This document shows, in pieces, positions 1 through 64,000 of a DNA stretch of 64,000 nucleotides (its first letter is position 1; every line of letters starts with the position of its first letter). Source of the DNA: Psychromonas ingrahamii 37. Its GTDB lineage: Bacteria; Pseudomonadota; Gammaproteobacteria; Enterobacterales; Psychromonadaceae. The translations under genes were made by a program, and so were the position numbers. The stretch is taken from the NCBI RefSeq assembly GCF_000015285.1, contig NC_008709.1, positions 2,170,001 through 2,234,000 on the forward strand, written 5' to 3'. The notes beneath the pieces were generated by a model, which saw only the letters and a list, made by a program, of their open reading frames with translations, was not told the DNA's origin and did no database searches.

Positions 1-61
1 CTTCATTTATGCTTGAGTTCAGAAGCATTTGTGGCATTAAAAGTAGGTGGCGGGCCAAATA

Positions 62-95
62 TCCATTGCAACGACTTGTTAGGCGTCAACTGCCC
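62..95 (-). repeat. attC-like fragment after the SOUL gene
   Basis: Just downstream of the SOUL stop codon the minus strand carries GCCTAAC followed by AACAAGTCGTTGCA, which resembles the R''/L'' half of an integron attC site (RYYYAAC core). A GTTRRRY-type core (GTTGGGC, minus strand, 836-842) lies upstream of the same gene, so the gene could be an old stranded cassette. The window starts too close to see the rest of the site, and the short cores can occur by chance. Confidence 0.3.
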
Positions 96-100
96 CACGC

Positions 101-736
101 TCAATCGCCAGATTCTGGGGATGCAACCGGCACCAGGATTTCATTGCGACGAAGGAACCAAGGCATGAACGGTGGGTTGTACCGTGCCCAAATCGGTTCG
201 CCTACCGGAGTCAAGCGACTATTTTCTATCCAATTCTGTAATTTTTCCAAATTGCGAAGGTAATTCTTTTCGCTCCAAAAACCTGAATAACGTACCACAG
301 CAATGAGACGTGCCGGAACCTCGCGAATAGACACGTTTGGATCCTTCGGCTCAGGAGTCGTTTCCAACTCGAATGACGCTGGCATCATGAAACTGACAAC
401 CCATTTTTCATCTTGCTTCTGCTGGCCTACCGGCGATGTCATCTCAATTTTCTGGCTCGATGGCTCTTGTCCAACAGGCGATGTCATCGCCACTTTTTGT
501 TGCTGTGTGTTGTTGCCAGAAATATACTTGAACAGGCGGCCAAATGCTTCGCTACCAGCATCTTCAAACGCTCCATCTACTGTGGTTTCAGCGATAATAT
601 GGGACTCGTACTCGCGAAGTTCGAACCCGTCTTCTTCGCGAAGTACATTGTATTTTGCTTCCTCAACAGCCATAGCATTTCCCGCCAATAGTAACGTGGT
701 AATTGTGACCCAACTGATAAGAGCTATCCGCAACAT
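101..736 (-). CDS. SOUL family heme-binding protein, exported
   Basis: The 211-residue product has an N-terminal signal peptide ending near the AMA sequence, followed by a SOUL/HBP domain. Visible family features are the FELREYES stretch, the AETTVDGAF segment, FKYISGNN and two MTSPVG motifs, of which the family normally has one (MTAPV) in the heme-proximal loop. The second MTSPVG, about 17 residues after the first, is a small internal duplication. The ATG at 736 is chosen over one ten codons upstream because GGAAA sits 8 nt before it and it starts directly with the signal peptide. SOUL proteins bind heme; the cellular role in bacteria is unclear. The gene is alone, and a possible attC fragment follows it. 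Confidence 0.85.
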   Translation of the reverse strand: MLRIALISWVTITTLLLAGNAMAVEEAKYNVLREEDGFELREYESHIIAETTVDGAFEDAGSEAFGRLFKYISGNNTQQQKVAMTSPVGQEPSSQKIEMTSPVGQQKQDEKWVVSFMMPASFELETTPEPKDPNVSIREVPARLIAVVRYSGFWSEKNYLRNLEKLQNWIENSRLTPVGEPIWARYNPPFMPWFLRRNEILVPVASPESGD

Positions 737-766
737 TATTAAGATTTCCTTTTTAGACTCAGCCAT

Positions 767-1065
767 TCTAGACCTAAACCAAAGCTAATCGCCTTTTCCT
801 GCACTGCAGCCAAATATGAAGGCATCACTTTTCAAGCCCAACAGTGTATTAGTCTGTAGTCTTACTAATACATATTTAATTTTTTTTATTGTTAAAGATT
901 AGACCAGAACAAGTATAAAATAGGGACTCTGTCTGATTCTAAAATTATTATTCTCAATAATTTTCTCAGGCGGTCTATCGTCAAAGCGACTCAGCGAATA
1001 AAAGTTCCATGCTCGCTTTAATTTAACCACATGCAAGTTTTAGTCAGAGCCGATACACCAAACCG
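767..1065. other. Intergenic region with hairpin at 845-872
   Basis: No gene is supported here. A perfect 9-bp stem (TGTATTAGT 845-853 / ACTAATACA 864-872) with a 10-nt loop is followed on the plus strand by an AT-rich run containing eight T's. It could be a terminator or an operator in the SOUL upstream region. Confidence 0.35.
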
Positions 1066-1173
1066 TCAAAGAATTGCTGACTTTATCAGCATAGCCACAA
1101 TGCCCAGTGCTAAAACCCCAGCAAGCCAAATGCCAACAAACCAGGCTAGTTTTTTACATTTTTTCCAAGCCAT
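1066..1173 (-). CDS. CioZ/CydX-like small membrane subunit (DUF2474 type)
   Basis: This 35-codon ORF starts with an ATG sharing its A with the cydB stop (TAATG), so it is translationally coupled to cydB. The product begins MAWKKCKKLAWFVGIWLAG, continues as one hydrophobic helix and ends KSAIL. A basic, Trp-containing N-terminus plus a single transmembrane helix is the pattern of the DUF2474 proteins found at the 3' end of cyanide-insensitive bd oxidase operons. Such peptides are thought to stabilise or complete the oxidase, as CydX does in E. coli. The function is inferred from position and pattern. It is below the usual gene-calling length and easily missed. Confidence 0.75.
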   Translation of the reverse strand: MAWKKCKKLAWFVGIWLAGVLALGIVAMLIKSAIL

Positions 1174-2177
1174 TAGTGATAGCCATCCTCAGGTTTTACT
1201 TTGCCGCGGAACACCCAATATGCATAAGCGGTATAGATTAAAATAAGTGGCACTAAAACCATCACCCCCACCAGTGTGAATCTTAAACTTGAATCAGGCG
1301 CTGCTGCTTCAACGATTGTTAGATTTGGCGGTACAATATTAGGGTAAAAACTAACAAGAATACCGATGAAACTGAGGACAAATAGCCCGAGTGAGGCGAG
1401 AAATGGTTGCGCTTCTTTGTCTTGTTTCAATCCCATAAATAGCAACCAAGTACACAGCCCGACTAAAGCTGGAACAAATACACTAAAAATGCTGCCTGGC
1501 AGTGTAAACCAACGTTGGAAATAAGCGGGGTCTTGAAAGGGTGTGAGGATACTGACAACACCTATAAAACCTAGGGTAGCAATGCCTAACCATTTTGCAT
1601 AACCCCGCATTCTAGTTTGTAGTTCACCTTCTGTTTTCATAATTAACCAGGTGGAGCCCAGTAAGCCGTAGCCAATGACAACTGCACAGCCGGTTAATAA
1701 TGAGAACGGGGTTAGCCAATCCCACCAGCCTCCAGCGTAGGCGCGGTTTGCCACTTTAATACCCTGCACCAACGCCCCGAGCGAAATACCTTGAGTAAAG
1801 GCTGCTATAACCGAGCCTGCGAAGAAGGCAAAGTCCCAAACAGGCTTCCAACGAACGGTTCGCCAGCGATATTCAAAAGCAACGCCTCTGAAAATGAGTG
1901 CTAACAGCATCAGTATAATAGGCATGTACAAGGCTGGCATAATAATGGCATAGGCTAGAGGGAAAACGGCCAATAAACCACCGCCTCCCATTACTAGCCA
2001 AGTTTCATTACCATCCCAAACGGGGGCAATGGTATTCATCATAACGGACTTGTCTTGCTCTGATTTAGCTGATGGAAACAAAATACCGATGCCCAGATCA
2101 AAGCCATCTAAAATGACATAGCTGAGTACGGCGAAGGCGATAATCATCGCCAAGATAAACGATAATTCAAATTCCAC
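1173..2177 (-). CDS. cydB: Cytochrome bd-type quinol oxidase subunit II
   Basis: CydB/CioB forms the membrane quinol oxidase with CydA, reducing oxygen to water without pumping protons. The product (334 residues) shows the family features: about eight hydrophobic segments, the DGFDLGIGIL motif in helix 1, APVWDGNETWLV, and FRGVAFEYRWR. The start is placed at a GTG (2177) because a strong AAGGAG lies 6 nt upstream and the product then begins EFELSFILAM as is normal; an upstream ATG at 2225 would add 16 unlikely residues. The gene overlaps the end of cydA by 11 bp and runs into a 35-residue DUF2474-type gene, so the three form one operon. Confidence 0.95.
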   Translation of the reverse strand: MEFELSFILAMIIAFAVLSYVILDGFDLGIGILFPSAKSEQDKSVMMNTIAPVWDGNETWLVMGGGGLLAVFPLAYAIIMPALYMPIILMLLALIFRGVAFEYRWRTVRWKPVWDFAFFAGSVIAAFTQGISLGALVQGIKVANRAYAGGWWDWLTPFSLLTGCAVVIGYGLLGSTWLIMKTEGELQTRMRGYAKWLGIATLGFIGVVSILTPFQDPAYFQRWFTLPGSIFSVFVPALVGLCTWLLFMGLKQDKEAQPFLASLGLFVLSFIGILVSFYPNIVPPNLTIVEAAAPDSSLRFTLVGVMVLVPLILIYTAYAYWVFRGKVKPEDGYH

Positions 2178-3597
2178 GATTGTCTCCTTGCGCACCTGAC
2201 TTAAGGTTTGCGTCAGTTGTTGCAATAAATTGATTTTGTGCGGTCCGGATAGGGCCCTTATTTATCTCAAGACCTGACGTAGCTGTCGGTTTATTCATCA
2301 GTCTTAATATATAGTAAGTACCTGCACCAAAGACAAAGAAATAAACGATGATAAATGAGATTAGCGATACCGCAACCGCAGGCGCATCAATTGGTGCAAG
2401 ACTGTCGGTTGTACGCAATAGTCCGTAAACAGTGAAAGGTTGACGGCCTACTTCAGTAGTAACCCAACCTGCCAGTACGGCAACAAATCCCATGGGTCCC
2501 ATAACAATTGCGGCCCGCTTTAACAAATCGTCATTATAAAGCTTGCCGCGAATGCGTCGCCATAAGCTCCATACGCCCAGTCCTAACATGGCAAAGCCTA
2601 GCGAAATCATAATACGGAAGCTCCAGAATATCACCGCAACAGGTGGTTCGTCTTCATCAGGAATAGTATCTAAACCTGCAAGCGGGGCGTTTAAGTCATG
2701 CTTTAAGATCAAGCTAGAGAGTTTGGGTATCTGAATCGCGTAATCAATCCTTTTTTCTTCTGGGTTAGGGATGCCAAATAAGATCAGCGGTGCACCCTCT
2801 GGATGGCTGTCATAGTGTCCTTCCATCGCCATTACTTTGGCTGGTTGATACTCTAAAGTGTTTAAACCGTGAAAGTCTCCTACAACAATTTGTAAGGGGG
2901 CGACAACAATTAACATCCACATCGCCATTGAAAACATACGACGTGCAGCCGCATCAGCCTTGTTTCTTAGCAGGTGTAATGCACCGACAGCACCAACGAC
3001 TAGCGCGGTTGTGAGATAGGCTGCCAATACCATGTGTACTAAACGGTATGGAAACGAAGGGTTGAAGACAATCTGCCACCAGTCTTCTGGAATAAATTGC
3101 CCTACGTCATTAATGCTATAGCCAGCAGGCGTTTGCATCCACGAGTTGACTGATAAAATCCAAGTGGCTGACATTAAAGTACCAAAGGCGACCATACAAA
3201 CTGCGAACATGTGTAGTCTATTACCCACACGCTCACGTCCAAATAAAGCGATGCCTAAAAATCCGGCCTCTAAGAAGAAGGCAGAGAGTATTTCATAGGC
3301 CATAAGTGGCCCGAGTATTGGTCCAGTTTTGTCTGCAAAAACCGACCAGTTAGTACCAAATTGATACGACATCACAATACCGGAAACTACGCCCATTCCA
3401 AAGGCAACCGCGAAAATTTTCTTCCAGTAGTTAAACAAAAAAAGGTAGGTTTGATCATGTGTTTTTAGCCACAAGCCATTCAATACGGCTAAATAACTGG
3501 CTACTCCGATCGAAAAGGCTGGGAATATAATATGAAAGGAGACGGTGAATGCAAACTGCATTCTAGCAAGCGTCTCCGCAGTGAAGCTTTCCAACAT
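2167..3597 (-). CDS. cydA: Cytochrome bd-type quinol oxidase subunit I
   Basis: The 476-residue product is the heme-bearing quinol oxidase subunit. It starts MLESFTAETLARMQFAF, contains LGPLMAYEILSAFFLEAGFLGI, the GRERVGNRLHM loop, and GWVTTEVGRQPF near the end. The region between the quinol-site helices is short, as in the cyanide-insensitive (CioA) subgroup, and the DUF2474-type gene in the operon supports that grouping. The ATG at 3597 is preferred over two upstream ATGs because it matches the family N-terminus and has GAGAG just upstream. Such oxidases usually serve under low oxygen or with sulfide, cyanide or nitric oxide present. No regulator is encoded nearby. Confidence 0.95.
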   Translation of the reverse strand: MLESFTAETLARMQFAFTVSFHIIFPAFSIGVASYLAVLNGLWLKTHDQTYLFLFNYWKKIFAVAFGMGVVSGIVMSYQFGTNWSVFADKTGPILGPLMAYEILSAFFLEAGFLGIALFGRERVGNRLHMFAVCMVAFGTLMSATWILSVNSWMQTPAGYSINDVGQFIPEDWWQIVFNPSFPYRLVHMVLAAYLTTALVVGAVGALHLLRNKADAAARRMFSMAMWMLIVVAPLQIVVGDFHGLNTLEYQPAKVMAMEGHYDSHPEGAPLILFGIPNPEEKRIDYAIQIPKLSSLILKHDLNAPLAGLDTIPDEDEPPVAVIFWSFRIMISLGFAMLGLGVWSLWRRIRGKLYNDDLLKRAAIVMGPMGFVAVLAGWVTTEVGRQPFTVYGLLRTTDSLAPIDAPAVAVSLISFIIVYFFVFGAGTYYILRLMNKPTATSGLEINKGPIRTAQNQFIATTDANLKSGAQGDNRGI

Positions 3598-3776
3598 AAC
3601 TATAGCTCTCATATAAATTTGATTTAAAATTATGTTAAACTTATGTGGCAATAAAATAAATATTGAAACAAAAGTAACATTAGAAATATAACTCTTAGAT
3701 GAAAATAAGGTTTATTCTGCTTATCCCCATAGATTTAGTCATTGATGATCTTGAAGCATTCTATGCACCGCAATCA

Positions 3777-4028
3777 CTATCTATTCTTATACTGAGTTGG
3801 GCAATAAGCTCTGCCGACTTCAGGCGACCTAAGTTTTGTATGCTTAGTTCTTCGACCGCTCACCCTGCTACGCCACAATTTGAAACTACTTGATTTCATC
3901 TTCTGACGCATAAATGTTATTACCGCTTGCTCATTCAGACCAAACAGATGTTCAATCGCTTCAAAGGGGGTTCTATCTTCCCAAGCCATTTCGATAACTC
4001 TAGACTCTTCACTCTTACTAAATAGCAT
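3777..4028 (-). CDS. DUF2805 / TIGR03643 family small protein
   Basis: An 83-residue protein whose core runs ESRVIEMAWEDRTPFEAIEHLFGLNE, then FMRQKMKSSSFKLWRSRVSGR and a basic tail with TKH. This is the pattern of the DUF2805 (TIGR03643) family, a short helix-turn-helix-like protein of unknown function common in marine bacteria. The start at 4028 is chosen because GGAA lies about 9 nt upstream; a longer form from 4079 would add 17 residues with no family match. The C-terminus is slightly longer than usual. It sits alone between cydA and a non-coding stretch. Confidence 0.7.
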   Translation of the reverse strand: MLFSKSEESRVIEMAWEDRTPFEAIEHLFGLNEQAVITFMRQKMKSSSFKLWRSRVSGRRTKHTKLRSPEVGRAYCPTQYKNR

Positions 4029-4079
4029 TATCAAGTTCCAATTTGTGACATTTAGACCAACTAATACGTGAGAAAACAA

Positions 4080-4712
4080 TTTAAGGTTCAGTTAAGCAGT
4101 ATATTTTTACCTGAGGGCTTTCTAATTGGGGTAAATTCAGTAAAAGGTAATTAAGTGATCACAATATAAAAGCGGCACAATGTCATCACTGTTGATTTAA
4201 ATTACGATAAGACGTTACCTCTGCTGCTTAAAGCTTCTGCTACGCTGAACTGAGCATGTGGTACATAGTGGTCGCACTAAAGTCACCAAAATGATTTTCG
4301 CCTGCTTATCAAAGAGTGTGTTATGTACATATAAGTCGTAAAGGGGGCGTTTGTGACTTAGTTTTCTATGCCGCTTCGGGGCACATAGCGCTTTATTTTT
4401 TTGTTCCTTAATGTCAATTTGAACAACCAACATTAGCTTATACACCCGTTTTTGGGTCGTGGGTATAGGGGGTAATATTAATATTTAATTGATTAGAGTA
4501 TGATTTTTTAACGTGATGATTTAAACGAATATAAGGTATCAGTGTCCAGCTTTTTTGTGCTAAGCGTATCCAAAAAGGCGCGCTGTTCAATGAGCAGCAT
4601 CCAGAGTCTTTTTATTGTGGCGGTGCTTAAGGCTATACTGACTATCCATTTGTAGATCAAGCGTAATGGTTTACAAGTCAGTCTTACTGACTAAATAACT
4701 AAACCACGTACT
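4080..4712. other. Non-coding stretch with dispersed repeat at 4508-4556
   Basis: No gene is supported. Bases 4508-4556 (beginning TTAACGTGATGATTT and ending in a T run after GTGTCC) match 8929-8978 in roughly 43 of 50 positions. The match suggests two decayed copies of the same mobile or repeated element. Nothing else recognisable is seen. Confidence 0.4.
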
Positions 4713-4754
4713 AAAAAAAGCCACCTGACTAGCGATAGTTAGGTGGCTTTTTTT
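4713..4754. terminator. Bidirectional intrinsic terminator
   Basis: A 12-bp stem (GCCACCTGACTA / TAGTTAGGTGGC, one mismatch, loop GCGA) is flanked by an A run on the left and seven T's on the right. It would work on both strands. On the minus strand it lies just beyond the pirin remnant, so it may be the surviving terminator of that lost gene. Confidence 0.8.
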
Positions 4755-4819
4755 ATGCATAAATTTTAATTAGTTACCAAAATGCCCGTTTGATCATCAC
4801 GAAAGGTTTGTCGTAGCTC

Positions 4820-4982
4820 TTATTGTGTGTTCATCACAAAGGGGCCGTAACCTGCGACTGGTTCGCCGATTGGCACTTCGCTTAGCAGTAGCAGTTTGAC
4901 GGGCGCATTTGCATCGGAAGCCGTAGGATAGGTTAGCTCAATGGTATCGGTAGCAGGGGCAGATCCACAAGAATGGCACATA
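4820..4982 (-). pseudogene. Pirin family protein, 3' remnant only
   Basis: The minus strand reads ...[20 protein letters not shown], then [20 protein letters not shown] and a stop at 4820-4822. [14 protein letters not shown] is the characteristic C-terminal segment of pirin-like cupins. Only about 50 codons remain; the N-terminal cupin with its metal ligands and the start are missing. Pirin genes often sit near TetR regulators and glutathione-related genes, as here, so the cluster at 5056-8522 probably once included an intact pirin. Confidence 0.75.
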
Positions 4983-5055
4983 GCTTAAGTAAATATTGTC
5001 TAATAATATTGTCTAATAACATTGCCTGAATAGCATATTTTGTAAGAATATGCTG

Positions 5056-5586
5056 TTAAGTATAATATTGAATATTATCAAAAACCGTTTTATCATCTAA
5101 TACTTTAGATAAAATCATTATGCCCTCTAAAGAGGCTAATAAATGAATAGCTTTAGCTTTGGCACTTGCTGCTGTCATGTCTTTTTCTTCAATATATCTT
5201 TGTTGTAACCAGTTTATATTCAATTCAAAAAAACGTTTAATTTCACTTTTTACTTGCTCTGGTAAGGCGTCTAACTGTGCGCCTAATAAACCACATAAGC
5301 ACATTTGGTTATCTTTTTCCAATGCGGCTTTGAACATATTAATATAGAGGTTAATTGCACTACTCTCTTGTTGCTTTGCTTTCTCATCATTTAGTGATGC
5401 TAAAAACACATCGGTATACTGATGCGCTAATTCTGCAGCTAAATCAGCTTTGGTACGAAAATAGTAATGCACACTTGAGCTTTTAATGCCTATTTCATCG
5501 GCAAGCTCTCTAAAGCTAAAATTACCGTAGCCGCCAGACCTTACTTTGTTTTCTGCTAATGTGAGTATTTGAGATTTTTTATTCAT
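5056..5586 (-). CDS. TetR family transcriptional regulator
   Basis: A 176-residue protein with an N-terminal TetR helix-turn-helix (residues about 5-50; FSFRELADEIGIKSSSVHYYF, then the usual K-DL segment) and a helical ligand-binding C-terminal domain containing MCLCGLLGAQ. It lies downstream of and parallel to the flavoprotein gene at 5785-6900 and probably represses the divergent flavoprotein/GST-cupin promoters. Two near-identical palindromic sequences occur there (6915-6930 and 7044-7059). Two cysteines in MCLCG could be redox sensors or could simply be part of the ligand pocket; that is a guess. Confidence 0.9.
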   Translation of the reverse strand: MNKKSQILTLAENKVRSGGYGNFSFRELADEIGIKSSSVHYYFRTKADLAAELAHQYTDVFLASLNDEKAKQQESSAINLYINMFKAALEKDNQMCLCGLLGAQLDALPEQVKSEIKRFFELNINWLQQRYIEEKDMTAASAKAKAIHLLASLEGIMILSKVLDDKTVFDNIQYYT

Positions 5587-5784
5587 AAATAAATGCTATG
5601 TGAGAGGTTAAGTAAATAATGAAGTTATTGAGTAGCTTTAATACCCGTATTAGCTATATAACCAGACAATGTTACTGCTGATGTTAGTTACTCAATAATC
5701 TCAGGCATTATCAATGACTAAGTCATTTTATTCAAATACTTAATAATTTCGCTAAATTGATACCACTAAGATGCTTGTTCGTTT

Positions 5785-6900
5785 TTAGTGACTTTTAAAC
5801 AAGACTTCTTTTTTCAATAAACTAATCGCTGTATCAGCAGCGTTAATCGCGCCTTCAAGGTAACCAGCGTCTTCCTCAGAAAACTCACTACCTGCCAAAT
5901 ATAAGTTTAATGACGATAACTCCTGAGAAAATCGCTTTATATAAAAATCAGGATGCGCCGGTGGCTCTGCTCTGTCTTTATCTGTGGCAACATGGACATC
6001 GTTGCCCCAACTTTTTAAATAACACTGTTCATAGTGCTGGGCTGCTTCGCCAAACAATGATTTAAGCTGATTAATGCACTGGGCTTTTAAATGTTCAATA
6101 GAGAAACTTTTTATGTCTTGGGATGAAAGTCCGATAAAACCAAATAATGCAAAACCCTGCTGATCTGTGGCTGAGGCATCATGAATTTCTATCATAGGTC
6201 CAACGCGACTAAATGCTTGTCCTGCCAAGCCATTGTCTCGCCAAAAAGGTTTATTATAAGTCGCTATAAACTTTGTTTGGTTTGCCATCCAAGTGGGTAC
6301 AGCCACTAACGCTTTTGTTAACGCTTCACTCGCCCAATGAGCAGGCGTTAAGTATTCATGGATAAGTCTGGGTGGTAAGGCCAACATTAAATTGTCGGTT
6401 TCGTGAATAACGACCGAAGCATCTTTTGTATTTTTCACTGTTACTTGCCAAGTATCATTGACCTTTATTAAACTATCCACTTGACAACTAAGCTGATAGT
6501 TACGTTTTGATAACTTAGCTTGTAAAGCCAAAATGAGTTTATATAAACCTCCTTCTAAACGATGCAATAAAGGCCCTTGACCATTTTTAATGATTTTAGG
6601 TGCTATATTCCTATGTTCATGATAAACAACCGCACCGGCAATATGTTGATGAAATAAATTTTGCTCCAAATTAGCCGCTAATGCTTTCATACGATAATGA
6701 TGCGGAAATATCCATGTTGGGCCAAGATCATGAAATAACGATTCGTCATTATTTCCCTTAGGCTTTTCACTATGAATGCGCCCACCAAAAACATCTTTCG
6801 CTTCAAAAAGCACATAGGGAATATTTAACTGCTCTAACTGAAACGCGGTGTACAAACCAGCTAATCCACCACCAACAATAATTACGCGTTTTTTATTCAT
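5785..6900 (-). CDS. Flavin-containing amine oxidase-like protein
   Basis: A 371-residue FAD enzyme. The N-terminus holds the dinucleotide-binding motif VIIVGGGLAGLYTA followed by LFEAKDVFGGRI, and the C-terminus has LAGSEFSEEDAGYLEGAINAA, the FAD-contacting closing motif of the monoamine oxidase/phytoene desaturase superfamily. The substrate cannot be told. It is shorter than typical monoamine oxidases (about 450). The ATG at 6900 has GAGG five bases upstream; the GTG two codons earlier overlaps that ribosome binding site. It is transcribed away from the GST gene, from a region with two operator-like palindromes. Confidence 0.85.
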   Translation of the reverse strand: MNKKRVIIVGGGLAGLYTAFQLEQLNIPYVLFEAKDVFGGRIHSEKPKGNNDESLFHDLGPTWIFPHHYRMKALAANLEQNLFHQHIAGAVVYHEHRNIAPKIIKNGQGPLLHRLEGGLYKLILALQAKLSKRNYQLSCQVDSLIKVNDTWQVTVKNTKDASVVIHETDNLMLALPPRLIHEYLTPAHWASEALTKALVAVPTWMANQTKFIATYNKPFWRDNGLAGQAFSRVGPMIEIHDASATDQQGFALFGFIGLSSQDIKSFSIEHLKAQCINQLKSLFGEAAQHYEQCYLKSWGNDVHVATDKDRAEPPAHPDFYIKRFSQELSSLNLYLAGSEFSEEDAGYLEGAINAADTAISLLKKEVLFKSH

Positions 6901-6914
6901 TAACACCTCAAACC

Positions 6915-6930
6915 TACCTACTGATAGATA
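6915..6930. promoter_or_regulatory. Putative TetR operator, copy 1
   Basis: TACCTACTGATAGATA, a partly palindromic 16-mer, shares TACCTA-n3-ATAGATA with the sequence at 7044-7059. It is close to the start of the flavoprotein gene, where a repressor would block transcription or initiation. Assigning it to the TetR protein at 5056-5586 rests on position. Confidence 0.5.
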
Positions 6931-7043
6931 AATATTAACTGGCGTTCAATTTAATAGCAAGTTATTTTACAACACGCTAGAAGCTACATTTAGCTACAAG
7001 TTAACATTTGACAATTGATATAAAAACAATCAAGCTAGCTAAC

Positions 7044-7059
7044 TACCTATCAATAGATA
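7044..7059. promoter_or_regulatory. Putative TetR operator, copy 2
   Basis: TACCTATCAATAGATA is a near-perfect palindrome (6 of 8 pairs) and matches the copy at 6915-6930 in 13 of 16 positions. It lies about 70 bp before the GST start, so one repressor could control both divergent transcripts. Confidence 0.5.
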
Positions 7060-7131
7060 GATAAAAACTAAGTAAGTTGATGGTAAATAAAATAATGCTT
7101 ATTTAAATAAACTCATTAATTGGAAATAAAA

Positions 7132-7749
7132 ATGAAAATATATGATGTTGAAGGTTTTCCTAATCCACTTCGTGTTCGAATGGCTTTAGCTGAAAAAAAT
7201 GCGCTAGACCAGGTTACTTTTGTTCCTGTTGATGTGATGAACGCTGAGCATAGAAGTGATGCTTTCTTAGTAAAAAATCCAGCTGCTGGTGTTCCAGTAC
7301 TCGAATTAGATGATGGAACCTATATTTCTGAATGTTCAGCTATTATTGAATATATCGATCATACATTTGCGGGCATTTCATTAACAGGAACGTCTGCTAA
7401 AGAGCGTGCTGTTATTAGCATGATGCAACGCAGAGCTGAATTCATGGTACTTGATGCTGCCGCTACTTATTTTCATCATGCGACTGATGGTTTAGGACCT
7501 GATCTTGAAATAGACCAAAATAAAGCATGGGGCAATAAACAAGCTAAAAATGTACTGGCCGGTTTTAAATATTTTAATACCGTATTAGGTAACGCGCCTT
7601 ATGTTGCCGGTGACGTATTTACAATGGCTGATATTACCTTATTCGCAGGCCTTGTTTTTGCTGATTTTGGTAAACTAACCGTGCCAAGTCAATACACAAA
7701 TTTACTTGCATGGCGTGCAAAGATTCAAGACCGACCAAGCCTTAAATAA
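7132..7749 (+). CDS. Glutathione S-transferase family protein
   Basis: A 205-residue protein with an N-terminal thioredoxin-like domain (residues 1-80), including the cis-proline region AAGVPVLELDDGTYISECSAI, and a C-terminal helical domain with APYVAGDVFTMADITLFAGL, the GST N-capping motif. It probably conjugates or reduces electrophiles with glutathione in the cytoplasm. The ATG at 7132 is chosen because GGAA lies 6 nt upstream. It heads a likely two-gene unit with the cupin at 7830, divergent from the flavoprotein and probably under the same TetR regulator. Confidence 0.9.
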   Translation: MKIYDVEGFPNPLRVRMALAEKNALDQVTFVPVDVMNAEHRSDAFLVKNPAAGVPVLELDDGTYISECSAIIEYIDHTFAGISLTGTSAKERAVISMMQRRAEFMVLDAAATYFHHATDGLGPDLEIDQNKAWGNKQAKNVLAGFKYFNTVLGNAPYVAGDVFTMADITLFAGLVFADFGKLTVPSQYTNLLAWRAKIQDRPSLK

Positions 7750-7829
7750 AACTATATTGCGAGTTGTTTAACCACATTAATGGCATTAACGACTCGCTCC
7801 CTTTTGCTTTTTTTAACTAGGATTTACTT

Positions 7830-8522
7830 ATGGGAATTTTTGATGATTTTAATCAAAGAGTAGTTGTTCATAGTGCCTCATTAGACTGGTTAGCCTCACC
7901 TATGCCGGGCGTTGAAAGAAGACCTCTAGATAGAGTGGGTGGCGAGGTTGCTAGAGCAACCTCCATAGTACGATACGCAAAAGGCAGTAAATTTTCTCCT
8001 CATGTTCATACCGGTGGCGAAGAGTTTGTTGTCCTTGACGGTGTATTTCAAGATGAAAGTGGAGATTTCCCTATAGGCTCGTATGTTCGAAATCCACCAC
8101 AATCTAGTCATAAGCCACGCTCTGATAACGGCTGTATTATTTTTGTAAAATTGTGGCAATTTCAACCTGAAGATAGAACGCATGTTCGCCTACAGATGAA
8201 TAAAATGTCAGCGGTTCCTTCGCAAACAGTTGGCGTCTCTATTACCCCGTTATACAAAGACGAACATGAAGAAGTGTCGGTTTATTATTTTGAACCCAAT
8301 ACAAAAATGAGTTTATCGGTTCCTGATGGTGCAGAGGTATTGGTATTAGCGGGGGAATTACAAGCACAAAATGATTTACTGCAAAAGCATAGCTGGATGC
8401 GTTTACCTTTAGGCGACACATTAGCAGTAACGGCAAAAAGTAATGGCGCAAAAGTTTGGGTTAAAACAGGAAATTTATCTGATGTAAGCAACCAGATAAA
8501 ACGGGTTCAAGCGGCAAGCTAA
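7830..8522 (+). CDS. ChrR-like double cupin protein
   Basis: A 230-residue protein with two cupin halves. The first (residues about 40-105) contains SPHVHTGGEEFVVLDG, giving the H-x-H-x5-E metal ligands, with a later His in SSHKPRS. The second half (about 130-215) is degenerate. It matches the cupin domain of ChrR, the zinc anti-sigma factor of the singlet-oxygen response, but lacks the N-terminal zinc-binding anti-sigma domain. It is therefore more likely a stand-alone metal or redox enzyme. AGGA sits 7 nt before the start. It follows the GST gene by 80 bp. Confidence 0.8.
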   Translation: MGIFDDFNQRVVVHSASLDWLASPMPGVERRPLDRVGGEVARATSIVRYAKGSKFSPHVHTGGEEFVVLDGVFQDESGDFPIGSYVRNPPQSSHKPRSDNGCIIFVKLWQFQPEDRTHVRLQMNKMSAVPSQTVGVSITPLYKDEHEEVSVYYFEPNTKMSLSVPDGAEVLVLAGELQAQNDLLQKHSWMRLPLGDTLAVTAKSNGAKVWVKTGNLSDVSNQIKRVQAAS

Positions 8523-9386
8523 TTTTGTTAAACAAAGAATAAACAGGGAGTAAATAAAGGGACATGCGATCCCTTTCGTTGAGTTTTACTAAATTTTTTT
8601 TATCGTTTAAATAAAGCGTACCATTAAAAAGTATATATCAAATAATTTTTGGTTAATGAATTTGTATCTATTGATTGATCTTTCATGTGTATATTCTGTA
8701 ATGTTCAGCTTTCGTATCTAAAAAGTCTATTAAGCGCTCTTTTATATCTGGCAGATTCAACCTTGAAGTGTATAACCACTGAGCAGCTATAGCTACCATA
8801 TGTTCAGCTATTAATTTGGCTGGCGTTTTATAATTTAGTTTCTTCCTTAACCGATTATTGTCTATTTAAATACTGCTTTCTACAGAGCGTGATATTGGCT
8901 TTTAATTGACTTTAGTATGATATTTATTTTAACGTGATGATTTTAAATAATATAAAGTATGGGTGTCCTGCCTTTTTTCGCAAAGTCACTTAACGAATAC
9001 ATTATTGATCGAGGAAAATAAAATTTCACCTGACATTTATCTACTCTAAATAAAATAGAGTGCATTGCAGCTATATATACCTTAGAGAATATAAACGATT
9101 TTTATCTAAAATAAGGTGTCCAGTTAAATTAAATCATTGAAGGGATTTAACACCAATATTTAGGGGATATATTTATATTTTTCTAACACGCTTGGGGGCG
9201 TTAGCTAGTTATCTTTCTGAGGCGCAAAGGGGCACAGACCGAGTTAGGAGATAATTTTACCGTTAATGTAAATTCAAGATTAAAGACCTGGCACGAATGG
9301 TATTTATATCATGGTATAATACCGTTTTATGGTCGCTAAACTAATAACGCCATACCTTACAACTCTAAATTCTTCGGTTATATGTC
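8523..9386. other. Repeat- and remnant-rich intergenic region
   Basis: No intact gene is seen. It holds a decayed IS30-family 3' end (8750-8862), a second copy of the dispersed repeat from 4508 (8929-8978), a 14-mer GGCGCAAAGGGGCA (9221-9234) also present at 60852-60865, and TTAAAGACCTGGCAC (9280-9294), whose exact reverse complement lies at 10905-10919. A TATAAT at 9315-9320 may be the -10 box of the glycosyltransferase gene. Confidence 0.5.
8750..8862 (-). mobile_element. IS30-family element, decayed 3' end
   Basis: The minus strand reads RLRKKLNYKTPAKLIAEHMV followed by AIAA, closely matching the C-terminus of the intact transposase at 31779-32750. It continues into the same terminal inverted repeat sequence (TTATACACTTCAAGGTTGAATC). 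The stop codon of the intact copy is replaced here by CAG and nothing upstream is recognisable. It is a fossil of the same or a very close element. Confidence 0.8.
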
Positions 9387-10646
9387 ATGAAAAAACTTCT
9401 CATTATTGGTTATGTTTGGCCAGAGCCTAACTCTTCTGCAGCAGGTAGTCGTATGATGCAGTTAATTAACTCTTTTCAAATGCAACACTATCAAATTACT
9501 TTTGCCAGCCCCGCACAACAAACGGAGCACATGGCTGATTTAAATGCTCTGAATATCGCAGTTGAAAATATCAATCTTAATTGCACCAGTTTCAACGATT
9601 TTATTGTCAAATTAGCACCAGATGCGGTGATGTTTGATCGCTTTATGATGGAAGAGCAATTTGGTTGGCGAGTCAGTGAGCATTGTCCGCAAGCATTACG
9701 TATTCTAGATACCGAAGATCTATTTTGTTTGCGTCATGCACGGCATCAAGCGTATAAAGAAAAGCGCAGTATCATCGACGAAAACCTACTAACTAGCGAT
9801 TTAGCCAAACGCGAAGTTGCAGCCATATTTCGTTCAGACATCAGCTTAATGATTTCAAGCATCGAGGTTGAGTTATTACAGCGACTATTTAAAGTCGATG
9901 CCAAATTATTGCACTATTGCCCATTCATGCTCAATGAAGCGCAATTAACACAAGTAAACCCTCATTATCAACAACGACAAGACTTTATGGTTATTGGTAA
10001 TTTTAGGCATGCCCCTAATTGGGACGCCGTATTGTGGCTAAAGCAACAAATATGGCCACTTATCCGTAAACAGTTACCTAACGTAGTACTGAATATTTAT
10101 GGTGCGTATCCCCCGCCGAAGGCGACTGACTTACATGATGAAAAATCAGGGTTTTTAGTCAAAGGTTGGGTAGATGATGCTGTACTTGCTATGCAAAGCG
10201 CAAAGGTGTGTTTAGCACCATTACGTTTTGGTGCAGGCATGAAGGGAAAACTGGCCGAAGCGATGTATTGTGCAACCCCGTCAGTAACAACAGATGTTGG
10301 CGCTGAAAGCATGCAAACTGAACTACCCTGGGCGGGCGCAATAGCGAATGACCCACAAGCGATTGCAAATGCTGCGGTAAAATTGTACCAAGATGAAAGT
10401 ATTTGGCAAACGGTGAGTGATTTAGGCCCTAAAAATGCAAAAGTTATGTACCAACAAGAAAGTATCAATAGCGCATTGTCACAGTGTATTAGTCAACTAA
10501 CCGATACGTTAACTTCGCACAGACAAGCCAACTTTATTGGTAGCATGCTTAATCATCATCATCATAAAAGTACGCAGTACATGTCTCAATGGATTGACGT
10601 TAAAACGCAGCTGAAAGTTATTGTTGAAGGGGCTGATGAGCAGTAA
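9387..10646 (+). CDS. Glycosyltransferase, GT4-like
   Basis: A 419-residue protein resembling GT-B fold glycosyltransferases. The N-terminus KKLLIIGYVWPEPNSSAAGSR is a typical nucleotide-sugar enzyme start. The C-terminal half has FMVIGNFRHAPNWDAV, VKGWVDDAVLAMQSAKVCLAP and GAGMKGKLAEAM, the last matching the donor-phosphate-binding segment of GT4 enzymes. The sugar and acceptor are unknown. There is no signal peptide. It is isolated, not in a polysaccharide cluster, lies between inverted 15-bp repeats and next to an IS256 remnant, so horizontal acquisition is plausible. The ribosome binding site is weak. Confidence 0.8.
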   Translation: MKKLLIIGYVWPEPNSSAAGSRMMQLINSFQMQHYQITFASPAQQTEHMADLNALNIAVENINLNCTSFNDFIVKLAPDAVMFDRFMMEEQFGWRVSEHCPQALRILDTEDLFCLRHARHQAYKEKRSIIDENLLTSDLAKREVAAIFRSDISLMISSIEVELLQRLFKVDAKLLHYCPFMLNEAQLTQVNPHYQQRQDFMVIGNFRHAPNWDAVLWLKQQIWPLIRKQLPNVVLNIYGAYPPPKATDLHDEKSGFLVKGWVDDAVLAMQSAKVCLAPLRFGAGMKGKLAEAMYCATPSVTTDVGAESMQTELPWAGAIANDPQAIANAAVKLYQDESIWQTVSDLGPKNAKVMYQQESINSALSQCISQLTDTLTSHRQANFIGSMLNHHHHKSTQYMSQWIDVKTQLKVIVEGADEQ

Positions 10647-10657
10647 TGTAAATAAAT

Positions 10658-10901
10658 GGGGTGTTCAAAAATCTGTGTCATTTCAGTAAAATAAACTAAA
10701 AAGGAATGACACATGACTAATAAATTTAACTTTAACGATGCAGTTAAAGAGCTTCCAGCAGGTAAAAACCTTAATGGTAAAGATGGTGTACTCACATCTA
10801 TCATCAAACAGTTAACTAAAGCAGCACTTCAAGCTGAAATAGAACAACACCTCATTAATGATCAACACCCTAATCGTCAAAATGGCTCTGCAAGAAATCT
10901 A
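10658..10901 (+). mobile_element. IS256-family element, truncated 5' end
   Basis: The left inverted repeat (GGGGTGTTCAAAAATCTGTG, from 10658) is followed by the start of an IS256 transposase at 10713: MTNKFNFNDAVKELPAGKNL ... LTKAALQAEIEQHLINDQ ... NRQNG. The match breaks off about 60 codons in, just before 10905, where another repeat begins. The catalytic DDE residues are gone, so it is inactive. Confidence 0.8.
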
Positions 10902-11097
10902 TGGTGCCAGGTCTTTAATTTTCACTTTTAATAAATTGCAAGTTGAATTTCTAAGGCGCTTTGCTAGACAGCTTTATTTCTAGGGTGCCTGACAAATTAA
11001 ATGTAGCCACTACACTGTTACCTCTGCTGCTAAAACAGAAGACTAATTCCATTCATTAATTTGTCATGTCGATTCAATCTATTTAACAGAGTGTTTA

Positions 11098-11209
11098 TAC
11101 CAAACGTATTAATAAAGTGATCAGATTTACTCTTCAAATTCATCCTACGGCTTTTTTAGCGTAAATTTGGCCTTTGAAGCAAGTGATCATAAACTTAATG
11201 CTTTTGGTA
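11098..11209. mobile_element. MITE-like element, 112 bp
   Basis: The left end TACCAAACGTATTAA followed by GTGATCA and the reverse complement of the right end, TACCAAAAGCATTAA followed by ATGATCA, form imperfect terminal inverted repeats. There is no ORF. The TACCAA...TGATCA ends resemble small non-autonomous elements I know from marine gammaproteobacteria; no parent transposase is in this window. The rest of 10932-11465 shows nothing else. Confidence 0.6.
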
Positions 11210-11465
11210 TTATTCAAACTAAACTGGCAGTCACTGGAATATAGATATTTACCTGCAGACGACAATTATTATTAATCCTCATTACTCTAAAAAAATCACC
11301 ACAACAATTTAATTGTTTTTTGTTACCCGCGAAGTGACAAAGGAGATAATAAGTGCGGCCGAACATAAAAGTGAAAATTCTGTGTGTCAAGTGTAAAAAA
11401 ATAATAAACGAGAGCTGGTTCATGTTATTCTAACTTTTTTATTTCCTTTTATCCCAGAGAAGATT

Positions 11466-12653
11466 ATGGATTCGTCCTCCACAACAAAATTAAGTTTTTT
11501 ACTGATCGTTATTCTGGGTGGTATCACCTCCCTTACTCCTTTTGCTATTGATATGTACCTGCCAGCAATGCCGAGTATTGCAAAAGAGTTTGGGGTAAGT
11601 GCAGGTGCCATTCAAATTACCTTGACCTCTTTTATTGCCGGATTTGCAGTTGGCCAGCTATTTCATGGTCCTTTATCAGATAGTTTTGGTCGTAAGCCTG
11701 TGTTGCTGCTTGGTACCTTTTTCTTCGCGCTTGCCGCTGTTATTAGTGCAGCGAGCGACAGTATTGACGCGCTTATGTGGGCACGTGCTGCGCAAGGTTT
11801 TTCAGGTGCTGCTGGTGCTGTTGTTGTTCAAGCTATTGTTAGAGATATGTTTGCCAAGGAAGATTTTGCTCGCACTATGTCATTTATTATATTAGTGATG
11901 ACTATTGCTCCCTTATTAGCGCCACTTGCTGGTGGTTATCTGGCCGTCTGGTTTGGTTGGCGCTCTATCTTTTGGTTATTAGCCCTGATTGCATTTGTTA
12001 TGATTATCGCTGCCAGCTTAGTTATTCCTGAAACCTTAAAAGCTGAAAATAGACAACCTTTTCGCCTGCGCACTACAATGCGCCATTTTTTTACCCTCTT
12101 TACCCGATCCAAAGCCTTTGGATTGATTTTTACCGGGGCTTTTTCATTTGCTGGTATGTTTGCATTTTTAACGGCTGGCTCTTTCATATACATAGAAATA
12201 TATGGTGTGAGCATCACTAATGTTGGTTATTTATTTGGCTTAAATATACTTTTAATGATGGTGATGACGACATTAAACGGAAAATATGTAAAAAGATTAG
12301 GATCGCATTATCTGCTTCGTTTGGGGTTAACTATTCAACTAATCGCAAGCCTGCTCTTAGTGTTAGCGCAGTTATTAGATTTAGGTTTATGGGGAGTTGT
12401 TGTACCTGTTATGTTATTTTTCAGCACTATTTCAATGGTGGGCAGTAATAGTATCGCGTTATTATTAAACGAATATCCGGAAATAGCGGGTACGGTATCT
12501 TCGTTGGCGGGCTCCCTCAAATTTGGTGCGGGTGCCTTGGTCGCTGCTGCTGTCTCTATGTTACCTAGTGGCAGTGTTTGGCCGATGATATTAATGATGG
12601 TGTTATGCAGTTTGCTGTCAATGACATTTTATACTTACTGTGCAAAGAGGTAA
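11466..12653 (+). CDS. Bcr/CflA family drug:H+ antiporter
   Basis: A 395-residue 12-TM major facilitator transporter of the DHA1 type. It begins with a helix carrying TPFAIDMYLPAMPSI, diagnostic of the Bcr/CflA subfamily, followed by the GPLSDSFGRKPVLLLG motif A between helices 2 and 3, and WARAAQGFSGAAGAVVVQA in helix 4. It probably exports small drugs such as bicyclomycin-type compounds or chloramphenicol using the proton gradient; the real substrate is unknown. AGAGAAG precedes the start. It stands alone. Confidence 0.9.
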   Translation: MDSSSTTKLSFLLIVILGGITSLTPFAIDMYLPAMPSIAKEFGVSAGAIQITLTSFIAGFAVGQLFHGPLSDSFGRKPVLLLGTFFFALAAVISAASDSIDALMWARAAQGFSGAAGAVVVQAIVRDMFAKEDFARTMSFIILVMTIAPLLAPLAGGYLAVWFGWRSIFWLLALIAFVMIIAASLVIPETLKAENRQPFRLRTTMRHFFTLFTRSKAFGLIFTGAFSFAGMFAFLTAGSFIYIEIYGVSITNVGYLFGLNILLMMVMTTLNGKYVKRLGSHYLLRLGLTIQLIASLLLVLAQLLDLGLWGVVVPVMLFFSTISMVGSNSIALLLNEYPEIAGTVSSLAGSLKFGAGALVAAAVSMLPSGSVWPMILMMVLCSLLSMTFYTYCAKR

Positions 12654-12692
12654 AATTAAAGCCGTGAGCAATGAGTTAAAAGCCAGACTGCG

Positions 12693-12951
12693 ATGCTCGA
12701 TATTATGACATTAGTGAAAGCTGACTTTCCTTTTGATTATCCCAATATTCATATTTGTGGGGATACTTGTGTTGGCTGCCCGAAAAATTAATTGAATTAG
12801 TTGAAACGAAGATCATGCACTGGAAGTCGGTACTTGAGCGCGGAGAAATACCCCATTTTAGAGAGATGTCTGCCTTTGCAAAATGATGCGAAAATGTGCG
12901 CAGAGGGCTTGTGCGCAATGCTCCGCTTTTTTGCCCCCCCCGGTAAGTTCA
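12693..12951 (+). pseudogene. Small conserved protein, broken by frameshift and nonsense
   Basis: The first frame gives MLDIMTLVKADFPFDYPNIH followed by ICGDTCVGCPKN and a stop. One base on, the adjoining frame continues LIELVETKIMHWKSVLERGE then IPHFREMSAFAK, stop (TGA), then CENVRRGLVRNAPLF. Restoring one A in the five-A run at the CPK codons and TGG for TGA would give one roughly 85-residue protein with a C-x(2)-C-x(2)-C cluster. The family is a small conserved hypothetical I recall from related marine bacteria but cannot name. It is a decaying gene. Confidence 0.6.
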
Positions 12952-12978
12952 ATTTACAATAAATCCTAAAGCAGCCTG

Positions 12979-13422
12979 TTATTTTATCACTCCGCGTTTA
13001 ATAAGCGCTGCCCGTAATACCTCAATGCGATCACGGTTAACGCCAAAATCAGAATATCCAATACGTGAAGCTGAATAGACTGCGATAAGACCTTCGCTTA
13101 CCCTCAGCTGTAATTTTAGATCATCAACAAATCCAAATACTGCACTTCGACATTCAACATCTAAAAAATCATCTGTTTGTTGAATAATGTTGCTGCGGGG
13201 GAGCGCCATAATGACCTCTATTACAATAGGCCATGCTTTTTCAGCTGAGGTTGTTAGTTGAAAGGGCAAAATGAAATGATTTTTATCGGTTGCATCACTT
13301 GAAACACAATTTGGTGACGTGGGGCAAGGTTCGATATTTCCGGTAGCATGGCTGCTCTGCGGCGTGCAGGCACTGAGTGTTAAAAGGGAAGCGCTCAACA
13401 AGGCAAGGGCGGCTGCTTTCAT
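12979..13422 (-). CDS. DUF1499 lipoprotein
   Basis: A 147-residue protein with a lipoprotein signal (LLTLSAC, Cys at 19) and a DUF1499 domain: PCPTSPNCVSSDA near the N-terminus, then the AWPIV helix and the FGFVDDLKLQLR-IAVYSASRIGYSDFGVNRDRIE block. DUF1499 function is unknown. It should be anchored in the envelope. It is convergent with the pseudogene at 12693 and has no operon partner. Confidence 0.85.
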   Translation of the reverse strand: MKAAALALLSASLLTLSACTPQSSHATGNIEPCPTSPNCVSSDATDKNHFILPFQLTTSAEKAWPIVIEVIMALPRSNIIQQTDDFLDVECRSAVFGFVDDLKLQLRVSEGLIAVYSASRIGYSDFGVNRDRIEVLRAALIKRGVIK

Positions 13423-13676
13423 ATTTTTATTGTCCTTATAGATAGAGGTAAAGATTGTTGTAAATTATTATTTCGTTTTACTGTTGCTTTTAAGTTTAGT
13501 CTTGGAAATAGAAAAATTTGCTCTTTATTTTTAAAATCAACCATCTGGACACACTGGTGATGGATTATCTGGTAATTGCAATTATACTTTTTTCCACAGC
13601 AGTTAAAACGTTTGTTCTATCTATTAAAATCAAAAGATGTGGCTATTTTTTTGTTGCATCTTAGCAGGGGTAAATT

Positions 13677-13866
<190 letters not shown>

Positions 13867-14208
13867 AATAGAAAGATAAAAGGTTTTTTGCAAAGTATGG
13901 GGCTGTATTGGTAAACCTTACTTTAAAATCAGGTTTACTCTCTTGGGCCCTAATAAAATTGTTTGGCTGCAAAGAAATAAAGTGCACCTTAATCCTATTT
14001 ATTCATTTTAACTTCAATATTGATCTCCGTATTATGCATGACAATAGGTTACAATTAGCCTACAAATTGCTTCAAAAATTCACACTTTTATCTGAATACG
14101 GGTAAAAGAAACAGATATCTCCCTTTGCAGTACTTTTTTTTAGTGATATTCAGTCGTATTCAATAAGGTAAGAAGTGAAAGGTAATGATAAATAGAGGAA
14201 TTGTTAGT
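13867..14208. other. Intergenic region, nothing supported
   Basis: AT-rich sequence with no convincing ORF, RNA or repeat. It presumably holds the promoter of the M48 protease gene. Confidence 0.4.
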
Positions 14209-15000
14209 ATGAAAATAATAAAACCATTTTTATTGTCGACTGTAGTGGCCGCATCATTGACATTGTATGGCTGCGCAAACTCTCCAACAGGTAGAACGCA
14301 AATTTTACTCTTTTCGGGTACAGAGATGTCACAGCTGGGCGCGCAGTCGTTCGAAGAGATAAAAAAACAGGAAAAGATCAGTACGGATAAAAAAACAAAT
14401 GTCTATGTACAGTGTGTGACTAGCGCAATTACCGCTCGTTTAGCACCTCAATCTGATTTTACACAATGGGAGGTTGTTGTTTTTGATAGTGAACAGATCA
14501 ATGCCTTTGCACTGCCAGGCGGTAAAATAGGTGTTTATAGCGGTTTACTCAAAGTGGCGGTTAATCAAGATCAATTAGCAACGGTGATTGGCCATGAAAT
14601 TGGTCATGTGATGGCAAATCATAGCAACGAACGACTTTCTAGAAGTCAGTTAGCCAATACGGGATTACAACTTTCTAATCTTGCTCTGGGGGGAGCTGAA
14701 TATCAAAATATAGCAATGGCGGGGCTTGGTTTAGGTGTACAGTATGGGATCTTAATGCCCTATGGGCGTGCGCAGGAGTCTGAGTCTGACACGCTAGGAT
14801 TAAAGCTGATGGCTGAAGCTGGGTTTGATCCGCAACAAAGTGTTAATTTGTGGGTCAATATGGCCAAGGCTTCCGGTGGAAATCAGCCACCTGAGTTATT
14901 ATCCACCCACCCGTCAAACTCAACGCGTATTAAAAACTTAAAGGCGCAGGTAGCGGCTTTACCTGCAAGTAATGTAAAAGGTCAGAATTGTAAATTGTAA
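14209..15000 (+). CDS. M48 family metalloprotease, lipoprotein
   Basis: A 263-residue envelope protein: lipobox LTLYGC, then a peptidase M48 domain with the zinc motif HEIGHVMANH and the third ligand region ESESDTLGLKLMAEAGFDP. Relatives include LoiP/YcaL and BepA-type proteases that degrade misfolded outer-membrane components. No TPR domain is present, so it is nearer LoiP than BepA. The ATG at 14209 starts the signal peptide and has GAGGA upstream; an ATG at 14185 would add eight residues. A hairpin terminator follows at 15016-15039. Confidence 0.9.
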   Translation: MKIIKPFLLSTVVAASLTLYGCANSPTGRTQILLFSGTEMSQLGAQSFEEIKKQEKISTDKKTNVYVQCVTSAITARLAPQSDFTQWEVVVFDSEQINAFALPGGKIGVYSGLLKVAVNQDQLATVIGHEIGHVMANHSNERLSRSQLANTGLQLSNLALGGAEYQNIAMAGLGLGVQYGILMPYGRAQESESDTLGLKLMAEAGFDPQQSVNLWVNMAKASGGNQPPELLSTHPSNSTRIKNLKAQVAALPASNVKGQNCKL

Positions 15001-15015
15001 CTGAAAAGAAGGGGG

Positions 15016-15039
15016 GTGGTTTTCAGATAAGAAAACCAC
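15016..15039. terminator. Hairpin between convergent genes
   Basis: GTGGTTTTC (15016-15024) pairs perfectly with GAAAACCAC (15031-15039) around the loop AGATAA, extended by G/C-rich flanks. It is 16 bp after the M48 stop and on the 3' side of the DUF2057 gene, so it can serve both. The following T tract (TTATTTA) is short. Confidence 0.55.
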
Positions 15040-15083
15040 ACCCTTATTTACGCTAACAATCTCGGCAGCTTAATTTCATTTAT

Positions 15084-15698
15084 TTATTTCATATCTTGTT
15101 CGATCAACCAAATCCTGAACGCTTTTTTATCCGCTTTACTGGCTGAATTATAAACCTTTATTAGTTGCTCTATTGGCGCGCTATTTGAATAATCAGAAGA
15201 TTCACCCTGAGCTGTAATTGCTAAGTTATCTGCTGTTGATGATGAAATGATGCCCTCATCTTTATTGTATTTTGCAATTAACTTTTCGATATCATGATAG
15301 GGAAGAAAACCTTCACCGGAAAGGATATCTGCATCCTTTATCATCACGCTGTTGTTTTGATTTGTTACACGCCAAGTGATGCCTGTTTCTAGTGCTTTTT
15401 TAGCTTGTTCATAACTGTTAAATATCTCGACAGCTGCGATCGTTGTATTATTATCTGCTTGTATATTGAAAATGTAGGGTTTACTGGTTAGCATCCCGTC
15501 TTTAGGAAAACTATTCGAATATCTGACGACTATTTGATGCTGACCCTTTGGCAAGGTAAAATCCGAAGTGTCTAAAATTTGATTACTGTATTTTTGACCA
15601 TCAACAGCTAAAATTTCTACATTTCTTTCCGCCGTTAATGTTGCGGCATAACTAGATGACATTACACAAAATGTAATTAATACGACTAAAAATCTCAT
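15084..15698 (-). CDS. DUF2057 (YccT/CsgI-like) periplasmic protein
   Basis: A 204-residue exported protein with a signal peptide ending near SSSYAA, and a DUF2057 core: VEILAVDGQKYSNQI, FTLPKGQHQIVVRY and the C-terminal KADKKAFRIWLIEQDMK. E. coli YccT (CsgI) of this family restrains curli assembly; whether that applies here is unknown, since no curli gene is nearby. An imperfect tandem repeat lies just upstream of its start (15754-15861). Confidence 0.8.
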   Translation of the reverse strand: MRFLVVLITFCVMSSSYAATLTAERNVEILAVDGQKYSNQILDTSDFTLPKGQHQIVVRYSNSFPKDGMLTSKPYIFNIQADNNTTIAAVEIFNSYEQAKKALETGITWRVTNQNNSVMIKDADILSGEGFLPYHDIEKLIAKYNKDEGIISSSTADNLAITAQGESSDYSNSAPIEQLIKVYNSASKADKKAFRIWLIEQDMK

Positions 15699-15753
15699 TT
15701 AAGTTCCTTTTTTAAAACACCAGCTTAATAAATACCCTTTCAATAGCAATAAG

Positions 15754-15861
15754 GATAATTTACAATTTAAGCGTTAAATCTAGCACTAACACATCATTAT
15801 TTATAGGAAAATTTACAATTTAAGGGCTAAACCATGACACTAGCACATGGTTATTTATAGG
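15754..15861. repeat. Imperfect tandem repeat, about 54 bp x 2
   Basis: Each copy has TTTACAATTTAAG, then an AAACC/AAATC block with CACTAGCACA or similar, and ends TTATTTATAGGA. It lies upstream of the DUF2057 gene. The rest of 15862-16176 shows nothing recognisable. Confidence 0.6.
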
Positions 15862-16176
15862 AATATTTTACTTATGAATAGTTGTCTAGGGATGTTTGTC
15901 TTTTGACACTATTGCTCTTGAGGATCTCTTTTACTCCCGGCAAGCACGAGGGCGTGTGATAATTAACTCTATAAAAGACATTGTTGATTATAAATAAGTG
16001 GTCTCAGCATTTTTATTACTGTCTCTTGCCGTTTAACTTTGCCCTATATTGAACGTCATGCTAATGTTGTGTTGATGTTGTATCTATAAAACATTTAGCT
16101 TTCCTTTTTATTCCTAGTTTAATGGAAACAGCAACTGCTAATCCTCGCTAAGCTACCTACTGTAAGAGATATTTCC

Positions 16177-18318
16177 GTGTTAAAGACGTTAAAACCTTTC
16201 CCCTTATTGTTATTAAGTGGTTTTTTAATCATGCTTGGAAATGGATTAAGTAATATTCTATTACCTGTTCGTATGCAGCATGATGGTGTTGATATCAGTA
16301 ATATTGGTATTGTTTTATCAATGTATTCCGTCGGTTTTTTATTTGGTGCAATCTACTGCCGCCAGTTATTACAACGTGTTGGCCATATTCAAACTTTTGC
16401 AATTTGCGGTAGTTTGACCGCCGTCGCCATTTTATTATCAGGGCTCTATAGTGACCCCTTAGTACTTGGTGCAATGCGTATCATTACCGGTTTTTGTATT
16501 GCTTGTACTAATGCAACACTCGATAGTTGGTTAGGCCATAGCGCCACAGAAAAAAACCGCGGAAGAATACTCGCAGTTAACCAGATTATCATTATGAGCG
16601 CATTATTTTCCGGTCAATTTTTATTAAACTTAGCCCCCGTTGAAAGTACCACTTTATTTATTCTGGCAGGTATTCTCTTCAGTTTTTCAATCACCCCTAT
16701 TGTTATCGGCAGACACAAAGGGCCTTTTATTGAAGATAGCCAGGGCATGTCATTTTTCACTATTATCAAACTCTCCCCCTTAGGTGTTGTATCTTGCTTT
16801 TTTTGTGGTGTTTTATACTCCGGCCTATTAAATATGTTACCCATATTTGCCAGTAATAATGGTATTGAGGGTTTTGATTTATCTGTTTTTATGGGAGCCG
16901 CCATTGCGGGAGCGATAATTTTACAATTTCCAATCGCGTATTTATCGGATCATTTTGACCGAAGAAAAGTGATGTTTGGTATGGTGGCGACCTTTATTGT
17001 ATTTAGTATATTGATACCCTTTTTAATTTATTTAGAATGGTTCAAACTGACCTTAATGGCGCTCGCAATAACAACGGGACTTGCTGCCTGTCTTTATCCT
17101 ATGAGTATTTCTGAAGCCTTTGATAAAGTAATTAAAGAACAGATATTAGCTGCAATGGGATCATTATTAGCAATCTATGCACTGGGCAGTATTTTAGGCC
17201 CCTACAGCGCTGCGATCGCAATGGAATCATTAGGCAATAATGCATTATTTGGATTTACCGTTGTTGCTGCATTTTTGTTGCTTATTTTCATCAGTATTCG
17301 TATGAAAAAATCTGAAGCTTTAGCAATTGATGATCAAGAAAGCTTTGTTATGCAGACACCAAGCGGGGCGGTTTCGGTATTGGATCCGCGTACTGTTTAC
17401 ACTCAATCCGAATTATCAACAAATGCAGGTGTACAAATTGCAGTTAATCTGGCCTATGAAAACCCCGCTATTGCGCTCAATATGGTTAAAGCGTTAGCAC
17501 GACGGGATATTAAAAATGCCAGCCGCTTGGTCGCTGGATTAAGTCAAATAAAAGCCGTTAATATTGGTAAATTATATTCTGCTATCGTCCGTATAGCACC
17601 CTACAGGAGTATTCGAACTGCTCAAATATTGATCGATGCTGCGCCGGAAAGAGCGGAACAGCTTGTTGATTGGATTATTATGCAGGATGACGATGATATG
17701 TGTAAAATTATCGTTGCCATTGCCGCTATGATGCCGGATAACGGCATTAATATTCTGCAATATGCAGCCCAAAAAATGGTTGGCAAATATCCTCTGGCGA
17801 TACTGGCGATGACCGAAGAATATATTAACATACTGTCCAGCTCGTTGGATGAGATGAGACCGGTCGACAGGGTTGCAACAGATCCGCAGCAAACGGCAAC
17901 AGAGCTCTATAACCGAATGCAGGATGTGTCTCCTGAACAGTCGGCTGACATAGCGATCACCATCTCTGAAGCTTTACCCGACGCTTCTTTCGATGTGGCA
18001 GAAGCTTACCTTCATAATTTATTGTTGAGTGAAGAACATCCATTTAAAAACAAAGAATCTATTCAAAAAATCCAAACTGCGATTAATTTATATATGAAAG
18101 AAGTCGCTAAAAATATACCGGAACATGCTGTTGAGGTCGCTAATACCTTTATCGAGATTGTGCCGGATGTTGCCTCAAGTGTTGTTGAAATTATACAAGA
18201 TGCTGAGCAGTACTCCGACAGTTATCTCACCCAGACAATTACAGATAAACCGGTAGAAAGCCAGATTAACGAAGCGCTTCAAAAAGCGGTGGAGCTACAA
18301 AACGTAGACGATACCTAA
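16177..18318 (+). CDS. MFS transporter with long C-terminal helical domain
   Basis: A 713-residue protein. Residues 1-375 are a 12-TM major facilitator domain of the YcaD-like type (LPVRMQHDGVDISNIGIVLS, TGFCIACTNATLDSWLGH, LSDHFDRRKV). Residues about 400-700 form a soluble, Ala-rich, all-helical region with repeated patterns of about 35 residues (AVNLAYENPAIALNMVKALA, LIDAAPERAEQLVDWII, TISEALPDASFDVAEAYL, VANTFIEIVPDVASSVVEII), resembling HEAT/TPR-like repeats. Normal MFS proteins end near residue 400. The tail is probably cytoplasmic and could regulate transport or bind a partner. It starts with GTG after TAAGAGA. Confidence 0.8.
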   Translation: MLKTLKPFPLLLLSGFLIMLGNGLSNILLPVRMQHDGVDISNIGIVLSMYSVGFLFGAIYCRQLLQRVGHIQTFAICGSLTAVAILLSGLYSDPLVLGAMRIITGFCIACTNATLDSWLGHSATEKNRGRILAVNQIIIMSALFSGQFLLNLAPVESTTLFILAGILFSFSITPIVIGRHKGPFIEDSQGMSFFTIIKLSPLGVVSCFFCGVLYSGLLNMLPIFASNNGIEGFDLSVFMGAAIAGAIILQFPIAYLSDHFDRRKVMFGMVATFIVFSILIPFLIYLEWFKLTLMALAITTGLAACLYPMSISEAFDKVIKEQILAAMGSLLAIYALGSILGPYSAAIAMESLGNNALFGFTVVAAFLLLIFISIRMKKSEALAIDDQESFVMQTPSGAVSVLDPRTVYTQSELSTNAGVQIAVNLAYENPAIALNMVKALARRDIKNASRLVAGLSQIKAVNIGKLYSAIVRIAPYRSIRTAQILIDAAPERAEQLVDWIIMQDDDDMCKIIVAIAAMMPDNGINILQYAAQKMVGKYPLAILAMTEEYINILSSSLDEMRPVDRVATDPQQTATELYNRMQDVSPEQSADIAITISEALPDASFDVAEAYLHNLLLSEEHPFKNKESIQKIQTAINLYMKEVAKNIPEHAVEVANTFIEIVPDVASSVVEIIQDAEQYSDSYLTQTITDKPVESQINEALQKAVELQNVDDT

Positions 18319-18378
18319 AAATAACTACTGCGGTTTTACTTTAAAAAAATACAGCAGATACAATCTTAGCGGGTGAAT

Positions 18379-19107
18379 ATGGATATTAATTTGTTAATTG
18401 CGATGTTATTGATTTTTTGTGGCTCTTTTATTCAAAGTGCAACAGGCTTCGGCCTCGCGGTGGTCGCGGCACCTATCTTAATTCATCTGTCTCCTGAATT
18501 TATTCCCGGCCCGATTATTATAGTGGGGCTTTTCTTAGGTATTATTAACAGCCTAAGATACCGTGCTAACATTTCATTTGCAGGGCTTAAACATGGCATT
18601 ATGGGGCGTATTCCAGGTACTATCGCAGGTGCCGTGTTACTTTTTTATATCAACGTTGCAGAGCTTTCATTATTATTAGGAATAATTGTCTTAATGGCTG
18701 TTGTGATTAGCTTACTGCCGATTAAATTAGAGCCGACTCCCCGTAGATTAATGATTGCAGGTTTTTTATCGGGTCTTTTTGGCACAAGCTCTAGCATTGG
18801 TGGGCCGCCGATGGCTTTATTATTACAACATCAACAAGCCCATTTAATACGGGCTAATATGGCCGCATTTTTTGTGGCGGGCGGGATCATGTCATTATTT
18901 GTGCAAATCCCTATTGGTTTTATGACCCTGCATCACCTTTATATATCTCTACCCTTACTACCTGCCGGTTATTTAGGTTATCGCGCCGCACATCATTTTA
19001 TTGATCGTTTTTCACAACAAATTGTACGCCGAATGTCACTTGTCTTATGTACAATTTCGGGCTCTGGGGCCCTATTCTCAGGGGTCATATCCATTTGGGG
19101 AACGTGA
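18379..19107 (+). CDS. TSUP (TauE/SafE) family permease
   Basis: A 242-residue membrane protein with about eight TM segments and the family motif GSFIQSATGFGLAVVAAP in helix 1, repeated in the second half as GLFGTSSSIGGPPMALLLQ. TSUP proteins move small anions such as sulfite, sulfoacetate or other organosulfur compounds. The ATG at 18379 is chosen with GGGTG just upstream; a GTG two codons earlier is possible. Its last residues (FSGVISIWGT) and stop lie in the first unit of a 138-bp tandem array that leads into the EamA gene. Confidence 0.85.
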   Translation: MDINLLIAMLLIFCGSFIQSATGFGLAVVAAPILIHLSPEFIPGPIIIVGLFLGIINSLRYRANISFAGLKHGIMGRIPGTIAGAVLLFYINVAELSLLLGIIVLMAVVISLLPIKLEPTPRRLMIAGFLSGLFGTSSSIGGPPMALLLQHQQAHLIRANMAAFFVAGGIMSLFVQIPIGFMTLHHLYISLPLLPAGYLGYRAAHHFIDRFSQQIVRRMSLVLCTISGSGALFSGVISIWGT

Positions 19108-19769
19108 CTATATATTGATAGCTGCTTTTTTCTTTGTTTATTCAACCACCTTCACTACTATTAAGAAGTCCTATATGCCCGCCAGTTTATGTTTAATTAT
19201 TGCTACGTTCTTCTCCGGAGGCATTTCCATTTGGGGAACGTAATATGTATTAATAGCTGTTTTTGTTCTCTTTGTTTATTCAACCACCTTTACTACTGTT
19301 AAGAAGCTCCATATGCCGGCCAGTTTATGTTTAATTATTGCTACGTTCTTCTCAGGGGTCATATCCATTTGGGGAACGTGACTATGTATTAATAGCTGTT
19401 TTTGTTCTCTTTGTTTATTCAACCACCTTTACTACTGTTAAGAAGCTCCATATGCCGGCCAGTTTATGTTTAATTATTGCTACGTTATTCTCCGGAGGCA
19501 TTTCCATTTGGGGAACGTAATATGTATTAATAGCTGTTTTTGTTCTCTTTGTTTATTCAACCACCTTTACTACTGTTAAGAAGCTCCATATGCCGGCCAG
19601 TTTATGTTTAATTATTGCTACGTTCTTCTCAGGGGTCATATCCATTTGGGGAACGTGACTATGTATTAATAGCTGTTTTTGTTCTCTTTGTTTATTCAAT
19701 CACCTTTACTACTGTTAAGAAGCTCCATATGCCGGCCAGTTTATGTTTAATTATTGCTACATTTTTGTG
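19078..19769 (+). repeat. Five-copy 138-bp tandem repeat across TSUP/EamA junction
   Basis: The marker sequence before CATTTGGGGAACGT recurs at 19081, 19217, 19355, 19494 and 19632 (spacings 136, 138, 139, 138). Each unit holds the TSUP 3' end (IWGT-stop), a short spacer and the EamA 5' end (MPASLCLIIAT). Copies 1, 3 and 5 carry GGGGTCATATCC and GTGACTATG; copies 2 and 4 carry GGAGGCATTTCC and GTAATATG, so copies 2+3 and 4+5 are a duplicated 277-bp dimer. Four 22-codon ORFs (MPASLCLIIATF.. to IWGT-stop) result before the true EamA start. Confidence 0.95.
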
Positions 19770-20619
19770 GGGAAGTTCATTTGTGGCATTAAAATATGCC
19801 ATTGAATTTTATGATCCGACTTTTGTTATTTTTTTAAGAATGTTAATTACATTAATTACTTGTACTTTTTTTTGGCGTTGGATAAAACGTTTCAGCTATC
19901 GAAAGGGAGACTGGAAATTTTTGATCTCTATGTCACTGGCGGAGCCCTGTTTATATTTTTTATTTGAGGGTATTGCGCTGCAAAATACCTCTGCATCACA
20001 AGCGGGGGTATTAGTCTCATGTTTACCTATTTTAATTGCGATACTTGCATTTTATATTTTAAGAGAACAATTATCTAAAGCGATTCTGGCAGGTTTTACC
20101 TTGTGCATTTCGGGTAGTATTTTATTAACTATTATGTCCCCCAGCTCAGCACATGCAAGTAATCCATTACTGGGTAATTTTGTAGAGTTTTTAGCCATGA
20201 TCTGTGCTGCCTATTATTCCGTCAGTATTAAATATCTTTCAGGGCGTTATTCACCTTTTGCGTTGATTGCACTACAGGGATTAAGTGGGACACTGTTTTT
20301 TGCACCCTTTTTGCTGTTTAATGATCTGCCTGTTACACATAATAGTAATGCACTCCTTAATATTCTTTACTTGGGGACAGTGGTCACCTTTGGGGCCTAT
20401 GGTTTATACAATTATGCATTGACAAGAGTGTCAGTATTAACGGCGGCTTCTTTTTCTAACTTAATACCCATATTTTCGCTAATGTTATCTGCAATAATAT
20501 TGGGTGAGAGATTAAATAGTGCTCAATGGCTGAGTATCGCTATTGTATTCTTAGGCATTATCATTAGTCAGAAACATAAATCCGTTACGCCGGCGAGTGC
20601 TGAAATCCAAAGTATATAA
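19729..20619 (+). CDS. EamA (DMT superfamily) permease
   Basis: A 296-residue, ten-TM drug/metabolite transporter with two EamA repeats. Diagnostic segments are CLIIATFLWGSSFVALKYAI in helix 1, FLFEGIALQNTSASQAGVL and, in the second half, ALTRVSVLTAASFSNLIPIF. Substrates are usually amino acids or other metabolites. The ATG at 19729 gives the usual DMT N-terminus; the frame stays open upstream to 19615, but that is repeat sequence. It uses the fifth copy of the 138-bp array, so four identical decoy starts precede it. Confidence 0.85.
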   Translation: MPASLCLIIATFLWGSSFVALKYAIEFYDPTFVIFLRMLITLITCTFFWRWIKRFSYRKGDWKFLISMSLAEPCLYFLFEGIALQNTSASQAGVLVSCLPILIAILAFYILREQLSKAILAGFTLCISGSILLTIMSPSSAHASNPLLGNFVEFLAMICAAYYSVSIKYLSGRYSPFALIALQGLSGTLFFAPFLLFNDLPVTHNSNALLNILYLGTVVTFGAYGLYNYALTRVSVLTAASFSNLIPIFSLMLSAIILGERLNSAQWLSIAIVFLGIIISQKHKSVTPASAEIQSI

Positions 20620-20779
20620 GGTTTTCTGTGAATCTACTCTTCGTAACCTATCAAGCTCTTTTAATTTTTAATCAGAATAGCTTGATAGGTCTATCTGTTT
20701 TTTATACTATTCGAAGCGCTTAATGCTGGCAATGATTCTATACTCTACAAGTCTTATCTTACCTATAAAGGAATAAAAT

Positions 20780-21517
20780 ATGCGTTTATTAATTTATATC
20801 ATCCTTGGATTTTTATTGATGCCCTTGGCCAATGCAAGCGGAGAATACGTTAGCTATCAAGTTGCCGGTAAATCCTATCAAGGTTATTTTGTTAATCCAT
20901 CCCCAAATGCCCCCCTTATATTACTGATCCATGATTGGGATGGTTTGACCGATTACGAAGTCAAACGTGCTGAAATGTTGGCGGACTTAGGCTATGCGGT
21001 CTTTGCAGCGGATCTATTTGGTGAAGGGATAAGACCAACAGAGGTGAAAGATAAAAAACAACACACGGGTGAATTATATAAAGATAGAGCGAAAATGCGT
21101 GCATTGATGAAAGGCGCCTACGAGTCTGCTGTTGCTAAAGGTGCGCTTGCTAATAATACCGTCGTGATGGGTTATTGTTTTGGCGGGGCAGCAGTATTGG
21201 AATTAGCGCGTTCAGGGTTCGATGTTAAAGGTTTTGTCACTTTTCATGGTGGATTGCAAACACCGGAAGGTCAAGATTACAAAAAGACTAAAGGCAAATT
21301 ATTAATATTACATGGCAGTGCGGATACGGCTATTCCGATGGAACAATTTGCCTCACTTACTCAGCAATTAGAAGAAAGTGGCATCGAGCATGAAATGACC
21401 ACATACAGTGGAGCACCTCACGCTTTTACGGTTTTTGGCACTGAATCTTACCGTGAAGATGCCGATAATAAATCGTGGAAAAGATTTATTGAGTTTCTTG
21501 ATGACACGCTTAAATAA
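20780..21517 (+). CDS. Dienelactone hydrolase family protein, exported
   Basis: A 245-residue alpha/beta hydrolase with a signal peptide (cleavage near NASG). The active-site nucleophile is Cys in VMGYCFGGAAV, with Asp in HGSADTAIP and His in SGAPHAFTVFG, the Cys-Asp-His triad of dienelactone hydrolases. The early HDWDGL segment contributes the oxyanion hole. The periplasmic location is unusual for ring-cleavage pathways, so another lactone or ester is the likely substrate. AAAGGA precedes the start. The last 90 bp are duplicated in tandem after the stop. Confidence 0.85.
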   Translation: MRLLIYIILGFLLMPLANASGEYVSYQVAGKSYQGYFVNPSPNAPLILLIHDWDGLTDYEVKRAEMLADLGYAVFAADLFGEGIRPTEVKDKKQHTGELYKDRAKMRALMKGAYESAVAKGALANNTVVMGYCFGGAAVLELARSGFDVKGFVTFHGGLQTPEGQDYKKTKGKLLILHGSADTAIPMEQFASLTQQLEESGIEHEMTTYSGAPHAFTVFGTESYREDADNKSWKRFIEFLDDTLK

Positions 21518-21610
21518 TTTTACGGTTTTTGACTCTGAGTCTTACCGTGAAGATGCCGATAATAAATCGTAGAAAAATTTATTGATGATAGATTCAAATA
21601 ATTTATTAAT
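21425..21610 (+). repeat. Tandem duplication of the hydrolase 3' end (94-bp period)
   Basis: The sequence from TTTACGGTTTTTGG (21425) through the stop recurs at 21519 as TTTACGGTTTTTGA. It includes the block CTTACCGTGAAGATGCCGAT and the AATAAATCGT block, in which TGGAAA became TAGAAA. The second copy is decayed and untranslated. Confidence 0.9.
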
Positions 21611-21668
21611 TTGGACATGATGAGTTTGAGGATAAAGCAAAGATAGGGTTAAAAAAACAGCCAACAAA

Positions 21669-21707
21669 AAAAAGAGGTTAGGTCTACAAAGCCCTAACCT
21701 CTTTTTA
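21669..21707. terminator. Bidirectional intrinsic terminator
   Basis: AGAGGTTAGG (21673-21682) pairs with CCTAACCTCT (21693-21702), with an A run on the left and T run on the right. It serves the minus-strand hsp20 gene and the plus-strand hydrolase gene. Confidence 0.85.
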
Positions 21708-21723
21708 CTGGCATCAATAAGTT

Positions 21724-22143
21724 TTATGATATTTCAATTTTGTGAACTTCGTGACCAGCTGGTTTTGCTTTTGGGGCTGTAAGTTTCAATAAACCATTTA
21801 CTAGTTCGGCTTTTATTTCTTCTTCTTTAATATTTTTTCCCACATTAATACTGCGGCTAAAGAAACCACTTCTTATTTCTTTTTTGATAACATTATCTAC
21901 TTCAGATTCTTTTTCTTCATGCACCTTAGCTTCAATGGTCAATAAACCATCCTGCAGCTGGACATTGATATCTTCTTTATCTACACCGGGTAGCTCAGCG
22001 ACGAAGACGTATTGATCATCTTTTTCAATAATATCTACGCGAGGTTCAAAATAACCCTCTTTGCCTTTTAGTTTGTTTAAGGCAAAAAAATCGTCGAAAA
22101 CATGTTCTGGGCTTAACCATTGGCTTCTTGGTACTATGTTCAT
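21724..22143 (-). CDS. Small heat shock protein, Hsp20 family
   Basis: A 139-residue alpha-crystallin-type chaperone: N-terminal arm with MNIVPRSQWLSPEHVFDDFF, crystallin domain from PRVDIIEKDDQYVFVAELPGV through GFFSRSINVGKNI, and the ANGLLKLTAPK-like end (VNGLLKLTAPK). It binds unfolding proteins as an oligomer; the usual C-terminal I-x-I motif is replaced by VHKIEIS. The ATG at 22143 has GAGGAGG five bases upstream; an ATG ten codons earlier is not needed. A 19-bp palindrome lies 33 bp upstream. Confidence 0.9.
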   Translation of the reverse strand: MNIVPRSQWLSPEHVFDDFFALNKLKGKEGYFEPRVDIIEKDDQYVFVAELPGVDKEDINVQLQDGLLTIEAKVHEEKESEVDNVIKKEIRSGFFSRSINVGKNIKEEEIKAELVNGLLKLTAPKAKPAGHEVHKIEIS

Positions 22144-22175
22144 AATTTCCTCCTCAAAAAATAGTGCTAACATCC

Positions 22176-22194
22176 CGAGAAAATTATTTTCTCG
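22176..22194. promoter_or_regulatory. Palindrome upstream of hsp20
   Basis: CGAGAAAATTATTTTCTCG is a perfect 9-bp inverted repeat around one T, ending 33 bp before the hsp20 start. It could be a repressor operator or an RNA hairpin in the leader. It is not CIRCE, and no sigma-32 promoter is clear; TTGTCA-n18-TATTCT on the minus strand just upstream is a possible sigma-70 promoter. Confidence 0.5.
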
Positions 22195-22417
22195 ATTAAA
22201 GTATAGAATAGATGCCGGAAAAAAAACCTGACAAGCTAAATAAAAAATTATCTTTATTTGAACAAAAATTTAAAATAAAAAATATTTTTATTTTAAATTA
22301 AAACAATGAGATAGCGTTATTACAGGTCTGGCGTTATTTTAAAATAGCCATTAAATTAAGGGAGTTTTAAATAGAGAATAGGGGGAATGATTGCTGTTAA
22401 TAGTTTATTGCTAAGAG

Positions 22418-22450
22418 ATAAGACAGAGACGCTTAGTGCCTCTGTCTTAT
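22418..22450. terminator. Hairpin after the helicase gene
   Basis: ATAAGACAGAG pairs with CTCTGTCTTAT around an 11-nt loop, 23 bp beyond the helicase stop. The T tract on the minus strand is poor, so termination efficiency is uncertain. Confidence 0.5.
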
Positions 22451-22472
22451 TTTATTATATTGTTATCTTGTC

Positions 22473-23774
22473 TTATCTTTGCTTTTTATTTTTGTTCTTT
22501 TCTCTGCGAATGGCCGCAGGTGTATTTTTTGCTCTTTGGATCTCAAGCATTTTATTGCGCTCTTGCGTTGCTTTGTAACGACTTTTTTTCAGCGGTTTGT
22601 CACTAGATTGCTCATAATAGCCGGGCAGGGAGCTATCAATCTCATAACCCGGATACACAATGCGTTCAAACTTACGGCCAATTAGCGTTTCGATATTATC
22701 TAAAAATTGCTCATCTTTCGGGCTGACTAATGATACCGCTGTACCACTTTTACCTGCCCGCGCTGTACGGCCAATACGATGAATATAATCTTCAGCTAAA
22801 AATGGAAGATGGAAGTTGACCACGTAGGGTAAATCAGGAATATCAAGGCCACGTGCTGCCACATCTGTCGCCACTAACACACGGACACTGCCTTCAGTAA
22901 ACTTTTGGATCGCTTGATTACGTGCGCCTTGGGTTTTATCTCCATGGCAAACGGCCGTTTTGATTCCGTCTAGCTGTAACTCTTTTGCTAACAGATTGGC
23001 GCTTTCTTTGGTGCCCGCAAAGACCAACACTTGTTTCCAGTTTTTAACCCCAATCAGCTCAGATAAGAGTTCATTCTTACGGGTTTCAGATACCCAATAA
23101 ACCTGTTGTTTTACCTTACCAGCAGTTGAGTTCTGCGGTGAGATCTCTAATGTTTTTGGGGTGGTTAATATCTGTTTTGCTAATGTTTTAACTTTATTTG
23201 AAAAAGTGGCGGAAAACATTAAAGTCTGGTGTTTTTGTTTAATCGCTTCCATCAATTTTTGTATGTCAGTTAAGAAACCCAGGTCTAACATACGATCAGC
23301 TTCATCAAGCGTAAGATACTTAACATGGGAAAGATCGACATTTCGTAAGGTTAAGTGTTCAAGCAGACGACCCGGTGTTGCGACTAATACATCAACGCCG
23401 ACTTTAAGCATTTTGGTTTGTGAGTCCATACTGCGGCCACCCGAAACAACACCGGATGTTAGCGGTAAAAACTGACTGTATTCCTTTACATTCGCTGCAA
23501 CTTGGGCTGCTAATTCACGCGTAGGTGTCAGTATTAAGGCTTTAATTGTTGTATTTGTTGTTGGCTTTTCATTCGCATTTTTTGCTAATATATCCAGAAT
23601 AGGCAGGGTAAAAGCCGCTGTTTTACCTGTCCCTGTTTGTGCACTTGCAAGCAGATCCGACCCGCTACGGATAATCGGAATTGCCTGCTGCTGAATCGGG
23701 GTTAAATTTTTATATCCGCAAGCTTTGACAGCTTTTAATAACTCGGCAGATAAACCTATTGCATCAACACTCAT
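22473..23774 (-). CDS. DEAD-box ATP-dependent RNA helicase, RhlE-like
   Basis: A 433-residue helicase with all core motifs in order: Q motif (LTPIQQQAIPII), motif I AQTGTGKTA, Ia PTRELAAQ, GG, Ib TPGRLLEH, II DEADRMLDLGF, III SATF, IV VLVFAGTKE, V ATDVAARGLDIP and VI HRIGRTARAG. The DLGF and short Lys/Arg-rich tail fit the RhlE group. It unwinds RNA duplexes in ribosome assembly or cold-stress RNA handling. No cold-shock leader was identified in the long AT-rich 5' region. Confidence 0.92.
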   Translation of the reverse strand: MSVDAIGLSAELLKAVKACGYKNLTPIQQQAIPIIRSGSDLLASAQTGTGKTAAFTLPILDILAKNANEKPTTNTTIKALILTPTRELAAQVAANVKEYSQFLPLTSGVVSGGRSMDSQTKMLKVGVDVLVATPGRLLEHLTLRNVDLSHVKYLTLDEADRMLDLGFLTDIQKLMEAIKQKHQTLMFSATFSNKVKTLAKQILTTPKTLEISPQNSTAGKVKQQVYWVSETRKNELLSELIGVKNWKQVLVFAGTKESANLLAKELQLDGIKTAVCHGDKTQGARNQAIQKFTEGSVRVLVATDVAARGLDIPDLPYVVNFHLPFLAEDYIHRIGRTARAGKSGTAVSLVSPKDEQFLDNIETLIGRKFERIVYPGYEIDSSLPGYYEQSSDKPLKKSRYKATQERNKMLEIQRAKNTPAAIRREKNKNKKQR

Positions 23775-24061
23775 GAGATCACCATTTTTATATTTTTTTT
23801 GAAAGTTTAATTGGGCGCGAGTATAACAGTTACAAAAAAAATGGACTTAATAATATGAAATATTTTCTTAGCATTTTTTATGTAGCTTTCAGGATCTCTT
23901 TATCGTTATACTCTTGATCAAAACTACCCCGTCAGGCTCTGCAGCATAACGATTATTCGCGACTTAATGCGCTGTTGACTATCCTAAATAACAGGCGCTG
24001 GCAGAATCAACTAATTAGAGTCTTTTTCTGCGTCAGCTTACTACTTTCTTAGGAGAAAAAT

Positions 24062-24637
24062 ATGTTCTTGCAACCATCTGAAATTAGTTTTAAGTTACCT
24101 GGCTGGATAGACCTTTTTTCTCAACGCTATGTTTCAAGTACCGATCTAAATATACGCATGGCTTTTGTTATTTCAGCCGCGAAAAAGAATGTTGAGCAAG
24201 GGAGCGGGGGACCTTTTGCTGCAGCTGTCTTTGAGATCGAAACAGGCAAACTGGTTTCCCTTGGTGTTAACTTAGTGACAACACAGGGTTTGTCTATTCT
24301 GCATGCGGAAATAGTCGCGCTAGTCGCTGCTCAAAGGAAGCTTCGCACCTATGATCTCGCCATTACCCGGCATGAATTAGTCACCAGCGCGGAGCCCTGT
24401 GCAATGTGCCTAGGCGCTATTTCATGGTCAGGAGTGTGCCATGTTGCAACAGCCGCGACAGATCAAGACGTAAGCGCTATTGGCTTTGATGAAGGCCCGA
24501 AACCAAACAATTGGATTAAATCCTTAAAGGCCAGAGGAATAAAGGTGAGTACAAATATTCAACGAGAATTTTCCTGCTCAGTTTTACAGTTATATATTAT
24601 AAATAATGGCTGTATTTATAATTCAGGGAAAAGTTAA
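24062..24637 (+). CDS. Nucleoside/cytidine deaminase family protein
   Basis: A 191-residue zinc deaminase of the CMP/dCMP deaminase fold. The zinc site is visible as ILHAEIVAL (His and catalytic Glu) and EPCAMCLGAI (two Cys). Overall it resembles guanine-deaminase/TadA-like enzymes acting on free bases or nucleosides. The C-terminal 20 residues are unlike the family. AGGAG lies upstream. It has no operon partner, so the substrate is open. Confidence 0.85.
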   Translation: MFLQPSEISFKLPGWIDLFSQRYVSSTDLNIRMAFVISAAKKNVEQGSGGPFAAAVFEIETGKLVSLGVNLVTTQGLSILHAEIVALVAAQRKLRTYDLAITRHELVTSAEPCAMCLGAISWSGVCHVATAATDQDVSAIGFDEGPKPNNWIKSLKARGIKVSTNIQREFSCSVLQLYIINNGCIYNSGKS

Positions 24638-24959
24638 TAAGTGCATTCAATCGTTCGTACTGACCTCGCGACTCATTTTTTCATGATCTGAAACCTGATC
24701 AATATTTAGAGTATTCCAGAGCCTGACCGATAATCCATTAATGATTCACAGTGTCAGAATAGTTGCAATAAAAGTGATTGAAGCTTCTGGTAATGACAAT
24801 CGACTTTATCAGAAGCCCTTGTGAGACAAGCACCTTGTTATTTTTGCCAATTTCATCCCTATGTAAAATATTGACCTGGATAGTTCGCACCCACAAACGG
24901 CTAAATGCTCGGCATATTTTAGTTTTTTATGTCGGGATATAGTTTTCCAGTCTCTGCAA
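24638..24959. other. Intergenic region, one hairpin
   Basis: No gene seen. GCTTCTG and CAGAAGC form an imperfect stem around 24782-24816 without a clear T tract. Its meaning is unknown. Confidence 0.3.
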
Positions 24960-25934
24960 CTATTGATTGTCCGCCGGGAATTTAACACCCGTTAAACGGC
25001 GAATTTCGGTAATAACAGCTGAGGTTATTTTAGAGCGTTCAACGCTTTGTAAATCCATTTTTCCCTGTTTAATTTGTTGGGCAAAAAAACTGGCTTCGTA
25101 GCTCATGCTGTTTTCGTGCTGATCCTGCGTTAAATCGGTGACAATGTCAGTTATTAAAGTGACCTCTGTACATTCAGAGACCTGTTTAATCAATAAATTA
25201 CCTTGTTCACCTTGTATTTCGCTTAGTAAGTCTGAACGACTTATTTTTGAATGGTCAATAGTGACCGAAAAATCGCCATAGTTTAGCAGAACAGCGCCAC
25301 AACCATCTACGCCGGAATTGAGTAAAACCGCATCGGCTTGAATATGCTGCGGTTTACCAAACAGGGCAATAGTAAAAGCCACGCAGTAATAACCAATATC
25401 CATAATTGAGCCGTTAGAAAAATACGGGTTAAAGGTATTTGGATTTTCACCATTGAGATATTTTTGGTAACGGGAGGAATATTGGCAGTAATTAATATGC
25501 GCTTTACGTAATTTACCGATTTTAGAGAGATTATTTTTTATTTGTGCAAAATTTGGCAAATAAGCTGTCTTATAGGCTTCAAACAAAATAACATTGTTTG
25601 CAGTCGCCGCTTGATAAAGTGCATCAACCTCCTGGATATTGGACGCTAAGGGTTTTTCACAAATAACATGTTTACCCTTTTCCAACATCAATAAAGCATG
25701 TTCAAAGTGTAAAGCATTCGGGCTGGCAATATAAACCGCATCAATATCGTCACATTGACTTAATGCCTGCAGGTCATCAAAGCACTGTTGCACGTTAAAT
25801 TTACCGGCAAAGTTTTGTGCTGTCTTTAAGGTGCGGGAATAAACGGCTGTTAAGTTCAGGTCATTATTAACTAATGTCCCGTTAATAAACTTTTCAGTTA
25901 TCCAGTTGCTACCGATAACGGCAAAATTAATCAT
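24960..25934 (-). CDS. Gfo/Idh/MocA family oxidoreductase
   Basis: A 324-residue NAD(P)-dependent dehydrogenase. The N-terminal Rossmann domain starts INFAVIGSNWITEKFI, followed by YIASPNALHFEHALLMLEKG and the catalytic-lysine motif KHVICEKPLA; the C-terminal domain carries NGSIMDIGYYCV. Members oxidise sugars, inositols or related polyols. The GxGxxG motif reads GSNWIT, a common variant. AGGAT sits upstream. It is divergent from tex and seems monocistronic. Confidence 0.88.
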   Translation of the reverse strand: MINFAVIGSNWITEKFINGTLVNNDLNLTAVYSRTLKTAQNFAGKFNVQQCFDDLQALSQCDDIDAVYIASPNALHFEHALLMLEKGKHVICEKPLASNIQEVDALYQAATANNVILFEAYKTAYLPNFAQIKNNLSKIGKLRKAHINYCQYSSRYQKYLNGENPNTFNPYFSNGSIMDIGYYCVAFTIALFGKPQHIQADAVLLNSGVDGCGAVLLNYGDFSVTIDHSKISRSDLLSEIQGEQGNLLIKQVSECTEVTLITDIVTDLTQDQHENSMSYEASFFAQQIKQGKMDLQSVERSKITSAVITEIRRLTGVKFPADNQ

Positions 25935-26029
25935 GTTATCATCCTAATAGAGGGTCATTAAGCTCAATATAACGCAAAAGATCAGCAGGCCATAATGATG
26001 ATATAAATAACACAACTAAAAAGATAATT

Positions 26030-28216
26030 ATGAAAACAACGACACCGCCAGTTAGTCAACAGCTTGCAAATGAAGTTAATCTTCCACTTATGCAAGTTAA
26101 CGCCTTTATTACACTCTATGACGATGGTAATACCGTGCCTTTTATTGCCCGTTATCGCAAAGAGGTAACCCAAGGCCTGGATGATATTCAACTGCGCCTG
26201 CTGGAGACGCGCTTAATTTATTTGCGTGAATTAGATATTCGTCGTCAGAGTATTCTGAAAGCCATTGTTGCATTGGGGAAATTAACCCCGGATTTAAACC
26301 TTAAAATTAAGCAGTGTAATAATAAAAGTACACTTGAAGATCTTTATCTGCCCTATAAGAGTAAACGCGTCAGTAAAGGCGAATTAGCGATTGAAGCGGG
26401 TCTTGAACCCCTTGCGGATAAATTGTGGATGCAGGCTGATGGTGATGCAAATATTCTAGGCAAGCAGTATATTAACCCAAAAAAAGGGGTTTCTGATATT
26501 GAAAGCGTCTTAGAGGGTGCCCTCTCTATTTGCATGGAACGCATTGTTAACGATCCGCAATTGCTTGGAAAACTGCGTCATTATCTCTCGGCCAATGCCG
26601 CTTTTGAATGCAAAGTAGCGAAGGGTAAAGAAGAGCAAGCGGTTAAATATAAAGACTATTTTGATTATCAGGAACCTCTGCATAAAATTCCTGCACACCG
26701 ATTTTTAGCCATCCTGCGTGGTAAAAAAGAGGGGCTGCTTAAACTTGATCTAAATGCCGATCCCAAACAGGATAAAAAAACCAAATCATCCTATTGTGAA
26801 AGTTTAATCGCCCATCATTTAGGTTTTTCCTGGTTGCAGTTGCCGGCCAATAATTGGCGCAAAAAAGTGATTCAAAAAGCCTGGAAGGGCAAATTAGCCG
26901 GGCAGTTGGAAACGCAGTTAATCACACGCTTAAAAGATGATGCCCATGAAAATGCCATGGATAATTTTGCGTCTAATTTAAAAGCGCTGTTAATGGCCGC
27001 GCCCGCAGGGCCCAAAGTGACCTTAGGGTTAGATCCTGGCTTGCGCACAGGCTGCAAATTAGCCGTCGTTGATAGTACCGGTAAGCTACTGGCTTATCAG
27101 ACTATCTACCCGCATCAACCGGTTAATAAAACCCAACAGGCAGCACAGGAAATGCTTAAATTAATTAAAGAATTTAAGGTAGAACTGATCGCCATTGGCA
27201 ATGGTACGGCATCGCGGGAATCCGATGATTTTATCCGCGATACCTTAGCGCAGCAGAATCTGGAGGTAAGCACGGTTATCGTCAGTGAAGCCGGCGCATC
27301 GGTTTATTCGGCCTCAGAGCTTGCATCTCTCGAGTTTCCTGATATCGATGTTTCGATTAGAGGAGCGGTTTCCATTGCCCGGCGATTGCAGGATCCTTTA
27401 GCTGAGCTGGTTAAAATAGATGCCAAAGCGATCGGTGTAGGCTTATATCAGCACGACGTTAACCAAAGCAGTTTAAGCCAGCGTTTGGGCAGTGTGGTCG
27501 AAGATTGTGTTAATTCCGTGGGAGTCGATTTAAACAGTGCCTCTGTCTCTTTACTTGCACGTGTGGCTGGATTGAATCAAACGATTGCTAAAAATATCGT
27601 CAGTTATCGTGACCTGAATGGTGCCTTTAAGTCGCGCCAAGCGCTGCAAAAAGTCTCGCGCTTAGGCGATAAAGCTTATCAGCAAAGTGCCGGGTTTTTA
27701 CGGATAAATAATGCGCTTAATCCCCTTGATAATTCTGCCGTTCATCCTGAAGCTTATAATCTGGTCAAACGTATTGCGGCGCAGGAAGGGGTTAAAGTGC
27801 AGCAGTTATTAAATAATTCAGATTTGTTAAATTCGCTTGATGCACAGAACTATGCCGATCAGACCTTTGGTGTTATCAGTGTCCGAGAAATTGTTAAAGA
27901 GCTTGCCAAGCCTAAACGCGATCCCAGACCGGATTTTCAGCGGGTCGATTTTGCAAAAAACATTAATAAAATTTCGGATTTACAGGAAGGTATGCTGCTG
28001 CAGGGGGTTATTTCTAATGTGACCAATTTTGGCGCATTTGTTGATATAGGCGTCCATCAGGATGGACTCGTGCATATCTCCCAACTTGCCGATAATTTTG
28101 TCAGTGATCCCTTCGCCATTGTGAAAGTCGGGCAGTTGGTTAATGTCCGGGTTGTTGAGATTGACGTACAAAGAAAACGCATTGCACTGAGCATGCGCCT
28201 TGCAGTTAAAGCCTGA
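26030..28216 (+). CDS. tex: Tex-like RNA-binding transcription accessory protein
   Basis: A 728-residue homologue of Tex/YhgF. Domains in order: N-terminal helical Tex region (VPFIARYRKEVTQGLDD, LEDLYLPYKSKR), a YqgF/RNase H-like domain (LGLDPGLRTGCKLAVVD, IAIGNGTASRESD), tandem helix-hairpin-helix motifs (NSASVSLLARVAGLNQTIA) and a C-terminal S1 domain (GMLLQGVISNVTNFGAFVDI). It lacks the low-complexity tail many homologues have. It binds RNA and influences transcription and stress tolerance. It is followed after 8 bp by the TrmK-like gene. Confidence 0.95.
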   Translation: MKTTTPPVSQQLANEVNLPLMQVNAFITLYDDGNTVPFIARYRKEVTQGLDDIQLRLLETRLIYLRELDIRRQSILKAIVALGKLTPDLNLKIKQCNNKSTLEDLYLPYKSKRVSKGELAIEAGLEPLADKLWMQADGDANILGKQYINPKKGVSDIESVLEGALSICMERIVNDPQLLGKLRHYLSANAAFECKVAKGKEEQAVKYKDYFDYQEPLHKIPAHRFLAILRGKKEGLLKLDLNADPKQDKKTKSSYCESLIAHHLGFSWLQLPANNWRKKVIQKAWKGKLAGQLETQLITRLKDDAHENAMDNFASNLKALLMAAPAGPKVTLGLDPGLRTGCKLAVVDSTGKLLAYQTIYPHQPVNKTQQAAQEMLKLIKEFKVELIAIGNGTASRESDDFIRDTLAQQNLEVSTVIVSEAGASVYSASELASLEFPDIDVSIRGAVSIARRLQDPLAELVKIDAKAIGVGLYQHDVNQSSLSQRLGSVVEDCVNSVGVDLNSASVSLLARVAGLNQTIAKNIVSYRDLNGAFKSRQALQKVSRLGDKAYQQSAGFLRINNALNPLDNSAVHPEAYNLVKRIAAQEGVKVQQLLNNSDLLNSLDAQNYADQTFGVISVREIVKELAKPKRDPRPDFQRVDFAKNINKISDLQEGMLLQGVISNVTNFGAFVDIGVHQDGLVHISQLADNFVSDPFAIVKVGQLVNVRVVEIDVQRKRIALSMRLAVKA

Positions 28217-28224
28217 TAAAACAG

Positions 28225-28932
28225 ATGAATTATAAGATTAAAATGAGTCGCCGTTTACAACAAATCGACGCTATGATAAGTCAATCTTACCAGCATATTT
28301 GGGATTGCTGTTGTGATCACGGTTTTCTCGGGTTAAGCCTGTTAAAGCGGCAGGCCGCCGATACGGTGCACTTTGTGGATATTGTGCCGGCGTTACTGAG
28401 ACAATTAGAATCAGACTTAAAAATCCATTATGGGCAGGTGCAAAACAGAAGCCGATGGAATGTGCACTGCAGCGATGTTATAAATTTACCCCTGACGAGC
28501 GTCTCTGAAAACCCGGAGAGTGATAAACACTTAATTATTATTGCAGGTGTTGGGGGAGAGCTGAGCATTGAGCTAATGACGGCTATTTTAAGCCAGTTTT
28601 CAAATTACCCGTTAGAGTTTATTTTGTGCCCCGTTCATCATAATTATAAAGTGCGTGAATTTTTAATCAGCAGGCAGTTAGGTTTGATCGCTGAAAGTCT
28701 GATTATTGAAAATAAACGCGGTTATGAAATATTGCACGTAGCCTTAAATGTGACTGAGCCTATTACTAGGGTGGGTTCAAAAATGTGGGATTTTTCACAG
28801 AAAGAGCATATTGATTATCTGCAGAAGAGCATTAAACATTACCAGCGCATTGCCAAAAATCCCCAGCAGGATGTGCAGGCGATTATTACTCAGTATCAAA
28901 GCTTACGCACACCTATTGATTCTGCGTATTGA
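28225..28932 (+). CDS. trmK: TrmK-like tRNA (adenine-N1) methyltransferase
   Basis: A 235-residue SAM methyltransferase. It begins with a typical MSRRLQQIDAMI, has the SAM-binding stretch WDCCCDHGFLGLSLL and VHFVDIVPALLRQLE, and the IIAGVGGELSIELM segment. These fit the TrmK family, which methylates A22 N1 of tRNAs in Bacillus. In gammaproteobacteria the family is annotated but less studied. The start could be at 28225 or at the ATG six codons later, which matches the family better. It is 8 bp after tex and probably co-transcribed with it and the Nudix gene. Confidence 0.8.
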   Translation: MNYKIKMSRRLQQIDAMISQSYQHIWDCCCDHGFLGLSLLKRQAADTVHFVDIVPALLRQLESDLKIHYGQVQNRSRWNVHCSDVINLPLTSVSENPESDKHLIIIAGVGGELSIELMTAILSQFSNYPLEFILCPVHHNYKVREFLISRQLGLIAESLIIENKRGYEILHVALNVTEPITRVGSKMWDFSQKEHIDYLQKSIKHYQRIAKNPQQDVQAIITQYQSLRTPIDSAY

Positions 28933-29031
28933 CCGTTATTCAGGCAGTACCGTTAAATGATATCAAAAGTTCCTTCTAACCCGAAGCTTCTATTGATACT
29001 ATCATCGGCCAAATTACCCCAGAGTCTTATT

Positions 29032-29574
29032 ATGCGCTTGTTAAAAACCACCATTCACCCAGATATCGCTTCATTAAATAAAAGTACATTTTTGCGTAAT
29101 GCCGCCCGGGCAATTGTATTAAAAGGTGATATGATTTTAATGCTTTATACCGCCCGTTACCACGATTACACCCTGCCTGGTGGGGGTGTTGATAAAGAGG
29201 AAGGCTTGGTTGAAGGATTAGTACGCGAGCTGCAGGAGGAAACTGGGGCACAAAATATACGTGGAATACAAGCGTTTGGTTTATACGAAGAATTCCGCCC
29301 CTGGCATAAAGACGGTTTTGAAATCATGCACATGAAATCATATTGTTATATTTGTGATATTGATACAAAATTAGGTGTAACAAATTATGAAGATTATGAA
29401 ATAAGAAACGGCATGAAGCCGGTTTGGTTAAATATTTATGATGCAATAAAACATAACCAACAAACGCTATTAAACAGTGATAAAAAAGGATTATCTGTCG
29501 AGCGTGAAACCTTTTTATTACAATTAATTGCCGCTGAGTTACTGGCAGAAAAACAGCAGGTTAACGCGAATTAA
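29032..29574 (+). CDS. Nudix hydrolase
   Basis: A 180-residue protein with a complete Nudix box, GGGVDKEEGLVEGLVRELQ followed by EETGA, preceded by RAIVLKGDMILMLYTARYHD. It hydrolyses a nucleoside diphosphate linked to another moiety; the substrate is unknown. The ATG at 29032 starts the conserved region; an upstream ATG at 28957 would add 25 unlikely residues. It is convergent with the DUF2913-like gene, 21 bp apart. Confidence 0.85.
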   Translation: MRLLKTTIHPDIASLNKSTFLRNAARAIVLKGDMILMLYTARYHDYTLPGGGVDKEEGLVEGLVRELQEETGAQNIRGIQAFGLYEEFRPWHKDGFEIMHMKSYCYICDIDTKLGVTNYEDYEIRNGMKPVWLNIYDAIKHNQQTLLNSDKKGLSVERETFLLQLIAAELLAEKQQVNAN

Positions 29575-29595
29575 CCCGCTGCAAATAAGAAGTAA

Positions 29596-30258
29596 TTAAG
29601 ATTTTTCGCTGTTGTTTTCAGGGAATTCAGGTAAAGATCTGCCATCGTTATTTGGATAAACGATAAACTCGCCGTGATATTTCACTTTAGATTTATAATC
29701 GGTTATTTTATGTAAAAGCAGATCCTGTGCGAACGCAAGATCAATAATCTTGGGAAGAGTACCTCGGATATATAAAGAGATCGGCTTGATTAACGTTCCT
29801 TGCTCATCAAAACAATCGAGCAGTTGCTGTGCACAAACGATTAATGACTCTTTGCCGCCACTGTGTCGGTTAAGTCTTTCCCCAACCGGTAAATCAGTTG
29901 TCACCAACCATTGATCTTCTTCAAGCCCGGCGAAAAGTTTTTCCAGTTGGCTTTTATTGACGGGGCGAACCTCTTTTTGCTCATCCATCACTTCGCTGTA
30001 ACACTTTTCTAAATAAGTAAACTGTCGTTTTAGTCCTGCGTTTTTGCCAAGACTGCGCGCTTGTCTTTGCCAAACCTGCAAAGTAGGGGCAACAATAGCG
30101 TCAAAACGTTTCTTTTTCATGGCAGTTGTAATCCAAGCGCCTAAATAATGTGCTTCACTCAGCGGGTTATGGGGTGTTCTACCAGAATCATGAGAATCAG
30201 ATAATTCAGTTAAAGCGGTGGTAATCAGTTTGTAAATTTCAGTGGAGAATTGAATCAT
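29596..30258 (-). CDS. Conserved hypothetical protein (DUF2913-like)
   Basis: A 220-residue soluble protein resembling DUF2913 proteins of Vibrio and relatives. Visible segments are HYLGAWITTAMKKKRFD near the N-terminus, KLFAGLEEDQWLVTTDLPVG in the middle, and ISLYIRGTLPKIIDLA toward the end. There is no signal peptide, membrane segment or known catalytic motif. The family assignment is from memory of its overall pattern. GGAATC lies just before the start. Function unknown. Confidence 0.6.
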   Translation of the reverse strand: MIQFSTEIYKLITTALTELSDSHDSGRTPHNPLSEAHYLGAWITTAMKKKRFDAIVAPTLQVWQRQARSLGKNAGLKRQFTYLEKCYSEVMDEQKEVRPVNKSQLEKLFAGLEEDQWLVTTDLPVGERLNRHSGGKESLIVCAQQLLDCFDEQGTLIKPISLYIRGTLPKIIDLAFAQDLLLHKITDYKSKVKYHGEFIVYPNNDGRSLPEFPENNSEKS

Positions 30259-30714
30259 ATGATTCCTTATTGGTTTATCTATTCGAATGAAGTTTTAAAG
30301 CATTATATAGTCAAATGGATCACAAATATAATATTCAATTTTTTAATGAAAAGGGATAAATATTAGCGATAGCTTTGAGTGAATAATATTCTCACCATCG
30401 GGGGTAACCTTATGTGCTTATTTCCCCCGATTAAGCTCAACCATTAATGTGGCTGAGTTCACGACTTGTGCTTAAATGCAGCTTCATGCCTGTTTTTTGT
30501 TTTTTTATGTTAATAATCATGATGTAATCGGTAAGAAATCCGAACATTTTATTGCGCTAATAGTCTGTGATTTACCGTGCTGCTTTTGGCTAACCTGCTG
30601 CTAATGACAGGAGGGAGGATAGTGAAGTTCAGCATGATAGAGACTTATATCTATACTGGATGCATCTCCCTTTTCTCGTCCACCGTTAGCTTTTATTTAA
30701 GAATAAGGTAATTT
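30259..30714. other. Intergenic region between divergent genes
   Basis: A 456-bp divergent region with no recognised gene, RNA or repeat. It should hold promoters for the DUF2913-like and channel genes, but I could not assign them. Confidence 0.35.
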
Positions 30715-31515
30715 ATGACTGATAAGCCCTCTCAGACCGGCTTTGGGCAACAACTTCGTAAGCAAATTGATTTTCTCTATAATGGAGCGAGCACAAGGGC
30801 GCGCAATTTTCGTTGGGGGTTACTCGCCTTTGATGGTATGACTATCCTTTATTTCGTCGTAGGCTCATTTTTTCCGAGTCTGCATAGTCAGTATCTGCTG
30901 GAGCAGGGCATTGGTATTATCTATCTGCTCGAATTTTGTGCCCGCCTGTCTATCAGCAAAAAACGACTTCGAGATATCTTTCATCCGGTGGGATTGGCTG
31001 ATTTGATAGTCATTGCCTCATTGCTGGTTCCCTCGCTGTTGGGTAATTTAAGTTTTCTGCGCGTCTTACGCTCACTGCGATTACTGCGCTCTTACCGCAT
31101 GCTTAAAAATCTGCGTGGGCAATCAACTTTTGTTCGTTTACATGAAGATATCATTTTCAGCATCGTTAACCTGTTGGTATTTATTTTTGTCATTACCGCG
31201 ATCGTCTATGTCAGTCAGGTAGGCGTCAACCCTGACATAAAAAGTTATGTCGATGCCTTGTATTTTACTATCTCGACGTTAACAACAACCGGTTTTGGTG
31301 ACATCACGCTAATCGGTACCAGCGGGCATCTTCTGGCGGTGCTGATCATGATTTTCGGTATTTCTCTGTTCTTGCGCCTGATTCAAACTATTTTCCGGCC
31401 TGAGAAAATACCCTATGAATGTCCTACCTGCGGGCTAAATCGTCACGATATTGATGCTGTCCATTGCAAACATTGCGGGCAGGTGTTACGCATCACCACT
31501 GAAGGCAGTAATTAG
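30715..31515 (+). CDS. Voltage-gated-like potassium channel with C-terminal zinc ribbon
   Basis: A 266-residue ion channel. Four S1-S4-like helices precede an S4 segment rich in Arg (LSFLRVLRSLRLLRSYRML), then the pore helix and selectivity filter TISTLTTTGFGDITLIG, and S6. The filter TTGFGD resembles K+ channels. After S6 a short cytoplasmic tail holds CPTCGLNRHDID then HCKHCG, a four-Cys zinc ribbon (about residues 236-258). The ribbon is an uncommon addition and may couple the channel to metal or redox state. It is monocistronic. Confidence 0.85.
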   Translation: MTDKPSQTGFGQQLRKQIDFLYNGASTRARNFRWGLLAFDGMTILYFVVGSFFPSLHSQYLLEQGIGIIYLLEFCARLSISKKRLRDIFHPVGLADLIVIASLLVPSLLGNLSFLRVLRSLRLLRSYRMLKNLRGQSTFVRLHEDIIFSIVNLLVFIFVITAIVYVSQVGVNPDIKSYVDALYFTISTLTTTGFGDITLIGTSGHLLAVLIMIFGISLFLRLIQTIFRPEKIPYECPTCGLNRHDIDAVHCKHCGQVLRITTEGSN

Positions 31516-31686
31516 TTATTATATTAATCTCTTATCTTCACCTATTATTGCGAACACTCCTTACCATTCATAACCTGTTGGCCTTCAACGAGCCAAGCGG
31601 TAATGAGTTTGCCGTATGGTCTGAAGTGTGTGCATAATCGCCTAACCCTTCATTTTCCTCTGCCAAGGATGATAAATAACTTCTTC

Positions 31687-32775
31687 GATTCAAATAATAA
31701 GTGCATAACTTGAATAGGTAGAAAAAACGGTCAGCTGACTATATGCTAATCGCTTTTTCTCCGGCAAGAGATGCAACAATGAAAACATATAACCAACTGA
31801 CCTACGAACAACGATGCCAGATTTATGCCTTAAAGAAAACAGGTTTGAGTCAAAATAAAATAGCAAAGCAACTAAGTGTTAGCCAATCAACGATTAGCAG
31901 GGAGTTGTCCCGTAATACAGGTAAGCGTGGTTATCGTATTCAGCAAGCTCAAATATCATCAGATAAGCGTCGATTAGCCGCTTGTAAAGCCATTAAAATG
32001 ACAACAAGTCTCATTGAGTTAATTGACTCCAGAATTAAAGAAAAATGGAGTCCAGAGCAGATATCAGGCAGGCTTAGAGAGCAACAAAGCATCAATATTA
32101 GCCATGAAACCATTTATCAGCATGTTTGGTCAGATAAAAAAAGTGGCGGTAACTTATTCAAAAAATTACGTAGGAAAGGAAAAATTTACCAAACACGCAA
32201 TAAAGATAAGCAAGCAGGTAGAGGGTTTATAAAGAACCGCATAAGTATTGATGAGCGCCCACAAGTTGTTGATGATAAAAGCAGAATGGGTGATTGGGAA
32301 ATCGACCTGGTTATTGGCAAAGGACACAGTGGCGCGTTGGTCACTATTGTAGAGCGGAAAACTAGCTTTACGGTGTCGACACGTGTAGATGACAAATCAG
32401 CGAAAACAGTCACAGCAGCGACCATTGCTTTGTTAAAACCGTTTGAAGATTCCGTGATAACGATCACTGCGGATAATGGTAAAGAATTTGCTTATCATGA
32501 AGAAATGACTGAGAGTTTGAAATGTGATGTGTATTTTGCAGATCCTTATTGTTCGTGGCAACGAGGATTGAATGAAAACACCAATGGTCTATTACGACAA
32601 TATTGGCCGAAATCAACAGACTTCAAAAAAGTATCGCAATCAGAAGTTCAAGATGTAATAGTCAAACTCAATGATAGACCAAGAAAAAAAATAAATTACA
32701 AAACGCCAGCCAAATTAATGGCTGAACATAGAGTGGCTATAGCCGCTTAGTGGTTATGCACTTCAAAGTTGAATC
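31687..32775 (+). mobile_element. Intact IS30-family insertion sequence
   Basis: Inverted repeats GATTCAA-n5-AAGTGCATAAC (31687-31709) and its reverse complement at 32753-32775 (18 of 23 positions match) enclose one transposase gene. Its precise outer ends and target duplication were not resolved. A decayed end of a near-identical element lies at 8750-8862, so the family has moved in this genome before. Confidence 0.9.
31779..32750 (+). CDS. IS30-family transposase
   Basis: A 323-residue transposase. The N-terminal helix-turn-helix is YNQLTYEQRCQIYALKKTGL followed by SQNKIAKQLSVSQSTISREL; the DDE catalytic core is visible as GDWEIDLVIGKGH (first D), ITADNGKEFAYH (second D) and DPYCSWQRGLNENTNGLLRQ (E). 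The C-terminus NYKTPAKLMAEHRVAIAA matches the fossil at 8750. The ATG at 31779 is preferred over one at 31743, which would add 12 unlike residues. All catalytic residues are present, so it may be active. Confidence 0.93.
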   Translation: MKTYNQLTYEQRCQIYALKKTGLSQNKIAKQLSVSQSTISRELSRNTGKRGYRIQQAQISSDKRRLAACKAIKMTTSLIELIDSRIKEKWSPEQISGRLREQQSINISHETIYQHVWSDKKSGGNLFKKLRRKGKIYQTRNKDKQAGRGFIKNRISIDERPQVVDDKSRMGDWEIDLVIGKGHSGALVTIVERKTSFTVSTRVDDKSAKTVTAATIALLKPFEDSVITITADNGKEFAYHEEMTESLKCDVYFADPYCSWQRGLNENTNGLLRQYWPKSTDFKKVSQSEVQDVIVKLNDRPRKKINYKTPAKLMAEHRVAIAA

Positions 32776-32842
32776 TGCCCTTTACTGAATTCCAGCGTTT
32801 ACTATAAGAATAAAAAACAAGCTAAAATGCTCAGTGCATTGC

Positions 32843-33784
32843 TTAATCTTTGCAGATAAGTGTATGTAGCGTAATTTCAGGCAGGCAGTTTATGCGTACA
32901 TTCACGATAGAAGTTCCCGAGCCTACCGATGTATAACCTTGCAATTTATGATAGTGCCATGCCCCTTTGCCCACAAAACGCGGACAGTCAGAGTCTAGTA
33001 TAAGAGGAATGCCACCCGGTAAACATATTTGCCCACCATGAGTGTGCCCGGACAAAAGCAAATCAAAGCCCACTTCTGCTGCCTGCTTATAGACGGCGGG
33101 GGTATGAGACAAAAGGATACCGGGTATGCTCTCAGTCATGCCGTTTGCCGCTTTAGGAATATCGTCAGCACAAAAGTAATGCGCATCATCAATACCAGCA
33201 AGAAACAGCGTCCCTTGCCCGCGTTTAATCAGTGTATTTTCATTGACCAGCACTTGAATTCCCATCTCCTCTAAGGCAGGCACCATTGTTATACTGTCAT
33301 GGTTGCCCAATACAGCGTAGACAGGTTTTTTTAGTTGTGCTCTCAATCGCGCCATGGCAGCCATTGCCTTATCTATCTCCCCGTATGTGCGTGCACGGTA
33401 ATCCCCGGTCATAACACAGATATCATAATTTACCTCTCTCACTCGCTCCATCAATGCCATTGTTGCTTGAGCATCCATATCAAGATGCATGTCGCTAAGA
33501 TGAAGAAGAGTGAAATCTTGAAGCTCTGGATGCAGATGCTCGAGTTTAATACTGTTATGGCGAAGCTGAATATTTATGGCATTGCGCTGCCCTTTTTGAT
33601 GCATCAAGCATAGGCGCAGGGTATTTTTGATAATTGAATGTGCGGAGTAGAAATTCTCAATATGAAAAAAATTACGACCCCATCCAAAGACTTGCGCGGT
33701 GTGTGCCTCTTCGCTTGCAACTCGCTGTTTGCTAACTGTGGCACCAAGTCGCTTTTCTAGCGCTGCCAATATATTGTTACTCAT
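32843..33784 (-). CDS. Metallophosphoesterase, YaeI-like
   Basis: A 313-residue calcineurin-type phosphoesterase. Metal-site motifs are all present: LLHLSDMHLD, MTGDYR, LGNHDSI, LSHTPAVY and SGHTHGGQICLPGG. The family includes membrane-associated UDP-diacylglucosamine-like and cyclic phosphodiesterases; here the N-terminal ~70 residues are hydrophilic with no TM helix, unlike YkuE-type relatives. The substrate is unknown. It is on the minus strand next to the IS30 element and has no partner. Confidence 0.88.
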   Translation of the reverse strand: MSNNILAALEKRLGATVSKQRVASEEAHTAQVFGWGRNFFHIENFYSAHSIIKNTLRLCLMHQKGQRNAINIQLRHNSIKLEHLHPELQDFTLLHLSDMHLDMDAQATMALMERVREVNYDICVMTGDYRARTYGEIDKAMAAMARLRAQLKKPVYAVLGNHDSITMVPALEEMGIQVLVNENTLIKRGQGTLFLAGIDDAHYFCADDIPKAANGMTESIPGILLSHTPAVYKQAAEVGFDLLLSGHTHGGQICLPGGIPLILDSDCPRFVGKGAWHYHKLQGYTSVGSGTSIVNVRINCLPEITLHTLICKD

Positions 33785-33862
33785 ATGGATAAAGTTCCTT
33801 TTTCTGCGAGTTAAGCGATCATCAATAAATAGCCACCACTGAAGTATAAATTAGGTGTTTTA

Positions 33863-34054
33863 TTAAATATATTGTAGCGAATCGCCAAAACTTAGAGTCA
33901 TGGGCTTTGCACTGTAAAGTGTGCTTAAGTTAAGGTCATGACAGAGTAAACCATAGGTTGCTGTTTCAATCTTGGGCGAGGTGAAATCATCATTAAAAGC
34001 GCTGACCTTGTTGGCTGAAAGCCAAGGCAATAGGATCAATAGACATAACAACAT
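33863..34054 (-). CDS. Possible small exported protein
   Basis: A 63-codon ORF with a plausible signal peptide (LLCLLILLPWLSANKVSA) and a short hydrophilic remainder. No family is recognised and the ribosome binding site is poor. It may be a truncated gene or chance. It lies 79 bp upstream of the phosphoesterase gene. Confidence 0.3.
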   Translation of the reverse strand: MLLCLLILLPWLSANKVSAFNDDFTSPKIETATYGLLCHDLNLSTLYSAKPMTLSFGDSLQYI

Positions 34055-34718
34055 ATTGAATACATAGAATTTTTTTGACGGATCACCCAGAAAAAAATTG
34101 GCTATTCAGCCTTTGTACAGGAATTTATCCATAAAGCGATTAGAATCGCTTAAAATTAGAGGTAGGGCATCATACATAGATAGCTCGTTCGTTCCATCAG
34201 AATAAAGCCAACATCATAATAAACCATCTAAGGTTGTTGTTGCGATTGCCAGACAGGCCAACAAAGAAGATAGCTGTACCGGCAGATTCTATCGCTGCCA
34301 TCGATGGCGCTGCCCCTTCAGGACTGTTAAAACTGCAAAATCATCAATAGTGTCTTCTTTCATTTTTAAGCTCTTCAGCCTAAAGTTAAGGATGTAATGT
34401 GCTTAAACTCCTTTCTTGCAAATCTTATAGATAGCGGGTGCTACGGCAATTCCTGAGCATGCGTTATAAAACGGAGTATATCTGCTGGTTCGAGCGTTTT
34501 GTTAAAAACACAATCTGTAGAGCAAACCAATATTCGTAACCAATATAAGCAGGTCCCACTTATTTATAATAAAGGTAACTCTATGAATAAGTGGGACGGT
34601 TAAATGATAAGTCGCAGCATGCGGACTCGATACAGTTGTTGTGGTTTTTGTTAAAAAAAGCACCAACCTACGCACCAGTATTTGAGGTCAGCCAAAATAA
34701 TATGGAGATAATCATGCT
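34055..34718. other. Intergenic region before the SLATT-like gene
   Basis: No supported gene. The minus strand around 34230-34350 reads as a short protein-like stretch (PEGAAPSMAAIESAGTAIFF), which may be the tail of a lost gene I cannot identify. Confidence 0.3.
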
Positions 34719-35327
34719 ATGAATGCTCATGAGTTTGTATCGCTGAAAGCGCGATCAAAAGAAGCATGGATAAAGATGGAGCGCTGGCGATTAGCCTATC
34801 GCTCTGATCATAAGTCCATTGGTAATCGTGCGAATTATCTAAAATGGGGAACCGTTATAAGTGGTGTTTTAACCGGTGCCTCATCACTCTCATTTCTTGG
34901 CGAAGACCCAACTAAATATATAACCGGCATCGCGGGATTTATGACTGGCGTGCTTGCTGTTATGGATAAAGTATTTCAATGGGAGTCCAACGCCAATGAA
35001 GCGTGGAGAAGTTCCAAGTTGTTAGAAGATTTACAGTCAGATTTATACCAGTATTTATGGTCTGTTAGCGCTAGCAAGCTAATAGAGAGTCCGGAAAGTT
35101 ATCTTGCAAAAATAAATAACAAGTTAATTTCATACACTTCATTACCCTGTACAGATCCAGATCAATTTTTAGAAGCAGCGGAAGAAGCATCAAAACGGTT
35201 TAATTTTGAGAACATGGTAATGATAGATCACGCAGTGCCCGATGAACCCGATGACGATGACCCACTTCCAGAGGAAGTTGATGGCATTGATGGTTTTCAA
35301 CCCGTTATCGATGGAGGAGATTTCTAA
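34719..35327 (+). CDS. SLATT-like two-TM protein (predicted conflict effector)
   Basis: A 202-residue protein with an N-terminal amphipathic helical part (residues 8-40, rich in Trp/Arg), two closely spaced TM helices (about 41-60 and 67-84) and a C-terminal helical region with a very acidic tail (PDEPDDDDPLPEEVDG). This layout, with YLKWGT before TM1 and FQWESNANEAWRSSK after TM2, fits the SLATT class of predicted membrane effectors in nucleotide-dependent immunity systems. GGAG lies 11 nt upstream. The stop overlaps the next start (TAATG), so it is coupled to the pYEATS-like gene. The assignment is by pattern, not by search. Confidence 0.6.
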   Translation: MNAHEFVSLKARSKEAWIKMERWRLAYRSDHKSIGNRANYLKWGTVISGVLTGASSLSFLGEDPTKYITGIAGFMTGVLAVMDKVFQWESNANEAWRSSKLLEDLQSDLYQYLWSVSASKLIESPESYLAKINNKLISYTSLPCTDPDQFLEAAEEASKRFNFENMVMIDHAVPDEPDDDDPLPEEVDGIDGFQPVIDGGDF

Positions 35328-35674
35328 TGCAGTACACAATAAAAAGCAATGTGATTAGAAATATCGATGGGAAAATAAAATATAAGCAATTCAATGAGAA
35401 AGGTAAAATGCACTTTCATCTTGGAGTATGGGTTGATGCACCAGAGAGAGAGCTAGATGAAATTGAGTTTGTTGAATATGCGCTGCATCCAACGTTTAAA
35501 AAACAAAATAGGCGCTCCCTGAACAGGCTAAATAACTTCTCTATCACTTTTTGGACATGGGGCATATTCAATATTAAAGTCGCAATACACCTGCATTCAG
35601 GAGAGATTATAAATATGGATTATTATCTTGAATATACTCTGCCTTCCGAAAAAAGTGAGTATGTGCAAGTCTAA
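35327..35674 (+). CDS. pYEATS-like domain protein
   Basis: A 115-residue, mostly beta protein. The core VEYALHPTF (49-57), then FSITFWTWGIFNIKVAIHLH (71-90) with SGE and a final YYLEYTL strand, matches the prokaryotic YEATS-like pattern, in which a hydrophobic strand ends in LHPTF and a W-G-x-F strand follows. In known cases pYEATS domains accompany membrane effectors, often SLATT or TIR proteins, as a possible sensor or adaptor. Here it is a stand-alone partner of the SLATT-like gene, sharing one base with its stop. There is no other enzyme in the unit. Confidence 0.6.
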   Translation: MQYTIKSNVIRNIDGKIKYKQFNEKGKMHFHLGVWVDAPERELDEIEFVEYALHPTFKKQNRRSLNRLNNFSITFWTWGIFNIKVAIHLHSGEIINMDYYLEYTLPSEKSEYVQV

Positions 35675-35738
35675 ATGGCTAACAAAACCTCCAGTGGACA
35701 CGGGAAAGTCTCGCCTGATCCCATCTTGTTTTAGGTAC

Positions 35739-36001
35739 TATACCCATGATACCTCAAGATGCAAAGTCAGCAAGAAAAATTGTGCCGAGATGCCAGGCAT
35801 AAAATTGAAGTCTAGTTATTCTACAGAGAGATTTTATAACAACGCAGATTGGTACAATTTTCCTTGCCCTACGGGGCGCAAGTTCGAAAACCAGCGCTGC
35901 GTTGCACCAATCGGAAAGGGAATAACCATTACCTCATGTTGCGTCTTGCTCTGGTCTCCGAGCTTGCGCCTGACAAAGCATCTTGAAGTAACATGGGTAT
36001 A
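35739..36001. mobile_element. MITE-like element, 263 bp
   Basis: The left end TATACCCATGATACCTCAAG followed by ATGCAAAGTCAG and the reverse complement of the right end, TATACCCATGTTACTTCAAG followed by ATGCTTTGTCAGG, form roughly 32-bp inverted repeats. No transposase is inside. It lies just after the pYEATS-like gene and is probably mobilised by a transposase elsewhere. Confidence 0.8.
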
Positions 36002-36483
36002 TATTGGAATGTTAAATATATTATGACAAAAGAGGCAGAGGGAGTTGAAGCTGAAAATAAGGAGGAGCAACGCATTTTTTCCCGCAATGCCTGACACCTG
36101 GCGGGATCTGTTATCGAGCATTATTCTGAAATAATTATTCCCAAATAAATTGATATAGGCCAGCTTTTATTATGCTCTGAAAATTATTCAAAATTAGTTT
36201 TGTCAATCAATATGACCTGCTGGAAAAAGTCACTAAAAGTGTGACAGCGCTAACATTGGTTGCTACATGAATTCATGGTCGAGTTTTTTCACGCTGCCTT
36301 TTGTATATCTGCAGGTAAATATTTGTTTTTTTCTATCAACAATAACCTTAATTTTCGTTTTCATTCTGACTATTAATATTGTATAAGTGCTTAAAATAAA
36401 TAATATTACAACACCTTTCTGTGTGACGATTTTAGGTGCGTGTTTTTTTCTACTGAGAGTCACACAAGAAAAATCAACAACTT
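36002..36483. other. Intergenic region after the MITE
   Basis: No gene recognised. A short palindrome (CATGAATTCATG) occurs near 36266; otherwise nothing. Confidence 0.3.
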
Positions 36484-36858
36484 GTGAGTTCGATCCTGCG
36501 TTTATTCCTTCTCAATTTATACGCCTTACTGGATAATATTGGTGGAAGAATTCAAGGTAGAAACAAAGCGTATTTCTTATGGGACGCAATCAGGCTCTTC
36601 ATTCATTTCACTTGTTCATTCTCCCTATTTTTACTGTATTTCTTATTGTGTTCACCGTGCATTTTGTGTGAAGACTATCCATATATCGGGAAACGTTTTG
36701 TGCACCAGCCTCAATGGATGATTGATCGTATTTGTCAACTCAATGATATTTATCTATTAATGTGTGCGCTTATTCGATTATGTTCAATCCCAATAGCTAA
36801 AATAAAAGGTATTTATTCTCCTATACTGAGCAAATGCCTTAAGCTTCCTATTTTCTAA
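36484..36858 (+). CDS. Uncertain ORF before yihY
   Basis: A 124-codon ORF starting with GTG and ending 23 bp before the YihY gene. It has one or two hydrophobic stretches (FIHFTCSFSLFLLYFLLCSP) and several cysteines but no known family. Part of it (36731-36809) resembles non-coding DNA at 41559-41623, so the region may be a dispersed repeat instead of a gene. Confidence 0.3.
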   Translation: MSSILRLFLLNLYALLDNIGGRIQGRNKAYFLWDAIRLFIHFTCSFSLFLLYFLLCSPCILCEDYPYIGKRFVHQPQWMIDRICQLNDIYLLMCALIRLCSIPIAKIKGIYSPILSKCLKLPIF

Positions 36859-36881
36859 ACTTTTATGATAAGGATCTATTA

Positions 36882-38210
36882 ATGAAATCATTTATAACAA
36901 AGTTCATTAATTTTATTGAAACGGATATTTGGCGGATTCGGGCTAACCAGCTCTCAGGAATGAAATTGTTTGGCCTTCGTCAACTTCGTATTATCCTTTT
37001 GGCTATTCGTGGTTTTGCTGAAGATAAATGCATGCTGCGCGCCTCTGCCCTAACTTTTTTCTCTTTATTATCTATGGTCCCGGTTGCAGCGATGGCTTTT
37101 GGCATTGCCAAAGGGTTTGGCTTTGATAAAAAATTAGAAACATTATTATTTGATAACCTGCAGGGTCAGGAAGAGGTCGTTGAGAAACTGATCGGATTTT
37201 CTCAGGCGATGCTTGAAAATACCCAAGGCGGTATTATTGCCGGGATTGGTACTGTCGTATTATTTTGGGCCGTCATTAAAGTATTAGGTCAGATAGAAGA
37301 ATCGTTTAATGAGATATGGGGGATTAAAAAAAGTCGAAGTTTTGCAAGAAAGTTTAGCGATTATGTCTCTATTATGTTGATTTGCCCTGTTTTATTAATT
37401 ATATCTAGCAGTACCACCGTTATTATTAGTAGTCAGGTTACACTTCTGGTGGAAAAAATATCCTTTCTCGGGCCGATTGTTCCGCTTATTATTACTAGTC
37501 TTAAAATTCTGCCTTATGCTGTTATTTGGACGGTATTTACTTTTATTTATATTTTTATTCCTAATACCAAAGTAAATTTTAAGGCCGGCCTTTTAGGGGG
37601 AATTATTGCAGGGACTACCTATCAGATTGTTCAATGGATTTATATAACGTTTCAGGTGGGCGTCTTAAAATATGGTGCCATTTATGGGAGCTTTGCGGCC
37701 TTACCGCTGTTTTTAGTGTGGCTGCAGATGAGTTGGCTGATTGTCCTTCTAGGCGCAGAGGTTTCCTTTGCTGAACAAAATGTGGAAACCTATGAATTTG
37801 AACCGGATTGTCTAAAAGCCAGCCATTCATTTAAGCGATTAATTTCCTTATACATTGTTCTATTAAGTGTTAAAAATTTTTGTAAGGGAGAAAAACCCTG
37901 GCACGCCGATCAAATATCACATTTTGTGGAATTACCGATTCGGCTTGTACGTCAAATCCTTTTTGAATTAACTGAAGCAGGTCTGTTGGTTGAGGTCAAA
38001 TTAAATGATGCTAATACCTTGTTTTACCAACCGGCACGCGATCCGGAATTCCTTACGATTTTTCATGTTCTGGAAGTATTAGATCAACATGGTATTGATG
38101 CTGTTCCAATTATAAATTCCAAGGAATTAAATAAACTAAAAGAAACTTTTGATAAATTTAAGACCGCTATTGAAAATTCCCCATCTAATATTGCCTTAAA
38201 GGATATTTAA
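36882..38210 (+). CDS. YihY/BrkB family inner-membrane protein
   Basis: A 442-residue membrane protein. The first 280 residues hold about six TM helices with family motifs: MLRASALTFFSLLSMVPV, QEEVVEKLIGFSQAMLENTQ, WGIKKSRSFARKFSDYVS, GAIYGSFAALPLFLVWLQMS and LLGAEVSFAEQN. The C-terminal 130 residues are cytoplasmic and resemble a winged-helix-like region (LPIRLVRQILFELTEAGLLV). E. coli YihY is of unknown function. AAGGA is 9 nt upstream. It may be co-transcribed with the uncertain ORF before it. Confidence 0.9.
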   Translation: MKSFITKFINFIETDIWRIRANQLSGMKLFGLRQLRIILLAIRGFAEDKCMLRASALTFFSLLSMVPVAAMAFGIAKGFGFDKKLETLLFDNLQGQEEVVEKLIGFSQAMLENTQGGIIAGIGTVVLFWAVIKVLGQIEESFNEIWGIKKSRSFARKFSDYVSIMLICPVLLIISSSTTVIISSQVTLLVEKISFLGPIVPLIITSLKILPYAVIWTVFTFIYIFIPNTKVNFKAGLLGGIIAGTTYQIVQWIYITFQVGVLKYGAIYGSFAALPLFLVWLQMSWLIVLLGAEVSFAEQNVETYEFEPDCLKASHSFKRLISLYIVLLSVKNFCKGEKPWHADQISHFVELPIRLVRQILFELTEAGLLVEVKLNDANTLFYQPARDPEFLTIFHVLEVLDQHGIDAVPIINSKELNKLKETFDKFKTAIENSPSNIALKDI

Positions 38211-38422
38211 GATAGGGGGCAAAAGCAGGCAGCCATAAATTTTTCCGTCTGGTAAAAAATGCAGTAAAAAGCGACCCAAGGCTGTTGGTATTACAGCAAA
38301 CTGCTTCGCACAATTGAACCCGTTTTGGGTGATATTCTGGTGAATAAAAGAATGAATCAATTCACGCTTTGCGGGTAAGATCAAGTGAATGCGAAGTGCA
38401 GAGACTATTCAACTGGGCAACT

Positions 38423-39184
38423 TCATTTTACTCCTTGTGCAGTCACTCCTTTAGTCGCTCGTATTTTCCGAAGGGATTTCATTCTTTGCCACTTTTGGGC
38501 ATTTAGTTTTTTATAAATCCAAAGGCAGCCAAGATCAAAACCAAAGTAGAACACACTGATGCCACTGGGGGGATTAGCACTGGTGATAAAAGATATTTTA
38601 GAAAACCAAGTGTCGGGCCATACCCAGCAAGCGTAATAGGTACCTAGAAGCTCTAAATATACAATCATGAAAAACATAATGAGGAAAAATAATTTGTTAG
38701 CTATTTTTTTCTTTAGAAAAAAGATTACAAATAACATGCATAAAAAGCCGAGTATATCCTGTGCTAAGGCCAGCCAAAGGCTTGAATAAATGATCATTGC
38801 ACAATAAAGAATGGATGTAATAAGCTCTTTCTTTCCTTGAATAACCTTCTCTTTATTAATGTAAAAAACGGCAGCGTAGATCAAGCTATGTCCTAAGGGG
38901 ACATAAAGAGGAATATTCTCTAATCGATACTCGTACATACCCAGCAGAACTGCAAAAAACATTTCACCTAAAAAAGCCAGACCTATGCCATAAATCATCA
39001 AGGTCTTTATTTTCTTAGCTACTTTTTTATAAACCCAAAAAAAGCACAAAAAAACAAGACCGTTAGTTAGCCATTGGCTGTATTCGATCACCTCTGCCAC
39101 GGGTTTACTATCTAAAAATAAGCCAATCCACAGCACCAGAAAAACAGGAAAATAAATAGAAGAATATTGCAGTTTTGATGTCAT
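38423..39184 (-). CDS. Conserved hypothetical polytopic membrane protein
   Basis: A 253-residue protein with about seven hydrophobic segments. Notable stretches are NIPLYVPLGHSLIYAAVFYI and CWVWPDTWFSKISFITSANP followed by PSGISVFYFGFDLG, which look like conserved polar motifs in membrane helices (H, W, P, D). The C-terminus is basic. No enzyme family is recognised; the motif density suggests a membrane enzyme or transporter. It is on the minus strand with no clear partner. Confidence 0.6.
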   Translation of the reverse strand: MTSKLQYSSIYFPVFLVLWIGLFLDSKPVAEVIEYSQWLTNGLVFLCFFWVYKKVAKKIKTLMIYGIGLAFLGEMFFAVLLGMYEYRLENIPLYVPLGHSLIYAAVFYINKEKVIQGKKELITSILYCAMIIYSSLWLALAQDILGFLCMLFVIFFLKKKIANKLFFLIMFFMIVYLELLGTYYACWVWPDTWFSKISFITSANPPSGISVFYFGFDLGCLWIYKKLNAQKWQRMKSLRKIRATKGVTAQGVK

Positions 39185-39598
39185 ATTATAAATACATATA
39201 TAGGAGAAAAAGGAACGTTAACATTATGATATTAAGGCTTAATTAAATCGTGACAGTGAATTTTTTTTTATGTTTTATTCTATTCCGTCTGGTAATCAGA
39301 ATATCTGCTGCATGCCGGTCAAGAGATTTTATCGAATATGATGGCGCTTTTTAATGTATCTAATGCGCTTGAAAGCAGTATATTTGACGAGCTAATAAAT
39401 ACCAAGTAACCAGTTGCAATGAACTGCTATAATACGGAAGATACTCATCAAATATATGCCGATAGCGGTTTATGTCACTGTATTACCGTTAGGGTCACTC
39501 AACATAGTATTTTAACGATTGATGTTATTCCATGATTTGACTAATGTGGAAGGCCATAGATATAGCCGAATTTCACTGTATTTCTCGTAAACTGTCTT
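39185..39598. other. Intergenic region
   Basis: A 414-bp AT-rich stretch between two minus-strand genes. No gene, RNA or clear terminator is seen. Confidence 0.35.
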
Positions 39599-40495
39599 TT
39601 AAAGTTGAGCAACATGCGTTCTGTTTCGTCCCCATTCTTTGGACTCATAAAGTGCTTGATCAGCTAATTCAAGTAATATATCAAAATTTGTTTGGGTGTT
39701 TTTACGCGTGACGACTAAGCCGATACTTACGGTGATTTTTATATGGTCTATTGTTTGCTTTTCAATTTTTTTCCTTAATCTTTCGGCTAATTTATAGGCA
39801 TTTTCTTCATCAATATTGGGTAATAGTAATGCAAATTCTTCACCTCCCATTCTTGCCACTATATCAGTTACTCTTCGTTCTTGAGTCAGTATATTAGCCA
39901 GGCATATTAAAACCTTATCTCCAGCGGGATGGCCGTATGTATCATTAACACGTTTAAAAAAATCAATATCAATAAACAATAATGCAAATGTTGATAAGTT
40001 TCTGGCAGCTTGATGAGTGACTTTTTGGGCCTGTACTTGCAGTTCGCGCCTGTTCAATAAACCGGTCAGGGGATCTGTTGTTGCCAGACGAAATAACTCT
40101 TGAGACTGTTTTTCAAGCTTTTCATTCGCTTTTAACAGCTCACTGTGAAGCTTATCTCGATTTTCACAGACGTAAAGTGACCAGTAAGATATATCTTCTG
40201 ACCCCAGCTTTATATTCACTACAACGGGTATTGTTTCTCCGTTTTTCCCAATCCACGTTATTTGGATTTCTTGTGCGCATGATTGATGCATTAATAGTGG
40301 ATAAACATAACTATCAATAAAAATATTAGATGCTTTGGTAACAAATTTGGATAGGGGGTTATCAATCAGACTTTTATCAGACTGGTCACTTAAATCACAA
40401 ATATAATTATTGCAATAAAGAATTTTTCTAGCTTTATTTACAATAAGATGACCAGAAAAAAAATCGTTTAAATTTGGAACTGCGTTTTTTTTCAT
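39599..40495 (-). CDS. PAS-GGDEF diguanylate cyclase paired with RsbQ-like hydrolase
   Basis: A 298-residue soluble protein. An N-terminal PAS domain (about 8-115) is followed by a short coiled coil (LHSELLKANEKLEKQSQELF) and a GGDEF domain (about 135-295). The cyclase signature is GGEEF in ARMGGEEFALLLP, with an inhibitory-site RVTD five residues earlier, so it should make c-di-GMP and be product-inhibited. The PAS segment around DSYVYPLLMHQ and IGKNGETIPVVVNI resembles the PAS of Bacillus RsbP. The ATG at 40495 lies 4 nt after the hydrolase stop; a TTG at 40510 is less likely. No membrane segment is present. Confidence 0.88.
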   Translation of the reverse strand: MKKNAVPNLNDFFSGHLIVNKARKILYCNNYICDLSDQSDKSLIDNPLSKFVTKASNIFIDSYVYPLLMHQSCAQEIQITWIGKNGETIPVVVNIKLGSEDISYWSLYVCENRDKLHSELLKANEKLEKQSQELFRLATTDPLTGLLNRRELQVQAQKVTHQAARNLSTFALLFIDIDFFKRVNDTYGHPAGDKVLICLANILTQERRVTDIVARMGGEEFALLLPNIDEENAYKLAERLRKKIEKQTIDHIKITVSIGLVVTRKNTQTNFDILLELADQALYESKEWGRNRTHVAQL

Positions 40496-40499
40496 TCGG

Positions 40500-41303
40500 C
40501 TATCGTCCAATAAAACGAAGAATTATCGGGATAATATCTTGGTGATTTGTCATATGTAAACAATGGCCTTCTGCATTAATAATGGCAAGTTCATTATGAG
40601 CAATTTTTTCAGCCATGTAATATCCAATATTGATGCCGGCCAATGAATCGGACGCACTTTGTAGTATTAGCACAGGGCAGGTTATATTTTTTAAAATGTG
40701 TCGATGATCTGAAAAAAATGTGGCTTTAGCAAACGTCTTTGCCACTAAGGGATCTGTACTGCAGAAACTGCCTGACAATTCACCAATGAGCTCAGGTGAT
40801 TGTGAATTTCCCATAATAAGGGGGGCCAAATAATTTGCCCAGCCAATATAATTTTTATCCATCAGTTCAATGAGATCTTCCAAGTCACTTCTTTCAAATC
40901 CTCCCTCATAATCGGGGGGGATATTTAGAAAGCAGGGCGATGGACAAACCATCACAAGATGCTTAATTAATTCGGGTCTTTTTATAGCAGCAATTGAAGC
41001 AATAATAGAACTCACCGAGTGCGCAATAATGGTAACGTCCTTTAAATTCAATGCTTCAATAATATCAACAATATCTTTTGCATAACCTTCTAATGTAGAA
41101 TATTTTTCCTTGGAATAATCAGTTAATAAAGAATTTCCAGAGCCGACATAATCAAATAATATAATTTTATAGTGGCTTTCTAATTCAGGTAACATATATT
41201 GCCACATATTCTGATCGCAGCCAAATCCATGTGCCAACATTAAAATAGGAGCATTTTTCTTGCCTATTATTTTGACATTATTTCTTAATATTACACTGCT
41301 CAT
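40500..41303 (-). CDS. RsbQ-like alpha/beta hydrolase
   Basis: A 267-residue hydrolase closely resembling RsbQ of Bacillus: SVILRNNVKIIGKKNAP, HGFGCDQNMW, LFDYVGSGNS, MVCPSPCFLNIPPDYEGGFE, NYIGWANYLAP, SFCSTDPLVAKTFAKATFFS and AEGHCLHM. The catalytic triad S96, D219 and H247 has the same numbering as RsbQ. RsbQ works with the PAS phosphatase RsbP in energy-stress signalling and is related to plant KAI2/D14 ligand receptors. Here the next gene is a PAS-GGDEF cyclase, so a hydrolysed or bound small ligand probably controls c-di-GMP output. This role is inferred. Confidence 0.9.
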   Translation of the reverse strand: MSSVILRNNVKIIGKKNAPILMLAHGFGCDQNMWQYMLPELESHYKIILFDYVGSGNSLLTDYSKEKYSTLEGYAKDIVDIIEALNLKDVTIIAHSVSSIIASIAAIKRPELIKHLVMVCPSPCFLNIPPDYEGGFERSDLEDLIELMDKNYIGWANYLAPLIMGNSQSPELIGELSGSFCSTDPLVAKTFAKATFFSDHRHILKNITCPVLILQSASDSLAGINIGYYMAEKIAHNELAIINAEGHCLHMTNHQDIIPIILRFIGR

Positions 41304-42106
41304 TTCAGGTTACATACTCCCAGAATTTTTATTATTATTGAATTTTTCATATAAAAATATACATGATTATTACAGTTTATTATAGCGTTATATGCAGGGA
41401 AAGATAACGCGCTGATTAGCAGTGTTATTCTTATAAGCAGCGATAGAGAATCCTTAAGATCACGAGCTTTATTAACTCCCTTTGTCAAGACTTCCTATTA
41501 TCACAGCCTTTTTCGTTGTGTTCTCCATGCCTTTCCCGTTGTGTTTGCCATACATTTTATTTGTCAGCTCAGTAATATTTTCACCTGTTCGATTATATTC
41601 AGTCCCCGCAGCTAAAATAAAAGTCATGTGGTTTTGCATGGCAATGAAGTCGAAATAGCGGCTTGCTCAGATGAACATATCTGCAAGCGCAGGTATCAGC
41701 TTTATTTAGTTTATTGCTCTCAAAATGGGTGCTAACCCGCGATGCTGAAATTAATATGGAACAGAAAGTAATCGCTAAATGGCGATCGTTTAATTGATAT
41801 TTTTTTGGTTTATTCACCCTGCATGCTAAGTACTATTACATAAATTCCCCTGCATTTTTGAGCCTTTTACTCAATAAAATGCGCTTTAACATCAGAAAAA
41901 TTTCGGGTAGGTACTTAGTTAACGCTATTCAAATTTTTCTCCTAGAATGATGTGAAGGGCACTTCAAGTCGCGGGCTTTGCTCGATGAGAAGGCATGCGT
42001 ATGTTGATTTTATATTAATCAGATATTGCTCTGATTAGTTAAAGCAAAATAGGTAGTGCGGCTTTTTGTGGATAGTAAAAGAGTTATCAGTCAGTGCGCT
42101 TAGAAT
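41304..42106. other. Long intergenic region with dispersed repeat
   Basis: No gene is supported. Bases 41559-41623 match 36731-36809 in blocks (TTTGTCA-CTCA-T-ATATT, TTCGATTAT-TTCA-TCC, AGCTAAAATAAAAG), with weaker matches upstream. The rest shows nothing recognisable before the Fur-like site at 42107. Confidence 0.4.
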
Positions 42107-42125
42107 CACAATGATTATCAATAGG
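42107..42125. promoter_or_regulatory. Fur-box-like operator
   Basis: CACAATGATTATCAATAGG, read on the minus strand, matches the 19-bp Fur consensus GATAATGATAATCATTATC in 14 of 19 positions, including a run of ten. It ends 8 bp before the start of the lysozyme-like gene, where repressor binding would block expression when iron is plentiful. Confidence 0.5.
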
Positions 42126-42133
42126 GGGATATT

Positions 42134-42616
42134 ATGAATAAAGCACAAGTTTTTAGAGAGACAGTGATACAACCCGTTTTGGCTAGATTGGGGGAGGAAA
42201 ACTTAGCGGCGGAAGAGCTTCTTTTAGGAACCGCTGTTCAAGAAAGCTTAAATTTTATGTATAGAAGGCAAGTTGGAGAAGGGCCTGCTAAAGGATATTT
42301 TCAGATGGAACCGTCTACACATAATGATATTTGGGATAACTATTTAAAATATCGTCAAGCGTTAGCAAACGATATTCTGTCTTTTCTTTCGAATGTTAAT
42401 GCAAATAAGATTGATGAGCTGGAAACTAATGATAAATATGCGACCGCTATGGCGCGGGTTCATTATATGAGAGTTTCTGCACCCTTACCTAAAGCGGGTG
42501 ATATTGCGGCACAAGCAAGATACTGGAAGCAGTACTATAACACGCCATTGGGTAAGGGAGTGCCACATGAATATATTGAAAAATGGAATAAATATGTTAT
42601 TGGTACTACACCTTGA
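42134..42616 (+). CDS. Phage-type lysozyme/transglycosylase-like protein
   Basis: A 160-residue protein without signal peptide. The segment LLLGTAVQESLNFMYRRQVG then GPAKGYFQMEPSTHNDIWDN resembles phage virion-associated muralytic proteins, where the Glu in the GT-V-ES motif would be the catalytic acid. GGGGGAT lies 5 nt upstream and a Fur-like box just before that. It is isolated from any prophage genes and is followed after 17 nt by a lipoprotein gene, so the pair could be a retained phage fragment or an effector with its protector. Assignment is from memory of the pattern. Confidence 0.55.
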   Translation: MNKAQVFRETVIQPVLARLGEENLAAEELLLGTAVQESLNFMYRRQVGEGPAKGYFQMEPSTHNDIWDNYLKYRQALANDILSFLSNVNANKIDELETNDKYATAMARVHYMRVSAPLPKAGDIAAQARYWKQYYNTPLGKGVPHEYIEKWNKYVIGTTP

Positions 42617-42633
42617 GTGCAAGAAGATTTGAC

Positions 42634-43155
42634 ATGCTAAATATTAAGTTTAATAAAATAATTTACCTCCTTTTTATGTTGTTGGGGTTTTTATTTATTA
42701 GTGCATGTAACGCGACAAGTCCAAGTGTGGTGACTTCAATAACAAACAACAACGCCTATTACCATTTAAAGTATTCACTGACTAAAGAAAACATCACTTA
42801 TATTGATTCATTTACAGGTGAACAATTTATAATTAATGGTGGCCAGTTTGAAATTAGGCTTAAAAAATCCGAATTTCCAATTAGCTCTCCGAATTGTAAA
42901 TCTGATCTGATACTTAGAATGCCATGGACAAATCCTGAGATCGTTAATAGTTATATATTCATTGCAGAAAAGTATGAAGTCTTTCATTATATTCAAAATT
43001 TGACTAAATCATCACAACCTAATGCTGTTGATATTTATGTGGAATTAAACCCATATGTTGAATTAAAGGAAGGGGAATTTAGCCTGACTCAGTGCAATAT
43101 ATATTTTAGGCAATCCAAGGGCCAATATATTTCAAAAATTGGCAATTTAAAATAA
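42634..43155 (+). CDS. Small lipoprotein paired with the lysozyme-like gene
   Basis: A 173-residue protein with a lipoprotein signal peptide (FLFISAC, Cys about 25) and a mature part of mostly beta character with two further cysteines (PNCKSDLIL, LTQCNIYF) that could form a disulfide. No family is recognised. The ATG at 42634 is preferred to a TTG at 42613 that overlaps the previous stop. Its closeness to the muralytic-like gene suggests linked function, for example as an inhibitor in the periplasm; this is speculation. Confidence 0.65.
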   Translation: MLNIKFNKIIYLLFMLLGFLFISACNATSPSVVTSITNNNAYYHLKYSLTKENITYIDSFTGEQFIINGGQFEIRLKKSEFPISSPNCKSDLILRMPWTNPEIVNSYIFIAEKYEVFHYIQNLTKSSQPNAVDIYVELNPYVELKEGEFSLTQCNIYFRQSKGQYISKIGNLK

Positions 43156-43677
43156 TAAAAACATAACGGTACTAAAAGAAATAAAAAGACAGCCATTATA
43201 AAATTGACTGTTTTTTGAACTTATCTAAATCCATTTTTTTGTTTTTAGTCCGGTGGGTGGGTTGTGCCATCGCCTTTAAAAAGCCAAATCAGTTTTATTG
43301 ATACGCCTTACTATCGCTGTAAAATAAAGTAAGAAAATAAAGTAAGAAGACACTCCATAAAGTTGCGGTAAAGAAAGGGATCAATAAATTCACGCTTCAC
43401 AGACAAGTGCGCAGTGGCAGATGCACAGCCTGACACGATATAGAGAAGTTAAAAAATATTAGATAAGGCAAGGACGAAGCACTCATCCCCCACTTTATAA
43501 ATCCTCAATAAACCGGTTTATCACTCAATTTAACCAATCTGTTATTAAAAAAAAATTAACTAATTGAATATCAATAAAATATAAATTAATGTTGCTTGTC
43601 TTTTACACTTCGGGGCTGGAAATGAAAAATTATACCGCCTCGTCATAGATCTTTAACTATAAAAGTGAGAAGTTTTT
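43156..43677. other. Intergenic region
   Basis: A weak hairpin with A and T runs (about 43183-43217) follows the lipoprotein and may be its terminator. The stretch AAATTCACGCTTC (about 43388) resembles AATTCACGCTTTG near 38358. Nothing else is supported. Confidence 0.35.
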
Positions 43678-44586
43678 ATGAATAACACTGCCAAACCAAT
43701 TAAAACGCGAGAACTCCATAATCATCATTTTGATTCTACAATTTGGAATGAGCTTAATTTTAGAGACGATGATATTGTTATTTCAACCTACGCTAAATCA
43801 GGAACAACCTGGGTACAACAGATTATCTCTCAGCTTTTGTTCAACGGCGAAGAAGGACTGGAAGTGGCAGAAATGTCCCCATGGCTTGATCTGCGAGTGC
43901 CGCCTAAAGAGGTAAAACTGCCGATGGTCGAGGCACAGACTCATCGACGGTTTTTAAAAACGCATCTACCTGTTGATGCATTGACCTTTTCTGAAAAGGC
44001 TAAGTACATTTATATCGGCCGCGACGGGCGCGATGTTTTATGGAGCATGTTCAACCATCACTCGACTGCTAATCAGGCCTGGTATGAAGCTTTAAATGAC
44101 ACTCCCGGTAGAGTCGGACCCGCAATTGAAAAGCCATCGGGTTCAATAACTGAGTATTACCATCATTGGCTCGATCAAGATGGGCACCCTTGGTGGTCAT
44201 TTTGGGAAAATATCCGATCTTGGTGGGCAATCAGAAATCTACCGAATGTCTATTTTTTGCATTTCGAAAATCTTAAAAACGATATGCCCGGAGAGATTCG
44301 CCGCTTAGCAGAATTCCTTGGAACCCCGATTGATGAAGACAAATGGGAGTCTATACTGCGCCATTGCAGTTTTGAATATATGAAAAAAAATGCCGCAAAA
44401 AGCGTCCCCCTTGGTGGTGCTTTTTGGAATGGCGGTGCACAAACCTTTATTCATAAAGGGACGAATGGTCGTTGGCGCGATGTCCTAAGCGCAGAGGATT
44501 CTTACAAATACGAGCATCGAGCAGCACAAGAACTCGATTCTAAATGTGCTTCTTGGCTCGCTACGGGTGAAATTTCACAGGGCTGA
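43678..44586 (+). CDS. Sulfotransferase family protein
   Basis: A 302-residue cytosolic sulfotransferase. The PAPS-binding loop is TYAKSGTTWVQQI near residue 40, the 3'-phosphate site is YIYIGRDGRDVLWSMFNHHS near 120, and the C-terminal segment has NGRWRDVLSAEDSYKYE (GxWrd motif). It transfers sulfate from PAPS to an alcohol or amine of unknown identity. The layout resembles aryl/steroid-type enzymes (SULT-like) often found in marine bacteria. It is alone, so no substrate clue exists. Confidence 0.88.
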   Translation: MNNTAKPIKTRELHNHHFDSTIWNELNFRDDDIVISTYAKSGTTWVQQIISQLLFNGEEGLEVAEMSPWLDLRVPPKEVKLPMVEAQTHRRFLKTHLPVDALTFSEKAKYIYIGRDGRDVLWSMFNHHSTANQAWYEALNDTPGRVGPAIEKPSGSITEYYHHWLDQDGHPWWSFWENIRSWWAIRNLPNVYFLHFENLKNDMPGEIRRLAEFLGTPIDEDKWESILRHCSFEYMKKNAAKSVPLGGAFWNGGAQTFIHKGTNGRWRDVLSAEDSYKYEHRAAQELDSKCASWLATGEISQG

Positions 44587-45107
44587 ATCAATTGCATCGA
44601 TGGATAAGACCAAAAGAGCTGAAAAAATGATCACTTGCGGGTTAAAATCATCCCTAACTGCGTTGTGATTTTTATTCAGAAGATACTGTCTTCACCTTTT
44701 GTAGTCAGCTAAAGCTATTCAAAATCGTTCCATACGATTGTGTGAAATGAGAATAACGATCGAATGCAACTTTAGTGTTGATTTTTCCTTCGCAATCATT
44801 GACCACTTCATTAATTCTTTTGGTATAACCAGGTTACATAAAGGTCTTTTGTGGATATTACTGCTTTGTAACGCGCTCAATAAATCAATATACTGTTCCA
44901 CTGTAATTTCTGTTTTAATGGCAGAAATACAGAAAAATGCCGCTTTCCCGCAGGATTTATATTTCATTTTTTTCGTCACGTTTTGAACCACTGTTTAAAT
45001 CTGCTATTCTAGTAACGTTATGAAATCATTGGCAGTGTCGGTGTTTCTTGTGGGAAGGTGGAATTATTCCGTCTAAAAAATATTATATTTTTATTGGGAA
45101 ATGAAGT
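44587..45107. other. Intergenic region with an ambiguous small ORF
   Basis: The minus strand 44719-44991 encodes about 85 residues (MKYKSCGKAAFFC, IHKRPLCNLVIPKELMKW, SIVILISHNRMERF) that look protein-like but match no family I know. The plus strand is also open here. I cannot decide whether a gene exists. Confidence 0.3.
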
Positions 45108-45437
45108 ATGGGTTACTGGTATTTGGCAATTGCTATTGTAGCTGAGGTAATGGCAACATTAGCACTTAAAGCATCAAATGGTTTTTCTGATTTAACCTTC
45201 AGTGCTGTTTGTGTTATTGGTTATGCAGTTGCATTTTATTTCTTATCCTTAGTGCTTAAAACGGTACCCGTTGGTATCGCTTATGCTATCTGGGCAGGCA
45301 TGGGAATAGTATTAATTGCATCAATAAGTGCTGTGGTCTATAAACAACTGCCTGATCTTGCGGCGGTGATAGGAATGTTGTTAATTTTGGTGGGTGTCAT
45401 GGTTATTAATGTGTTTTCAAAAACAGTGAGCCATTAG
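45108..45437 (+). CDS. Small multidrug resistance (SMR) transporter
   Basis: A 109-residue, four-TM protein of the EmrE/Qac group. The essential membrane Glu sits in AIVAEVMATLALKAS (about residue 14), and helix 3 has PVGIAYAIWAGMGIVLI. It forms antiparallel dimers exchanging protons for quaternary cations. It is monocistronic, with a bidirectional terminator at 45523-45555 shared with ppaC. Confidence 0.92.
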   Translation: MGYWYLAIAIVAEVMATLALKASNGFSDLTFSAVCVIGYAVAFYFLSLVLKTVPVGIAYAIWAGMGIVLIASISAVVYKQLPDLAAVIGMLLILVGVMVINVFSKTVSH

Positions 45438-45522
45438 AAGTCGAGCGGTAAGTGTGTGGGTCACGGCTTAACCCAATTGTTGGACAAGACCTGGCATTTA
45501 TCGCTGTTATTTAACGAGAATA

Positions 45523-45561
45523 AAAAACCACGACTAAATTAATAGCGTGGTTTTTGTTTTT
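45523..45561. terminator. Bidirectional intrinsic terminator
   Basis: AAAAACCACG pairs with CGTGGTTTTT around a 13-nt loop, with T's on both strands. It lies between the convergent SMR and ppaC genes. Confidence 0.85.
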
Positions 45562-45575
45562 TATCAGACTGAAAA

Positions 45576-46496
45576 TTAAGCAAAAACTTTTTGCAGTGGT
45601 GGCACTATTTGTTTTTTACGACTTAGTACACCCTCTAACCAAACTTTACCGTCGGTCGTTGCCTGACCAAAAGCCTGCTCGGTTAAATTTTCATTATCAC
45701 TGACCACTAAAAGCTCTGAGCCTTCTTTCATGATATCGGTCAGCAATAATAAAACACTGTGACGCCCACCTTCGGCTTTTAATGCCGCAATATCGGCAGC
45801 AAGCTCGGCTTTAATATCATCAAAAACACTTAAGTCGATAACTTCTAATTGGCCAATGCCAATCTTGTTACCATTCATATTAAAGTCTTTAAAATCACGC
45901 TTAACTAACTCACGTATCGGCGTACCTTCAACAGCCGATTTTACCTTGAACATATCCATACCAAGGTCTTTAAAATCTTCAATACCGGCAATTTCAGCTA
46001 ACGCTTCAACACATTTAATATCAGCAGTGGTACAAGTAGGAGATTTAAAAATAACAGTGTCACTTAAAATAGCGCACATCATCGCGCCTGCTATATTTTT
46101 AGGGATTTCTACATTATAAAAATCATACATCATTTTAATGATGGTATTAGTACAGCCGACAGGACGAACCCAAATTTCAAGTGGCGTCGTTGTGGTTAAG
46201 TCACCTAATTTATGGTGATCAATAATACCTAAAATAGTGGCATCATTAATATCATCTGGGGCAAGTTCAATATCGCTGTGATCAACAATATAAACACCTT
46301 CACCTGCATAACTGGTTTTAAGCATTGGCTGTTCAAAACCAAACTTATCTAAAATAAATAATGTTTCTGGGGTTAATTGACCTAAACGTGCGGGAACTGT
46401 GTCCTCACCTAAAGTGGTTTTTAAATATGATAATGCGATGGCTGAACAGATCGAGTCTGAGTCAGGGATCTTGTGACCGACAACATAATTTGGCAT
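45576..46496 (-). CDS. ppaC: Manganese-dependent inorganic pyrophosphatase
   Basis: A 306-residue family II pyrophosphatase of the DHH superfamily. Metal-ligand motifs are GHKIPDSDSICSA, YIVDHSD, GIIDHHKLGD and the CTNTII segment; the C-terminal substrate motif is SRKKQIVPPLQ. It splits PPi to phosphate with Mn, driving biosynthesis. Family II enzymes are scattered among gammaproteobacteria, mainly Vibrio-like and marine groups. AAGGAG is just upstream. Confidence 0.97.
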   Translation of the reverse strand: MPNYVVGHKIPDSDSICSAIALSYLKTTLGEDTVPARLGQLTPETLFILDKFGFEQPMLKTSYAGEGVYIVDHSDIELAPDDINDATILGIIDHHKLGDLTTTTPLEIWVRPVGCTNTIIKMMYDFYNVEIPKNIAGAMMCAILSDTVIFKSPTCTTADIKCVEALAEIAGIEDFKDLGMDMFKVKSAVEGTPIRELVKRDFKDFNMNGNKIGIGQLEVIDLSVFDDIKAELAADIAALKAEGGRHSVLLLLTDIMKEGSELLVVSDNENLTEQAFGQATTDGKVWLEGVLSRKKQIVPPLQKVFA

Positions 46497-47032
46497 AAAA
46501 GTAATCTCCTTAAATTTGGCGCTATCTTAGCAAACTATGTTTTGTTTAGATATATAGTAAAAGTCTGGTCAAGAATAAATTATAAGGAGTTGTGAACTTT
46601 CTAACCCTTGTTAATGCTTTGAGCCGTTAGACAATAAAAAATCTGGAACATATAGGGTCACAGCTCATAACAAAAAGTAAAAAAACACAAAGTTAAATTA
46701 TCTTATATTTCTTTCTAACTAATATATGAACCGCGATATAAAAGGCATGAGTCAGCAGGATTTTGCAAGCTTATGCGCATTAACTTTATCCGCCAGTAAA
46801 TCCTGTTTGCAATAGGCTAGAATTAAGCTTAAGCAAAGGTTAAAAGCACACTGTCAAATTCATTTTGATAAACAGCAGAAAGTGTGTTGTTTTTCCCTGC
46901 TAAATAAATAACAAAAAAGGGCATCTTCTTTACTCTCTTTGCATCTTATATAAAACAATTTATATAAAAAAAGAGGATAAAGATTGATGAATTTTGCTTT
47001 TCCAATACCTTGATATGAAAAAGGGGGACGTG
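46497..47032. other. Divergent intergenic region
   Basis: A 536-bp region between ppaC and the permease. No gene, RNA or repeat is recognised; promoters are presumed. Confidence 0.35.
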
Positions 47033-48025
47033 ATGTTTGAAATTTTCACTCAATTTGCCGATTGGCTTACCTATCAACAACTGTCTTTATCGTCCGGGAC
47101 AAAGCTTGCTGATGCGGTGCATTTTTTTATTGAAGATACGTCTAAGATCATGGTGTTACTAATCGTTATGATTTATGTCATTGCCTTGTTAAGAGCCTCT
47201 CTCAATGTGGAAAAAGTACGCTCTTATCTGGCTGGGAAAAGAAGACTCTTTGGCTATTTTTTAGGCAGTGTTTTTGGTGCTATTACCCCCTTTTGTTCAT
47301 GCTCCAGTATTCCTGTTTTTCTTGGATTCACCAGCGCGGGGATCCCGTTAGGTATTACAATGGCATTTTTGATCACGTCCCCTTTAATTAACGAAATAGC
47401 CATTTTGTTACTGGTTAGTTTGTTAGGTTGGAAATTTACCCTGCTGTATATCGCGGTAGGGATGGTGATCGGTATGTTAAGCGGGTGGTTTCTTGATGTA
47501 ATCGGGGCTGAACGTTGGCTGCAACCTTTTGCCGCCAAAGCGATGAAAAATAGTCAAGGAAAACCAACCCCCTCACAAGGTGAGGCAGCTGTTAAAATGA
47601 CACTTTCAGACCGACATGCTTTTGCTAAAGGTGAAATGCTAGAAATCGTTGCCAGAGTTTGGAAGTGGGTATTTATTGGTGTGGGTATTGGTGCTGCTCT
47701 GCATGGCTTTGTGCCCGATGGTTGGATTGAAGCCCACCTTGGTCAAGGGCAATGGTGGTCTGTACCTGCCTCTGTGCTGGTGGGTATTCCACTTTACTCT
47801 AATGCCACGGGGGTAATTCCCATTATGGAAAGCCTGATCAAAAATGGTTTACCTATTGGCACTACTCTCGCTTTTTGTATGAGTACCGTCGCGGCAAGCG
47901 TGCCGGAATTTGTGATGTTAAAGCAAGTGATGCAATGGCGCTTACTGAGTTTACTTTTTGCATTGCTGTTAACAGCATTTACCCTTATAGGTTGGATATT
48001 TAATCTATCAATATGGAATTTCTAG
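47033..48025 (+). CDS. DUF318/ArsP-like permease
   Basis: A 330-residue, eight-TM permease. The signature ITPFCSCSSIPVFLGFTSAG with its C-x-C-SS core, followed by PLGITMAFLITSPLINEIAI, and a second-half SNATGVIPIMESLI, identifies the DUF318/ArsP family, which exports organoarsenicals or related thiol-reactive species. The ATG at 47033 has GGGGG five bases upstream. It is followed by a thioredoxin-like protein 11 bp later, a common partner of these permeases. Confidence 0.85.
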   Translation: MFEIFTQFADWLTYQQLSLSSGTKLADAVHFFIEDTSKIMVLLIVMIYVIALLRASLNVEKVRSYLAGKRRLFGYFLGSVFGAITPFCSCSSIPVFLGFTSAGIPLGITMAFLITSPLINEIAILLLVSLLGWKFTLLYIAVGMVIGMLSGWFLDVIGAERWLQPFAAKAMKNSQGKPTPSQGEAAVKMTLSDRHAFAKGEMLEIVARVWKWVFIGVGIGAALHGFVPDGWIEAHLGQGQWWSVPASVLVGIPLYSNATGVIPIMESLIKNGLPIGTTLAFCMSTVAASVPEFVMLKQVMQWRLLSLLFALLLTAFTLIGWIFNLSIWNF

Positions 48026-48036
48026 GAGAAATAATA

Positions 48037-48273
48037 ATGAAAAAATTTAAAGTATTAGGATCTGGTTGCACTAAGTGCATTAATACCGCTAAATTAATTG
48101 AAAAAATAGCGAAAGACAATGAAATTGAAGTGTTTGTTGAGAAAGTAACTGATTTAGAAACGATAATGAATTACGGTGTAATGTCCACACCTGGGGTTGT
48201 GATGGATGAAAAGGTTGTCCATAGTGGCGGTGTCCCTACTACAGAATCAATAAAAAAATGGTTTGATTTATAA
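48037..48273 (+). CDS. Thioredoxin-like small redox protein
   Basis: A 78-residue protein of the redox-active disulfide protein 2 type: KFKVLGSGCTKCINTAKLIE gives C-x2-C in a thioredoxin fold, with the cis-Pro region MSTPGVVMDEKVVHSGGVPT. The ATG at 48037 has TAGGAGAA upstream. It is next to the CxC-SS permease, so the two probably form a thiol-linked export or detoxification unit. Confidence 0.88.
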   Translation: MKKFKVLGSGCTKCINTAKLIEKIAKDNEIEVFVEKVTDLETIMNYGVMSTPGVVMDEKVVHSGGVPTTESIKKWFDL

Positions 48274-48706
48274 AAAATATTGCCCCAAGCCTTTGATATT
48301 TATCGTTTAAGTTTTTAATCTGAAAGCATTCTGAGTAGGCAATAAGAGTGATGCATCACCATTCGATGCCTACGACGATCGCCGCGCAGAACGCCTGCAG
48401 ATAAACCTGCAAGCCTGCACTTGTTGACAAAGTGCACCCAAAAAAATCAACATCTCCTCGTTAATAGTTAACTAAAATCGTTCATTTTCAACTCTCTATA
48501 GAAATCTCATTTTACTTGTTAAGTCACAGATGGCTTACAGAGGTTGCATTCACATTTTATTAACATTAGAGTTAACTAGGCTTATCGGTTTTATTGTATG
48601 GTTAATAATTGTTCGCAAATATTAACTGTAATACAAAGCTAAACAGGGAATGTTAGCTAGCTAGATCACTCCCCCCCGATCTATTTTTTAAATAAGGCAA
48701 TGTAAT
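48274..48706. other. Intergenic region before the dehydrogenase operon
   Basis: About 430 bp with no recognised gene. It should contain the promoter of the cytochrome/IorAB operon. Nothing clear was identified. Confidence 0.35.
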
Positions 48707-50005
48707 ATGCTAAAACGTATCGTTTATGGCGTATGTGGTGCAGCTATTGTAGGATTATGTGTATTTAGTATATACGCTTGGTACCCTGCAATAGATCCCG
48801 TCATACCTGCTCAAACAGACTATTCTCCAGAGATTATCGAACAAGGTAGAGTCCTTGCCGCAGCAGGTTATTGCAGCACTTGTCACACGCCATCAGGTGG
48901 AACGCCTTATGCAGGTAACTATGAAATGCACACCGACTTTGGCACCATTTATTCGAGTAACATCACCCCAGATGTCGAAACCGGTATTGGTAACTGGTCA
49001 GAAGCCGCTTTTAGCCGAGCGATGCGCATTGGTGTGAGTCGTGATGGACATCATTTATTACCTGCGTTCCCTTATGAACACTTTAATAAAATGACCGACG
49101 CGGATATTAACGCCATTTATGCTTATATCATGACGTCTGTACCGGCCGTTAACCAAGTCAAAAAAGATAACGATATTCCGTTTCCGCTCAATATCCGCTG
49201 GTTTCAAGCGGGTTGGAAACTTCTGTTTGCTGACACTCAACCTTTTGAAGTCAACAGCGAAAAATCAGCCGAGTGGAACCGTGGCGCTTATTTAGCTGAA
49301 GGTGTTGCTCACTGTGGCGCATGTCATACTCCACGTAATGCACTTGGCGGTGAAAAATATGACCAAATGTATCAAGGTGCTGCCATTGATGGTTGGATTG
49401 CACCCTCATTAACCTCTACCAGCACGTCACCACTCCCTTGGCGTTCGCAAGATTTCTACGAATACCTCAGCACAGGTAATTCGCTTTACCATGGTAGTGC
49501 CGCAGGTCCAATGGCACCGGTTATGCACGATGGTTTATCCGCTCTGCCAGACAGTGATCTTAGAGACATTAGCAATTATTTTGCCGATCTTGATCGCACT
49601 ACCAAAATGGATGAATCACAATCTAATAAGATTTTACAAGCTGCAATAGACGCACAACATCAACAACCAGATCAACGGATCGATGAAGGTGCGCGTTTGT
49701 ATGCCACTGCTTGCCAAGCATGTCATTACAGCAGCGACCAATTAGTCAAAGGCCGGCTATTGATTACCATAGGCTCAGCGACTCATCTTGATAAGCCAAC
49801 GAACCTGATTAACGTCATACTGGACGGTGTTAGTAGCGATCAAGGAATCAGCGGCGTGGTAATGCCAGGATTCCGTGATGCACTTAGCGATCAAGACATT
49901 AGCGCAATAGCAGCTTATTTGCGTCAAACTGCAGGGGAAAACATCTGGCCTAAATTACAACAACAAGTGGGCGAGATCCGTAATCAACCCCGATTTGAGC
50001 AATAA
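48707..50005 (+). CDS. Membrane-anchored triheme cytochrome c subunit
   Basis: A 432-residue exported cytochrome with an uncleaved N-terminal membrane helix and three heme c sites: CSTCHT, CGACHT and CQACHY. It resembles the cytochrome subunits of periplasmic alcohol/aldehyde dehydrogenases. It precedes the 2Fe-2S and molybdopterin genes and should pass their electrons to the quinone pool or a terminal oxidase. It ends 19 bp before the next start. AAGG precedes its own start. Confidence 0.92.
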
Positions 50006-50024
50006 CTTCACTGGAGAAGTGCCA

Positions 50025-50492
50025 ATGGCAAAATTTATTTTAAACGGCGAGCCGATGACTGCCGACGTAGAGAGCGATACTCCTCTACTGTGGGTCATTC
50101 GTGACGAACTCAACATGACGGGTACCAAATTTGGTTGCGGTATTGGAACCTGTGGAGCCTGTACTGTCCATGTGGGCGGACGTGCAACACGTTCATGTAT
50201 TACTCCCATTTCGATAGTAGAAGGGGCTGAAATTACTACCATTGAAGGTTTGTCAGAAAAAGGCGACCATCCATTACAAATTTCATGGATAAACTTGCAG
50301 GTGCCACAATGTGGTTACTGCCAGTCGGGTCAAATTATGCAAGCTGCTGCATTATTAAAAGACATTCCTAAACCGACGGATAAAGATATTGACGCTGTGA
50401 TGGCTGGGAACTTATGTCGTTGTATGACTTACGTGCGTATCCGTAGTGCTATTCATGAAGCGGCAAATGCCATTGAAGGAGAGCAATCATGA
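50025..50492 (+). CDS. 2Fe-2S subunit of molybdenum hydroxylase (IorA-like)
   Basis: A 155-residue iron-sulfur subunit with two 2Fe-2S sites: plant-type [13 protein letters not shown] in the first domain and [16 protein letters not shown] plus [12 protein letters not shown] in the helical second domain. It matches the small subunit of isoquinoline 1-oxidoreductase-type enzymes. The ATG at 50025 has GAGAAG upstream. The stop overlaps the next start by 4 bp (ATGA). Confidence 0.93.
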
Positions 50493-52792
50493 GCAGACTT
50501 CCTAAACGTGGTTCACAGGGTATAACCCGACGCGGCTTTTTAATTGGTATGACAGCGGTTGGTGTCAGCTTTGGTTTCCCTCGTCACTTGATGGCGGCAA
50601 TGGATCCTGCCAGCCCTAACGGTAAAGTATTACCGAGCGAAGGTGATATTTACGAGCCTTCATTGTGGTACTCAATCGATACCGCCGGCAAAATTAAAGT
50701 CAACATTATGCGCTCAGAAATGGGCCAACATGTCGGTACCGCTATTGCGCGTATTCTTGCTGATGAACTAGAAGCCTCTTGGGACGACATTGAAATTATT
50801 CATGTTGACAGTGACCCACGCTGGGGTTACATGGTTACCGGTGGCAGTTGGTCTATTTCACAAAGCTGGCCGGTATATCGTCAAGCTGGAGCTGCTGGTC
50901 GCACCGCCTTCATCGAAGCCGCGGCCAAAAAATGGGGCATTAAAGCACAAGATTGTGAAGCTAAAAACGGTAAAATCATATCCAGTAAAGGTGAGTTATC
51001 GTACGGTGAATTAGTTACCTTGGGCTTAACCCGTCAGTTTACGGAAGAAGAACTGAAACAACTGCCGCTGAAGCCAAATGCCGATCTTACACTTGTTGGT
51101 CAACCGGTGACCTCTCTTGATATCGCCAACAAGACCAACGGTAAAACAATATATGGTATCGACGCTAAAGTTGATGGCATGGTATACGCCAATCCTATTT
51201 TACCGCCCACCCGTTATGGCTCTAAAGTCGTGACATTTGATGATTCAGCTGCGAAAGCAATTAAAGGTTATCAGAAAACGATTGTATTAGAGGATGCGAG
51301 TGGCAGTGTCCCAGGTTGGTTAATGGTTATCGCCAGCAGCTTTCATGCGGCTCAAAAAGCCTCGAAATTAGTGAAAGTGACATGGGATGTGGGTGAAACG
51401 GCAACAGTGTCTGAAGCCGATATTATTGAACACGGCAGAAAATTACTTGGCGATAACACCAAAGGCAGTATTTTAGATACTGGTAATGTTGACACTGCAC
51501 CCGTATTTGCGAGTGCCAGCAGCAGCATTGCACAAGAATATATCACCAGCACAGTATTACATGCGCAAATGGAACCTGTTAATGCCTTGGTCTTTAAAAA
51601 TCCAGACGGCGTATGGGAAATCCATTCAGGTACTCAGTGGCAGTCACTTATCCTACCTGTATTAGCCATCGCATTAGGTGAAGACGAAGCTAACATTGTT
51701 ATGCGTAGCTACATGTTAGGTGGCGGCTTTGGCCGTAGGCTCAATGGCGATTACACCGTTCCAGCGGCGTTGACTTCTAAAGCCTTAGGCGGAAAACCGG
51801 TTAAAATGGTGATGACGCGTCCACAAGACATGCTCTTTGATAGCGCGCGCTCAGCTTCAGTTCAACAACTAAAAATGGCTTTTGATGATAAAAAAGCGGT
51901 TTCTGCGATGGAACATCATGCCACTGCCGGTTGGCCAACCCAAGTATTAGCCCCTTTCTTTATGCCAAAAGGGGTGAATGGCGAACCCTATGATCCGTTT
52001 TCAATTTCAGGGGCAGACCATTGGTATAGCGTTGGCGCCCAAAAAGTCCGCGCTGTGTCCAATGATCTCGCCATCGCCACCTTCAGGCCGGGTTGGTTAC
52101 GTTCAGTAGGGCCAGGCTGGACCAATTGGGCCGTTGAAAGCTTTATGGACGAAGCAGCGCATCACGCGGGCAAAGATGCAGTGCAATTCCGTTTAGACAT
52201 GCTGATTGCCGAAGGCCGAAATGCCGGTAGCACACCCGTTGCCGAAGGTGGTGCAGCGCGTCAGGCCGCGGTACTGAAAAAAGCCGCTGAGATGATTGGT
52301 TGGGGCACACCACAAGCCAAAGATACCGGGCTTGGAATTGCATCAACATTTGGCCAAGAACGTGATATGCCAACATGGGTATCGTGCGCGGTACAAGTTC
52401 ATGTCGACAAAACCAACGGTATTGTCAATGTGCAAAAACTGGTTATCGCCATCGATGCCGGTATTATTGTTGATCCAAACGGCGCAGAAGCGCAATGTCA
52501 GGGCGCGGCACTGTGGGGATTGTCCATGGCGTTATTTGAAGGCACCGAACTACTTAATGGTCAGTATAAAGACTCAAACTTCGATACTTATACTCCGCTG
52601 CGTTTAAGTCAAGCGCCGGAAATTAAGATTGAGTTTATTGACAGTAAAATGCCACCGTCCGGATTAGGTGAACCAGCCGTTACTCCGGTTGCTCCAGCGA
52701 TTGCTAATGCCATCTATCAAGCCGTGGGCGTGCGGTTACGCAAAATCCCAATGAAACCAAGTGACTTAAAAAGTGCTTTGGCAAAAGCCTAA
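50489..52792 (+). CDS. Molybdopterin-binding aldehyde/isoquinoline-type dehydrogenase (IorB-like)
   Basis: A 767-residue large subunit. It starts with a Tat signal ([20 protein letters not shown]), so the complex is exported folded. Visible molybdenum-cofactor regions include [34 protein letters not shown] and [19 protein letters not shown] with its Glu. The family hydroxylates or oxidises aldehydes and N-heterocycles, with electrons going to the 2Fe-2S and cytochrome subunits. The substrate is undetermined. MocA- and XdhC-type genes on the other strand 280 bp downstream probably mature it. A terminator follows at 52808-52834. Confidence 0.92.
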
Positions 52793-52807
52793 TTCAACGC
52801 GTACTAT

Positions 52808-52834
52808 AAAAAGCCCGATTTTTCGGGTTTTTTT
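52808..52834 (+). terminator. Intrinsic terminator of the dehydrogenase operon
   Basis: CCCGA / TCGGG form a short stem around a T-rich loop, with flanking A's and a run of seven T's. It is 15 bp after the IorB-like stop. Confidence 0.8.
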
Positions 52835-53075
52835 ATGTCAGTTTTTTATCTTCAGTATTTGATCTTAAACTGTTATACCAAGCTAAATAAATTGACTTCT
52901 GTGTTGTAATTTTTGCAAAAGGAACAAGCAGTTACGTCAACTCCCGCCTAGAATTAAATCATTTATTCTGCTAAAAATTAAGATTACCTGCTTAATCAGA
53001 CTCGAATTATATTCAGTTACTTGTCCTGATTAAGCTATTTTAGTCATTGTGATGGTCGCTTTTACATAGGCAGGG

Positions 53076-53807
53076 TTATTGATTATTTAACTGCAGTTGC
53101 TGCCATTGTAGAAGGTCATTTCGTGTGTCTATATCGTTAATCGCATTTGGTAAGTCCAAACAAGTTAACTGCTTGTTTTTTACTAATTGTTGCAGTACAG
53201 GTTTGGCACCTTGATCACCCTTAAGCTGTGTTAAAGCTGAAAATTGATCACTAGTGAATATCGCGGGTACACCTAACTGAGCCTGATATGATGCACATAC
53301 ATTGCTTTGTTGTATTACCCAAAGATCAGCTAATTTCATATAGTCTGTATAAGTCACGCCGATATGGTCACCCAGGGCTAATAATAAGCCACTAGCATGA
53401 GTCGAAATAGCCGCTTCAACACCGACTTTAACGGACGTTGATAAACCATTGTCACTTTTATCATTGGTAATATAAGTGGTAGATATTGGTAGTAATTGAC
53501 TTAATTCACTATGGTGAGAACCTAATACGACAACAACATTGTTTGCTATGTTATTTGCGGTTAAATAGTCTGCTAAATAGTTTAACTTATCTAAACTATG
53601 CAGTAATAAGGGTTGATTAACTAAGACACCATCAGCATTCAAATCTACAATCGGTTGTGCCAATTTAATCCCGTTAAATCGACTACTTTTACCTGCAGCG
53701 AGCAGGACTAAGGTTAATGTTTTCTGTGTGGCATCATTAACATTATGCTTAAGCTCTTTTATTATTGTATTCACAGAACCCCACGCTATTTTTTCATTTG
53801 CATTCAT
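53076..53807 (-). CDS. mocA: Molybdenum cofactor cytidylyltransferase-like protein
   Basis: A 243-residue nucleotidyltransferase of the MobA/MocA fold. The N-terminus has the NTP-binding LVLLAAGKSSRFNGIK motif, followed by NVVVVLGSHHSELSQLL, DNGLSTSVKVG and LLALGDHIGVT. MocA makes the cytosine dinucleotide form of the cofactor needed by xanthine-oxidase-family enzymes such as the one at 50489. The first 25 residues precede the domain. It lies 42 bp after the XdhC-like gene in one unit. Confidence 0.85.
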   Translation of the reverse strand: MNANEKIAWGSVNTIIKELKHNVNDATQKTLTLVLLAAGKSSRFNGIKLAQPIVDLNADGVLVNQPLLLHSLDKLNYLADYLTANNIANNVVVVLGSHHSELSQLLPISTTYITNDKSDNGLSTSVKVGVEAAISTHASGLLLALGDHIGVTYTDYMKLADLWVIQQSNVCASYQAQLGVPAIFTSDQFSALTQLKGDQGAKPVLQQLVKNKQLTCLDLPNAINDIDTRNDLLQWQQLQLNNQ

Positions 53808-53849
53808 TAATTTGTAAAATGACGCTTTTAGTTAATGCAGTTAGTGTGC

Positions 53850-54842
53850 TCAATGAATTCGCTTATAAAAGACAGCATGGCACTCGGCTAAGATACTTAA
53901 TGCAATAGACTCAGGAAGTTCGCCCCCTATGTCAAATCCGGCTGGGGCTGAAAAGAAGCCCTTAAAATCATCCAAGTTAATGTTTGCTTTACTAAAAACC
54001 TGATCACGACGATGGCGGGGACCAAGCAACGCGATATAAGCTTGGTGACTTTGACTAATTAGTTTTAATGCTAATGCATCCAAGGTTAAATTGTGTTGCA
54101 TAACGACGACACCATCAATATTTAACAAAATATCATTTTCTAATTGAGAGAGTGGTTGTTTAATTATATTGGCTTTAGGAAAGTGATGTTGATGCGCATA
54201 ACTAGATCGTTCATCAAACACCGTTACTTTCCAGCCTAATTGTATCGCCATCATTGTCAAAGGTTGAGCATCTAACCCCCCACCAAAAATAGCGAGATGG
54301 AAACGTGTTCTACAAGGTATCTGAAGTATTGTTATATCAGAAGACTCTTTAGCTTTGTTGTAAGTACTTTTACTAAAGTCATAGTCAGTTTTATTCAGGA
54401 TTGGAACAACGCTGGCTGAGATAGACGCTGCTTGAGTACCTGATTTAACTAATGGTAAGTGATATTCACAATTTTCCGATTTTAATTGCTCCATTAATGT
54501 CTGTAAATGCAGATAGTTATTGTCAGCAGTTACTGGTATTAATAATAAATCGACAATACCGCCACAACCAAGTTGATAGCTTGCATCTGATTCGTCAGTG
54601 GCATCATAAGTGATATTAATGGCTTGATCTTGTTGAATAGCACGTTGTGCATGACGCAGCAAATCACCTTCTAAACAGCCACCACTAACCAGTCCTATGC
54701 TTTTTCCTAATGCATGAAATAACATCATTGCACCGGTTTTCCGATAAGAAGAGCCTTGAATTTTAGTGATGACTGCCAGTACCCATTTATCATTTGGATA
54801 CATGTTCCACTGAGAAAGTAAATCTTCAATATGATGTGACAT
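53850..54842 (-). CDS. XdhC family cofactor-insertion protein
   Basis: A 330-residue XdhC/CoxI family protein. The N-terminal domain shows WVLAVITKIQGSSYRKTGAM and GLVSGGCLEGDLL; the middle has YQLGCGGIVDLLLIP and the C-terminal Rossmann domain FHLAIFGGGLDAQPLTMMAI. These proteins bind and sulfurate molybdopterin cofactor and insert it. Its place beside the MocA-like gene supports maturation of the IorAB-like enzyme. Confidence 0.92.
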   Translation of the reverse strand: MSHHIEDLLSQWNMYPNDKWVLAVITKIQGSSYRKTGAMMLFHALGKSIGLVSGGCLEGDLLRHAQRAIQQDQAINITYDATDESDASYQLGCGGIVDLLLIPVTADNNYLHLQTLMEQLKSENCEYHLPLVKSGTQAASISASVVPILNKTDYDFSKSTYNKAKESSDITILQIPCRTRFHLAIFGGGLDAQPLTMMAIQLGWKVTVFDERSSYAHQHHFPKANIIKQPLSQLENDILLNIDGVVVMQHNLTLDALALKLISQSHQAYIALLGPRHRRDQVFSKANINLDDFKGFFSAPAGFDIGGELPESIALSILAECHAVFYKRIH

Positions 54843-55153
54843 TAAATTCCTATTTTAATAAACCTAACGAATAGGCGTTATGTTTAATTAGCGCTGTTTT
54901 AATTTCAGCCTTTTTATTTTAAAAAAGGCCATTAGGTACTTTTCTAATAATTATTAAAGCAGTCTGATTGAATAAATATAGAAAGTAAGTTTGCGGTTTT
55001 AAAACGTTTATATCAAGGTTATTTCTATTTAAAAAGAGTATTTAAGGAATAGCTTTTAAATGTTATGGAAGAAGTTAAAAAATGGATAGCGTATTTAGTT
55101 TCATTATCTTTAATTATCAAGCCATAATTTGTACTATGAGTTTTATCTCTAAT
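54843..55153. other. Intergenic region upstream of the XdhC gene
   Basis: About 310 AT-rich bases with no recognised gene or repeat. It should contain the XdhC/MocA promoter. Confidence 0.3.
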
Positions 55154-55505
55154 CTAACCCAACAAAATCAAGGTAGCAGGCACTGAAACAGTAGTGAAAG
55201 AAGCGTTCAGGTAAGTACTTATAGAGATGTTCTGCTCGTTCTAAGTGAAATTAACGAAGTCTTCACCGAAATTCATTACAACACCTATGAGGTTAGTGTT
55301 AAAGGTTACATCAGAGAGCATTCCTGTAGTGAAATCTAGGTCACTGATAATTAGGGTGACGGTGTCGGATGGATAGGGGCTATATACCATCATAGTTTTT
55401 TATTGAGCGAATATAGAAAGTAAAGTCACCATAGTCGTAGAACTGATTGTTAAAAAAATTACCTTCTTCGCCGGTACCAACGATAGAGTTATTTAGGTCA
55501 GTTAA
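55154..55505 (-). pseudogene. PEP-CTERM-type exported protein, decayed
   Basis: The minus strand reads LTDLNNSIVGTGEEGNFFNN then QFYDYGDFTFYIRS and a stop. A second frame gives VTLIISDLDFTTGMLSDVTF then NTNLIGVVMNFGEDFVNFT, stop, NEQNIS and finally SVPATLILLG and a stop. The ending VPATLxLLG is the start of a PEP-CTERM sorting signal (VPEPATLALLGLG), cut short by a stop and lacking the Arg tail, and the rest resembles the beta-rich part of exosortase substrates. At least two stops and a frameshift make it non-functional. TCAAGACACCCA at 55527-55538 recurs at 58170, 58324 and 58478. Confidence 0.6.
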
Positions 55506-55554
55506 AGATCATTATCAAGAGACATAATCAAGACACCCATCTATATTACGATAT

Positions 55555-57525
55555 TTAAGCAACATCAAAAAAAACAACTTTATTACGGCCTCTTTTTTTT
55601 GCCTCATACATCGCCTTATCAGCGCACTCCATTAACATAGTTTGGCTTTTTGCATCCAGAGGATAAATTGCCACTCCAATACTTGAAGAAATATGAAGGA
55701 CACCATTATTTGTTATTACAAAAGGCTCTTCTAAACTATTTAGTATTTTATTAGCTACCTCCTTGGCATTCTCATAAATTTCAGGGAGTACAACTACAAA
55801 CTCATCCCCTCCTAGTCGTCCAACTGTGTCTGTAGCGCGCAAACAATATTGAATACGTTTGGATACTTCTGTTAATAACCAATCACCGACTTGATGTCCA
55901 TGGCTATCATTTATGCTTTTAAATCCATCTAAATCAATAAAAAGAATAGCCAGATTTTTTTGAGTGCGTTTAGAAAAGGCTATCGCTTGCTTTAATCTAT
56001 CATTGAGCAAACGACGATTAGGAAGGTGCGTTAAATGATCATATGAGGCCTCTTTATCAAGGCGCATTTGAATTTTTTTTTGTTCAGTAATATCATAATT
56101 GACGCCAACCATTCGGATTGGCTTGCCTATTTCGTCAAATGTCGTTTTTGATACCGCTTTAATATAATGAACTGAGCTATCTGGCCACAGAACTCGAAAC
56201 TCAGGACAATATTCTCGTTCATGTCTAAGGGCCGCCTGTATTTCACCGTCAATATGCATCCGGTCATCTATGTGTACTCTAGAAATCCACGCTTCATACA
56301 AATCTTCAAAATCTGACTTTTGTAAACCATATAATTTATACATGACGGAGTCCCAAGTCAGAATGTTTTTTTCAACATCCCAATCCCAAATCCCTACAAT
56401 TCCCGCTGAAGCGGCTGCTTTTAGTCGATCAATTAATATTTCTAATTCCGCTTTCGCCTGCATAGATTTTTTCCCGGTGATTGTAATGTTCAGCATTACA
56501 ATTAGCAAAAGTACCGATACAAATATGCCTGATATGCCAACTAATTTAGCTAGGTTATTTTCAACACTCTTTTCAAAAACAGAGGTACTATAAAAGGGAA
56601 TGGTCCAATTTCGGCCTGGAAATTCAATCGTCTTAACAACGTAAAAAGCAGGTTTAGATTCTTTTTTATAAGCACTAGGCAAATAGGCCCCAATTCTATC
56701 GGGAGCGTAAAGTAGATTATTTGCATTTTCTGAATGTCCATCATATATTGAAAAGTTTATGCGACGAATTTCATCACCTAAGAGAATGCCATTAATCAGA
56801 TTATCAATACGAAATGGGCTATATACATATCCGATAAGTTCTTTTTGACGCTGAGAAATATTTTCAATAGGAGCACCATTGCGATATAAAGGGAGATAGA
56901 TGAGAAATCCATTCTGTAAATCATCGCCATTTTCCTGAACCAGTTTAACTTTAGCTGAATATGCGATATCACCATTGTCGCGGGCAATGTCCATGGCGGT
57001 ATGGCGAGCCTCCTCTGAGTACATATCATATCCAAACGCTCGCTGATTTCTGGCCGTGAAGGGCTCAAGATAGAGAATGCTACTGTATTTATCACGAGAT
57101 CCTTCTGGAAAGACACTGAAATCATTGAAACCTTCTAGTCGTACCATATTAACAAATGTGTCTTTTTCTTCTGGTTTCAACATGACGGCATAGCCAATAC
57201 CTTGAATACCAGTCAAATATTTTTCAACGTGTAAATTACTTATATAATGATGAAATTCGAGGCGATTAACGTGATCACTTGATTTAAATAACCCTACACC
57301 GCCACGTAATACTTGCTCATATTCCTGCATACGCTGTTCGATGGAGCGAATAGTTTGGGCCACCTCAAATTTAAATAGCTCTTGGATATGGAGTTGATTA
57401 GATTTGGTCGTGATCGACCAAGCAATAAAGGTAATACAGAGACTTAATGAAAATATAAGCCAAGAGGGTAACGTACTGTGGATAAACTTAAAAAATTCGG
57501 TTTTAACACTACGCTTCATCTGCAA
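55555..57525 (-). CDS. CHASE-PAS-GGDEF membrane diguanylate cyclase
   Basis: A 656-residue membrane receptor. TM1 lies near residues 19-39, a periplasmic CHASE domain follows (FIHHYISNLHVEKYL-type region, GIQGIGYAVML, VFPEGSRDKYSSILYLEPF, AFGYDMYSEEARHTAM), then TM2 near 330-352, a PAS/PAC domain (WDWDVEKNILTWDSVMYKLY) and a GGDEF domain with GRLGGDEFVVVLP. An inhibitory RATD lies five residues before GGDEF, so it should be an active, product-inhibited cyclase. CHASE senses an unknown external ligand. It is monocistronic. Confidence 0.93.
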   Translation of the reverse strand: MQMKRSVKTEFFKFIHSTLPSWLIFSLSLCITFIAWSITTKSNQLHIQELFKFEVAQTIRSIEQRMQEYEQVLRGGVGLFKSSDHVNRLEFHHYISNLHVEKYLTGIQGIGYAVMLKPEEKDTFVNMVRLEGFNDFSVFPEGSRDKYSSILYLEPFTARNQRAFGYDMYSEEARHTAMDIARDNGDIAYSAKVKLVQENGDDLQNGFLIYLPLYRNGAPIENISQRQKELIGYVYSPFRIDNLINGILLGDEIRRINFSIYDGHSENANNLLYAPDRIGAYLPSAYKKESKPAFYVVKTIEFPGRNWTIPFYSTSVFEKSVENNLAKLVGISGIFVSVLLLIVMLNITITGKKSMQAKAELEILIDRLKAAASAGIVGIWDWDVEKNILTWDSVMYKLYGLQKSDFEDLYEAWISRVHIDDRMHIDGEIQAALRHEREYCPEFRVLWPDSSVHYIKAVSKTTFDEIGKPIRMVGVNYDITEQKKIQMRLDKEASYDHLTHLPNRRLLNDRLKQAIAFSKRTQKNLAILFIDLDGFKSINDSHGHQVGDWLLTEVSKRIQYCLRATDTVGRLGGDEFVVVLPEIYENAKEVANKILNSLEEPFVITNNGVLHISSSIGVAIYPLDAKSQTMLMECADKAMYEAKKRGRNKVVFFDVA

Positions 57526-58140
57526 CCATTCTCCTGAAAGTCAATTTACCGACCATTAAAGCTTTCACTATTTTTTCCACAATGTGCACGATGAACTCCT
57601 TAACCCTTGGTGGAGTAAGACTTAAAAGCATTCGTAAACTTAGAAAATATTAGTTCAATTTGGTGATTAACGCATATTAATAGGCGTTATTGTCTGACCG
57701 AATTTTTACTCAAGTTATTGCTTTTTCGCTGATTGATTATATTGAATTACTGGATTGGACGAGCAGAATGAGATGATAAGTGTAGGCACTTAGCCACAAT
57801 TACTTTATGTATTGGGAATTGATAATGAAATCGGGTGTGAATTAGCGAGTAGTTTTGGTGAAAATTATTATAGTGCGGTGGGGCCTTAAAAAATTAGCCC
57901 CTTTAACTGCTTAACATGCTTCTGCTCGCTACCCTAATAAATCACTTAAATACTGGTGATTAGAGCTGATATTTATGCGTCCTTATATTAAATTATAAAC
58001 ATTGTCATTAATGGATATCCGCAATTGTTGCTTTAAATTCAGCCAATCTAACCATTTAACCTGCTTTTCAATAATATTTGCTGGCCACCTTAATAAATCA
58101 CTTAAATACCGCTTATTAGGACTGATATTTATGCGTCTTT
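57526..58140. other. Intergenic region with older, divergent repeat copies
   Basis: No gene is seen. TAATAAATCACTTAAATAC followed by GATATTTATGCGTC occurs around 57940 and again around 58090, about 150 bp apart. ATTGTCATTAATGGATATCCGC near 58001 is a diverged form of part of the 154-bp repeat that follows, so the array is older than its perfect core. Confidence 0.5.
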
Positions 58141-58491
58141 GTTTTGGTAAGATACACTGCGCTTAATTCGTCAAGACACCCAAATATTTATGCGTCTTTA
58201 TATTAAATGATAGCCAGTGTCATTAATGGATGTCCGCAATTTTTTAATTTAATTAAATTAATGCAAACAAAGGGGCCATATTTCTAGATTCTTTGTTTTG
58301 GTAAGATACACTGCGCTTAATTCGTCAAGACACCCAAATATTTATGCGTCTTTATATTAAATGATAGCCAGTGTCATTAATGGATGTCCGCAATTTTTTA
58401 ATTTAATTAAATTAATGCAAACAAAGGGGCCATATTTCTAGATTCTTTGTTTTGGTAAGATACACTGCGCTTAATTCGTCAAGACACCCAA
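58141..58491 (+). repeat. Perfect 154-bp tandem repeat, 2.3 copies
   Basis: Copies start at 58141, 58295 and 58449 (GTTTTGGTAAGATACACTGC) and are identical; the third stops after 43 bp at GACACCCAA. Each unit also holds TGCGTCTTTATATTAAATG and AACAAAGGGGCCATATTTC. There is no ORF. The array ends 30 bp before the orphan gene at 58522. Perfect identity implies recent expansion or ongoing recombination. Confidence 0.95.
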
Positions 58492-58521
58492 TAATGAGGT
58501 GTTATAAAATAGGTATACTCA

Positions 58522-59076
58522 ATGAGCTCAGCGTTAAAAGAACAAAAAGAAACTATCTTACAATACTTAGAGACAACACATTACATCGAGTCTAATGCAC
58601 CAAAAGCAGAAGAGAAGCGAGAAGCTAAGTATAAGATTGGTAAAGCATGCAACAAAGCAAGAGAGATCCTTTGCAGTGATGACGCTTTTCTTGATTGGGT
58701 ATGGTCAAACGTTATCGCTGAATGTTCAACGGATATTGAAGAGGTGACGCCTAATACACTGATTTCTTGGCGTCTGTTGCCTAAATTTGGCACATTAGAG
58801 CAATGTGAAATAGTTGGTTTCACCCATATTTCTAAGCTATTGCTCGATAAAAATGCAGCAATGAAAGCGGAAGTGTTAGATATTATTGCCAATAATGATC
58901 CTGAAACGGCTAATAAATTAATCAAAATGGTACTTAAGCCAGCCATTGATTTTACGCCAATTGTTGCTAACAAAAAGAATCTGTCTGATACCGTTAATAA
59001 GGCTGATAAGTTATCAAAAGATGCACTAGTAGCTTTAGTTAAAGCCATGCATCAAAAAATGATAAGTAATAAATAA
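58522..59076 (+). CDS. Orphan hypothetical protein
   Basis: A 184-residue, largely helical, soluble protein. Segments such as KIGKACNKAREILCSDDAFL, WRLLPKFGTLEQCEIVGFTH and ANNDPETANKLIKMVL recall DNA- or partition-related phage/plasmid proteins but match no family I can name. No signal peptide or TM segment is present. Its promoter region is the 154-bp repeat array. The ribosome binding site is weak (TAGGT). Codon use resembles its neighbours. Confidence 0.65.
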   Translation: MSSALKEQKETILQYLETTHYIESNAPKAEEKREAKYKIGKACNKAREILCSDDAFLDWVWSNVIAECSTDIEEVTPNTLISWRLLPKFGTLEQCEIVGFTHISKLLLDKNAAMKAEVLDIIANNDPETANKLIKMVLKPAIDFTPIVANKKNLSDTVNKADKLSKDALVALVKAMHQKMISNK

Positions 59077-59315
59077 CTAAATGTTAGCCCGTAATATTTC
59101 TCAGTTAACCGGGCGTTAATATGTATTGCAGAATTTATTTCTCATTCGGTTTAGGGCACCAAGCGCCTCAGTTTTTTATTCTCTATGAGCAGTTGATGAG
59201 AGCAAGAGTAGTATTATAAAACTGTTCAAAAATAGCAGTTTAATAACCTAGTCACATTGCAATGCTGGATTCACGCATTGAATAATGCATTGAAGAACGG
59301 AAGGAACGAACGGCC

Positions 59316-60425
59316 ATGAAAAGTCTTGTTTTGATTGGAGGGGGGCATGCACACATGATAACCCTGAGTAAATTAGATACCTTTATATCTAAAGGGTATC
59401 AGGTAACCGTCATTCAACCAGCTGACTATCACTACTATAGTGGCATGGGACCTGGAATGCTGGGTGGTACATACGAGCCTGATGATATCCGTTTTGCGAC
59501 TAAAATACTGGTTGAAAGTAAGGGCGGCAGATTTGTCAAAGCACATGCTAGCCGAATCGACCCCGAAAAACGAGTTGTGCATCTGCAGGAAAGTGATGAG
59601 AAGATTAAATATGATGTTCTCTCTTGTAATGCGGGATCTTATGTCCCGAAAAATATTGTTGAAGGGGATAGCGATAACGTTTTTACGGCGAAGCCTATTG
59701 AAGAACTAAGCCGAGCCAAAGAGACTATTCTTAAGAAGTTAAGGGATGGCCCTATTTCAATAGCTGTTCTTGGCGGGGGACCTGCTGCCATTGAGATAGC
59801 TGGGAATATTCATCAATTATGTAAACAAAAAGCATTACACCAACCGCATATACGGCTTTTTAGTGGGCATGGATTAATGTCCAAAGTGTCCCCTAGAGTA
59901 CGAAAGCTTCTCCGTAAGTTGCTGGTTCGTAAAGGCATTGAAATAATAGAAAAAGGTTATGTTGAAAAAGTTGCCAATGGCAAGATTACCCTAGAAAATG
60001 ATACGACCTATACTGCTGATATTATCTTTCCGGCGATAGGTGTTAAGCCGTCGACAATTTTTTCCCGATCAGGCCTGGATATTGGTCCTGAGGGCGGTTT
60101 AAAAGTGAATTCATTTTTACAATCGACCAGTCACACCCCTATTTTTGGAGGCGGTGATTGTATCTATTATGCTGATCAACCACTTAATAAAGTGGGTGTT
60201 TATGCAGTGCGTCAAAACTTAGTTTTATATCATAATTTAATGGCTGCACTTGAGGAAAGACCGTTAGAAATTTTTTCGCCTGGTGGTGATTACCTGTTGA
60301 TTTATAATCTTGGAGATGGCGAAGGGGTGTTCTCCAAATGGTTCCTTACATTCTCAGGTAAAATGGCTTTTATGATTAAAGATCACATCGACAGAAAATT
60401 TATAAAACTATTCCAAGTTTTGTAA
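59316..60425 (+). CDS. NDH/SelD-N-terminal-type FAD oxidoreductase
   Basis: A 369-residue pyridine nucleotide-disulfide oxidoreductase. It starts SLVLIGGGHAHMITLSKLD, a start characteristic of proteins found fused to or beside SelD (TIGR03169 type), has a central NAD site AVLGGGPAAIEIAGNIHQL, and FGGGDCIYYADQPLNKVGVY near the end. There is no redox-active disulfide. The C-terminal KWFLTFSGKMAFMIKDHID resembles the membrane-binding end of NDH-2. No selD gene is in this window. AAGGAACGAACGGCC precedes the start. Confidence 0.85.
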   Translation: MKSLVLIGGGHAHMITLSKLDTFISKGYQVTVIQPADYHYYSGMGPGMLGGTYEPDDIRFATKILVESKGGRFVKAHASRIDPEKRVVHLQESDEKIKYDVLSCNAGSYVPKNIVEGDSDNVFTAKPIEELSRAKETILKKLRDGPISIAVLGGGPAAIEIAGNIHQLCKQKALHQPHIRLFSGHGLMSKVSPRVRKLLRKLLVRKGIEIIEKGYVEKVANGKITLENDTTYTADIIFPAIGVKPSTIFSRSGLDIGPEGGLKVNSFLQSTSHTPIFGGGDCIYYADQPLNKVGVYAVRQNLVLYHNLMAALEERPLEIFSPGGDYLLIYNLGDGEGVFSKWFLTFSGKMAFMIKDHIDRKFIKLFQVL

Positions 60426-60482
60426 TAAGTTAACAGCTTACTCTCGGCATATTATAAAAATAAAATAAGTGAAATAAGCATC

Positions 60483-60839
60483 ATGAAAAAAGTCAGTTTT
60501 ATTAATATTGAAGACGAGGGTATAGACTTAATATTATCATTTGCAGTCTATGATTCAGAGCCATCGGCGATCGAGAGTCTGATCCTGATGAGGACGCCAA
60601 GATATGAGCTTCTATTGGATGATCATGAGCGAGGCGTTGCCGTTTCATTCAAAAATCATGAACAAAGCTCTCTTCTAAAAAGCGTGGTGTTAGGAACTGA
60701 TATTGTTGAAATTTTTAATCAAGAGAATAAATATATTCTGGATATGAGGCATGTAGATAAAGACGAGTTAAATGAATTAGAAAAAATATTGAAGAAAATG
60801 AATTTTGATAATCGATTCACTATAGTCAGACCCTCGTAA
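60483..60839 (+). CDS. Hypothetical protein downstream of the flavoprotein
   Basis: A 118-residue soluble alpha/beta protein with no recognised family. Visible stretches are SFAVYDSEPSAIESLILMRT, LLLDDHERGVAVSFKN and VDKDELNELEKILKKM. It begins 57 bp after the flavoprotein stop in the same orientation and is probably co-transcribed. The 14-mer GGCGCAAAGGGGCA at 60852-60865 follows its stop and recurs at 9221. Confidence 0.7.
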   Translation: MKKVSFINIEDEGIDLILSFAVYDSEPSAIESLILMRTPRYELLLDDHERGVAVSFKNHEQSSLLKSVVLGTDIVEIFNQENKYILDMRHVDKDELNELEKILKKMNFDNRFTIVRPS

Positions 60840-60975
60840 GTTAGCCTCTTAGGCGCAAAGGGGCAGATTGCGACTTAGTACTTTTGCTCTTTTTCAGTCT
60901 CTTTTTAAACTTTAAAATGGTAAAAGAAAAGATGTGATCCCATTGCTTTTACCATTGTTTTTTAAAAAAGAGCGC

Positions 60976-63267
60976 TTATTTACGTTTATGACAGCGCAGA
61001 TGAAAAGTGATTTCAGAGGCCTTCATCGCTTTACTGTGCAACTGCTGACTGGCCGGCTCAACTTCATTCGAGATTTTATTCGGTATTGCGGGCTCACCGT
61101 CGGTGTTATTAGCGAGTGAGTCAGCAACGACCGTCACACCTAATGAGCGGGACAGAAAAAGAAACCCATCCTGTAGCGCACGGTTAACAAAGTTGACAGA
61201 CCCATCGGTAAAATGGGGTGCTATTTTAAATTTATCGATTGTTAACTGTTCAAACAGCCTAAACAGTGGACGATCTGCACCAAATTTATCAACGGTCAGT
61301 GCCATGCCCATCTTACTGATATTGAGAATATTTTCATAAACGGTTGGGTTATCACTTTTAAAAGTCACTTCATCGATTTCAAACTCCAGCCATTCTATTG
61401 AACACTTCGTTTCCAGCAGAATAGTCTGTAGATCTCCAATCAAACTAAATTGTGATAATTGCACTTCCGTTAAATTAATGGCAATACGTCCGAAATTAAT
61501 TGCCGCTTTCTGCCAGATTACCGCCTGCAGTGCGGCTTTACGGATCATAATAAGACCTATCTGCACCGCTAAACCGTAATGTTCAGCCAGGCTTATAAAG
61601 CTGTCCGAATGTAGCACGCCACGCTGCGGGTGATTCCAGCATAACAGCGCTTCCAGCGCGACAATTTGCCGTTTACTCAGATCGTACTGAGGCAGGTAGT
61701 ACAGCTCAAACTGATCCTGCGCCACTGCTTGTGTTAATGCTTCTTTAAATTTAACCTGCTGCCGTGAATATTGGGTCAACTTTTTAGTATAAAAATAATA
61801 GGTCGTGGTCTGAGCTGACAGCTTGCCGCTTTTTAAAGAGGGTGCTGTAGCGGTAACAGAATCACTTTCTTTTGTGGTGTTAATATGGGATTTACCACGC
61901 TGCATCGCTTTTTCCGCGTTGCCTAATAGCGTGTCTATATCAGTGCCATCGTCAGGATAGAGGGCAATCCCGATTGTCGCAGAGAGATGCGCAGATGAAT
62001 GGTCAATGTCAAAGTATCGCTCAAATTGCGCGGTTATATTTTGCGCGACATCAGCCACATCCTGTTCATTAAGCAACTCATCAATAATAATAACAAACTC
62101 ATCACCACCAAAACGCGCAACCGTATCTTTTTCAGAAACACAGCTTTTAAGACGTTCTGCAATCTGTTGTAGAGCCATGTCTCCCGCATTATGCCCATGC
62201 TGTTTATTAATTGCCTTAAAGCCATTAATATCCACTAACAGCACCGCCATCATCCGCTGATTAAAGCTTGCCCGGGCTATTACTTGTTCCAATCGGTTAA
62301 ACAGCGCAATACGGTTAAATACCCCGGTCAGCGGATCATGTTTTGATAAAAACTGTATTTTGGGCTCAACTCTTGTACTTTGCTTTAAATCGATAAAGGA
62401 ACTGATACGGCAGAGTGTCCCTTTTTCTTCGAGCTCAATAACATACATTTCTGACCAGCAATAATGATGTTCGCCATTTTTTGTGCGATATGACATATCT
62501 CCCTGCCAGCTTTTATCTTTTTGTAATGCAGTCTCTATCTTCTCATATTGACTGCTTTCAAGTATGCTGACATGTGATTGCAGCAGCTCCTCTTTTGAAT
62601 AACCGGTCGTATCGCAACTGGCCTTATTAGCCTCAACAATATAGCCATTTTCATCGCTGATAATAATGCATTCCAGCGTATGAGTGAATATATTGGCGGC
62701 AAGTTTGAGTTTTTCATCGGCGCGTTTACGGTCGGTGATGTCAATTACCGCGGCAAGACAGTCTGTTTCGGTAATGCCGAGATTGGCTTCAATATTCAGC
62801 CAACGCTTATGCTTGCCAATCTGTGCTAAGACCTCAAAGGATTGTATGCCATCACCCGCAAATGCTTTTGCCAGACAACGGTTGAATTTATCACGATCTT
62901 GGGGTGTTAAGTAGTTTGAAAACTGTTTTCCTACCAAGTTAGCGCGTTCAATATCCAATAGGCTCGCCCCGCGTAAATTAACCTGATTGACAACGCCCTT
63001 CAGATTGAAAGAAAAATAGGCAATAGGTGCAAATTCAAATAACTCGGTATAGCGATAATATAATTTTTCGGTTATCCGTGCTTGCTTTAACTCCTCATTC
63101 TGCATTTCCAGCTCAATCTGATGAACCTGCAATTCGTGTATCATCTTTTTGGCTGCATAGTCGCTAGGAATAGTTTGTTTGATTTCTGTTTGTGTTTTCA
63201 GTTGTGCTTCCGCGCGCTGGCGTAACGTTTTGCTGGATAGCTTGGTTGACTTTGCAGGTGTCTTCAT
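60976..63267 (-). CDS. PAS-PAS-GGDEF-EAL protein with degenerate EAL
   Basis: A 763-residue cytoplasmic regulator. After a short coiled coil (LEMQNEELKQARITEKLYY) come two PAS domains (about 75-185 and 190-305), a GGDEF domain with ARFGGDEFVIIID, and an EAL-like domain (about 515-745). The GGDEF signature is intact but the inhibitory site reads SEKD, lacking the Arg. The EAL domain keeps EALLCW but has lost the DDFGTG loop (here DKFGADR), the K-I-D motif (here KIAPHF) and the ExxE-type end (here VVADSLA). It is probably a cyclase whose EAL part only binds or regulates. Its ATG overlaps the upstream stop (ATGA). Confidence 0.9.
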   Translation of the reverse strand: MKTPAKSTKLSSKTLRQRAEAQLKTQTEIKQTIPSDYAAKKMIHELQVHQIELEMQNEELKQARITEKLYYRYTELFEFAPIAYFSFNLKGVVNQVNLRGASLLDIERANLVGKQFSNYLTPQDRDKFNRCLAKAFAGDGIQSFEVLAQIGKHKRWLNIEANLGITETDCLAAVIDITDRKRADEKLKLAANIFTHTLECIIISDENGYIVEANKASCDTTGYSKEELLQSHVSILESSQYEKIETALQKDKSWQGDMSYRTKNGEHHYCWSEMYVIELEEKGTLCRISSFIDLKQSTRVEPKIQFLSKHDPLTGVFNRIALFNRLEQVIARASFNQRMMAVLLVDINGFKAINKQHGHNAGDMALQQIAERLKSCVSEKDTVARFGGDEFVIIIDELLNEQDVADVAQNITAQFERYFDIDHSSAHLSATIGIALYPDDGTDIDTLLGNAEKAMQRGKSHINTTKESDSVTATAPSLKSGKLSAQTTTYYFYTKKLTQYSRQQVKFKEALTQAVAQDQFELYYLPQYDLSKRQIVALEALLCWNHPQRGVLHSDSFISLAEHYGLAVQIGLIMIRKAALQAVIWQKAAINFGRIAINLTEVQLSQFSLIGDLQTILLETKCSIEWLEFEIDEVTFKSDNPTVYENILNISKMGMALTVDKFGADRPLFRLFEQLTIDKFKIAPHFTDGSVNFVNRALQDGFLFLSRSLGVTVVADSLANNTDGEPAIPNKISNEVEPASQQLHSKAMKASEITFHLRCHKRK

Positions 63268-64000
63268 GGGTTGGACCTCGTCTTGCGTAATTCTGACTCA
63301 AGCAGTTTGGCTTCACTAATATTGGTGAAGGTTATCACCACACCGTCAATGACATTTTCTTGGGTACGATAAGGCATGATCCGGACTTTGAACCAGCGTT
63401 CATTGTTAGCCGCTATCTCTTTTTCTACGAAGGCCAGCGTTTTTAACACCTTCTTAGCATCTTTTTGCAGATCTTTATAATCCAGATCCGTGACAATGTC
63501 GAACAGTGGTCGGCCCTTATCACCTTCAATCAGCTTGAATACATGAGTGGCATGGTTGGTGAAGCGCCGTATATGCAGTCCGTTATCCAGAAAAATGGTA
63601 GCAATTTCTGTACTGTTAAGCAGGTTCTCCATGTCATTGTTGACCCATGACAAATCATCAACGTTGGATTGCAGTTCGGTGTTGACGGTTTGCAACTCTT
63701 CATTCATTGACTGCATCTCCTCTTTAGAGGTGGTCAATTCTTCATTGGTGGATTGCAACTCCTCATTCGTTGATTGCAACTCCTCATTGGCAGACTTTAG
63801 TTCCTCATGAGTGGATTGCATTTGTTCGCGGAGGGATTTTATTTCATCATGCGCCAGTTGTAGTTCGGCCTGACTTTCTTGCTCCGCTGCCCCCTGTTTT
63901 TTGCGTCGCCGCCTGGTCGGCGTCACAACTTCAGTAAACACCACCATTATTAAGCCAAGCAAATCTTTTGGCTTAATAATCGCTTGTACCGTCAAATTGA
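63264..64000 (-). CDS. CheB/CheR-PAS-type protein, C-terminal part (continues beyond window)
   Basis: The visible part has a sequence ending like the CheR/CheB linker (KPKDLLGLIMVVFTEV), a long repetitive coiled coil (EELKSANEELQSTNEELQ pattern) and a PAS domain (NLLNSTEIATIFLDNGLHIR to IDGVVITFTNISEAKLLE). This order is typical of the large CheB-CheR-coiled-coil-PAS fusion proteins, which link chemotaxis-type methylation to signalling. The upstream domains lie outside the window. The stop overlaps the next gene's ATG, so it is coupled to the PAS-GGDEF-EAL protein. Confidence 0.85.
   Translation of the reverse strand, partial: NLTVQAIIKPKDLLGLIMVVFTEVVTPTRRRRKKQGAAEQESQAELQLAHDEIKSLREQMQSTHEELKSANEELQSTNEELQSTNEELTTSKEEMQSMNEELQTVNTELQSNVDDLSWVNNDMENLLNSTEIATIFLDNGLHIRRFTNHATHVFKLIEGDKGRPLFDIVTDLDYKDLQKDAKKVLKTLAFVEKEIAANNERWFKVRIMPYRTQENVIDGVVITFTNISEAKLLESELRKTRSNP

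Follow-up and report, generated by a model that had tools for sequence, protein, structure and literature searches.

An RsbQ-type hydrolase gene adjoining an RsbP-type PAS–diguanylate cyclase gene in Psychromonas ingrahamii 37: a highly probable bipartite sensing module, very probably listed in 2011

In Bacillus subtilis, RsbQ and RsbP form the energy stress branch of the sigma-B response. RsbQ contacts the PAS domain of RsbP, and the F55A substitution in RsbP breaks both the contact and signalling (PMC3183031). Alanine changes at L48, F55, Y59, and E72 of RsbP are null, as are substitutions in the RsbQ catalytic triad, and the PAS domain belongs to a class without the DIT motif (PMC3183031). 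Two models have been proposed, in which either a product of the hydrolase is delivered to PAS or PAS senses through contact whether the hydrolase is occupied; the signal itself was unknown in 2011, according to the available part of that paper (PMC3183031). Nadezhdin, Brody, and Price, in the same 2011 study, sought PAS genes downstream of RsbQ and described RsbQ-PAS modules with diguanylate cyclase outputs, including two copies in P. ingrahamii: A1SVT3, a PAS-coil-cyclase protein, and A1SX34, in which a cyclase and a phosphodiesterase are linked via a heterologous PAS (PMC3183031). In Moorella thermoacetica, a stress-module partner likewise controls a GGDEF output, the RsbT-controlled cyclase MtG (PMC12143880, available in part). 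P. ingrahamii has been credited with 61 c-di-GMP regulators (PMC2405808, available in part).

We analyzed a 64,000-nucleotide stretch of the P. ingrahamii 37 chromosome (NC_008709.1, positions 2,170,001 to 2,234,000), hereafter the window, in which an RsbQ-type hydrolase gene is followed by a gene for an RsbP-type PAS-GGDEF protein. The presence of this pair, reported in an earlier note made from the sequence alone, is confirmed, and the interpretation given there is supported. We consider it highly likely that the two genes constitute an RsbQ-PAS bipartite sensing module with a diguanylate cyclase output. Because the genus and the architectures of both modules in this genome fit the 2011 description, A1SVT3 and its RsbQ partner are very probably the proteins encoded by the window pair. 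The hydrolase is of the RsbQ type in both cases, the genes stand in the same order, and an N-terminal RsbP-type PAS leads through a linker helix to a GGDEF output; comparison with the available part of the published description found no difference (PMC3183031). The pair is of a kind described in 2011 and adds no new type of system. What we add is the absence of its segment from a sister genome, its grouping with other marine genera, members with GGDEF-EAL outputs and reversed gene order, and the exchange of outputs. The features are as follows (window coordinates unless stated).

40500..41303, minus strand: RsbQ-type alpha/beta hydrolase, 267 aa, assigned by homology and triad
41016-41018, 40647-40649, and 40563-40565, minus strand: hydrolase catalytic codons Ser96, Asp219, and His247, respectively
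40496..40499, minus strand: 4-nt intergenic gap, from the sequence itself
39599..40495, minus strand: PAS–coiled-coil–GGDEF protein, 298 aa
40166..40474, minus strand: RsbP-type PAS domain, about residues 8-110
40283-40336, minus strand: F-alpha helix of PAS, residues 54-71, in which F59, Y63, and P66 correspond to RsbP F55, Y59, and P62
40079..40165, minus strand: linker helix from PAS to GGDEF, residues 111-139, predicted by AlphaFold2
39620..40078, minus strand: GGDEF domain (Pfam)
39833-39847, minus strand: GGEEF motif, residues 217-221
39863-39874, minus strand: I-site R208-x-x-D211
39434..41915, strand not applicable: 2,482-bp segment with both genes, absent from the sister genome G390
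2805863-2809163 of the P. ingrahamii genome (L006 1864-5164): second RsbQ-PAS module, hydrolase at 2808351-2809163

In a phmmer search against the PDB, the window hydrolase best matched 3qvm (Olei00960, E 7.9e-112), which we take to be an Oleispira protein; a literature search on 3QVM, or on Oleispira with RsbQ, found nothing relevant. B. subtilis RsbQ (1wom, 1wpr) came next, at E 2e-85 over residues 1-261, followed by the plant KAI2/D14-type receptors from E 1.5e-54. The hydrolase is thus nearer to RsbQ (289.8 bits) than to the best plant receptor (188.6 bits), and the analogy with karrikin and strigolactone receptors drawn in the earlier note holds as kinship and no further, the KAI2/D14 proteins being homologous alpha/beta hydrolases more distant than RsbQ. 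Their partners also differ from those of the RsbQ-PAS module. As judged from its sequence, the window protein carries the Ser-Asp-His triad of catalytic alpha/beta hydrolases, at exactly the residue numbers given previously. In an alignment of 86 pairs (78 of the 80 loci described below, L059 and L075 being left out, plus eight others), S96, D219, and H247 are kept in 86/86, 86/86, and 85/86 hydrolases, respectively. The nucleophile elbow of the window protein is AHSVS, a form shared by 5 of the 86; the commonest is GHSVS (79/86). The paired hydrolase at L055 (5001-5780) has Asn at the His247 position and retains GGEEF and the pair; this may reflect decay, a sequencing error, or a receptor-only form.

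The PAS-GGDEF open reading frame begins with ATG at 40495 on the same strand, and positions 40499-40496 follow the hydrolase stop, in agreement with the 4-nt spacing noted before; an RsbQ homologue (E 2e-85) thus lies immediately upstream, and the two genes probably form an operon. The claim that an intact GGEEF cyclase replaces the phosphatase of RsbP also stood up. The GGDEF domain matches Pfam PF00990 at E 2.1e-45 and has, at the sequence level, both the GG[DE]EF motif and the I-site RxxD, the product-inhibition motif, of an active cyclase. It occupies the place of the C-terminal PPM (SpoIIE-type) phosphatase found in RsbP proper; a search of the whole genome with PF07228 gave three places, none within the window. 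AlphaFold2 with a 58-row alignment (mean pLDDT 93.7, pTM 0.67) predicted a PAS fold with its F-alpha helix at residues 54-71, a single linker helix at 111-139, and a GGDEF domain. The predicted helix would correspond to the helical linker that joins RsbP-type PAS domains to PPM, kinase, or GGDEF outputs, and a helical linker is likewise found in B. subtilis RsbP. A Foldseek search with the full predicted model returned LOV/PAS-GGDEF structures and GGDEF domains and nothing bearing on RsbQ contact.

General Pfam models match the window PAS weakly (PAS_9 at E 1.1e-4 and PAS at E 7.4e-4, both below cut-offs), and a PDB search with this domain alone gave at best a PAS kinase at E 0.38. We examined its RsbP-type character with a dedicated profile, A2, built from 15 hydrolase-paired PAS domains of other organisms (14 with kinase and one with phosphatase output, by Pfam or record annotation) and containing neither cyclase-protein rows nor the window row. 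A2 found 16 places in the P. ingrahamii genome at E up to 10. The PAS of the second module scored 85.9 bits and the window PAS 76.7 bits, whereas the other 14 places scored 25.2 bits or less; the domain is thus far closer to the RsbP type than are these other PAS-like places, as the earlier note had proposed from two strings (YVYPLLMHQ and NGETIPVVVNI) that are indeed present in the protein.

Residues critical for RsbP function are also in place, with RsbP-equivalent positions assigned by motif register and residue numbers taken from the available part of PMC3183031. Among the null-type residues, F55, Y59, and E72 are identical (F59, Y63, and E76), and L48 is represented by the hydrophobic V52. 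RsbP L13, P62, and P86 are retained, the latter two as P66 and P90, and the changes are C10 to S, Q53 to N, and C56 to I. Across the 86 aligned pairs, the place of RsbP Y59 is taken by F, Y, or H in 84, and P62 is kept in 85, the sole exception being the second module of P. ingrahamii. The DIT motif at the PAS end, sought as D[IVL][TS][ED] in residues 96-150, was matched by none of the 86 members, the window PAS included.

To see how widely the pair is conserved, one genome per species was scanned with the hydrolase alone, which gave 118 relatives; the best 80 were kept, and seeding by short peptides of the window protein favoured close relatives. An RsbP-type PAS gene adjoins the hydrolase in all of these best 80 of 118 loci, and the pairing is therefore not due to chance. 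They represent 79 distinct loci, since L059 and L060 share an identical overlap of 1,003 bases and are two contig ends of a single locus. In 76 of the best 80 the PAS gene lies directly downstream, and in 75 its chosen start lies between -44 and +63 nt relative to the hydrolase stop; at L075 it starts 179 nt after the stop. It lies directly upstream at L027, L061, and L072, and at L059 the contig ends after its first 35 residues. The outputs among the best 80 of 118 comprise 13 histidine kinases, 66 GGDEF domains, and one not seen (L059), as assigned by Pfam in 18 loci and by the GGEEF motif in the remainder. Three of the 66 GGDEF outputs also have EAL, and one, at L067 (5808-6692), has no GG[DE]EF motif, its GGDEF domain still being recognized by Pfam. 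The paired loci, with kinase or GGDEF outputs, span eight named phyla, and a phosphatase output is found next to an RsbQ-type hydrolase in a Streptomyces plasmid. A PAS-GGDEF-EAL gene (Pfam) upstream of the hydrolase was observed at L027 3214-5786, L061 3210-5795, L072 3164-5792, and L095 3797-6407, and these are four of the five GGDEF-EAL members seen.

A census of the class among 370 genomes placed the hydrolase (E up to 1e-50) at five places in four genomes, and four of the five places have an adjoining PAS. An unpaired RsbQ-type hydrolase, 51% identical, occurs in G054 (L094 2727-3551), with no PAS gene adjoining on its 5.96-kb contig. Another PAS profile, A1, with the window row among its members, gave 23 places in the same 370 genomes at E up to 1e-8, mostly with the best 11 candidates per genome scored; the four beside hydrolases scored 91.6-156 bits and the 19 others at most 57.7 bits, and none of these 19 is beside a hydrolase passing the census cut-off. 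The co-conservation anticipated in the earlier note is thus borne out in the census as well as in the scan.

Statistical signals of coevolution were less specific. Over 64 cyclase-type pairs, distance matrices correlated equally for hydrolase-PAS (0.50) and hydrolase-GGDEF (0.50), with none of 500 permutations as high; at the level of sequence distances this shows co-inheritance and singles out no specific hydrolase-PAS contact. Hydrolase-PAS covariation was computed over the 86 pairs (Neff about 58). F-alpha, with 17 of 118 columns, accounted for 10 of the 60 strongest covarying pairs, where its share of columns would predict about 8.6; shuffling the pairings 40 times gave a mean of 2.8 and a maximum of 8, but the leading real pairs resemble lineage contrasts. 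Recurrent neighbour genes were considered as a clue to the ligand in 84 loci (the 80 and four plasmid loci) and rejected: the largest cluster (9 loci; a receiver/Hpt signalling family by eye) lies at scattered distances, the next four (5 loci each) are all from Paraglaciecola, and smaller ones are mixed. Counted against the reading of the pair as a module are the unpaired G054 hydrolase, the equal PAS and GGDEF distance correlations, the degenerate cyclase of L067, and the lack of His247 in L055.

By analogy with B. subtilis, the hydrolase would touch the F-alpha helix of PAS, where F59 and Y63 would be the contacted residues. Binding or conversion of a small molecule by the hydrolase would then change the PAS dimer, and the linker helix 111-139 would pass this change to the GGDEF dimer and set c-di-GMP synthesis. 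Likely downstream effects in this bacterium, probably an inhabitant of sea ice, would be on exopolysaccharide and attachment. The earlier note knew of no worked-out mechanism for this form; in fact the RsbQ-PAS-cyclase linkage and two models were published in 2011 with P. ingrahamii named (PMC3183031); no experimental test of the cyclase form was found in the open-licence literature by title and abstract opening.

The model in which a product of the hydrolase serves as PAS ligand or cofactor, so that catalysis is essential and PAS is the sensor, has in our view nearly an even chance of being correct. It is favoured by the near-invariant triad, each position of which is kept in at least 85 of the 86 paired hydrolases, and by the null phenotype of triad substitutions in B. 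subtilis; against it, no ligand or cofactor was found with RsbP-PAS as far as the available part of the 2011 paper goes (PMC3183031), and L055 keeps the pair and GGEEF with Asn at His247, a substitution that gene decay or a sequencing error might explain.

The alternative, that the hydrolase is a receptor whose occupancy is signalled by PAS contact and that hydrolysis only resets it, we regard as a tentative possibility, somewhat below an even chance. KAI2/D14 are thought to signal in this manner, and the hydrolase is their kin. It is also more conserved than PAS (mean distance 0.41 versus 0.65 over the 64 cyclase-type pairs), as was likewise reported in 2011 (PMC3183031), but nothing in these data sets the receptor model apart from the product model. 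That the genes merely share an operon of convenience, the hydrolase being a metabolic enzyme and the cyclase sensing something else, is very unlikely: the unpaired G054 homologue would suit it, but it is opposed by the pairing in 80 of 80 loci (79 distinct; best 80 of 118) across eight phyla with kinase or GGDEF outputs, by the paired phosphatase output on the Streptomyces plasmid, by the conservation at P62 (85/86) and Y59 (84/86), and by the direct RsbQ-PAS contact in B. subtilis (PMC3183031). Among the titles and abstract openings found by searches of the open-licence literature since 2011, none names a ligand of RsbQ-type modules. With its stand-alone cyclase output, measurable product, and simple gene pair, the bipartite module of the window is a convenient place to seek the signal.

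The closest sister genome found, G390, in which the BrkB-family and DHH/DHHA2-family neighbours are 95% and 100% identical, respectively, is collinear in pieces (33585 to 39433 and 41916 to 44607) and has 264 bp in place of 39434-41915; searches of it for the hydrolase (cut-off 1e-40) and for a PAS of this type (cut-off 1e-5) were negative. Within the genus, the hydrolase occurs in only 4 of 24 genomes (P. ingrahamii included, some incomplete). The proteins of the other three share 61-62% identity with the window hydrolase, against 82% for that of Marinomonas transparens. In the hydrolase tree, the window protein groups with Marinomonas and then with Neptunomonas (99/83 and 99/82), and the two congeners tested, L021 and L024, fall in another group; over 2 kb compared, the pair-bearing DNA of L021 is identical to that of Psychromonas sp. 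RZ5 and that of L024 to that of P. arctica. On these sequence comparisons, gain of the pair by transfer is the simplest reading, with loss in G390 a less simple but possible alternative. In the same tree, where a length rule gave L072 the label GGDEF despite its additional EAL, the distribution of kinase outputs requires three or more changes along well-supported branches, and output domains have therefore been exchanged. It is possible, if doubtful, that the pair is a self-contained sensor cassette, a unit of about 2.5 kb that moves among marine gammaproteobacteria, has an exchangeable output and gene order, and senses a single small molecule that many phyla have in common.

The segment ends carry no convincing mobile-element repeats, only short imperfect pairs, and no integrase was noticed by eye among the window ORFs. 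A 91-bp stretch at the segment edge (39449-39539) is 76% like L101 8137-8218 in the contig of the sister and is perhaps a small interspersed repeat. Promoter-like sites numbered 15 versus 13.9 in shuffles and terminator-like sites 5 versus 1.7, none of the latter just behind the cyclase gene.

The second module of the genome encodes a protein of 823 residues with an RsbP-type PAS first, then two PAS matches, GGDEF, and EAL (Pfam); the A1SX34 description has one further PAS where two are matched here (PMC3183031, available part). In its first PAS, the positions of RsbP F55, Y59, and P62 are occupied by L, Q, and T, respectively, and the usual hydrolase contact may therefore be changed. It falls in a deep group of the hydrolase tree with mostly kinase outputs (98/97), on a long branch that makes the placement unsure; from this grouping, it does not appear to be a recent copy. 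Elsewhere in the window, two adjacent genes at 60976-63995 encode a PAS-GGDEF-EAL protein and a PAS_10 protein with a long helical stretch (Pfam), and a sulfotransferase-family protein (Pfam Sulfotransfer_1, E 1.7e-50) is encoded near the pair, at 43678-44586.
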